Positions 1 through 41,201 of a stretch of DNA of 41,201 nucleotides are shown piece after piece (position 1 is the stretch's first letter; each line of letters starts with the position of its first letter). The position numbers and the translations under genes were made by a program. The stretch covers positions 1-41,201 of the forward strand of contig PFGC01000063.1 of NCBI GenBank assembly GCA_002781785.1, in the 5' to 3' direction. Below the pieces are notes generated by a model. It was not told where the DNA came from. It saw nothing but the letters and a program-made list of their open reading frames with translations, and did not search any database. The DNA comes from Candidatus Kerfeldbacteria bacterium CG15_BIG_FIL_POST_REV_8_21_14_020_45_12 (lineage in GTDB: Bacteria > Patescibacteriota > Patescibacteriia > UBA9570 > XYC2-FULL-38-9).

Positions 1-84
1 CTCCGGCGCCTTCTGCTCCGGCCTCAGCAGCTCCACCACCAGCGGCAGCACCTTCTCCGGCGCCTTCTGCTCCGGCCTCAGCAG
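1..84. repeat. Short in-frame direct repeat (30 nt, positions 1-30 identical to 55-84)
   Basis: ctccggcgccttctgctccggcctcagcag occurs at 1-30 and 55-84; encodes Ala/Glu/Gly-rich repeats on the minus strand. Confidence 0.85.
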
Positions 85-847
85 CGCCTTCTGAGCCACT
101 TTCTGCAGCGCCTTCTCCGGCTCCCTCCCCAGCTTCATTTGGAGATGGCTCATCAGCTTTTGACTCGCTCTCTTTATCTTTATCTTTATCTTTATCTTTT
201 TTTTCTTCCTTTTTTTTCTTTTTCTTTTTTCCCTCTTCGTCCTCTTCGTCGTCCTCTTCGTCGTCCTCTTCGTCGTCGTCCTCTTGTCCTTCCTGAGATT
301 CCCCAGGCTGTTTACCGCCCTCTTCAGTGTTTTTCTTGCCCTCGTCACCCTCGTCTGGCTTCTTGTCATCCTCCTGCTCGTCTTTTTTTTCCTCGCTCTC
401 TTCAGGCTCCTTGTCTTCGTCTGGCTGCTTATTTTGCTGCTTTGACTCGCCTGGTTTTTCGTCTGTAAAACTTGGAGGTGGCGGAACAGCTTGGCCGCCT
501 TTACCTCCAGAGGAGCGCTCAACTTGAGATCCTTCTGTATCTTCTGCTTCGTCTTGTTGTGGAGCAACTCCCTGACGACGAGACTGTTGCTTGCTCTGCT
601 CCAAGGCCTTGGCCCGACCAGCTTCATCAACCATGCGACCTCCATCCACTGCATTATCAACCGCTCCACCAGACTTAAGTTGATTGGCCATCTGGGTACT
701 ACCCTTTGTTCGTAGATTATCAGCAACGGCTTTGCTAATTTCTTCTGCTAGAGAGCTCTTGATTTTACCATCTATAACACGTCCCAGTTCAGCTTTAAAA
801 GCTGGGCCATTCAAATATTCAAACATTGGTCGCCTATTGTCTGCCAT
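1..847 (-). CDS. Charged low-complexity hypothetical protein, partial (C-terminus beyond left edge); absent from the ORF track
   Basis: Manual translation from ATG at 847..845 is open to position 1: MADNRRPMFEYLNGPAFKAELGRVIDGKIKSSLAEEISKAVADNLRTKG... then EDDDEEDDEEDDEEDEEGKKKKKKKEEKKDKDKDKDKESE... then Ala/Glu/Gly repeats. It starts 4 nt after the stop of the upstream minus gene. Confidence 0.85.
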   Translation of the reverse strand, partial: MADNRRPMFEYLNGPAFKAELGRVIDGKIKSSLAEEISKAVADNLRTKGSTQMANQLKSGGAVDNAVDGGRMVDEAGRAKALEQSKQQSRRQGVAPQQDEAEDTEGSQVERSSGGKGGQAVPPPPSFTDEKPGESKQQNKQPDEDKEPEESEEKKDEQEDDKKPDEGDEGKKNTEEGGKQPGESQEGQEDDDEEDDEEDDEEDEEGKKKKKKKEEKKDKDKDKDKESESKADEPSPNEAGEGAGEGAAESGSEGAAEAGAEGAGEGAAAGGGAAEAGAEGAG

Positions 848-850
848 AGG

Positions 851-1207
851 CTAGAATGATCCTTCGTTATTTATTAAAGCGCCATCAACCAAAGCAGCTA
901 ATGTAACTAATCTTTCCTGATACTCTGTTTTTACTGCATCAACTTGCTGTTGATGGATGGCGTCAGTCAAGCCAGCCTTTCGGTCATTAAGTAAAGCTAA
1001 GACTCCTTCATAACGGCTAGTCAGTAATGTTACTACTAACGCAAACAGAGGCTGAATCTCTTCAGCTGTGGCGCCAGACTCTAGCCTGGACTCAATCTGC
1101 TTCACCTGATCAGTGATTTTATCATTTATGATTTGAAGCTCTTGCTCCCACTGTTGAATCGTTCTGATCTTGGCGGATTGCCCTGATTGTGCGGGCGGTT
1201 GCGACAT
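851..1207 (-). CDS. Hypothetical protein, 118 aa, predicted helical
   Basis: ORF with tight spacing to both neighbours in the T4SS-like operon; no recognised domain. Confidence 0.75.
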   Translation of the reverse strand: MSQPPAQSGQSAKIRTIQQWEQELQIINDKITDQVKQIESRLESGATAEEIQPLFALVVTLLTSRYEGVLALLNDRKAGLTDAIHQQQVDAVKTEYQERLVTLAALVDGALINNEGSF

Positions 1208-1208
1208 A

Positions 1209-1820
1209 TTACTCCCAGTTTACACTATCAACCTTCCAGGTTCCCTCTACATTAACAAAGTTTAAACTGATGTGCTGTGTGAAGATAACTGGTGTCTCAG
1301 TTCCTCTGGTTTCTGTGCGTTGCGTGCCAACACGCACAACTGCCGACTTGCCTTCTTTAAGTTCCTGAACCGTAGTTGAGATCACTGTTGTTATAATGCT
1401 GTAGAAATCTGAATCAATTGCACTATTCTCACTTTTTGAAATGAACTCTGCTGACTCCTGCTGCAGCTTGTCTGACATGTACGGCTCAAGCGATGTTATG
1501 TTCTCAAAATTATTTCGGTTTGAGAAAGTTCCATAACGCTCAACAAAAGTACGAGCTAACCTAAGTATTCTTTCAGAATCACTCTGTGGTGTACCAGCAG
1601 AACTTGAGTTGGTATTTTCAGGAGTGTTTATGTTGTTGGTGTTATTATTTCCAACGCCTGCATTCCCAGAGTTAGAGTTACTATTTGCTGCCTGATTTGT
1701 ATTATCATTAGTAATATTACCGTTGTCTCTAGAGCGCAAATAAACCACACCGCTTACTAATACCGCAAGGACTGCAATTGCGATCACGGCAACTATTATC
1801 CATCGTACTGCTTTATTCAT
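1209..1820 (-). CDS. Single-pass membrane protein with Asn/Ser-rich linker and NTF2-like C-terminal domain; VirB8/TcpC-like candidate
   Basis: N-terminal TM (WIIVAVIAIAVLAVLVSGVVYL), NTN/NSN linker, C-terminal alpha+beta segment ending FVNVEGTWKVDSVNWE; located next to virB4-like gene. Confidence 0.6.
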   Translation of the reverse strand: MNKAVRWIIVAVIAIAVLAVLVSGVVYLRSRDNGNITNDNTNQAANSNSNSGNAGVGNNNTNNINTPENTNSSSAGTPQSDSERILRLARTFVERYGTFSNRNNFENITSLEPYMSDKLQQESAEFISKSENSAIDSDFYSIITTVISTTVQELKEGKSAVVRVGTQRTETRGTETPVIFTQHISLNFVNVEGTWKVDSVNWE

Positions 1821-1851
1821 ATAGTCATTAAGTTAATGAACATTGTAGTTA

Positions 1852-3765
1852 TTACTGCATCTGTTTTTTAAACTCCTTCTTACTATTTTCAATCTCTAAT
1901 AGCTGCCGCGGATCAGAAGTAACAATCTTATCCTCAACTGGAGAGGCTACCACCTGCATGGCAACGTGCTTTTGTCCGGCAAAGAATATTCCTTGGCCGA
2001 CTGATCCTTCAAGTAACAAATACTTTTCTCCGTCAGTTAACATGAAAGTCTTTTGAATGTTGTCGACAGCGGCTGGTGATTGTTTAAGGAGCATTTGCAT
2101 GGCTGAGTTGGTAACGATAGCAGCTCCATATTGGCTACGAAGAAAATCGTTTACATCCTGCGTGATGGTGGTTACTCCTAAGTAATATTTTCGACAGCGT
2201 TTAACTAGCGCAAAAATAAATTTTGCTGAATCTTCATTTTGCATTAACCACCAAGCCTCATCGATTACCAGAATTCTTTTCTTTAACTCTGAACGAACGG
2301 TATTCCAGATATAATTTACAACCATATAGATTCCTATTGGTCGGAGTTCATCTTCAAGGTCACGTACGGAAAAAACCATCAACTGATTTCTAGTTTCGAT
2401 ATTGGTTGGGGAATTAAAGAGGCCGGCGAATGTACCTTCGGTATATTTTTTTAGCTTAATAACCATGTTCTCTGTGCCTTCAAATCCCTCTAAAATACCA
2501 ATAAAGTCATTCATCAAAGGCGGCTCAATCGTGTGTAGATCGGCCTCTGGTGTGATGTCTTTTTTAGCATAGGTCTCAATCAGGGCCCGGTCTAAAATGG
2601 AATCCTCCATTGGTGTAACTGTCCCCAACATGATCCGGAGCATTCCCTTAATCGTAATAACTGCTGATCGAATAATATCAGCTGGCCGGTCCGCTCCACC
2701 AACCGGCTTTGGCAAATCAAATGGATTGATTTTTACCTGTGAGTTTAGAGAAATATTCATAAAGGTTCCTCCAACTGAATCTGACAGGTGCTTGTACTCA
2801 TTTTCAGGATCGATGATGATAACATCAACACCTAACATCATTGAACGTAGAACTTCTAATTTTACGGTGTAACTTTTTCCAGCTCCAGAGGTAGCAAACA
2901 CAACAGCGTTGGCGTTTTGTAGGGAGAATCGATCAAATACAATTAAGCTACCGTTGTGACGATTAACACCATACATAATTCCGTCATCTGATGTCAGGTC
3001 AGATGAAATGAAAGGAAAAGATGATGCGCACGGCGATGAGTTCATGTTGAAATAAATTCCAAGCTCGTCCTCTCCAATCGGAATAGTCGAGTTAAAACCT
3101 TGCTCAGCCTGATAAAAAACCCGTTTTCCAACAACTAAACGAGAACCTAGCAAACCATCCATCTCCTCCATACGATCATCTAGCGCCTTTTCGTTATCGG
3201 CGTAGGCAGTTATGTACAAGGCATACTGAAAAAACTTCTCAGTACCCTGCGTCAAAGAATCGCGCAGCTGTTCAATGTCACTCAAGGCAGTCTCTCGAAT
3301 TGGATCCCGTGGGGCACCCTTTTCTCTGTCAGACATGATCTGCGCCTCAAGTGTACCCACCTTATTTTTTAACTGCTTCAAAATAACCTCAGCCTTAACC
3401 GGATAAAAGAACATACTAATATCCAGTTCGGCATTCATTAAAATAATTGGCGCGAACCATCCAACTGATATGTAACGAGGATAGGTTACTACATAGATTG
3501 TACTTAGCAATTTCCCTCCAAGATCAACGTGCCTGGACTCAACTGCCATAGCCGACGGCGCGATCAAATCCATAATCGACGTGACGCCTTGTCGATATAT
3601 TTGAGCTGCCTCTAATACCTCAATATCCTCCCGGTTAAGCTTCTCTGACGACACAACCGGTTGCTCCTCAGCTGAAAGAGCTTCTCGAAAACCACCATCG
3701 CGGCCGCGAAGGTCCTTCTTATCTTTCTTGGGTTTGCTTTTAAAATCTACCATAAGTTTAGTCAA
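1852..3765 (-). CDS. VirB4/TraE-type T4SS ATPase
   Basis: Walker A ATSGAGKSYTVK, IIIDPENEY, Walker B-like RILVIDEAWWLM, C-terminal TTITQDVNDFL; typical VirB4/TraC AAA+ signature. Confidence 0.93.
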   Translation of the reverse strand: MTKLMVDFKSKPKKDKKDLRGRDGGFREALSAEEQPVVSSEKLNREDIEVLEAAQIYRQGVTSIMDLIAPSAMAVESRHVDLGGKLLSTIYVVTYPRYISVGWFAPIILMNAELDISMFFYPVKAEVILKQLKNKVGTLEAQIMSDREKGAPRDPIRETALSDIEQLRDSLTQGTEKFFQYALYITAYADNEKALDDRMEEMDGLLGSRLVVGKRVFYQAEQGFNSTIPIGEDELGIYFNMNSSPCASSFPFISSDLTSDDGIMYGVNRHNGSLIVFDRFSLQNANAVVFATSGAGKSYTVKLEVLRSMMLGVDVIIIDPENEYKHLSDSVGGTFMNISLNSQVKINPFDLPKPVGGADRPADIIRSAVITIKGMLRIMLGTVTPMEDSILDRALIETYAKKDITPEADLHTIEPPLMNDFIGILEGFEGTENMVIKLKKYTEGTFAGLFNSPTNIETRNQLMVFSVRDLEDELRPIGIYMVVNYIWNTVRSELKKRILVIDEAWWLMQNEDSAKFIFALVKRCRKYYLGVTTITQDVNDFLRSQYGAAIVTNSAMQMLLKQSPAAVDNIQKTFMLTDGEKYLLLEGSVGQGIFFAGQKHVAMQVVASPVEDKIVTSDPRQLLEIENSKKEFKKQMQ

Positions 3766-4489
3766 CTAGTGTCCTATCAACCTGCATCTGTTCAATATCT
3801 TCGATGCGCTTCTGTTGCTTAGTTACAGGATTATACACATTATAGTACAACTCAATTAAAGCCTGCGTATCCAACATAGCAGTTTCTAGGCCGATTGACT
3901 TTAAGCCAGACTGAACCAGATTGATGTGTCGGTTCATTTCTATTTTATATCTTTCAAACTTTGCCTGACTGAGCCTAACCCTGCTGGCTGGAGCAATAAC
4001 TTCTTGAAGGCGAGTCCAAAAACTCTTTTTCTTCTTTGAAAATGGTGAAAACGGAACAACGACAAAGAATTTTTTATCCATGATATCCGCATCTTTAACT
4101 AGCTTCTCAACAAAGCTACGATATGACAGGGTTTGTTTTCGTAGCAGCTCATTATCTTGTTGACGAGCTAGACCATCAAGCTTACCCAAGTACTTTTCAA
4201 TGTTGAGCCGACGTGACTGCACAACAATTTGTAGTTCAAAATCGATGGTGTTCAAAAAACCTACATAACCTTGAATGATCCCCTTCTGCTCGTCCTCAGA
4301 TTTAAGTGCAAAATTTAGGCTTGATACTAAAATAACAGCTCGGAGAGTACCATCCTTCATGATAACTAAACCATCTCTAATTTCAGCAAAAGGCAGATGA
4401 GCCTGCGAAGAGACCGAAGCGTCGCGTTTTTTTACCTGGCGCAGCGGTTTCTTTTTTTTCTCTTTTAGTTCCTTCTCCTTTTTGCTCAT
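3758..4489 (-). CDS. TraC/VirB4 N-terminal-domain-like stand-alone protein
   Basis: HLPFAEIRDGLVIMKDGTLRAVILVSSLNFALKSEDEQKGIIQGYVGFLNTIDFELQIVVQSRRLNIEKYL resembles the N-terminal domain of TraC/VirB4; overlaps the downstream ATPase ORF by 8 nt. Confidence 0.7.
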   Translation of the reverse strand: MSKKEKELKEKKKKPLRQVKKRDASVSSQAHLPFAEIRDGLVIMKDGTLRAVILVSSLNFALKSEDEQKGIIQGYVGFLNTIDFELQIVVQSRRLNIEKYLGKLDGLARQQDNELLRKQTLSYRSFVEKLVKDADIMDKKFFVVVPFSPFSKKKKSFWTRLQEVIAPASRVRLSQAKFERYKIEMNRHINLVQSGLKSIGLETAMLDTQALIELYYNVYNPVTKQQKRIEDIEQMQVDRTLVD

Positions 4490-5031
4490 AGTTTTCTACC
4501 AAAATTCATTCCGCCGCTATTGTCTCCACCTGTAGATAATGGTACACCTGGCAAAGGAGCTTGATCTGGTAATGGCGCATCAGCCGCAGCCGATACCTTC
4601 ACACCAGCTGGCCTGTAATCATCTGATGAATATATTCCACCGGTATCGACCATTAATGAAACAGAGGCTAAACGAGACTCTGTCAGTGGACCTTTGTTTA
4701 CGTACTCAACTTCTTGTTCAGTAACTTTTTCAACAGGCTCGTGATAGGGCAGCCTGAACCAGAGCTTCAAACGCGGCCGCTTTATAGTTTGCAAGAGATT
4801 CAACAAGAAATAGTGCATGGTCTGGCTATTAACCTTGGCAAAGGCCAGCATTCCGGTAATGCTCAAGGTTAAGAAGATAGCCGGTATAAACAGAAAGGGT
4901 GATAAAAATAGACGAAACCAAAGGTATGACGCGCCAAGTCCAATCATGATTTCGATAAATTGCCTCGCTGAAATAGGCCCGATAATTTTGGCTTCCACCT
5001 CAATAAATTGTGGAACGACGTATTGCTCCAT
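4486..5031 (-). CDS. PrgI family protein (VirB3-like)
   Basis: IEVEAKIIGPISARQFIEIMIGLGASYLWFRLF..LFIPAIFLTLSITGMLAFAKVN: two adjacent TMs typical of PrgI, immediately upstream of TraC/VirB4 genes. Confidence 0.8.
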   Translation of the reverse strand: MEQYVVPQFIEVEAKIIGPISARQFIEIMIGLGASYLWFRLFLSPFLFIPAIFLTLSITGMLAFAKVNSQTMHYFLLNLLQTIKRPRLKLWFRLPYHEPVEKVTEQEVEYVNKGPLTESRLASVSLMVDTGGIYSSDDYRPAGVKVSAAADAPLPDQAPLPGVPLSTGGDNSGGMNFGRKL

Positions 5032-5037
5032 GAAATT

Positions 5038-7290
5038 CTAAAAACGAAGCTGTTTATTAATATCCGAAATAGCCTGAAATTCAGTGATCGAAATTCCATC
5101 TGGCTTGTCTCGTTTCCTTGACTCGATGATGCCCTCGACTGGCACAGACCGCTCAAAACTTTCTCTGCCAATTTCAAGGTACTCATTATTAAGCGGGCTC
5201 TCTTTCCACGCAGTAATACCATCAGATTTTTTCTGAATGGACTCCTGCCCTAATAATTCGATCTTTTCAATGATCTTTGATACAGCCGCCTCTGGAGTAG
5301 CACCAAGCCTCCTAAACTCAAGCGCGGTCATACTACTCAACTCTTCAATTGGACCCATAACCAAAGGTTGGGATGAAGCCGGAAAATTTCTACCAGACGA
5401 ATTAACGTCTGTCATCACCGGCTGTGGTTTTAAATCTGTAATACTCTTTACTCGTGAATCAGGAATTATTACTGGGCCGATTGTATCAGAGTTGGGGCTA
5501 ATGTTTGCAAAAATATCTTCGATATCAGAGATAGCGTTACTGGATCCAAGCGGTGCAGAACCAAGACCTTGGACTGGCTTTGGCATCTTAGGAGCGTGTC
5601 GGGCTACTTGTTGCTTAGCCATATCAAAGGTAAGTCTGGGCGCTGTAGAACGCACTGTCTCTGCCGGCCTCTTACTTACGGATTTTCCTGTTGATTGTAC
5701 CTGCTTTAATAGAGCGTCTGCGCTATCGAGAATAGGATCAATTTGATCAATGGACAAGTCAACACCTCCTTCTTGAGGTGACTTTGTCAGCGATTCACGT
5801 GATTCTATCCTATCGCGAATACCTCGGAGATAAGAAGTGATAACACTAAGGAAGCGGCGCTCCATGTCATAACTTGAGAGCAGTAAGTTATGCTCAGCCA
5901 AAACTTGAGCGGCGAGGTCGCTGTAATCAATTCCAACTTTAGAGCTGGTTCTAGTATTTTTTGGCGCACTGGCTTTGGGCTGAACGCGAGGGGCCGGTGG
6001 AGCTGGCGGCGCTGGAGCTGGTTCAGGAATTGGCGCTGGATCGGGTTGCGGAGCTACCACTGGCTCAGCTTCTTTCAATTCTGGCAAACTAACCTCAGGG
6101 AGCTTTGCTTTATTTTTATCTTCCTGGACTGACAAATCTTCAGAAACTGGCGGTAGAAAATCATCAAAAGATAAACCTGCTTCACCTGAAACTTGAGGAG
6201 TCTCGGAGATAGGCGCGGACACTACTGGCTTAGGCTCCTGTACAAGTGATTCAACTACTGGCTTAGGCTCAGAGACCGCTGGTGCTGGCTCATCTATTTT
6301 TTCAGACAGCTCACTTGGCGTACTGTCTGGTTGTTGATTTGGAGCCTGATAGCGCTTGGCTGGCTGAAAACCATCCTTGTCGCCAACTGACTCATCAAGA
6401 TTTGGCCGACTATTACTGCTAATAATAGGCTCTACCTTGGGCAGCAAGCCTTTGAGAGACGGCGATGTTTTAATAAATTCTGATATAGGCATGGGCTTGC
6501 CCTCCGGTGTGTAGCCCGTGGCAAACCTGAGGCTTTTGACATCCTCTTCTCGGCCAGCTACTCCGGTATCACGCATTTCGCCGTGATCAAATATGAAATA
6601 GTGACCTGTCACCGCGTCTAGAACCAGCGGTTGGTCTTCGATTCCTTCAGGAGTATTCGAAGATTTCATCAGTTCTAAGTTCAACTTAAAGACCCCCTCA
6701 AGCTGCCCTCTCTCATCCTTATTTAGCAGCTGAGCATTAACGTTAGAGTTAAAAAACTCAATAACTTTTAAGCTTGTAGCAGTGTCATCTTTTATGAACT
6801 CTCTCCATACTTTAATCCAATTAGCTACCGTTGGTGCTAGTTTTTGTTCGCCCAGAGTAATATCAGAATTTCCAATGGTGGCATGGGATTTTCCCATGGC
6901 TAGACGAATATTCTGCTTGATAAGATCTCGATGCTGAAGGTCAGGCGTTGCAATTAAAACGCGATCAACTGATTCTTTAATCTCTTCCCAATCATATGAC
7001 AAGCCAATTTGGAAATAATTAGCAAATAGTCTGGTCACTTCTTCTGGTAGCTGCCTATTGAGGGTGGCCCAGCCACCGCGAGCAACAATTTCTTGGGCGG
7101 AACGGTACAGGTCAGGCTGCTCACGCTCAAGACTGCCAAATTTCTCTCTGAGCGTTTTATCCAGGGATAAAGTGAAACTAAAAATCTCATCACGATCGCC
7201 ATCATCCAGCAACGCTTGTAATTTAATACCAAGATCAGTCACCGTGCCGGCATCAGCTAGATTGTATGTTGGTGTTGTCTCCTCTGTCAT
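5038..7290 (-). CDS. Hypothetical 750-aa protein with Pro/Ala/Glu-rich central linker
   Basis: Long ORF in T4SS-like operon; structured N-terminus, then PAPIPEPAPAPPAPPAPRVQPK linker, helical segments. Confidence 0.85.
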   Translation of the reverse strand: MTEETTPTYNLADAGTVTDLGIKLQALLDDGDRDEIFSFTLSLDKTLREKFGSLEREQPDLYRSAQEIVARGGWATLNRQLPEEVTRLFANYFQIGLSYDWEEIKESVDRVLIATPDLQHRDLIKQNIRLAMGKSHATIGNSDITLGEQKLAPTVANWIKVWREFIKDDTATSLKVIEFFNSNVNAQLLNKDERGQLEGVFKLNLELMKSSNTPEGIEDQPLVLDAVTGHYFIFDHGEMRDTGVAGREEDVKSLRFATGYTPEGKPMPISEFIKTSPSLKGLLPKVEPIISSNSRPNLDESVGDKDGFQPAKRYQAPNQQPDSTPSELSEKIDEPAPAVSEPKPVVESLVQEPKPVVSAPISETPQVSGEAGLSFDDFLPPVSEDLSVQEDKNKAKLPEVSLPELKEAEPVVAPQPDPAPIPEPAPAPPAPPAPRVQPKASAPKNTRTSSKVGIDYSDLAAQVLAEHNLLLSSYDMERRFLSVITSYLRGIRDRIESRESLTKSPQEGGVDLSIDQIDPILDSADALLKQVQSTGKSVSKRPAETVRSTAPRLTFDMAKQQVARHAPKMPKPVQGLGSAPLGSSNAISDIEDIFANISPNSDTIGPVIIPDSRVKSITDLKPQPVMTDVNSSGRNFPASSQPLVMGPIEELSSMTALEFRRLGATPEAAVSKIIEKIELLGQESIQKKSDGITAWKESPLNNEYLEIGRESFERSVPVEGIIESRKRDKPDGISITEFQAISDINKQLRF

Positions 7291-7306
7291 ATATCAATTC
7301 TCTTAA

Positions 7307-10300
7307 CTAAGGTGTTCCTCCGCCACTTTCCTTGCTTTTTCCAAATACTTTTCGGGCGGCGTCTAGCTCCTTGGACAAGTGTTTATTAGAGGCTAGGATA
7401 TCTGAATAATCATGATTTTGAGCGGTCTGACCGTAATGCATGAACGAAGCAATAACTGATGGATTAACATTGTTTGTTACCATTTGCCTAATAACTTGAG
7501 GCTCCGACATGCGACTTCGAGTATTGGCTGTCAGTTGCTTGAAGTAATGAGGAGTGGTTAATTCCTGACTGAAGTTATTTAACAATCCAGCGGTCTCACC
7601 CAGCATTTTGGAGAAATTACCCACACCGTCTTCCGCTAAAAAGGCTAGACGGTTGTATTGAGCCAAACCAGAGAACTTCATCTTGGATTTCTCACCTTGA
7701 ACAATCAATGAACGGATATCAGGGTGAACATATTGCACACGATCACCACGATACTCATAAGCACGAGCAATACCAAAATGACCAATTGACTCACCGAGCA
7801 TACCATTGTAGGCCATAGCACGCATGGAATCCTGCTGGTCCCAACCCATTTGCCCCACCATGAACTGACGACGGAAAAGCTCTTGACCTCTAGCATCAGA
7901 TCCAGGTTGCAAAGTATTGCCCCAATCATCCACACAACCTAGCTGAGCTAACCTAGCCTTCTTGGCGGGATCCTGATCATCAAATCCAAGAATACGTCCG
8001 TCAGCGTCTTTCTTCCAAAGATCATCGAATCTATTATCTCCCTGCATGTCTTGAATAGCCCATTTACCAAACAGTTCATTTTCGTCACCGTTGGTAGTAA
8101 TGCGCTTTAACACAGCTTCTACCATAGCTTGATTACCCTCGTTACGAGCACGATACATAAATTGACGAAGGTCTTGACTGTCTTTAATATTGCCAAGATC
8201 TTTTTCAGCTTCAGCCAGTTGGCGATTTCTGTTTAAAACCGCCTCAGTATTTCCACCAGCAGTTCTAGCAGATAATTCTTGAGCCATTCTATTGGAAGCG
8301 TTCTTTAAATCAAACACTCTAGCCTGCTTGGCTCCTAACATGTCAGAGAATGTCTGTTTTGGACGACCGTCATCGCCAAACTCAATTCCAGAAGCACGCA
8401 ATCTGGCAGCTTCTGTATCAGATGGATCATCAAGTCGCGCCTGAACCAAAGCGGCAGAAATTTCACTGGCCATACCTCCTTCACGAAGAGCGCCCCAAGT
8501 CGTTGGTCCAGCTAAAGCTCCCTGTAAAGCTGCCTTTTGTGCCTCCAAAGAAGCTCGGTCTGCTGCCGGTAGCGAGGTGTTGGCCAAAGCTGTGTCTAGA
8601 CCGTCTATTTTTACTTGAATGGCGCCTTTAATAGCTGGATCGGTTATTTCAACTGCCTGGTCGTTGGCGCCAGCTTTAGTTGATGCGATAAAGTCATCCA
8701 AAGCCTTCTGAGCTTCTGCTCTGTTACTGTAGCCAGCTGGAGTTCTGGTTTTTTCCGCCTCATACTCTTCTGTGGCAGTAGCTAACTCCTGATCATTAGC
8801 TGCTAGTTTTTCATATTCTCCACTGCGTATATCAGAGGCGCTGTTCCAGGCGTGCTTAACACCACGAGCGCTCAACACATTATCAAAAATATGTTTTCCA
8901 TTTTGACCGCCCGCTACCATCATGGCGCCGTATAAATATTTGGCGGCTTGACCAAGATTAACACCGCTACCATCTGGTTTAACGATAGCAGCACTTTCCA
9001 TGGTGGAGTTGGCTCTATTATCAAGAGCATCTTGGGTTTCCTTATTTTTACCTTCGGTTGAGGCAACTATTTGCTTACCGATGCCAGAGAAAAGCTCGGG
9101 GTTTAAAACTGTCCGGGCGGCAAAGTCCAAAGTACCGGCAATGCCATTGGAAACACGTCCGGTTGTACCTTTTTTAGACGCACGGTTTCTAGTAAAGGCA
9201 CCCATTGATACTGCTCCGCGCCTACCCATGTTCAATATCGCCCCTCTACCCTTCTTAGTTAGATCGCTTGCCTTATCAATAATACTAGCCGCTTCACCAG
9301 CCAGCTTTTTAACCTGTGAAAGGCTAAAAATCATCAGGACTGTCATGATCAGGAAGTTTGCTATTGTAGAAGGCTCAAGCGCCTGAAAGCCGCTGCTGCT
9401 CGGTGTATTTGGAACTCCAGCTGCCTTCAGGCTGGTGGCTAAACCAGAACTATTCGTAGTAATAACAGTTTGGAGAGTAGAGGTTCCAGAACCAGAACCG
9501 ACAGTACCACCAACACCAAAGGCTATGGATAAAGACAGCCACAAGAAAAAAGTTATCAGCGGTCCCATGATGCACCATTGACCAAAGCGCTGCCACCACT
9601 CAGAAGAATAACGGGTAGTGATTGGCAAAATCCTCGTGATGTAAGCAATTGGTGACAGTACAATTAATATCCAAAGGGCTACAATTCTGATTAACAAAAT
9701 GACTACAAAAACGGTCAGTATAGCCAGAGCTGTCCAAATCATTATGCCAGCCGCGGTAAAAGCGGCTAAGGTTGCTAGCACTCCGTTGCCAATATCGTCG
9801 GCGGGATTCAAATTTCCGACGCTAAAAATCCCGAACCCAGTAATTAATCCTGAAGCAAATGTCCCGGCAAACGATCCGCCAAAAGTAGCCATTGCCACCG
9901 TGGCTACATCTGTAAAAATACCGGCTATGCTCTTCGAGAAATTTATTAGAACGGCGAAGATAACAAATTTAGGAAGCGTCTGTTTCCAAGAATAAGCTTC
10001 AATCTTTAAAACCGTAGCAAGAGAAATGATTACCAAAATTATTGAAAAGAAAACGTTACAGACATTGCGAACCGTTTTCCATCCGGTAATAACCACTGGG
10101 ACGTTAACAAAACCTTCAGCGTTAAAAAAGGTCCAGAACCCACTCCAAGGGTAACCGATTACAAGCTCCAGTATCCAACCAACTATGGCTAAAAGGACAC
10201 CGGGAACGGCCATAGCCCCAAAGTACAGAATCATGCCAACAATAGTGGCTAATGATGTCATGAGCGAGCTTGCCTGAGTGGCCTGAGGGGTGAGCGGTAA

Positions 10301-10489
10301 ACCAGCTGCGTACATAATGCTACCAGCCAATACAAAGCCGACTACCAAAACTCCACTCCAATAAGCTGCCTTAAGACTAGCCTGTTTGATGGCCCGTTTC
10401 GATTTTTTGGCAACAGCAGATATAGATTCCTCTGTGGAAACCCATGTTTTTGTCCATTTTCCGAGCTGCTCTTCCCAGTTTTTGGCCAT
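7307..10489 (-). CDS. VirB6/TrbL-like polytopic membrane protein with long hydrophilic C-terminal extension
   Basis: Multiple N-terminal hydrophobic segments (e.g. VCNVFFSIILVIISLATVL, IVALWILIVLSPIAYITRILP, WCIMGPLITFFLWLSLSIAFG) followed by ~700 aa soluble region; position in T4SS operon. Confidence 0.8.
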   Translation of the reverse strand: MAKNWEEQLGKWTKTWVSTEESISAVAKKSKRAIKQASLKAAYWSGVLVVGFVLAGSIMYAAGLPLTPQATQASSLMTSLATIVGMILYFGAMAVPGVLLAIVGWILELVIGYPWSGFWTFFNAEGFVNVPVVITGWKTVRNVCNVFFSIILVIISLATVLKIEAYSWKQTLPKFVIFAVLINFSKSIAGIFTDVATVAMATFGGSFAGTFASGLITGFGIFSVGNLNPADDIGNGVLATLAAFTAAGIMIWTALAILTVFVVILLIRIVALWILIVLSPIAYITRILPITTRYSSEWWQRFGQWCIMGPLITFFLWLSLSIAFGVGGTVGSGSGTSTLQTVITTNSSGLATSLKAAGVPNTPSSSGFQALEPSTIANFLIMTVLMIFSLSQVKKLAGEAASIIDKASDLTKKGRGAILNMGRRGAVSMGAFTRNRASKKGTTGRVSNGIAGTLDFAARTVLNPELFSGIGKQIVASTEGKNKETQDALDNRANSTMESAAIVKPDGSGVNLGQAAKYLYGAMMVAGGQNGKHIFDNVLSARGVKHAWNSASDIRSGEYEKLAANDQELATATEEYEAEKTRTPAGYSNRAEAQKALDDFIASTKAGANDQAVEITDPAIKGAIQVKIDGLDTALANTSLPAADRASLEAQKAALQGALAGPTTWGALREGGMASEISAALVQARLDDPSDTEAARLRASGIEFGDDGRPKQTFSDMLGAKQARVFDLKNASNRMAQELSARTAGGNTEAVLNRNRQLAEAEKDLGNIKDSQDLRQFMYRARNEGNQAMVEAVLKRITTNGDENELFGKWAIQDMQGDNRFDDLWKKDADGRILGFDDQDPAKKARLAQLGCVDDWGNTLQPGSDARGQELFRRQFMVGQMGWDQQDSMRAMAYNGMLGESIGHFGIARAYEYRGDRVQYVHPDIRSLIVQGEKSKMKFSGLAQYNRLAFLAEDGVGNFSKMLGETAGLLNNFSQELTTPHYFKQLTANTRSRMSEPQVIRQMVTNNVNPSVIASFMHYGQTAQNHDYSDILASNKHLSKELDAARKVFGKSKESGGGTP

Positions 10490-10524
10490 AATTTGCGGAA
10501 ATTTTGATTCCGTTTCTTGAAAAA

Positions 10525-10553
10525 ATTATAACACAGTTTTTTGATTTTAACAA
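10525..10553 (-). promoter_or_regulatory. Sigma70-type promoter with extended -10 for the VirB6-like operon
   Basis: Minus strand TTGTTA-N17-TATAAT, TGT immediately upstream of -10 (TGn); 36 nt from the ATG. Confidence 0.65.
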
Positions 10554-10607
10554 GTACGCTGCCCAATTGACAACCATATTAGGAAATGTAATCTATTTGG
10601 TAGACAT

Positions 10608-10639
10608 TATAAAACACCCCAATAAAGGGGTGTTTTATA
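10608..10639 (-). terminator. Intrinsic terminator after the giant gene
   Basis: 13-bp perfect stem TATAAAACACCCC / GGGGTGTTTTATA with 6-nt loop, between the giant gene stop and the next promoter. Confidence 0.8.
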
Positions 10640-10657
10640 TATTGCCAGAATATCTAT

Positions 10658-13600
10658 TTAATAACGGACGTAGATATTACCATCGTAGGAATCGTAAGAG
10701 GTGCAAGTTCCGTCATTAGTGCGAGTAATGTCAGTGTACTCAGTTCCGCTACAGAAATTCCAGTTATCGGTTACTTCAACCCACAGCTCATACTTACAAG
10801 CTCCCCAGGCTGGATCATAATCAGCCTCTGAAGAACTGCCACCTAGTGCATACTTATCATAGTAAGCACTGGTTGGATCACAGGTATAGGTGTTTGAGTA
10901 GGAGTGACCATTAGTTGAGGCAGCCTCCCACGGATCAGACAGATAGCTGGCGTCAGAGAAGTCTCCGGTAGTATCTGGGTCAACAAACCAGGCAACTTTA
11001 ATTGTGTTAACTGGTTCCTGATCAGCATCAGCAGCCGTGTCGAAGGTTAGTGATACAGTATCACCATTCTGCAGGATCAAATCACCTGTGTCATTGTTAT
11101 CTAACTCAATATGATTAACCTCAGGTCTGATACCACAGTATTCGTCACTATCTCTAGTGGAGCCGTCGCAAACATCCATACTGCTGAAGTTTCCAGCGGT
11201 TGCAAATCCACTGAACAATGAAGCGTCGCCTGATGTTAGCTCACCGGCATTTCTTAGAGCGTCATCACCACTGCTACCAGCGGCTGGTGCGTAATAAACA
11301 TCACCTTGAATGTCTGCAAAGATCAAACGATAATGCTCCCAACCAAATTCCAAGGCTTTATTCAACTGAGATGCGTAGGTTGACTGGCCCGCTCCTTGGT
11401 GATCAAGATAGGTAAGACTAGTACAGGATCCGTTATCGCAACCTGAGACATCGTCACACATTTGAGCGTTGCCGTCGTCGTCTAGTTCGCTACAAATGCC
11501 CTGGAGACTGATCCATTTATCATCAGTGCAAGCAGAACCATCAAGCTCTCCCCCCGAGGAAGTATAATCGCCCTGACAACGCGTATCTCCACACTTACCG
11601 ATGCAAGCGTAAGGCAAGGTAGTTCCGCTCGCTCCATTCAGGTAAACCATCGGCAAATTAGACTGACTAATAGCGAAGAAGTCATACATATCAGATCCGC
11701 TAGTCGAGTTTTCTTCACCATCTTCTTCGTCTGGTCGCGTGTTACCAGTAGTGCTAAACGAGCCATACATGCTGCCTGCTCCCAGTTGAGAATAATCGAC
11801 AGGACCACTAATAGTGTAGGTGTATAGCAAGTCAGGGATTTGGAAGCCAGAAGAACTAGTGGCTCTAGTTCGCCAAGGCGTGGCCTCACCATCCTCAGTG
11901 GCTCCTTCAACTAACAGCAAACATGGTTCTTTTAGGTAGATGCTCCAATTGATATCGTGAATGCTTTGAACATCAGGCCGCGCTAGACCATCCCAATAAA
12001 CCAGATAAACAGCAGCTAAGTAACCGTCTTGGAAGTCGAACTTAGCCAGGTGCACGTTGGCGCCACAAGGATTGTGACCAAAGCACGAGTCTGTATCGGC
12101 GTCATTGTCTGAATAACGACTATTAAACAGGTTGTCTGAAAAACTGACTCCATCTACTGATCCATTATCAGTATCATCATCGATAGCCCCGGCAACATTC
12201 CAAGCATCTCCATTTTCGCCCAAGACAGAGTAATAGTTAAATGGATTAAATGGCGATGTTGAGCTACTGTCTCCATTCCAAACTGAATGACTTCTTTCAA
12301 TATTAGCCTGATTCTCTTGAGAAGTAATGCTTTTGCCATAGTAGAAATCAATATCATCAAGTTCGGCCTCTGTTAGATTCTCATCACATAGATCGCCGGA
12401 CCCAGTGCCACACCAAGCTCCTTTTTGAACAGCGTAGACTAGATCTTCATCAAGAGAGCCGCCACAGAGAGCGCCTGGATCGTCGTCTTTTCCAACCTGC
12501 CAGAAGAACGTGGTGTCATCCTCACTTGCCCCACCGGTCTGGTACTCTTCGAAATCAGCCGTGTCAAAACCATCAGATCCTTCGAGCCAGGCATTTTGTT
12601 TATTGCTTCCATTACAATCATTACTGCTGTAATAAGGTGTGCCCATGTCATAAACAATCCGGTCAATCTCCGAAACGTGAATCAGCTTTTCAACAGGCAG
12701 GTCAGTGATTTTCTTGAAGACCGCTGCCTCCTCATTGCCCGTTGAATCACCTGTATGCTCTCCGGCTTCAGATTCAACTCTTAAAGATTCAATATTGTGA
12801 TTAACCCGATAACCACCTGAATCATAGGTATTAACCATGTCGTAACCACCGTCAGTATAAGAGCTACTAACGTCATAGTCATTATCAACATCACTGGCGC
12901 CATAACAATAGTTACTGCTGCCGGAACAATCATCATCACTGGCACAGATTTGACCACCGCTAGAGCAAGCCCCTAATGTCTCGTTACCCTTTGCAACCAA
13001 ACAGCTATAAACAGGGGCCTTGTCTGAATAAGTTAACCTAGTTCGACCGGTAGTGTCTGGCTCACCAGACAGAATATCGATTGGCCACCAGGCTACACAA
13101 TCTTCGCTGTCTCCAGGAACAGTGTCATGTAGCAAACAATATCCCTTCCATCCACTGTAGATTGAACCGCTACTATCCTGATAATCACAAGAGTTACTGT
13201 CTTGTTCTGGATAAGCTCTACAATCTCGAGCCAAGCTGGTTGGATGATTTTCCGTTTGCGGATTTCCTTCCTTACGAACTTCTAAAGAAGGTTTCATTGA
13301 AACATTATCGATGGCAAAAGCCTTGCCAGCGTTATTGCTAGTTGCTGCTATAAACAGCGTACTGGTATCGGCAGGGTCAGTCTTGTTCTCTATGGTTAAA
13401 GGTCCAAATGCATAGCTCTCCATGCTTTCGCTCAGCGTGAAAGCTGATACGCTTTCTGAAATTTTTGAGGTGATATCAGAGACGATAGTGCTATAAGTGC
13501 CTGAAATATTATACTGAGTGCCGCCAAGCGAAGCTGTTAAAGCGTCATACCCCTGACTGCTAGTTGGGACGACACTATATAGACTGAAGTTTACTCCCCC

Positions 13601-16600
13601 ATAAGTATTGTCAAAGCTATTCTCATCTGACTGTGCCCAGGAGGAACCGCTGATATAAGGATCACCTTGTCCACCATTTTCTGGATCGGTGTCAGTAAGA
13701 AGGACAATGAACTTCTGGGCACCTGGGCGGAAATTTAATGACTCTGTTCCATTATTGATAGAATTATCAAAGATATTTGCCATCATTTCATAGTTGTAAA
13801 CCTGTCCTCCGTTTAGGTTTGAGGAAATGTAGGTCATGGCATTTGAAAACTCAGTAGCGTCAGTTGTAAAGTCTGTAGTCACTGTGCCATTGGCATTGTA
13901 CTCAAAACCGCTGGAAGTGCTGGAATAATCAGCAAAGTCTAGAATCTTTGGATAACGACTACCGCCTGTGGTAACAATACTCACCTGGTAATCAACTCCG
14001 GCTTCGTCAAAACCACTCACTAAGGCTGTTGTATTTGTGGCCACACTTGAAATGTAACCAGCCATAGTGCTTGAAGTATCGACAGCGAAGACGATATCAG
14101 CTTTAGCCGATCCTACCTCAAAGAAATCAACATTTTGCTCATCACTACCATACTGTAAGGCAACTTGCAAAAAGTCACTATCTGCATCTGGGGTTTCCAG
14201 CCATTTACCATCAAAGGTTACGACGTAATCCTGCCCCTGAACGATGTCGTCTGACACGTCCACTTGAACACCTGAATCCTGCCCGGACACCGGATCAACG
14301 AACAAGACATTGTTTAAATCAACATTCAGAGCGGCTACGTTTAGGTCACCACCATTAATTGGAGAGGTGCCAACATATGGACGATCTTCGTCATAATCAA
14401 TAATCGATACGCTGCTCCCGCCGTAGTTCTCCCACTGACTGTTTGTGCCAAATGTGTTGTCTTGGAAGTTTCCACACCAACCTTCCCAATATCCAATATC
14501 ATCAGTAGTTTCCTCGATTTCTAATTCTCCTAGTTTAGATTCAAGTAGAGTTTCAACTTCAAGCACTCGACAATGTTCATCTAGGGTGCAAGAGGCTGAC
14601 TTGTTTCGTCCGCCGGCAATTTGTCCGTAGTTCAAACCATCTGAGCCGTAGACGGTTTCGGCCTCGTCTCCATTACAAGTTACATCTTCAAAATCACCAT
14701 CTGCAACTATATCCGTAGTGCTAGCTGCACCACCAGAACCAATTTCTGCCATCCAATCTGTTGGATAATATCCGTATATGATATCGCTGGCACTACAATC
14801 AGAGTCTACCGAACAAGCATCTCCGTCGTTAGTTCCACCCTCGCAAACGCTGCTGACACAAGAACCGATCCATTCAGCACCAATGGTGATAAATCCAGAA
14901 TTATCTTGAATATCCAATAGGTCATTGGTGTTTCCAGGTTGAGTTGTCACTCGAAGCTCATCGTCGGAGCCTAATGAGTCTGGATCTCTAGTGTCTGCCC
15001 ACTCTGTACAAACTCCAGTATCTTCGTTTCGGCTCAAACAACGACCAATCTGGAAGCAGGTCTCTGAATCTATTTCCCCGGCGTCATTGACTATGATTCG
15101 GGAACTCCTACAAGACAACCATTCTGAACACTGGCGGTCGTTACGAACTTTTATAACAATGTTTGTGTCTGAGCTATTGGCCTGAGAATCACAAGCCTCA
15201 CTTGGCTCACCATCGTTAAAGGTGCAAGTTTCATCTGTAAAACTACTGTTAACAGCTTGCTGATCCTCTATAGCAGCTAGTGAGGTTAGAGAGTTGTCAT
15301 TTGAATCACGGAAAGATACGCAACCATCTTGAATATCAATCTCTCCGTTGCAAGTGTTGTCACCTGGATTTTCCGCAGCACCGTTTACAGTGTGATTCAA
15401 GTAAGTGTATTGATTATCCTCAGCAAAGCCAACGTTGTCAAAGTAGACGTGCGCTTGATCACTTCCTGACTCTACAAACACCCGAACATAGTAAGTGCTA
15501 CTTGGAAAGCTGTGTGACATGTTAGGACCAACTGTACCGTGAAAATGAACCCACTCATCAGTTGGAACCTCATCATCTGACCTAGAGCCACCTTCGTAGG
15601 CAGCTATAGCGTAATTCTCAACATCAAGACCATTGCTCAATTCGTTGCCACTGGCATCATAGTACAATAGTCCGATGGCAAATTCTGCATCAGCGGTAAC
15701 ACCGTAAACCTCTGCCTGTAATGTGTATATCTTATTTGCATCAACCGGATAAAGTACATTAGAGACACCAGCGGAAAGCGTGGCTGGAAAAGCCATGCAA
15801 TTATTTTTTCCTGATTTGGTTTTAAGCTCGAGAGAATTTGATCGGTGAAAAGCAAAGTCAGTACTTTGAGCGAATGTATCACAATCGCCGCTTTGATATG
15901 AAATTTCAGAAATGCTGTTACCGGTAGGCGTTGGGATTACTCCAGAAGCACCATCTCGGTTCATGAAAGCATTTGCGCCACTAGCAGAACTGGCCACACC
16001 CCAACCATCTGGCTTATCGTCAGCTGTGGTTGATGTTATATCGGAATTATCCTTAACGTTTGTCTCAGCGCTGAAGTCATCAATCATGGTAGCCATGTTT
16101 GGATCGACGTACAAAGTACAGCCACTGTATGGCGCAGTACATCGACCAACCCAACCAGAATCAGCGCTGTCGTTTGAGATACAACGATAGGTATTGGAGT
16201 CGCTTGAGTCAGCTGGACAATCATTATCGGTGCTACAGAGCTCATCCTCTCGTAAACCACCGTTACAGATAGGCCCCTTTGGTTGAGATGGCTCAGCCGA
16301 GTCATTTTGCAAGGGACAAGCATCACCGTCTGGTGTCAACCACTGACCAAGACTGGCATTGTATTCACAATATTTTTCTCCCGGATCTTTAAAGTAGGTT
16401 GTTGAACCTTGGCTATCTGTATACTGCTCACAACTACGTTGGTGCTCCTCACACAAAATAGTGTCGTAAGAATCAGGGTCATTAATAATATACTCAGCAC
16501 TGTAGGATTGAGGGTCTTCACTATCGTCCAATTCAGGCAAGCCGACCAGCTCACAAGCCGCGACTGATGAATCACACTGTACACTGTCGGTGATAACAAT

Positions 16601-19600
16601 GGTTGTAGCAACATCAGCTACGATATTCACATCGTCATTCGGAGTGTTGGTAGCCGACCATTCGTTATCCGCTTGATAAGATGTATAGAATGGCGTATCT
16701 GAATTTTGGGTTTTAATAATGGCCTCGCAACCTACTACGTTATCTGAACACAGGTTAGTGAAAGACTTTAGGTAATTTGTGACGTCTTGCTCATCTGTGT
16801 ACTCCTCACAACCTTCATATCCCAGGCAACTATCGGCACTTTCAAGAATCAGGTAGTGGCTGTTATTTTTTTGCAGCTCAACGTTGTCAATATAGACATA
16901 GCTATCGGTGTATTCGAATCCAAATTCCTCGTCTCCACTAACAGCCTCTGGGAAAGTAAATGGACCGACGCTGTATTTTTGCCACTCCGTACTCAAGTCG
17001 ATATCATCCTCTGAAAGGAAATTTGTTTCAGCAGTTTCAGCCGAATAGAAGTAAGGATAGATCAGTGAACCATCAGTGTCACTCTTGGCCCAGAAGGTAA
17101 CGACATAGCTATCAGCCTCATCAACCAAGCCGGCTACTGTTGTAGCGCCGCTGGTGGCTGCGTTAGTTGAACTAGTTCCAAGCGCCATGGATAAACCAGC
17201 ACTGGCTGTGACCGTTTCAGCTGAAACTTCAGCATCTCCCCAAACTGCTCCGTCATCAAAGTCTTCTTCGATAACAAATTCTACCGCACCTCCCGCAGAA
17301 CCTTTGTATTCTCGACAAAGATTGGCAGAAGCAGGACAGCTCTGGCTTTCATCTGGTATCGAGTAATAGACACGATCATCAAAAGTATTGCGCAAAGGCA
17401 CACAATCATCAGAGGCCGTTATAGTACTTGATTTATACCTCAAGTAATTTGCACCATCTGAATCAAACCATTCTGTACAATCTGGATCGTCACCAATGTC
17501 GCTAGCTGTACAATCATTATAGTTCGCGGAAAGTGTGTCACTATCAATACAGTTGGCGGTTGGTGTTTCTGAGGTGGACCCGTAAAGATCAAGATTGGTA
17601 CAAGGGCCAGCGTCTACATCTGATTTCTTTAAATACCAAGACCGCAACTGGTATCCAGAGATGTCGGAACCTTCAAAGGTATAGTAGGTGTCAATTTCCT
17701 GATCCTCAATTTCTTGAGTAGTTGGCTTAACACATTGACGGATGTATTTGTAATGTTCAACGCCTTCACCACCAAGAGATTCCTGGTCTAAGTTTACATA
17801 CTGTTCACAACCGACGTTATTGGCTGAGCAAGATGTGCCGGTATCAGGGATGATTGAGATCGATGGTAGACAACTCACACCACTGCCACAATCAAGCGTT
17901 TCTCGATCAGGTGAACAAGGGGTGGTTGTATCCTCACAATAGTAGCCTGTGCGTTGCGCAATGGCCTCTGCTAAATCCGCATCAAACGAACTATCTAGGT
18001 AAGTACTAAAACCACTCACGTCGTTGATAGGCGCGTTGTAAGGGGTTTCTTGTTCAATAAAGGCATCACAGCCAACTGTTTCTTCAACACACTGAGAGCA
18101 CTCTGCTCCAGTGTAATCTGATCCATCTCCGCAAGCCTCGGAATACGGGTTAGTAATTTGACCTGGAATTGGAGTATCAGACTCGCCGGTAACAGGAGTG
18201 TAGAGGTTGCAACCGATTTCACCAACGGTACAGGAATTAGCATCATTAAAATTCACGTAAACTAGATCATCAGAGTTTTGATAATCAGAAATACCCGATG
18301 AGCCTGAGTTTTCTTCAAGCGTAACGCCATCCAAAACGATATCGCAACCCGTGCCAGTTGTATTGAAGATGACACCGACGGTGGTTGCTGAAACTCCCGC
18401 GCTGAAGGTAACAAGATCGGAGGTGTAGGTTTGGAAACCGCTGCTGCTAGTTTCTCCAGCGTCAAAGTCGGTAGACTCAGTCATGGCAGAAACTCCAGGC
18501 CAGGTAGTATCTGTTGCGGGATCAGCAAATATTGATCCGGTCACACTACAAGTATTGGCATCGATATTATTATAGGTGAAGCTCAGGGAAAAACTGCGAT
18601 TCTCTAGCGCTTGACCGGTAGCAAAACGATGAACGATGCCACCAGCGACATCACCATCGTACTGCAAAGCAGAGTCACCATACAGCGCCTCGTTAACCGC
18701 GCGGACAGCTGAACCGCTAACTAATTCCCAACCCTGACAATTTTGAGGATTTGTATAGCTCGTGCATGATGCATCGCTAGAGGCAGAAAAACCAAAACTG
18801 TCATCATAAGGAGAGTCGACTGCCGTATCAGTTGGTCCAGCCAGATCGGTGTCGGCATTATCATAAAATTCAAAGCCGCCGTTGGCTAGAAGGTTAGCTC
18901 CTCCCTTTACCGGAATGGTTTCGGTACAGCCACTGTCTTGTGATGAACAGGAGGCTACATCGTCATCAAAGTTAATTGTAGTGTCAAAATCAACATCAGC
19001 ACTTGTCTCCGTACCAAGCGTGCAAGACTCTCCGGTATCAGTGTCACAAGTAAATCCACCCTCGGTGATATCACAGGTTGACGCGTCAGCAGCCGTACAG
19101 CCACAACTTAAAGCACTGCTATCGTAGGTAGAGCTACCGCTATCACAAGTTGAATAAACTTCATCTTGACCAGAGCATTGGAAAGCCTCATCAACTTCAT
19201 TGTAAGTACGGCAACGCCACTGGCAGCCAACGTTATCTACAGAACAATCGTCATAGTTAACTGTGTTTTGTAAGAGTGACTGATCATTACCAGCGTCGTC
19301 AGTAAATAACTCGCATGACGCGTAGTATGATGGGCAAGAATCACCCTCAAAACGGTAGATACGCTCCTGCTGTACACAATATCCATAGGCTTCACAAAAG
19401 CCATTTTCGTCTTCGGATAAACATGACTGCGGATCAAGACAGCTGGTCAAACGAGCAGTGAAAAGTTTTTCTGGAGTATTAACGGCTCCGTCATCGTCTA
19501 TAGCCTCTTCAGCCGCAATGTTGGTGGCGTATCCCTGTAATTTACAAAAAACGTCTGGGGCTTTTAGTGGCCAGTCTGGGTCAACTAATCCACAATAAGG

Positions 19601-21016
19601 AGAGTAGTTACCCTCATCACAATCGTCATAGTTATCTATCACAGAACCGATCGTTAACGGAGTGCCGTCAAAATCGTCATTATAGATGGCGGCTAATTCC
19701 CAACCGACCGGAACGACGCTGTATTGACGGAGGATTCTAATGTTACGTAGTGAGATGCCTAAAGTTGGACTGGTAATGGTCCCTCCGTTGGAATCTAAAG
19801 CGAAGGGAGTCGATGGATCAATGTAACCGAATTCATTAACCGCCTGATTAAGCGTTAAGCCTTCTTCGATAGCCAATCTAAATCCTTCATTAATGACGCA
19901 GTTTGTGACATCAGCTCCCTGTTCCGGACAAGATGCAAATTGGGTTAGAATATCTATCTCTCCACCTGGATTGAAGGTCGGTGTTTTAAATTCAGCGAAT
20001 TTTTCTTCAGCCGCCTTAACTCCTCCAGATCCTGAGGTTGAACTATCTCCAGCGATCGAGCTAGAAATATCTGACTCGGTGAAAAATGCCAGCAAGCCAC
20101 CTGCCAGTCGCTCCATCAACTTATTGGCCAGTGTATTAATAAAAATTGTCAGCGCATCAGCGATGACATTGTCTTGTTGGGTGGTCTCACCAACCGTCGA
20201 CTGACCCAAGACAGAATTTAATTTACCATCAATAACTGCAACCGGCGTTTGTATGTAGCCTGAGATATCAGCCTTTTGAGCTTTTAAACTACTTTGGATT
20301 TGCTCAACAGCGGCTTCACGCTCCTCTTGCTTTTTTGAATCCAAGACCTGATCAGCGGCGTTTAGTAGTGAAGCAATGGAATTTTCCCCACTACCTAAAC
20401 TAACCGAAAGATTGATCATTGACTTAGGATCCTCAACGAAAGCCACCGCTTGATCAGCCAGAGATTCAGCGTAGTCCTGTACATTATTTACCTGCTCTGA
20501 AAAAGTACATTCAGGTTCATATGGCTCATCAGCGGTAAATTGAGGGAGGATTAACTGGAAATTTAACTTAAGACTTGGGTCTGGCAGGTCGCACAAATTA
20601 AAGTAATCAAAACCACCCTCTTCTCCCAGGGTAGAAAAGAAGGCTCCAGCGGCTGCATCAGCGCGCTCAGTAAAATATTCACCCGGCTCCTTAACAAAAG
20701 CTAGCGGCTCTTGATTTTCACCAGCTGAAGCTACCCAAACTGCCGTATCATAGGCAATTTTTTCCAAAAATGACCGTAAGGCGTTTTTAATTCCAACCTT
20801 AGCGGCCGCAACTAGGCCCTTTAAAACAAAATCAATTACCTGCTGGACAACTCGAGGGACATCACCAACCGTTGAAACCTGAGCATGAGCAGCTTGTGGA
20901 GTTAACAACCCAATGGCCACGGCTCCTCCAGCCATAGCGCCAGGAGTCAAAACAGTCATCATCATCATGATGCTGGCGATAAATTTCCGGAATCTGTACT
21001 GGGGTTGGTGTGGCAT
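10658..21016 (-). CDS. Giant 3452-aa secreted Cys-rich mosaic protein (signal peptide, CX6C modules, CBM/jelly-roll-like modules, vWA domain)
   Basis: Uninterrupted ORF; N-terminal signal peptide (RKFIASIMMMMTVLTPGAMAGGAVAIGLLTPQAAHA|Q); repeated C-x6-C motifs; ADIVFAVDTSST vWA MIDAS-like motif; LLANGGFEF... type modules. Confidence 0.93.
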   Translation of the reverse strand: MPHQPQYRFRKFIASIMMMMTVLTPGAMAGGAVAIGLLTPQAAHAQVSTVGDVPRVVQQVIDFVLKGLVAAAKVGIKNALRSFLEKIAYDTAVWVASAGENQEPLAFVKEPGEYFTERADAAAGAFFSTLGEEGGFDYFNLCDLPDPSLKLNFQLILPQFTADEPYEPECTFSEQVNNVQDYAESLADQAVAFVEDPKSMINLSVSLGSGENSIASLLNAADQVLDSKKQEEREAAVEQIQSSLKAQKADISGYIQTPVAVIDGKLNSVLGQSTVGETTQQDNVIADALTIFINTLANKLMERLAGGLLAFFTESDISSSIAGDSSTSGSGGVKAAEEKFAEFKTPTFNPGGEIDILTQFASCPEQGADVTNCVINEGFRLAIEEGLTLNQAVNEFGYIDPSTPFALDSNGGTITSPTLGISLRNIRILRQYSVVPVGWELAAIYNDDFDGTPLTIGSVIDNYDDCDEGNYSPYCGLVDPDWPLKAPDVFCKLQGYATNIAAEEAIDDDGAVNTPEKLFTARLTSCLDPQSCLSEDENGFCEAYGYCVQQERIYRFEGDSCPSYYASCELFTDDAGNDQSLLQNTVNYDDCSVDNVGCQWRCRTYNEVDEAFQCSGQDEVYSTCDSGSSTYDSSALSCGCTAADASTCDITEGGFTCDTDTGESCTLGTETSADVDFDTTINFDDDVASCSSQDSGCTETIPVKGGANLLANGGFEFYDNADTDLAGPTDTAVDSPYDDSFGFSASSDASCTSYTNPQNCQGWELVSGSAVRAVNEALYGDSALQYDGDVAGGIVHRFATGQALENRSFSLSFTYNNIDANTCSVTGSIFADPATDTTWPGVSAMTESTDFDAGETSSSGFQTYTSDLVTFSAGVSATTVGVIFNTTGTGCDIVLDGVTLEENSGSSGISDYQNSDDLVYVNFNDANSCTVGEIGCNLYTPVTGESDTPIPGQITNPYSEACGDGSDYTGAECSQCVEETVGCDAFIEQETPYNAPINDVSGFSTYLDSSFDADLAEAIAQRTGYYCEDTTTPCSPDRETLDCGSGVSCLPSISIIPDTGTSCSANNVGCEQYVNLDQESLGGEGVEHYKYIRQCVKPTTQEIEDQEIDTYYTFEGSDISGYQLRSWYLKKSDVDAGPCTNLDLYGSTSETPTANCIDSDTLSANYNDCTASDIGDDPDCTEWFDSDGANYLRYKSSTITASDDCVPLRNTFDDRVYYSIPDESQSCPASANLCREYKGSAGGAVEFVIEEDFDDGAVWGDAEVSAETVTASAGLSMALGTSSTNAATSGATTVAGLVDEADSYVVTFWAKSDTDGSLIYPYFYSAETAETNFLSEDDIDLSTEWQKYSVGPFTFPEAVSGDEEFGFEYTDSYVYIDNVELQKNNSHYLILESADSCLGYEGCEEYTDEQDVTNYLKSFTNLCSDNVVGCEAIIKTQNSDTPFYTSYQADNEWSATNTPNDDVNIVADVATTIVITDSVQCDSSVAACELVGLPELDDSEDPQSYSAEYIINDPDSYDTILCEEHQRSCEQYTDSQGSTTYFKDPGEKYCEYNASLGQWLTPDGDACPLQNDSAEPSQPKGPICNGGLREDELCSTDNDCPADSSDSNTYRCISNDSADSGWVGRCTAPYSGCTLYVDPNMATMIDDFSAETNVKDNSDITSTTADDKPDGWGVASSASGANAFMNRDGASGVIPTPTGNSISEISYQSGDCDTFAQSTDFAFHRSNSLELKTKSGKNNCMAFPATLSAGVSNVLYPVDANKIYTLQAEVYGVTADAEFAIGLLYYDASGNELSNGLDVENYAIAAYEGGSRSDDEVPTDEWVHFHGTVGPNMSHSFPSSTYYVRVFVESGSDQAHVYFDNVGFAEDNQYTYLNHTVNGAAENPGDNTCNGEIDIQDGCVSFRDSNDNSLTSLAAIEDQQAVNSSFTDETCTFNDGEPSEACDSQANSSDTNIVIKVRNDRQCSEWLSCRSSRIIVNDAGEIDSETCFQIGRCLSRNEDTGVCTEWADTRDPDSLGSDDELRVTTQPGNTNDLLDIQDNSGFITIGAEWIGSCVSSVCEGGTNDGDACSVDSDCSASDIIYGYYPTDWMAEIGSGGAASTTDIVADGDFEDVTCNGDEAETVYGSDGLNYGQIAGGRNKSASCTLDEHCRVLEVETLLESKLGELEIEETTDDIGYWEGWCGNFQDNTFGTNSQWENYGGSSVSIIDYDEDRPYVGTSPINGGDLNVAALNVDLNNVLFVDPVSGQDSGVQVDVSDDIVQGQDYVVTFDGKWLETPDADSDFLQVALQYGSDEQNVDFFEVGSAKADIVFAVDTSSTMAGYISSVATNTTALVSGFDEAGVDYQVSIVTTGGSRYPKILDFADYSSTSSGFEYNANGTVTTDFTTDATEFSNAMTYISSNLNGGQVYNYEMMANIFDNSINNGTESLNFRPGAQKFIVLLTDTDPENGGQGDPYISGSSWAQSDENSFDNTYGGVNFSLYSVVPTSSQGYDALTASLGGTQYNISGTYSTIVSDITSKISESVSAFTLSESMESYAFGPLTIENKTDPADTSTLFIAATSNNAGKAFAIDNVSMKPSLEVRKEGNPQTENHPTSLARDCRAYPEQDSNSCDYQDSSGSIYSGWKGYCLLHDTVPGDSEDCVAWWPIDILSGEPDTTGRTRLTYSDKAPVYSCLVAKGNETLGACSSGGQICASDDDCSGSSNYCYGASDVDNDYDVSSSYTDGGYDMVNTYDSGGYRVNHNIESLRVESEAGEHTGDSTGNEEAAVFKKITDLPVEKLIHVSEIDRIVYDMGTPYYSSNDCNGSNKQNAWLEGSDGFDTADFEEYQTGGASEDDTTFFWQVGKDDDPGALCGGSLDEDLVYAVQKGAWCGTGSGDLCDENLTEAELDDIDFYYGKSITSQENQANIERSHSVWNGDSSSTSPFNPFNYYSVLGENGDAWNVAGAIDDDTDNGSVDGVSFSDNLFNSRYSDNDADTDSCFGHNPCGANVHLAKFDFQDGYLAAVYLVYWDGLARPDVQSIHDINWSIYLKEPCLLLVEGATEDGEATPWRTRATSSSGFQIPDLLYTYTISGPVDYSQLGAGSMYGSFSTTGNTRPDEEDGEENSTSGSDMYDFFAISQSNLPMVYLNGASGTTLPYACIGKCGDTRCQGDYTSSGGELDGSACTDDKWISLQGICSELDDDGNAQMCDDVSGCDNGSCTSLTYLDHQGAGQSTYASQLNKALEFGWEHYRLIFADIQGDVYYAPAAGSSGDDALRNAGELTSGDASLFSGFATAGNFSSMDVCDGSTRDSDEYCGIRPEVNHIELDNNDTGDLILQNGDTVSLTFDTAADADQEPVNTIKVAWFVDPDTTGDFSDASYLSDPWEAASTNGHSYSNTYTCDPTSAYYDKYALGGSSSEADYDPAWGACKYELWVEVTDNWNFCSGTEYTDITRTNDGTCTSYDSYDGNIYVRY
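13460..14115 (-). other. von Willebrand factor A-like domain inside the giant CDS
   Basis: KADIVFAVDTSSTMAGYISSVATNTTALVSGFDEAGVDYQVSIVTTGG...QKFIVLLTDTDPENGG...FSLYSVVPT...TSKISESVSAF: MIDAS DxSxT plus vWA-like secondary structure order. Confidence 0.75.
16105..19345 (-). repeat. Array of CX6C motifs within the giant CDS (about 12 copies, protein level)
   Basis: CPSYYASC, CSVDNVGC, CSSQDSGC, CTVGEIGC, CVEETVGC, CSANNVGC, CPASANLC, CLGYEGC (x5), CSDNVVGC, CDSSVAAC, CEEHQRSC, CTAPYSGC; many followed by xx[Y/F/L]. Confidence 0.8.
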
Positions 21017-21032
21017 AGTCGGAGCGAGGTAG

Positions 21033-21998
21033 TTAATTGTTTTCCTCGATCGAGTTACTTATTGAAGATGAGTTGGACTCCGTTTCTTGATTGCTACTTT
21101 GAGTAGTATCCGTAACACCAGCCCCACCTAATAATGCTTGGTCGCCTTCAAAAACTTGATTTGTAGCTTCGATAACGGCCTCATCTACTAATTGAACAAT
21201 TAAATCATCTGACAGCGCATCAACATCGCTTTGTGCTAAACCGGAATCGATCAGAAATGTTCTTTTCTCCTTAACCGACATGTTTCTTATAGATGCAACC
21301 TCATCCTGGACCTGAACGATGGCGTTGGCGCCACTCTGAGCCTGCTTGGCTGCTTCTTCGGCAACCGAGACAATATCTGCGTCACTCGTTGAATCTAGAA
21401 TGTCTTGAGAGATGCCCTGCTCTAGCAGTAGAGCCCTAACGCCCGCGATATCGATTGAACCGTCAGCATTTTTAGGTAACAACTCGTCTGCGGCTGGAGC
21501 GTTTGCTAGATCGACACCGAGCACCCCTTGCTCCGCTGGATTAAATTCAGCAAAGGCGCCAGCAGCTGCCACTTCGGTACCATCCCCTCCTGAGGAAGCC
21601 GATGAACATGGCTGACCTTCTGGACAATTTGGGTTGGTGTTGTTAGCAAGCTCATCTCCATCCGAAATACCATCTGAGTCGGAATCTTTTAAAAATGGGC
21701 TGGTATTGTAAATGAACTCTTCGTCGAAATCCGTAAGGCCATCACCATCCGTGTCTGACTGCTGCTTTCTAATAAGCTCTTCAGCATTGGCGTCAGTATC
21801 ACCAAGGATTTTATCGGGATCATCACCGGCGGCCAGAATTTTGGCAATGATTTCTTCACGCGTTGCATCAAACACATCGCGTTTCGTCGTTGAAAGGTCA
21901 GACCTTAGTTGAAAGATCCCACCAATCAAGACTACCACTCCGATAGCAGCCAATCCATAAACAGAGTAACGATCAATTTTTGTTGGATTTATAGCCAT
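21033..21998 (-). CDS. Membrane-anchored protein with thrombospondin type 3-like Ca2+-binding repeats
   Basis: N-terminal TM (VYGLAAIGVVVLIGGIF) and DTDGDGLTDFDEEFIYNTSPFLKDSDSDGISDGDELANNTNPNCPEGQPC. Confidence 0.85.
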   Translation of the reverse strand: MAINPTKIDRYSVYGLAAIGVVVLIGGIFQLRSDLSTTKRDVFDATREEIIAKILAAGDDPDKILGDTDANAEELIRKQQSDTDGDGLTDFDEEFIYNTSPFLKDSDSDGISDGDELANNTNPNCPEGQPCSSASSGGDGTEVAAAGAFAEFNPAEQGVLGVDLANAPAADELLPKNADGSIDIAGVRALLLEQGISQDILDSTSDADIVSVAEEAAKQAQSGANAIVQVQDEVASIRNMSVKEKRTFLIDSGLAQSDVDALSDDLIVQLVDEAVIEATNQVFEGDQALLGGAGVTDTTQSSNQETESNSSSISNSIEENN

Positions 21999-22024
21999 GC
22001 ACGTGATACACGGAGGATGGTGCG

Positions 22025-22053
22025 ATTATATCATATACCGATTCTTTCGTCAA
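22025..22053 (-). promoter_or_regulatory. Sigma70-type promoter with extended -10 for TSP3 protein + giant gene
   Basis: Minus strand TTGACG-N17-TATAAT with TGA preceding -10; overlaps 3' end of rsmA. Confidence 0.65.
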
Positions 22054-22883
22054 AGTCTGACCTTTTGAAAAACTGCCTGACTTACAGCTTCCCAATCCTC
22101 TAAGCTGAGCTCCTGAGGCCGAGCGGTCTGTGACAACCCAATATCACCTAAAATCACCCTGACTTGGGTAGAAGATATTGGGTAACCAGCGCTTAGAGTA
22201 TTGTGAAGTTGTTTTCTTTTGCTTGCAAAACCAACTTTGATGAACTTCATGAGCCGTTCAGGGTCAGAAGATCGCGGAGTTGGTAGTAGGTCGCAACAAA
22301 TAATGGCACTGTCGACATCTGGAATAGGATGAAACGAGGTTCTATCAACAATGGTGACGATTCTAGGGTTCGTATACAGCTGAATAGCAGCTGCCAAGAT
22401 GCTCATCTTGCCGGGCTTGGCGATTATGCGTTCCGCTACCTCTTTTTGCACCATTACTACCATACGACTTGGTTTTGGGTTGTGCTCAGTAAATTCACGC
22501 ATCACCCAAGAGGTAATGTTGTAAGGCAAGTTGGCTACAAGCTTGTAGCCATTGTCTAATAAACCGGCTTCTGCTCTATGAAAAGTACGAATATCTTCGT
22601 TAATGACCAGTAGGTTATCATTCTGCTCACTAAGTGGTTTTAAAGTAGAGGCCAGCACGCGATCCTGCTCTACTGCTACGACCTTGCCAGCAATACCGAC
22701 TAGACGTTTAGTAAGAGCACCAAAACCTGGACCGATTTCCAGGACAGTATCTGCTGACGAGAGCTCAGCCGCTGCTAATGATGCGTCAATTACATCCTCA
22801 TTGATTAAAAAATTCTGCCCCTGTTCTTTGCGGGGAGTTAATTGATGTTTTTTTAAAAGGGTCTCGAGTTGATCTTTATTCAT
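22050..22883 (-). CDS. rsmA: 16S rRNA (adenine1518/1519-N6) dimethyltransferase
   Basis: QGQNFLINEDVIDASL, VLEIGPGFGALTKRL, NLPYNITSWV; start chosen at MNKDQLETLLKKH rather than the longer ORF start. Confidence 0.95.
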   Translation of the reverse strand: MNKDQLETLLKKHQLTPRKEQGQNFLINEDVIDASLAAAELSSADTVLEIGPGFGALTKRLVGIAGKVVAVEQDRVLASTLKPLSEQNDNLLVINEDIRTFHRAEAGLLDNGYKLVANLPYNITSWVMREFTEHNPKPSRMVVMVQKEVAERIIAKPGKMSILAAAIQLYTNPRIVTIVDRTSFHPIPDVDSAIICCDLLPTPRSSDPERLMKFIKVGFASKRKQLHNTLSAGYPISSTQVRVILGDIGLSQTARPQELSLEDWEAVSQAVFQKVRL

Positions 22884-23424
22884 GTAGATTGATGGCACCT
22901 TGTCGAATAATCTTATTGCTGCCGTCTGGCAAAACCTGAACAACCGTAGATGGCAGTTTATTGGGGAGCGCGCCAACGTCTAGCCAGCCTTCAACATTTG
23001 ATTCGCCGATCTCTAGCTTGGCCTGCTCGATTGTGAACGTAGCTGGATTACCCGTGCGGTTGGCTGAAGTCGCAATTAGCGGCTTGCCTGCAGCACTGGC
23101 TAAAGCTTGTGTAGTTGGGCAGTCAGGAACTCGCACAGACAGTGTAGCAGAAACTACGATAGAAAGTGGACCGGGCCAATATGCAGAAGCTAGTTGGCGT
23201 TGAGCATCAGATAACTGGAAGTGATCCTCAACTTGCTTAAGAGAGGCGGCCACAACAGTAAACTTGTCATCAGTACGACCCTTTAAGCCCATTATTCGTT
23301 TGATTCCAGCGTGATTGTCGTAGAGACAACCTAATCCGTAAGCTGTATCAGTAGGAAACACCACTAGCTGTCCCCGCTTTAAAATTTGTGCGCACTGATT
23401 GATGTCATCTTCTTCTAACAACAT
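22876..23424 (-). CDS. L-threonylcarbamoyladenylate synthase (Sua5/YciO/YrdC family)
   Basis: VVFPTDTAYGLGCLYDN, KGRTDDKFTVV, PLIATSANRTGNPA; overlaps rsmA start by 8 nt. Confidence 0.92.
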   Translation of the reverse strand: MLLEEDDINQCAQILKRGQLVVFPTDTAYGLGCLYDNHAGIKRIMGLKGRTDDKFTVVAASLKQVEDHFQLSDAQRQLASAYWPGPLSIVVSATLSVRVPDCPTTQALASAAGKPLIATSANRTGNPATFTIEQAKLEIGESNVEGWLDVGALPNKLPSTVVQVLPDGSNKIIRQGAINLHE

Positions 23425-25841
23425 TATCCTTTAACGATCAGATTGATAATTCGGCCAGGCACATAAATTACTTTTATAATTTCCTTACCAGTTATGTGCT
23501 TTACGACATTCTCGTTAGCCTCTGCCACTAATCTGGCAGACGCCTCGTCGGCGTCAGGCGAAAGCTCAATAGTGCCACGAACCTTGCCACTAACCTGAAC
23601 GGCTACTTGGACAGAATCGTCTTGGGTTAAAGTCTCATCAAATTTTGGCCAACTTGCAAAGAGGTCCTGTCCGTAGCCTTGCAGCTCTGCCAGTTCAGCT
23701 GCTAGATGTGGAGCAAATGGTGACAATAGTTGTAAGAAAGAGCGTTGTGTTTGCTCATCAACGAATTCTGGGTTAGCTGATATGGCGTTTAAACATATCA
23801 TTAACTGTGAGATGGCAGTATTAAACTTAAACTGCTCAATGTCATTGGTTACTTTTTTGATTGTCTTGTGGAGAGTTTTTTGAAGGTCAGGAGTAGTTTT
23901 AATTCCAGCCGGTTGCTGCATAGCACTCCACGAGCGGTCCAGGAAGCGTCTGACACCCTTAATACTCTTAGTACTCCAAGGTTTAGTGTCCTCAAATGGA
24001 CCCATGAACATTTCGTACAACCTCAAGGTATCAGCTCCATACTCGTTTACAACATCGTCTGGATTTATGACATTACCGACAGACTTGCTCATTTTCTGAT
24101 GGTCTTCACCCAGAATCATCCCTTGATTGCGAAGAGCGGCAAAAGGTTCTCTACCAACTTCTTTTGGAATAAAACCAAAATCCTGCAAAGCTTTGTGGAA
24201 GAAACGGGCGTAGAGTAAATGTAAGACGGCATGCTCAGCACCACCGACATACATGTCGACTGGCAACCACTGCTTGAGTTTATCTGGGGAGGCAAACTCC
24301 TGTTCGTTATTTGGATCGCAAAATCTCAGGTAGTACCAAGACGAACAAACGAAGGTGTCCATGGTATCTGACTCGCGGCGAGCCGGCTGGCCACAAGTTG
24401 GACAGCTAACATCTTGAAAAGTTTTAGATAGAGCCAGGGGCGACTCACCGGTGGGACGGAAGTCGACATCTGTTGGCAAAACGACAGGAAGCTGGTCTTC
24501 TGGAACAGACTGCTCGCCGTGTTCGTCGCAATAGATAATTGGAATAGGCGCGCCCCAGTACCGCTGACGCGAAATCAACCAATCACGTAGATTGAAAAAG
24601 ACAACACGTTTACCTAGGCCGTGTTTTTCCATGTAATCCATCATGGCTGTCTTGGCCTCTGACTGCGCATCCATTCCATTTAAGAAATCTGAATTCATCA
24701 TTGCGCCGTTGTGGTCTACCTGAGACAACTCAGTCACTGGAGACTCATCGCCATCCGTGGTCTTCATGACTCTAATAATTTCCAGACTGTACTTCTGAGC
24801 AAATTCAAAATCGCGCTCGTCGTGAGCCGGCACACCCACCACCATGCCGGTACCATAGTTTGCTAAGACAAAGTCAGCTACCCAGATTGGCATTTTGAAA
24901 CCAGTTAGAGTGTTAATGGCATAACGCCCTGTAAACACACCGGTTTTTTCCCGATTCTCTTTACGTTGAAGTTCCGTTAGGCCGGCAGTGCGCTCCACAT
25001 ACGCTAGAACTTCCGCCTCTTGCTCTGGCGTCGTAATAGACCTAACTATTGGATGCTCAGGAGCAACTACAATAAAGGTCGCACCAAAGTTTGTTTCTGG
25101 AAACTTAGTGAAGGCTACGATTTTTTCATTACTGCCATCAATGTCATAAGACAGATCAATCCCCTCCTGCCTGCCAATCCAGTTTCGCTGCATCAATTTT
25201 ATTGGTTCGGGCCAATCAATAGTATCTAGATCTTCTAGAAGTTGGTCGGCGTATTGAGTGGTTTTAAAAAACCACTGTTCTAGATCCTTTTGAATTACTG
25301 GATCTTTACTGCGCTCGCAATTACCATCTACAACTTGCTCATTGGCTAATACGGTCTGACAGGTATTACACCAATTCACCTTGGCTTTTTTTCTCTCAGC
25401 TAAACCATTTTTGTACATCTGTAAAAACATCCACTGAGTCCACCGGTAATATTCTGGCGATGATGTATCAATCTCACGACCCCAATCATAAGACAGACCG
25501 AGTGACTGAATCTGCCTGGTAAAATTTGTAATGTTGTCATGCGTAGACTTATCAGGATGAACGCCAGTTTTAATAGCGTAATTCTCGGCCGGTAAACCGA
25601 AGGCATCCCAACCCATTGGATGCAAAACATTAAAACCGTTCATGCGGCGAAAGCGAGACAGAATATCTGTAGCGGTATAGCCCTCGGGGTGACCAACGTG
25701 TAGCCCTGCTGCCGAAGGATATGGAAACATATCTAAGATATACTGCTTCGAAGCCTGATCATCGCTGGCAGTGAAAGTCTTAGCCTCTTGCCATCGCTGC
25801 TGCCATTTCTGCTCTATTTCTTGGGGGTTGTATTCATTCAT
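23424..25841 (-). CDS. leuS: Leucyl-tRNA synthetase
   Basis: MFPYPSAAGLHVGHPEGYTATDILSRFRRMNGFNVLHPMGWDAFGLPAENYA, HQKMSKSVGNVINPDD; start at MNEYNPQEIEQKW. Confidence 0.97.
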   Translation of the reverse strand: MNEYNPQEIEQKWQQRWQEAKTFTASDDQASKQYILDMFPYPSAAGLHVGHPEGYTATDILSRFRRMNGFNVLHPMGWDAFGLPAENYAIKTGVHPDKSTHDNITNFTRQIQSLGLSYDWGREIDTSSPEYYRWTQWMFLQMYKNGLAERKKAKVNWCNTCQTVLANEQVVDGNCERSKDPVIQKDLEQWFFKTTQYADQLLEDLDTIDWPEPIKLMQRNWIGRQEGIDLSYDIDGSNEKIVAFTKFPETNFGATFIVVAPEHPIVRSITTPEQEAEVLAYVERTAGLTELQRKENREKTGVFTGRYAINTLTGFKMPIWVADFVLANYGTGMVVGVPAHDERDFEFAQKYSLEIIRVMKTTDGDESPVTELSQVDHNGAMMNSDFLNGMDAQSEAKTAMMDYMEKHGLGKRVVFFNLRDWLISRQRYWGAPIPIIYCDEHGEQSVPEDQLPVVLPTDVDFRPTGESPLALSKTFQDVSCPTCGQPARRESDTMDTFVCSSWYYLRFCDPNNEQEFASPDKLKQWLPVDMYVGGAEHAVLHLLYARFFHKALQDFGFIPKEVGREPFAALRNQGMILGEDHQKMSKSVGNVINPDDVVNEYGADTLRLYEMFMGPFEDTKPWSTKSIKGVRRFLDRSWSAMQQPAGIKTTPDLQKTLHKTIKKVTNDIEQFKFNTAISQLMICLNAISANPEFVDEQTQRSFLQLLSPFAPHLAAELAELQGYGQDLFASWPKFDETLTQDDSVQVAVQVSGKVRGTIELSPDADEASARLVAEANENVVKHITGKEIIKVIYVPGRIINLIVKG

Positions 25842-25988
25842 TTGACATCTGTTAGTTTGCCCATTGTACGGCATTGACTTTTTGACCGCAAATTGATAGT
25901 GTAGTCCGGCGTTTTTCAATAGAATACACTTATTAAACTTCGCCTCAAACAACTGATTGTTTCGCTGAGCCTGAAGCTAATTCACCTG

Positions 25989-27272
25989 ATGAATCTAGTC
26001 TGGCCACTGGTTCGCCGTGGACTGATTATTGTGCTGGTACTTCCGGCTCTTTTTATTTGGCAAAAGCTCTTTAAGCCTCTAACTGTGGTTTTTTATAAGG
26101 CTTTACTGGTGGTCAGAGCACGTTCTAAAAGCTTCTTTCATGCTGAACATAAATTATTGGCCATTGTGACGCATAGATTTGCCATTCACGCCGTGGTTGG
26201 GACCATGACACTGACGGTGGTTCTGGTCAACGTCAGGCAGGCCGGAGCTGTTCGCTCTGAAGACTTTGCCGACGGCTCTTTAGTTGCGTCAGTTTTTAGC
26301 AAGGAGGAGCTGACTGTTATTACAGCAGATTCAGTGCGTCAGGCGCAGGTTAGGTATGTAGATGTGTCAGCGGCGGTTAGCAAGCAAGACGGAATTAGTC
26401 GCAGTGCCGATGTTGGCGACAATGGATCTTTCTTTGCTGAACAAGGCGGTGCTTTTGTTAGCACCAGCACAATTGGTGGCGTTAGAGGCACTACCCGTGA
26501 AGATATTCAGAAATATGTTGTTCAAGAAGGAGACACAATTAGCACCATTGCAGATAAGTATGGTGTCTCGACAAAAACTGTTATGTGGTCAAATAACTTA
26601 ACAGACGACCAAGCCAAGCGTGTAAGAACTGGAGATACTTTGTGGATCTTGCCGGTTACAGGAGTGGCTCATAATGTTAAATCTGGCGAAACAGTTTCAA
26701 GCATTGCTCAAAAATATAACGCTTCCGAAGATAAAATTATTGAGTTTAATAACTTGCTTGGCGCTGAAGATTTGATAGCCGGTGTTGAGATTATAGTCCC
26801 CGATGGCGAACAGCCCGCCCCGCCACCGCCAACCCCAACGACTACCAGAGTAGCTACTTTTCAGCAGGTCTTTACTCAGTCTGGTGGCACCCCAGCTGCC
26901 AACGCTGCTGTCTCAGGCACTAAATTACAGTGGCCAACCACTACACATAGAATTTCTCAGTACTACGGTTACCGACACACAGGCATTGATGTGGATGGTG
27001 AATTTGGAGATGCTATTTACGCGGCCGAGGGCGGTACCGTAAGATCAGCCGGCTGGTATAGTGGTTATGGCCTGCAGGTAGTAATTGACCACGGCGGTGG
27101 CCTAACAACCCGTTACGCTCATTTACAGAAGGTTTTTGTTAGCGCTGGCCAAAGCGTTGGTCGTGGCCAGACCTTAGGTGAAGAAGGATCAACGGGTAAC
27201 TCAACTGGCTCTCATCTACATTTTGAAGTTATGGTTAATGGAGGTTTCACCAACCCGTTCGGCTACTACTAG
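25989..27272 (+). CDS. Membrane-anchored M23 peptidase with two LysM domains
   Basis: N-terminal TMs; LysM YVVQEGDTISTIADKYGVSTKTVMWSNN and HNVKSGETVSSIAQKYNASEDKIIEFNN; M23 motifs HTGIDVD and HLHFEV. Confidence 0.94.
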   Translation: MNLVWPLVRRGLIIVLVLPALFIWQKLFKPLTVVFYKALLVVRARSKSFFHAEHKLLAIVTHRFAIHAVVGTMTLTVVLVNVRQAGAVRSEDFADGSLVASVFSKEELTVITADSVRQAQVRYVDVSAAVSKQDGISRSADVGDNGSFFAEQGGAFVSTSTIGGVRGTTREDIQKYVVQEGDTISTIADKYGVSTKTVMWSNNLTDDQAKRVRTGDTLWILPVTGVAHNVKSGETVSSIAQKYNASEDKIIEFNNLLGAEDLIAGVEIIVPDGEQPAPPPPTPTTTRVATFQQVFTQSGGTPAANAAVSGTKLQWPTTTHRISQYYGYRHTGIDVDGEFGDAIYAAEGGTVRSAGWYSGYGLQVVIDHGGGLTTRYAHLQKVFVSAGQSVGRGQTLGEEGSTGNSTGSHLHFEVMVNGGFTNPFGYY

Positions 27273-27310
27273 AATATTAGATTTCCAACTTTCAAAGTAA
27301 AGGTAAACAA

Positions 27311-27336
27311 AACACCCTGCCGTAAAGCGGGGTGTT
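27311..27336. terminator. Bidirectional intrinsic terminator between convergent genes
   Basis: AACACCCTGC-CGTAAA-GCGGGGTGTT hairpin followed by TGATTTTTGATTT. Confidence 0.8.
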
Positions 27337-27351
27337 GATTTTTGATTTAAT

Positions 27352-27735
27352 TTATTGACCCAGAGCGGCTCGGATTTTTTCAACAATCTCTCCGGTAGTA
27401 AAGTTGGCCTTTACTAAGTAGTCTTTGGCGCCTAGCTTGAGCCCTTGCTGGACCTTGCTTTCCTGACCAAAATTACTGAGAATCAAAACTGGGATATTTT
27501 TCACGCTCTCGTCTTCGCTGGTTTTAAGGCTTTCCAAAACCTCGAAACCGCTCATGCCTGGAAGCATGATATCGAGTAAGATAATCTCTGGTTTGACCTC
27601 GTTTGCTTTGGCCAAGCCGGCTTCACCGTCTGTAGCTAAAGTAACATCAAAACCCTCTTTTGAAAGCTTAGTGGAGATCAATTCTGACAGGAATTTATCG
27701 TCCTCGACGATAAGCACTTTCGTTCCCTCGGCCAT
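27352..27735 (-). CDS. Stand-alone response regulator receiver domain protein
   Basis: KVLIVEDDKFLSELI, IILLDIMLPGMSGFEVL, PVLILSNFG, GAKDYLVKANF: complete REC domain. Confidence 0.95.
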   Translation of the reverse strand: MAEGTKVLIVEDDKFLSELISTKLSKEGFDVTLATDGEAGLAKANEVKPEIILLDIMLPGMSGFEVLESLKTSEDESVKNIPVLILSNFGQESKVQQGLKLGAKDYLVKANFTTGEIVEKIRAALGQ

Positions 27736-27773
27736 GTGTGTTAGGTTACGAGTGGTAATATAGTTCTGATTAC

Positions 27774-27802
27774 ATTATACAACAACTATCATGAACAAGC
27801 AA
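27774..27802 (-). promoter_or_regulatory. Promoter for response regulator
   Basis: Minus strand TTGCTT-N17-TATAAT; -35 lies within the first codons of divergent rsmI. Confidence 0.5.
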
Positions 27803-28498
27803 GTAGACTCCCCGTCCGTGCTAGCTGGAACGCTCTACATAGTGGCGACTCCGATTGGTAACCTGGGAGACCTAACAGACAGGGCTAAGCGGATTCTTCA
27901 ACAGGTTAATGTGATTGCCTGCGAAGACACCAGGGAAACTGGAATTTTATTGCACTCATACTCAATTTCTGGGCCGCGCCTGGTTAGTTATCATGCACAG
28001 TCCAAGAACTCGCGCGAGGAATCTATTCTACAATTTCTGGCTGAAGGACAGACTGTGGCACTAGTAGCTGATCGAGGGACACCTGGCATATCTGATCCGG
28101 GTGCGCGACTAATTGCTTCAGCGATAGAAAAAGGTATTCCGGTTGTACCTGTACCAGGCGCCTCAGCTGTCATAACTGCTCTGTCAGCATCTGGAGCCGA
28201 TACTAGCGCCTTTACCTATCACGGATTCATCCCCCACAAAAAAGGTCGACAAACTATGCTATTGACCATGTCTGAAGAGTGCCGCAGTCGTACCGTAGTA
28301 GCTTACGAATCCCCACATCGCATATTAAAAACGTTAGACGCGTTGGTCGGGAAAGTTGAGATGGTAATTCTAGCTAGAGAGCTGACTAAGTTACATGAAG
28401 AATTCTTACGTGGTACGCCCCAGGAATTATTTGATAATTTAAGTGCGCGCGAAGCTGTGCGTGGAGAGTTTGTTTTAATATTGCCTCGACAAAACTAG
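27791..28498 (+). CDS. rsmI: 16S rRNA (cytidine1402-2'-O)-methyltransferase
   Basis: LYIVATPIGNLGDLTDRAKRIL, IACEDTRETGILL, VADRGTPGISDPGARL. Confidence 0.95.
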   Translation: MNKQVDSPSVLAGTLYIVATPIGNLGDLTDRAKRILQQVNVIACEDTRETGILLHSYSISGPRLVSYHAQSKNSREESILQFLAEGQTVALVADRGTPGISDPGARLIASAIEKGIPVVPVPGASAVITALSASGADTSAFTYHGFIPHKKGRQTMLLTMSEECRSRTVVAYESPHRILKTLDALVGKVEMVILARELTKLHEEFLRGTPQELFDNLSAREAVRGEFVLILPRQN

Positions 28499-28554
28499 TA
28501 CCTCTACGCTATGCTTTCACGGATAGTAATATTATATTCTGAGCTCTAATATAT

Positions 28555-29451
28555 ATGAGAAGTCCTCGAAGAAGTCCTGCCCCAGAACGGAGAAGAGCCA
28601 CTGAGAAAATTCACGCCCCCGAAACTGAGCCTAAGTTATATTTTCCACCCGAGGCTGTGATGTCGTGGTTTAATAATTTTAATAAAGAGACCATAAAATA
28701 CCTTGAAAGTTTCACGCAAAGCGCTCTTCTGGCTCATGCTGTTGCAGAGGAAGACGATCCCAATAATCTACATCCTCGTTATTCAGATATAGGACTTGAT
28801 CTTTTTTTATCCGACATTGTTATCCCCGGCACAGACCTGTCCTCTATTGAGCGACAGTTGGAAGAAGATCAAATTATCCAAGAATTTAATGGGGCACGAT
28901 GGGAAGGAGTCTTTAGCAGCAAGTACTTTATTGAAGCAGCTAGACTATTGGATATAATTAATGATCAAGACAAAGCTGACCAAATAACAGAACAGGTACT
29001 TAAGCGCGCTAGACGCATCCTAGATGCTCCAGAAGATTATGCTCATCTTGTTCCTGGAGTAATGCTATTCCTGGCTAAGTGTGATCCTGACCTGTTGGCA
29101 TCACTACAGGAGAACGATGGGCGCATGGAAAGGCTCTACAATGCAACTAAGGGGCATCCTGGTATAGACCTCTGGGAAAACGTACCTAATGCCAAATCAT
29201 TAGCTCTCTTACGATTAGCTTTTCCAGACCGATTCAAGATAGGTGATTTTGACCTTTCATATGTGCGTGAAGAATTTACTACACTCGTAACTAAGCGCTG
29301 GTCTGAACGTGAGGAGGTTGAATTGGCAGATGTAGCAGCTATGGCAGTAGTATCGGCTGACCGTTGTACCTTGAGTAATGGTGTCTACAGTTTTGTGCAT
29401 ATTCCTGAGAACGAATCCTCGTCAACTTTACCCGACAGACCCACTATTTAA
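28555..29451 (+). CDS. Hypothetical helical protein, member A of a family with C-terminal LPxRx[S/T]I
   Basis: 298 aa; basic N-terminus MRSPRRSPAPERRR; C-terminus SSTLPDRPTI*; compare 37797..38663 and 38667..39524. Confidence 0.85.
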   Translation: MRSPRRSPAPERRRATEKIHAPETEPKLYFPPEAVMSWFNNFNKETIKYLESFTQSALLAHAVAEEDDPNNLHPRYSDIGLDLFLSDIVIPGTDLSSIERQLEEDQIIQEFNGARWEGVFSSKYFIEAARLLDIINDQDKADQITEQVLKRARRILDAPEDYAHLVPGVMLFLAKCDPDLLASLQENDGRMERLYNATKGHPGIDLWENVPNAKSLALLRLAFPDRFKIGDFDLSYVREEFTTLVTKRWSEREEVELADVAAMAVVSADRCTLSNGVYSFVHIPENESSSTLPDRPTI

Positions 29452-30984
29452 ATCGTTAGCAGTGAGTGCGCCCGAAAGCTGGAGAGCCTCTGCTATGTGA
29501 GATTGGATAACATCATCGGAGCCTCCAAGATCAGCAATGGTTCTAGCTAATCGCAAGGTTTTGGCGTATCCGCGCATGGATAGGCCATACTTATCAAGAG
29601 CCAGTTTCATTAGCTGCTCGGCCGGAGTATCTAGAGCGATTAATTTTTTTAATTCCTTTGGCGTTAACAGCCCGTTGGCTTTGCCTTGACGTTCCTGCTG
29701 CACCCTCCTGGCCAAAGTAACTTGGCGACGAATTGACTCGGATGACTCAGGCGCTGACTTTGAGACAGTTAGCTCATGCGGTCTAATAAATGGTAGTTTT
29801 ATTTTAAGATCAATCCTGTCCAGCAAGGGTCCAGACAGTTTTCGATTATAGCGCTGTACATCAACAAAAGCACAGGTGCATTGTCTATTTCGGTCAGGCA
29901 GGTCATATCCGTAAAAACCACATGGACAAGGATTAGCAGCGGCCACAAATAAACATTGGGCCGGATAAGTAACTGAACCGACCGCCCGTGTTATGGTAAT
30001 AGTTCCATCTTCAAGGGGCTGACGTAAGGCTTCGATAACATCCCGCCGATACTCAGGCAACTCATCAAAAAACAAAACGCCAGTGTGAGCCAATGACACC
30101 TCACCAGGTAATAACTGACGACTACCACCAAGAATTGAAGCCGGTGAAGCGCTGTGATGAGGAGCTCTATAAGGCCGCCTGACTTGAAGCAGCGCCTGAG
30201 ATCTACCGACCACAGAATGAATCATGGTGCTTTCTAACTGTTCTGTCTGACTAGGTGGCGGAAGAATACCAACCAAGGCCTTGGCGAGTAGGCTTTTACC
30301 CACGCCGGGAGGTCCAGACATGAGCAAGTTATGGTGACCAGCAGCTGCTACCATGCAGGCGTACTTAGCTAGACTTTGACCAACTATATCTGAAAAATCT
30401 ACAGCCGGATTTTGCACTAGTTCAGCAACCTGTTCAAGCTCAGGCATGTTCAGCTCAGTTTGCCCTAGTATAAATCCAATTACTTGCTGCAGGGAACTGG
30501 CGGGCAACAAATGGACTTTTTCAAGTAACTTTAATTCAGGCAAGTTGTCGCAGGGCACGATGATAGCCTGCCTATTTCGGCTGGCGGCAGCTGCAACAGG
30601 CAAGGCACCGCGAACTGGTCGTATTCTACCTGACAAAGCTAATTCACCAATCATTCTTGGTAATTCACGCTTGGCTTTAATGGCACGCGATGCTAATAAA
30701 ATACCGATCGCAATTGGTAAATCATATAAAGAACCAGCTTTTGGAATCTGAGCCGGCGCTAAATTCACTGTGACTCTCATGGCTGGAAAAGAGTAGCCGG
30801 AGTTCTTAATGGCAGCCCTAACTCGATCGCGCGCCTCGGACACCGCTGCGTCAGGTAATCCCACAATGATAAAACTTGGCAATCCAGGTGACACGTCTAC
30901 CTCAATTTCCACCGCAACACACTCCAAGCCAATAAAGCTGTAGGACTGAATAGTCGCTGTCTTTTCTGAAAGAATATTAGTCAT
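29428..30984 (-). CDS. ComM/YifB family Mg-chelatase-like AAA ATPase
   Basis: GLPSFIIVGLPDAAVSEARDRVRAAIKNSGYSFP, Walker A GPPGVGKSLLAKAL, GVLFFDELPEY, ANPCPCGFYG; start MTNILSEK most similar to homologue starts. Confidence 0.94.
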   Translation of the reverse strand: MTNILSEKTATIQSYSFIGLECVAVEIEVDVSPGLPSFIIVGLPDAAVSEARDRVRAAIKNSGYSFPAMRVTVNLAPAQIPKAGSLYDLPIAIGILLASRAIKAKRELPRMIGELALSGRIRPVRGALPVAAAASRNRQAIIVPCDNLPELKLLEKVHLLPASSLQQVIGFILGQTELNMPELEQVAELVQNPAVDFSDIVGQSLAKYACMVAAAGHHNLLMSGPPGVGKSLLAKALVGILPPPSQTEQLESTMIHSVVGRSQALLQVRRPYRAPHHSASPASILGGSRQLLPGEVSLAHTGVLFFDELPEYRRDVIEALRQPLEDGTITITRAVGSVTYPAQCLFVAAANPCPCGFYGYDLPDRNRQCTCAFVDVQRYNRKLSGPLLDRIDLKIKLPFIRPHELTVSKSAPESSESIRRQVTLARRVQQERQGKANGLLTPKELKKLIALDTPAEQLMKLALDKYGLSMRGYAKTLRLARTIADLGGSDDVIQSHIAEALQLSGALTANDLNSGSVG

Positions 30985-30988
30985 AAAA

Positions 30989-31013
30989 AACTGCACGCCA
31001 AGGGCGAGCAGTT
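30989..31013 (-). terminator. Hairpin plus U6 immediately upstream of the ComM-family ATG (terminator or leader element)
   Basis: Minus strand AACTGC-T-CGCC-CTT-GGCG-T-GCAGTT then TTTT ATG. Confidence 0.5.
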
Positions 31014-31064
31014 CCATCTAAAAACAGCCTAGCAGTCCATTAAGGTCATGTCAAAAAAAAAGAT

Positions 31065-31090
31065 GCACCGCCCTCCTCTCCAGGCGATGC
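31065..31090 (-). terminator. Intrinsic terminator of the cNMP-binding-like gene
   Basis: Minus strand GCATCGCC...GGCGGTGC (one mismatch) followed shortly by T9. Confidence 0.6.
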
Positions 31091-31104
31091 TATTTCCGAT
31101 CAAC

Positions 31105-31626
31105 TCACTCTGGGCTCCTTGGGGAACCGTATTGAGCGGGTGCTCGGGCGCGGTTCAGCTCTCTTGTGAGCTGATGAATTCGGGCATTGGCCGACATCAT
31201 GGCCGCGTGGACCTGACGGCCGATCTCGAAGATCAGACTGCTGCGATGGGGCTCCAGCTTGCTGTAGAAGATCTCCAGCACGAGGGTGTCATCGTCGGCG
31301 ATCAGCGTCTCCGTGCGGACGGCCTGACCTGCGCCGACCAGCAGGCCGAAGGTGCCGATGACCTGACCCTGTCCGAACTCTGGACTGCTGATCAGTCCTT
31401 CTAGAACGAGCTGGCCGGAGACCACGACGATGACGGTGTCAGCCGTCTCGCGCGCTTCGCAGGCCTTGCTCCCACGAGCGTAGAACTCGGCCAGACACTC
31501 AGTGGCGAGCTCCTTGATGGTATCCGGGTGGAGGTTGTCCCGGAAGAAGGGAAGGTCCTGCAGGATCTTCGCCCGGGCATCGGGATTGGCCCGAAGCAGA
31601 TTCAGAGTGACATCCAAAGACGACAT
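31105..31626 (-). CDS. Cyclic-nucleotide-binding-domain-like protein in a GC-rich island
   Basis: LQDLPFFRDNLHPDTIKELATECLAEFYARGSKACEARETADTVIVVVSGQLVLEG..FGQGQVIGTFGLLVGAGQAVRTETLIADDDTLVLEI is CAP_ED-like; AAAGGGG ribosome-binding-like sequence upstream of ATG 31626. Confidence 0.75.
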   Translation of the reverse strand: MSSLDVTLNLLRANPDARAKILQDLPFFRDNLHPDTIKELATECLAEFYARGSKACEARETADTVIVVVSGQLVLEGLISSPEFGQGQVIGTFGLLVGAGQAVRTETLIADDDTLVLEIFYSKLEPHRSSLIFEIGRQVHAAMMSANARIHQLTRELNRARAPAQYGSPRSPE

Positions 31627-31688
31627 CTTCAACCCCTTTTCAAGAGCTCAAGGCTCTTACCTTGTGAAATGCCAAAAACGGCAAAAAA

Positions 31689-31703
31689 AGCCTACCATAG
31701 GCT
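31689..31703 (-). terminator. Intrinsic terminator after the RNHCP gene
   Basis: Minus strand AGCCTA-TGG-TAGGCT followed by T-tract. Confidence 0.75.
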
Positions 31704-31728
31704 CCGTATTACGCAACTAAATTAAAGA

Positions 31729-32070
31729 TTAAACAGGTTTTTGCTTCTTATCACCTAACTCCTTCATCTTGGCGGTAATAGCATCGATACTATCTTCGGT
31801 GTGAGCCTTATTCTTTTTTAAGTGGCCACACTTTTCGCACTGATAAGTAAACACCAAAGTACCGTGATCCATTGCGATATCGGAAATATGCATTAAACCA
31901 CCACAAGACTCGGCTCGATCACCTGGATTTACATCAACGTGCTTGGAGATTAAACAGTGGGGACAGTGATTGCGATAGCCGTCACCAGCGACAGCAAAGC
32001 CGCAGTTTTCACAAACAAAATCCTCCTTATTTTTTGTAAAAACTTTGGTTTTGGGTTCCTTGATTTGCAT
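31729..32070 (-). CDS. RNHCP domain protein
   Basis: FVCENCGFAV..GYRNHCPHCLISKHVDVNPGDRAESCGGLM..YQCEKCGH matches the RNHCP motif. Confidence 0.93.
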   Translation of the reverse strand: MQIKEPKTKVFTKNKEDFVCENCGFAVAGDGYRNHCPHCLISKHVDVNPGDRAESCGGLMHISDIAMDHGTLVFTYQCEKCGHLKKNKAHTEDSIDAITAKMKELGDKKQKPV

Positions 32071-32088
32071 AGTACTACGTTATTCCGA

Positions 32089-32658
32089 TTATGACTTTGT
32101 GTCAAAATCCACTCGTGGTACCGGTGCTGACTTATCTGAATCATCCGCTGTGTTGCTCTTGGGCAGGAACAACAGCAAGCAAATAACTCCAACAACGATG
32201 TAAACATCTGACAGATTAAAAACCGACCAGCGATTAACTGAAATAAAATCTACCACCCCACCAAACCGCAGGCGGTCTAATAAATTTGACCAAGCGCCAA
32301 GTAGCACTAAGAAAATTAGACTTGGCGCTAAGCGTTGCCCACGTCGAAACTCGCTGCGCGCAAAACCGGCGATTACTACCATAACCACAACGGTTACAAT
32401 AATAGAAAACCAGGCAGGTAAGCTTAGGTAGGCAAATTTCTCGTTTGAGACAAGCGTCAGTTCGACCCAAGGCACAACTGAAATTCGTCTATCTACCAAA
32501 TTAGATAGAGCCCACATTTTTGAGAGTCTATCGACCATGTAGATTAATAGAAAAATCACCCCGACAACCCAAAAACGGGCATCTTGCTGTGCAAGAGCCC
32601 GTAATTGAGTAAAAGGCTTTGATTTAGACGTGTGATTTTGCACAGTTGATACAGGCAC
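32089..32658 (-). CDS. lspA: Signal peptidase II-like protein (divergent)
   Basis: DRLSKMWA, LLGAWSNLLDRLRFGGVVDFI, FNLSDVYIVVGV; four TMs; both catalytic Asp positions retained. Confidence 0.8.
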   Translation of the reverse strand: MPVSTVQNHTSKSKPFTQLRALAQQDARFWVVGVIFLLIYMVDRLSKMWALSNLVDRRISVVPWVELTLVSNEKFAYLSLPAWFSIIVTVVVMVVIAGFARSEFRRGQRLAPSLIFLVLLGAWSNLLDRLRFGGVVDFISVNRWSVFNLSDVYIVVGVICLLLFLPKSNTADDSDKSAPVPRVDFDTKS

Positions 32659-33004
32659 TAGCCGCTGAATTTGCCCTCAGGCGATCTTCTCCCACTGGAC
32701 CGCCACATTTAAGACAGGTTCCGTAGATTCCCTGTTCGATTCGCTTTAAAGCATCAGTAATCTCAACCTGACGCTGCTCGAGGCGGCCAGTGACATTTAC
32801 ATTAACTTCATACTCGGCTACTTCAGCTGGGGACTCTGTATTTTCTCCTAAATTGTCGTCACCAAAATTTGGAAAATTTGCGTCACGACTGCCGGGGACA
32901 TGGTCACCCACGTCCTTGTGAGAAATGGCGCCTAACTCACCGGTTAATTCCATCTGTTCTTTTAGAAGGGCTGCCTTCATTTCATCTGTAAATGCTTGAT
33001 CCAT
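32624..33004 (-). CDS. DksA/TraR-like zinc finger protein
   Basis: RLEQRQVEITDALKRIEQGIYGTCLKCGGPVGEDRLRANSAASACINCAK. Confidence 0.9.
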   Translation of the reverse strand: MDQAFTDEMKAALLKEQMELTGELGAISHKDVGDHVPGSRDANFPNFGDDNLGENTESPAEVAEYEVNVNVTGRLEQRQVEITDALKRIEQGIYGTCLKCGGPVGEDRLRANSAASACINCAKSHV

Positions 33005-33032
33005 ATTAGTAAATTTATTGAAGAATAATTAA

Positions 33033-33061
33033 ATTGTACCCTTGAGGGCCCTTTGTGTAAA
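33033..33061 (-). promoter_or_regulatory. Promoter for the DksA/TraR-like gene
   Basis: Minus strand TTTACA-N17-TACAAT, 29 nt upstream of the ATG. Confidence 0.55.
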
Positions 33062-33085
33062 CTGCTAGACTGATTTTTTTGTACG

Positions 33086-33105
33086 AAAAAGGCGCATCAC
33101 GCGCC
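33086..33105 (-). terminator. Intrinsic terminator ending the candidate ncRNA
   Basis: Minus strand GGCGC-GTGAT-GCGCC-TTTTT. Confidence 0.65.
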
Positions 33106-33470
33106 ACATATGTTTTTGAATAAAAACGATTTTTGTAGCCTTTGCGATGCGCCTATGCACGGCTAAGTTTGTCTTCTTCCCTCCGAAGAGAAAGTGAAGA
33201 ACGCATCTAAGTCGTGTGTCTCCGCCAGTTTACTAGTCAAGTCACTGGACAGATAGGCGCTTTCCACATGATTGGCTGCGAACATAGTGTCCAGGGGTTA
33301 CCCGAACTAAGTTCTATGCAAGCTGGCCGGTATCACATTTTGTGTTTTTGTTTTTTGACGATTGCTCGTCAGACTAGGCTACTGCAGAAAGCGATTGATG
33401 CGGCGACAGCTGCACCCATCGCCTCCTACAGGCCTGTATTGGTGTGATACGTTTTGTGGAAAACGTTTGA
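33086..33470 (-). ncRNA. Candidate structured non-coding RNA (unassigned)
   Basis: ~450 nt without convincing CDS; several complementary pairs (33090-33098/33146-33154; 33245-33251/33288-33294; 33330-33337/33443-33450; GACGA-GCAA-TCGTC at 33357-33370) and a minus-strand terminator. Confidence 0.4.
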
Positions 33471-33513
33471 AATGTTTAAGAACACTTGATGAATGTATAA
33501 TACCACGTTTTCA

Positions 33514-33540
33514 AAGAAGGGTCAACTAGTGACCCTTCTT
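33514..33540. terminator. Intrinsic terminator downstream of gmk
   Basis: 11-bp perfect stem AAGAAGGGTCA / TGACCCTTCTT with 5-nt loop. Confidence 0.8.
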
Positions 33541-33628
33541 ATTTGCTAACCTTAGCTATTTTACTCCTCCAAACTTAGTTTGAAATAGGAATTTTGAGCG
33601 ATTCTGATTGTACTGGCCCTGTGTATAA

Positions 33629-34180
33629 CTATGTGGATATGATTGCAATCAGCTCTTGAGCGGCCTCTTCAAGCTTGCCTTCATCGTTTAAAATCACATA
33701 ATCCCAGGAATCGAGCTTTTCCAGTTCGTATTTAGCAATTTCCATGCGCTTTTGTATAACATCCTCAGCATCCGAGGCACGCTTATGAAGACGCATCTCC
33801 AGATATTCTAGGCTCGGCGGCTTGATGAAGACAGTAATAGCATCTGGAATCATCTCCTTAAAGGTTCGCGCACCTTGAGGATCAACTTTTATCAATACGA
33901 CGTCGTTATTCTTACGTTTGCGCTCGACCTCGGTTTTGGAGCTGCCGTAGAGATTATCATACACTTCTGCCCACTCAATCATCTCACCATTGTCTATTTT
34001 TTCCTCAAATTCTTCTCTGGTGAGGAAAAAATAAGGCTTTCCCTCTGCCTCACCCGGACGCATTGGCCTGGTACTAGTTGTAGTGATAGACGTAAAATCT
34101 AACCCAAGCGAGTGCGCCTGCTCTATTACTGAGTCTTTTCCTGCACCGGAAGGTCCGGTAACGACGACGAGTTTTCCCAT
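33629..34180 (-). CDS. gmk: Guanylate kinase
   Basis: VVTGPSGAGKDSVIEQA, TTTSTRPMRPGEAEGKPYFFLTREEFEEKI, EWAEVYDNLYGSSKTEVE. Confidence 0.95.
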   Translation of the reverse strand: MGKLVVVTGPSGAGKDSVIEQAHSLGLDFTSITTTSTRPMRPGEAEGKPYFFLTREEFEEKIDNGEMIEWAEVYDNLYGSSKTEVERKRKNNDVVLIKVDPQGARTFKEMIPDAITVFIKPPSLEYLEMRLHKRASDAEDVIQKRMEIAKYELEKLDSWDYVILNDEGKLEEAAQELIAIIST

Positions 34181-34198
34181 GAGAGGAGGGTGCTTTGA

Positions 34199-36505
34199 TT
34201 AGTCGTGCTTGGCAAAACGTCCTGGAGGGGAGACGCGACTAGCTGACGGCCCAGCTGGACGCGGTCCTCTGTCAAAATCTGGACGTGGAGGACGTGGCCC
34301 TCTTGGTCCACGGTCCTGAAAATCAGAACCACCTCCGGCCTGAGTAGCTGCCTCACATTTAGGATCTGGTGTACCAGGTTCAATTAAGTCCTTTCGTGAC
34401 AGACCAATACGTCCACGTTCGGAGTCTACTTCGATAACCTTTACTTTAACTAGATCATCCATTTCAAGCACGTCGCTAATCTTGTTGATGCGACCGTGGC
34501 AAACATTGCTGATGTGAATCATACCGTCTCGTCCCCCACCAAGATCAATAACGGCTCCGATTTCGGACCCCTTGGTTCGATCAGTAACAATCTTCAGAAC
34601 GTGGCCTTCATAAATTTCACCAACTTCGATATCACGAACGATATCTTCAATCATCTTCTTAGCCCTAGCCATGCCATCCATGTCTACTGCGGTGATAAAG
34701 ACATTACCATCGTCCTCAATATCAATTTGAACATTTGTCTCTTCGATGATTCCATTGATAATTTTTCCGCCTGAACCAATAACATCTCCGATTTTTTCTG
34801 GATCAATTTGGATTGTTTCAATACGTGGAGCATAAGGAGACATCTCAGCCCGAGTTTCTGGAATAGCCTTTAACATCACGTCTAGAATTTCTAGACGAGC
34901 CTGTTTAGCTTGAGCTAGTGTGTCGCGGCAGATATCAACGCTAATACCATCTAGTTTAATATCAAGCTGGATTGCAGTAACACCATTTTTGGTTCCAGCG
35001 ATTTTAAAGTCCATATCTCCAGAGTGATCTTCGATTCCTTGAATGTCTGTTAGAACTTTATACTTGGATTGATCTTCTGTCATAACTAGACCCATAGCAA
35101 TACCAGCCACCGGTGCGATAATAGGTACGCCAGCTGCCATGAGCGCCATTGACGAAGCGCAGGCTGAAGCTTGAGACGATGAGCCATTGCTCATTAACAC
35201 CTCAGAGACAACTCGAATAGTGTACGGAAAATCTTCTTTGGCTGGGATCATAGACTCAAGAGCCTTTTCAGCTAAAAAGCCGTGTCCAATGTCGCGACGA
35301 GAAGGTCCACGCAATGGTTTAACCTCACCAACCGAAAAAGCTGGGAAGTTGTAGTGATGCAAATATCGCTTCTTGTATTCTGGCTCTAAGCCATCAATGA
35401 TTTGAGCGTCGCCAGGACCGCCTAAAGTAACTACACTGAGGACTTGAGTTTCACCACGTTGGAACACAGCAGAACCATGAGTACGTGGAAGTTCGTCTAC
35501 CTCAGCGTACAGACCACGCAATTCAGTTAGACCACGTCCGTCAACGCGAATATCTTTTTCAAGCATGAGAGTACGGAAAGACTCCTCATACATTTCTTCA
35601 TAAATTGAACGAGCAAAAGACTTTTCATCGTCTGATTCAAACATGTCAGCCAGTTGCTTTTGAAAAGCATCTTCCTTGTCCATGCGCTCTTGCTTGCCTT
35701 TTATTCCAAAGAGAGAATCGATGTTTTTCTCAATGAATGGGCGTACTTTTGCACTTACAGCTTCCTGCATGGACTTCACCTCTGCAGATGGTTCTGGGAA
35801 CTCAATTTTGATTTTTTCCTTACCAACTTTGGCTTGAACGTCATTGATTAAATCAATAACAGTCTTGCCATTTTCAAGCGCAAACTCAATACCTCCAAGC
35901 ACAGCGTCTTCGGTGGCTTGCTTTCCTTCAGCTTCAAGCATGACAATCTTGCCGTCACGAACTCCGGCAAACATATAGAGATCGGCAGCTAGTTTTTGGT
36001 CAGGAGTTGGGTTCAAAATGAAAGCTCCATCTACTCTGGCAACAGTCAGACCAACAGCTGGACCAGCGGCTGGAATGTCAGAAATAGCGACGGCAGCTGA
36101 GGCAGCGATTAAGGAGATGAACGATGGATCGTTCTCCTGATCGACAGACAAAACAGTGCTGACGATCTGAAGATCGTTGCGCATGCGGTGATCAAATAAT
36201 GGACGTAAGGTTCTATCAACAATACGGGCGTTCAAGATCGCCAAATCGGTTGGACGACCCTCTCTTTTTACAAAACGAGAGCCTTTAATTTTTCCAGCTG
36301 CGTACAACTTTTCTTCGTAGTCCACCATTAGTGGGAAGTAGTCGAGGCCGTCACGAATGTGTCGAGATAAGGTAATTGTAGAGAGCACAACAGTCTCGCC
36401 GTACTGAACGCGGGCTGCACCATTTGCTAAACCAGCCAACTTGCCGGTTTCTATGGTTAGTGTGCGCCCTCCCCACTCCATGGAAAAGGATTCTGGATTA
36501 TGCAT
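34199..36505 (-). CDS. pnp: Polyribonucleotide nucleotidyltransferase
   Basis: Two RNase PH domains, KH (IGDVIGSGGKIINGIIEETNVQIDI), S1 (GEIYEGHVLKIVTDRTKGSEIGAVIDLGGGRDGMIHIS); start at MHNPESFSMEWGG. Confidence 0.96.
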   Translation of the reverse strand: MHNPESFSMEWGGRTLTIETGKLAGLANGAARVQYGETVVLSTITLSRHIRDGLDYFPLMVDYEEKLYAAGKIKGSRFVKREGRPTDLAILNARIVDRTLRPLFDHRMRNDLQIVSTVLSVDQENDPSFISLIAASAAVAISDIPAAGPAVGLTVARVDGAFILNPTPDQKLAADLYMFAGVRDGKIVMLEAEGKQATEDAVLGGIEFALENGKTVIDLINDVQAKVGKEKIKIEFPEPSAEVKSMQEAVSAKVRPFIEKNIDSLFGIKGKQERMDKEDAFQKQLADMFESDDEKSFARSIYEEMYEESFRTLMLEKDIRVDGRGLTELRGLYAEVDELPRTHGSAVFQRGETQVLSVVTLGGPGDAQIIDGLEPEYKKRYLHHYNFPAFSVGEVKPLRGPSRRDIGHGFLAEKALESMIPAKEDFPYTIRVVSEVLMSNGSSSQASACASSMALMAAGVPIIAPVAGIAMGLVMTEDQSKYKVLTDIQGIEDHSGDMDFKIAGTKNGVTAIQLDIKLDGISVDICRDTLAQAKQARLEILDVMLKAIPETRAEMSPYAPRIETIQIDPEKIGDVIGSGGKIINGIIEETNVQIDIEDDGNVFITAVDMDGMARAKKMIEDIVRDIEVGEIYEGHVLKIVTDRTKGSEIGAVIDLGGGRDGMIHISNVCHGRINKISDVLEMDDLVKVKVIEVDSERGRIGLSRKDLIEPGTPDPKCEAATQAGGGSDFQDRGPRGPRPPRPDFDRGPRPAGPSASRVSPPGRFAKHD

Positions 36506-36523
36506 AGTCTTTTTGTTGGCTTC

Positions 36524-36582
36524 TCCGCGCACCTGAAGACTTCTGTCCCACTAAAGGTGAGGAAGTCCTAAACGTGCGCGGA
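36524..36582 (-). promoter_or_regulatory. pnp leader hairpin 1
   Basis: Minus strand TCCGCGCAC...GACTTC..CTCAC-CTTTA-GTGGG..GAAGTC...GTGCGCGGA: 9 bp + 6 bp + 5 bp nested stems. Confidence 0.65.
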
Positions 36583-36622
36583 TAAGCGAAGTTAAATATT
36601 ACTTTTAATAAACTGCGGAGGA

Positions 36623-36676
36623 TCGCCCCTCCTATCTTGTCACCAGTGGTGCGGTGGCAAGATAGCAATTGCGATC
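36623..36676 (-). promoter_or_regulatory. pnp leader hairpin 2 / terminator-like structure
   Basis: 13-bp stem CTATCTTGTCACC (36632-36644) with GGTGGCAAGATAG (36653-36665), flanked by outer GATCGC/GCGATC pairing. Confidence 0.65.
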
Positions 36677-37344
36677 TAAGGTAAGCTAAATCCTATTTTC
36701 ACCTCGGTCAGGAAGGTGTCGCTACCTCGAACAAAGAATAAGGTGTCACCATTTGTGATTAGCAGATAATTGATAATTGAACCATCTTTAAGAGAAGTTC
36801 CTGCAATCTCCCTTCCCTCTATACCATTAACCGTAAATGGAAACTCCTCTGTGGCTGCCAGACTATTACGAACGATTGATTCGGAAGTGGCTGGCATAAC
36901 GGAAATGGCATTCCCACTCCCGTAGTCATATACCTCGGTATCGCTAGTGTTAGTGACGGTGTAAGGAGCGTTGGTGATAGATCCGGCATTGAAAGGAGCT
37001 GAAGAGTCATCAGTTGACGCTGAATCGTCGACATTTATAGCTGGAACGTCTTCGTCTACCAAAACATCAACATTGGCTTGATTTGTATTGATTTCCTCAT
37101 CTGAGGAGACTGTGTCAGCGCCACCCACGCCCTGCTCAGAGGAATTTGCAGAATTTGAGTTATTTACCACCAGGCCATCGTCAGTGTTTACAGTATCTCC
37201 ATTATCAGAAGTATCGACAGTATCTTCTGAAAAAGCCCGGTAAATCAGGTTAGCGGCCATTACTATTACCACCAAGCCCAGCACGAATTTTATAAAGGAG
37301 CTGCCTCCCTTCCAATTAGCTGCTTTTGGTCCTCTTTTGGCCAT
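36676..37344 (-). CDS. Hypothetical single-TM protein with acidic Asn/Ser linker
   Basis: MAKRGPKAANWKGGSSFIKFVLGLVVIVMAANLIYRAF then DTSDNGDTVNTDDGL linker; C-terminal globular segment. Confidence 0.8.
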   Translation of the reverse strand: MAKRGPKAANWKGGSSFIKFVLGLVVIVMAANLIYRAFSEDTVDTSDNGDTVNTDDGLVVNNSNSANSSEQGVGGADTVSSDEEINTNQANVDVLVDEDVPAINVDDSASTDDSSAPFNAGSITNAPYTVTNTSDTEVYDYGSGNAISVMPATSESIVRNSLAATEEFPFTVNGIEGREIAGTSLKDGSIINYLLITNGDTLFFVRGSDTFLTEVKIGFSLP

Positions 37345-37398
37345 AGTTAAGGTAAACAAGCGAGCCTGCCAGTTGGGCCGGCAGGCTCTCGTCTAACA

Positions 37399-37671
37399 TT
37401 AGATGTTGTCTTTTATCTTGAGCGCCTTAATGAGCTTAATATAGCCCTTTTCGTCTTCCTTTTTGAGGTAACGAAGCAGTCGGCGACGTCCACCAACCTT
37501 TTTTAGTAGGCCGCGACGTGAGGAAAAATCCTTTTTATGCATCTTGAGATGCTCTGTCAATTCCGCTACTTCAGCGGATAGAATGGCGATTTGAACCTGA
37601 GGTGACCCAGTGTCGTTCTTATGCGTCGCGAATTTCGCGATAATCGCATTTTTCTGCTTTTTTGTAAGCAT
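37399..37671 (-). CDS. rpsO: 30S ribosomal protein S15
   Basis: HKNDTGSPQVQIAILSAEVAELTEHLKMHKKDFSSRRGLLKKVGGRRRLLRYLKK. Confidence 0.97.
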   Translation of the reverse strand: MLTKKQKNAIIAKFATHKNDTGSPQVQIAILSAEVAELTEHLKMHKKDFSSRRGLLKKVGGRRRLLRYLKKEDEKGYIKLIKALKIKDNI

Positions 37672-37757
37672 GTCGTTGTGTCTCGCGGTTCCGAGCAGAC
37701 CGAGGGCGGCCAGCCAAGAGGCGCGTCGAGCAGATTAATGACTAAATTGTAAGCCAA

Positions 37758-37786
37758 ACTGTACTAAAAAGAGCCAAGCCTGTCAA
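37758..37786 (-). promoter_or_regulatory. Promoter for rpsO
   Basis: Minus strand TTGACA-N17-TACAGT; leaves a ~80-nt GC-rich leader. Confidence 0.6.
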
Positions 37787-37796
37787 TGGCTGTGAT

Positions 37797-38663
37797 TTAT
37801 ATAGTGGATCTGGGTGGTAGGTCATTTTGACCACCGATCTCTGAAGGTGGGAAGTCCTGGATAACAAGATTACCAACCTTATTGATATAAGCATTGTGGG
37901 CTAAAACAATTCTAGCGTCTCGCACGCGCCTACTATCTTGATCGCCTACGGCTAGCCTGGCTTCCTCAATAGCCGACTGTCGGACCTCATGAGTCACAAG
38001 GCTTGATCTTAGCTCTGGGGAAACTAGCAAGGCATTAGCACAAGGGATCACACAAGACCGCGTTTCCCGAGAGCTTTTTTTTAAATTAGAAACTAACTGT
38101 TGAGCGGTTCTCTCCTGAGGTAATAATATAGCTCTTTCTTCCGGAAATAATCTAGCAATAGCGCAAGCTGAGCGTGAGTAAGAAATGCCCTTCTCATCAG
38201 GATCGTCAAAAAACGAATCTAGCACTGCTGCGCAAAACTTTCGGAATATGGGTGTGTCATGTAGCAACTTCCGGGCGGTATCGTTAAAGGATAATAATAC
38301 CAAAACATCCAAACGCTCTAAAATAAAATCACCACCCACGTCATCAAGTGTTGGTAAAATGCCCTCTAAAGTTCTAGACATTTCATCAATGATGGAAACT
38401 GCCTCTTCTGGTTTAGACTTTAATAAATCCTCGATCTTATTTTTTTGCAGTGGATACAAATCCGCAATGGCAATAAAAGTTTCCGGATCACTTAAATATA
38501 GATTAATATCACCTATCTCAAATACACCATCATCACCCTCTAGCCAATCGGCAGGCGGTGCCCAGGGCTCATTAAACCAACTTCTTGGCTCAAACTGACG
38601 TTCCGCGGCTTGAACGGCGCGGAGTCGATGGGGTTCTCTAGTTTTTTTATAACGAGATCTCAT
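37797..38663 (-). CDS. Hypothetical helical protein, member B of the LPxRx[S/T]I family
   Basis: 288 aa; basic N-terminus MRSRYKKTREPHRLR; repeats ...ARLFPEERAIL / ...LLVSPELRSSL; C-terminus VGNLVIQDFPPSEIGGQNDLPPRSTI*. Confidence 0.85.
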   Translation of the reverse strand: MRSRYKKTREPHRLRAVQAAERQFEPRSWFNEPWAPPADWLEGDDGVFEIGDINLYLSDPETFIAIADLYPLQKNKIEDLLKSKPEEAVSIIDEMSRTLEGILPTLDDVGGDFILERLDVLVLLSFNDTARKLLHDTPIFRKFCAAVLDSFFDDPDEKGISYSRSACAIARLFPEERAILLPQERTAQQLVSNLKKSSRETRSCVIPCANALLVSPELRSSLVTHEVRQSAIEEARLAVGDQDSRRVRDARIVLAHNAYINKVGNLVIQDFPPSEIGGQNDLPPRSTI

Positions 38664-38666
38664 AAG

Positions 38667-39524
38667 TTAGATGGAATTACGACTTGGAAGTGATACTCCA
38701 ACCTGGGATGATAGTTGCTTATCTTGAATTTTAATTTGACCTCGTTCAGTTATTTCAGCACTTTCGGCCTGCAGGATTCGCAATGTTGCAAGTTGGGGAA
38801 TGGCCATAACTCGCTGTAGATTATCATCTGACTCTGTGTATTTTACAACATTTGCTGCTGCATCAATAATGGCCGAGGTTGGAATTTTATTGCGGAGCTC
38901 TGGAAATACTAATACAATATCTGCTAATTCTGCACCAGAAATCATTCTAGATTCTTTAATAGACACAGCTTGAGCCAAGGCAAGCTCACTGAGATCTGGC
39001 GGCAGTACCAAATGCTGTCTGAGATCAGGGATTAAGATAAGACAACTCCTAATGGCTGAAACTGTTTGGCTGTATTTGGCTTCATCTATTAAAGTGCTGA
39101 TTATCTGAACTAAGGCATCTTTTTGTTGCTCAAATCGATCTGCCATAGTCGATCTTAACTCAGGTAGAGCTAAAGCCGCTCCAGCAGACCTACGAAGTTT
39201 TTGTAAACTACGATTCGGATTATCTCCATTTTTTATATTGAGCGCTAAATTTAAAAGTACATCGGCTCGATAACTAGAGAAATCAAAACCGACCGCATCG
39301 TCATCGTTCATAATCACGGCGAGATCTCCGGCTACGGTGCCAAACACACTCTCAAACATTTCTCCGGTGACAAGGTCGACCGATCTTTGAATATTTTTCT
39401 GAGCTGACTCCGAGGCCCAGGCTAATAACTTTGGTAATTCAAGTGGACGCTCCGGCATTAGCTCTGAAGCCCGATAGCGCCCGTGGATTGGCTTACGCCT
39501 TGGCTGAGGACCTAGGTAACGCAT
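38667..39524 (-). CDS. Hypothetical helical-repeat protein, member C of the LPxRx[S/T]I family
   Basis: 285 aa; basic N-terminus; repeats LALPELRSTM / LILIPDLRQHL / LVFPELRNKI; C-terminus RGQIKIQDKQLSSQVGVSLPSRNSI*. Confidence 0.85.
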   Translation of the reverse strand: MRYLGPQPRRKPIHGRYRASELMPERPLELPKLLAWASESAQKNIQRSVDLVTGEMFESVFGTVAGDLAVIMNDDDAVGFDFSSYRADVLLNLALNIKNGDNPNRSLQKLRRSAGAALALPELRSTMADRFEQQKDALVQIISTLIDEAKYSQTVSAIRSCLILIPDLRQHLVLPPDLSELALAQAVSIKESRMISGAELADIVLVFPELRNKIPTSAIIDAAANVVKYTESDDNLQRVMAIPQLATLRILQAESAEITERGQIKIQDKQLSSQVGVSLPSRNSI

Positions 39525-39536
39525 GCGCCTTATTAA

Positions 39537-40223
39537 TTATCGCTGGTTTTTTCGACGAATTGGCGGTGGCGTCGGACGTTTTGATTTGGCTGGTTTTACG
39601 GCAGCTTGAGGCTCTTCTCGTTGAGCTGTAACTTCTTTTTTTAAATTACTACCTGAGTTAGCCCGGCTCATTGAAGCTGCTTGACCGGTCGGTCGGTTAG
39701 CCTGAGCCTTGGAGCGAGGAATTAAGAAACGTTTTGGTTCAGCTGATAAATCAAATACTGCATCGGCGGCCTCGCGGAGTTGAGAAGAAGCCGAGGAGCC
39801 AAAAGCCATGACCTCAGCGCGGCAACCTCGTTGTTTGACGTAATCCATTAGTGGAGCAAAGTCGCCGTCACCAGAAACCAAGACGATGGCGTCTAACTTA
39901 TCGCAAAGAGCGATGATGTCTATGGCTATGCCGATATCCCAGTCACCTTTTTGATTACCGCCATGAAAAGTCAGTAGACTTTTTTCTTTAAGTTCATATC
40001 CTCGAGACTGTAACGCCTCAAAAAAAGATGACTCTTCATCTTTGTCTGCTCGAATAACATAAGCAAAAGCTCGAACCAACTGACGGTCGCCCACGGCCTC
40101 TTTTAAAATTTCTCCGAAGTCGACCTTCTGCTCAAAAAGAGCGCGGGCCGAATAATACATGTTCTGCACGTCGACGAAAACGCCGACACGCTGAGCAGGA
40201 TACTGCATAACTGTTTTGTTCAA
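39537..40223 (-). CDS. NYN/LabA-like (PIN-fold) domain protein, predicted RNase
   Basis: RVGVFVDVQNMYYSAR, KGDWDIGIAIDIIALC, AIVLVSGDGDFAPLMDYVKQRG; all acidic positions present. Confidence 0.92.
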   Translation of the reverse strand: MNKTVMQYPAQRVGVFVDVQNMYYSARALFEQKVDFGEILKEAVGDRQLVRAFAYVIRADKDEESSFFEALQSRGYELKEKSLLTFHGGNQKGDWDIGIAIDIIALCDKLDAIVLVSGDGDFAPLMDYVKQRGCRAEVMAFGSSASSQLREAADAVFDLSAEPKRFLIPRSKAQANRPTGQAASMSRANSGSNLKKEVTAQREEPQAAVKPAKSKRPTPPPIRRKNQR

Positions 40224-40275
40224 TAATGAAAAAGTTATTCAACTGTACCTGATTTTCGTAAGTTGTCAATGAATA

Positions 40276-40303
40276 AGCCCAGGGACTCGGGAGCCCCTGG
40301 GCC
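40276..40303 (-). terminator. Intrinsic terminator-like hairpin downstream of right-edge gene
   Basis: GCCCAGGG-...-CCCTGGGC stem. Confidence 0.6.
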
Positions 40304-40311
40304 TTTGAAAA

Positions 40312-41201
40312 TTACTTTAACCAGAGCTCGTAAGTACTTGGAGTTGTCGTAGCTACGCCTGTAAATGAGACCGTATCAGTGGTTGAAACAGGATTGCCTG
40401 TGGTTACACCCGGTTCGTTAGGTTGAGATGGCTCATCTGTACTTGATCCATTTGGATCATTCGTTGTACCTGGCTCGTCGGTACTTGATCCATTTGGGTC
40501 TTTGGTTACTCCAGGTTGATCAGTGCCACTTCCCTTTGGGTCATTCTGATCCTTTGGTGGAACTAGCTTGTCTTCCTTGGCATAAAACCAACGGTCAATT
40601 TCACCAACATCTACCGCAAGGCGATTGAATGAATAGTCCTTTAGAGCACCGGCCGGAGCGCCTGTGTAGGTAGAATCATCCAGAAAATAATTCTGCTGAT
40701 TGATAACAGGTAGTTCGTCAATGAATCCGTTAACTGGCGCTAGGTATGTCTTGTCGACCATAGTAAAGTAGAGATGAACATCAACATCGCTGCCAGTAAT
40801 ATAGATTCTTCTTAAGTCGTGACTTTTAACGTCAAAGACTATTTCTGCTGTATAGGGCTTGGCTACATCTGGTAAATACTCGTTCCAACTAAGCCCATGA
40901 ATACCTGACACCAAGGCAGAAACATCTCCCTTGCGGATTTGATCAGTTGAAATTTTTTCCTCATTTGGATTAAGTTGTACAACCCCGCTAGAGTTAATCG
41001 ATGCAGTATTTAGAAATGTGGTAATAGCCGCTCGAGGATCAACATTGACGGCTAATTGCTTTCTAACTGACACATCATAAGGGGGGCGTTGCCCTTTAAA
41101 TTCTAACAGTGGTAGTCCGGCTGTAAAATTTAAAAATTTGTTCTCACCATTAACGAATAGCTCAGCCCCCACCCGAGATCCAGTTTGAGCAGCAGTACCT
41201 G
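40312..41201 (-). CDS. Hypothetical extracytoplasmic protein, partial (N-terminus beyond right edge)
   Basis: Frame stays open past the listed GTG start to 41201 (..GTAAQTGSRVGAELFVNGENKFLNF); C-terminal DPNGSSTDEPGTTN repeats. Confidence 0.8.
   Translation of the reverse strand, partial: GTAAQTGSRVGAELFVNGENKFLNFTAGLPLLEFKGQRPPYDVSVRKQLAVNVDPRAAITTFLNTASINSSGVVQLNPNEEKISTDQIRKGDVSALVSGIHGLSWNEYLPDVAKPYTAEIVFDVKSHDLRRIYITGSDVDVHLYFTMVDKTYLAPVNGFIDELPVINQQNYFLDDSTYTGAPAGALKDYSFNRLAVDVGEIDRWFYAKEDKLVPPKDQNDPKGSGTDQPGVTKDPNGSSTDEPGTTNDPNGSSTDEPSQPNEPGVTTGNPVSTTDTVSFTGVATTTPSTYELWLK
40430..40555 (-). repeat. 42-bp tandem repeat, 3 copies (third degenerate)
   Basis: Units at 40430-40471, 40472-40513, 40514-40555 encode DPNGSSTDEPxxTx-like linkers. 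Confidence 0.8.

Follow-up and report, generated by a model that had tools for sequence, protein, structure and literature searches.

Introduction

How Patescibacteria make contact with host cells is a central question of their biology. T4SS has been reported as essential for the epibiotic growth of Southlakia, a saccharibacterium (PMC10633639), and a survey of patescibacterial T4SSs, which covers ABY1, describes MPF_FATA-like systems and reports finding no adhesin of the PrgB kind (Quinonero-Coronel 2025, PMC12102498). The stretch of DNA analyzed herein (the window, 41,201 nt) is one contig of a 94%-complete, 1.22-Mb Candidatus Kerfeldbacteria genome in 64 contigs, and raises this question in a concrete form: what is a secreted protein of 3452 aa, encoded beside T4SS genes, doing there?

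The Giant Reading Frame and Its Locus

The giant frame starts with ATG, contains no internal stop codons, and encodes 114 cysteines and a protein with a pI of approximately 4.05 (4.0–5.0 in 20 computed family members). The single 10.4-kb minus-strand frame claimed in a preliminary description of this DNA, made from the letters alone, was exact at both ends (Table 1), and the claimed signal peptide is read directly as a hydrophobic signal sequence ending in AHA-Q; a hydrophobic N-terminal signal region is present in all 57 complete giants of the family described below. The reported absence of LPxTG and of a C-terminal transmembrane segment (TM) is upheld for the window giant as well: a C-terminal TM is found in 0 of the 57 complete giants, and an LPxTG-like string occurs in the last 100 aa of 2 of the 57 orthologues.

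On the minus strand, the gene order is LeuRS, Sua5, KsgA, TSP3_bac protein, giant, VirB6-like, P750, PrgI, VirB4-N, and VirB4, with 16 nt from the TSP3 stop codon to the giant start. The VirB6/VirB4/PrgI-like neighbors named in the preliminary description were recovered by profile matches for VirB4 and PrgI and, for the VirB6-like protein, which has no Pfam match, by position, membrane segments, and orthology. A VirB4 ATPase, PrgI/VirB3, and VirB6 thereby stand in the conserved order of a patescibacterial (MPF_FATA-like) T4SS locus. Like the T4SSs in the accessible text of PMC12102498, the locus clusters VirB6, PrgI/VirB3, a TrsD-like VirB4-N, and VirB4; unlike the component list in that text, where neither is named, it includes a secreted protein (giant here, short elsewhere) and its TSP3 partner. 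VirB4 is split into the TrsD-like N-terminal frame and the ATPase frame (3758–4489 and 1852–3765), an arrangement seen at almost every T4SS locus compared in the different classes.

Downstream of the giant stand a strong terminator-like hairpin and a promoter-like site, the latter in a region where such sites are no more numerous than in shuffled sequence; because of these two elements, the giant and TSP3 genes are probably transcribed as a unit separate from virB6–virB4 in the window.

Several minor features accompany the locus. A divergent gene for a LysM + M23 peptidase (25989–27272, plus strand) adjoins LeuRS and the T4SS cluster. Genes for peptidoglycan enzymes of the LysM type are also found near KsgA in the non-ABY1 loci L130, L140, and L142, and such an enzyme is a possible substitute for VirB1. 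Positions 1–1000 of the window have strong strand asymmetry (GC skew −0.26, AT skew −0.38) and a low-complexity LYLYLY frame at 139–468. A PADLOC search for defense systems gave 0 matches.

Table 1. Features of the window, in window coordinates; aa positions refer to the giant protein.
Feature	Coordinates	Strand	Basis
VirB4 ATPase	1852..3765	-	TraG/VirB4 P-loop E 2.6e-26
VirB4 N-terminal (TrsD-like) protein	3758..4489	-	profile and locus comparison
PrgI/VirB3-like protein	4486..5031	-	Pfam PrgI E 7e-6, just short of cut-off
P750, conserved locus protein, function not assigned	5038..7290	-	locus conservation
VirB6-like polytopic protein, 1060 aa	7307..10489	-	position, membrane segments, orthology
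Promoter-like site TTGTTA-17-TATAAT ahead of virB6	10525..10553	-	sequence reading
Terminator-like hairpin between giant and virB6	10605..10639 (approximate)	-	-23 kcal/mol, z -5.9
Giant, 3452 aa, exported; family of orthologues across ABY1	10658..21016	-	ORF reading, orthologues
Conserved C-terminal PKD/Ig-like region, aa 3298-3452	10661..11125	-	15-giant consensus
vWA-like domain, aa 2307-2447	13676..14098	-	marginal Pfam match
Conserved disulfide-rich core, aa 1048-1640	16097..17875	-	alignment, model pLDDT 78.6
CBM4/CBM22-like beta-sandwich, aa 1247-1388	16853..17278	-	family profile and fold
Conserved Cys domain, aa 336-605	19202..20011	-	profile; AF2 confident ~aa 350-550
N-terminal helical domain, aa 47-274, common to short T4SS-locus proteins of other classes	20195..20878	-	profiles, loci
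Signal sequence, aa 1-46, predicted cleavage AHA-Q	20879..21016	-	direct reading
TSP3_bac protein, 321 aa, one N-terminal TM, Ca-binding-type repeats; directly upstream of giant	21033..21998	-	Pfam E 6.7e-8

An Orthologous Family Across ABY1

Homologues of the N-terminal 387 aa of the window giant were found in 52 of 57 relatives. The named relatives are Kerfeld-, Falkow-, Uhr-, Buchanan-, and Kuenenbacteria, which we take to be ABY1 members in GTDB, and the window genome is assigned to class ABY1 on that ground. A profile search with the N-terminus recovered the family, normally in single copy, in 264 of 286 ABY1 genomes, and every assembly among the misses listed has at least 20 contigs. The 57 distinct complete giants are 2393–4118 aa long; the two nearest complete relatives share 44–45% identity with the window protein along its length, and one of them (L023) aligns with it as a single stretch, aa 8–3451. 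Blocks conserved across the class (aa 50–600, 1050–1450, 1500–1560, 1885–2010, and 2600–2680) are collinear from end to end, with lineage-specific inserts between them and the remainder of the protein lineage-specific, and a full-length alignment of 15 giants contains approximately 100 invariant columns, many of them Cys. These columns rule out a random mosaic, and the "mosaic" of the preliminary description is replaced by an orthologous scaffold with lineage-specific inserts.

The same evidence settles whether the frame is real. The preliminary description had itself raised assembly fusion as a test, and fragmentation of the source genome into 64 contigs would allow for an assembly or annotation artefact; nevertheless, collinear full-length orthologues, such as the one in L023, occur in many independent assemblies, including near-complete ones, and exclude both fusion and a chance frame, so that the probability of an artefact is practically nil. 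No published description of the family was found in the searchable, mainly open-access journal literature on ABY1, on Uhrbacteria/Falkowbacteria, and on giant proteins.

Cysteines, Domains, and Folds

The number of cysteines after residue 35 is even in 52 of the 57 complete giants, in a range of 80–190 (binomial p = 6e-11, a value weakened by kinship between genomes), and seven control residues have no excess of even counts in complete giants. The even counts point to disulfide pairing, very probably of all giant cysteines; since the counts span a wide range, gains and losses of cysteine must have come mostly in pairs. Parity is an argument, drawn from sequence only, that a giant protein is fully oxidized outside the cell. 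VKOR, an enzyme class driving disulfide formation, is encoded in the genome (E 8e-21), and a signal sequence and paired cysteines, as in a Sec-exported disulfide-paired protein, are both read from the sequence.

The AF2 model of the N-terminal region is confident for the Cys domain and of low confidence for the helices. Neither its sequence nor its fold found a counterpart in the PDB, and identification of the N-terminus as a known T4SS protein was rejected for want of any Pfam, PDB sequence, or PDB fold match; comparison with VirB5/TrbJ likewise gave neither a Pfam nor a PDB match, the fold comparison being limited by the low-confidence helices. The core is better defined. Its modeled β-sandwich matches the CBM22/CBM4/CBM16 fold (4xuo, TM score by target 0.64) and its sequence profile matches 4xup (E 3e-11), the window's CBM-like copy being recognized only via the family profile and the fold. 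Among 15 giants searched with Pfam, CBM_4_9 (PF02018) was found in 12, Dockerin_1 in 2, and VWA in 1. CBM-like sandwiches are also known in non-binding structural roles. Foldseek matches of the core model to insecticidal and binary toxins are not counted as evidence of a toxin: they are to common jelly-roll/CBM folds, with TM scores of approximately 0.25 or less. The C-terminus has a PKD-like VDWGDG...DNWxxC motif in the consensus, degenerate in the window, and a WGDG-type string occurs in 22 of the 57 complete giants.

The Cys-rich and sandwich modules of the preliminary description are redefined as disulfide-rich domains, CBM4/22-like sandwiches, and a C-terminus that is PKD-like in the consensus. 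Its vWA domain fares less well. The match is real but marginal, at 25.5 bits in the genome search (above the cut-off) and 19.1 bits in hmmscan (below the cut-off of 23.8), with DTSST instead of DxSxS at the MIDAS position, and the region aligns only within the window's own order, a confinement that rules it out as the key domain and leaves it incidental to the conserved architecture.

Linkage to the T4SS and Short Homologues Outside ABY1

Among ABY1 loci, a TSP3 gene lies at most 1.5 kb upstream of the giant in 65 of 69 (usual gap 0–40 nt), KsgA lies upstream in 51 of 63, and virB6 lies downstream in 22 of the 32 with room to see it. In 16 of 25 ABY1 genomes, the contig of the giant also encodes VirB4, at a distance of at most approximately 26 kb, against approximately 1 expected by chance (tally from the phylum searches), and in the other 9 the TSP3–giant pair is far from virB4 or on another contig; virB4 also lies within approximately 15–25 kb in 4 further genomes without virB6 in the first 20-kb locus. 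The preliminary description would have been undermined by homologues placed at random relative to virB6 and virB4, and their placement relative to these genes is not random. A paralogue taking the giant's place was also considered and rejected, as no second N-terminal-domain copy was found upstream of virB6 in nine detached or interrupted loci.

Two successive N-terminal profiles identified relatives of the N-terminal domain in 18 non-ABY1 genomes, in frames of 280–1144 aa; this number is not a prevalence figure, because the short form diverges fast and the profiles may miss members. VirB4 was found in 273 of the 286 genomes of the phylum sample used for this search. The short homologues, which were detected by sequence alone, are placed between KsgA/TSP3 and virB6; in each of the 17 loci whose sequence was available, they precede virB6 either directly or with one gene in between (L140 is counted because its genome-level match falls inside a frame that is itself below the ORF-level threshold). 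Approximately 85% of the giant is not common to the short form. Since the short homologue occupies the virB6-adjacent slot without the giant body, the T4SS link predates that body, and the preferred interpretation is that the giant arose in ABY1 by enlargement of an older secreted protein of the T4SS locus.

Proposed Role and Alternative Explanations

The giant is probably an exported contact arm that is stiffened by disulfides, binds glycans, and acts together with the T4SS, a reading we hold with moderate confidence. Its export signal, disulfide pairing, orthology, locus association, and CBM-like folds are supported by the sequence data, and from there we infer T4SS docking or contact, glycan binding, and host contact or adhesion. 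The giant would leave the cell by Sec, its many cysteines would be oxidized to disulfides with the genome-encoded VKOR, and the conserved N-terminal domain would hold it at the envelope, with the TSP3 membrane protein and the VirB6/VirB4 apparatus as probable points of attachment. The acidic, disulfide-stiffened, CBM4/22-bearing body of approximately 3000 aa would then extend outward and bind glycans of a neighboring (host) cell, which would thereby be drawn up to the T4SS, and lineage-specific inserts such as the vWA may set the target. Doubt arises mainly from the probable separate transcription of the giant and TSP3 genes, from the loci detached from virB4, and from the N-terminal fold without a known match. 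A broader proposal, tentative and at slightly less than even confidence, is that the short N-terminal domain is an unrecognized secreted component of the T4SS on which Patescibacteria rely for life on other cells, and the ABY1 form a disulfide-braced glycan-binding arm of approximately 250–430 kDa, the missing adhesin of the patescibacterial T4SS. The exported, T4SS-linked, possibly undescribed component of the preliminary description is thereby supported, with host attachment carried over as a proposal. The family is a near-universal, locus-linked adhesin candidate for the whole class ABY1, and the small homologue of other classes would be testable if present in cultured species.

The contact arm resembles several known systems in part. 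Like PrgB-type adhesins of Gram-positive conjugation, the giant is a large surface protein that is exported by Sec, is encoded alongside a T4SS of the MPF_FATA type, and may be adhesive; unlike them, it lacks LPxTG, is disulfide-rich, and carries CBM4/22 modules, and no AgI/II-type (PrgB-related) adhesin domain was matched by Pfam in giants. TraN of F-type conjugation, likewise a Cys-rich exported T4SS-associated protein, combines a conserved scaffold with a variable part for recognition, as the giant may do, whereas TraN is an outer-membrane protein of diderms and Patescibacteria are monoderm; the giant-family searches gave no match to TraN. The core is similar to CBM4/CBM22 modules such as those of Xyn10C (4xup) in profile and β-sandwich fold, but those are parts of xylanases and no enzyme domain was found in the giant. 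By description, the giant is also like the large, exported, Cys-rich surface proteins of Peribacteria, another CPR lineage, for which a role in attachment was proposed; those are multi-copy and, in the accessible text, are not described as T4SS-linked (PMC4736985), nor, in the accessible text of PMC8080830, are the giant surface proteins of Vampirococcus.

The latter proteins, proposed there for a fibrous surface, lend some weight to the view that the giant builds an S-layer-like coat or fibre on the ABY1 surface, with a place at the T4SS locus that is historical and CBM-like sandwiches that bind the cell's own envelope glycans or act as spacers. A near-universal single gene with an acidic, disulfide-rich product, transcribed separately from virB6 and, in 9 of 25 genomes, lying away from virB4, would suit such a coat. 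However, a short homologue without the body holds the slot before virB6 in other classes, and the Pfam search of giants found no S-layer (SLH) domain; we consider a coat unlikely. That same slot, together with the Sec signal and the conservation of the N-terminal domain in both forms beside virB6, could instead indicate a conduit or tip part of the T4SS (a VirB5 role or outer channel), in which the N-terminal domain would form a stretch of channel past VirB6 and the ABY1 body a long sheath instead of an adhesin, the more so as, according to PMC12102498, Patescibacteria lack VirB8 and further parts on the periplasmic side or have them in unrecognized form. Searches by sequence and by fold, the latter with low-confidence N-terminal helices, gave no match to VirB5, to VirB8, or to another part of a T4SS; approximately 85% of the giant is absent from the short form, and the CBM modules suggest binding, so that we regard this as quite unlikely. 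An effector or toxin delivered by the T4SS, for which the neighborhood and large size speak, is very improbable given a Sec signal sequence with apparently fully paired cysteines, universal single-copy orthology, and no catalytic domain found in giants.

Variant Arrangements

Individual genomes depart from the usual arrangement. In G001 (L023:202-19538), the TSP3–giant pair directly follows pilM, pilN, pilO, pilB, pilT, and pilC-like genes, read as those of a type IV pilus, an adjacency that hints at common regulation or assembly. Two inverted, identically scoring giant-like frames of 1957 aa lie approximately 53 kb apart in G043 (C2:643744 and C2:696401), a rare duplication, and the source genome encodes a second vWA protein elsewhere, in a 781-aa frame (G000:C44:3498-4004, L002). 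Outside ABY1, the gene between the short homologue and virB6 in G071 (L130:9955-12330) encodes a TSP3-like protein of 791 aa whose TM is C-terminal, which suggests that TSP3 and arm functions can be rearranged. In L137 (4418-7351) and L142 (4074-7238), the same position is occupied by a protein of 977–1054 aa that contains Ig-like repeats and Cys, and a large surface arm may have arisen there in parallel.
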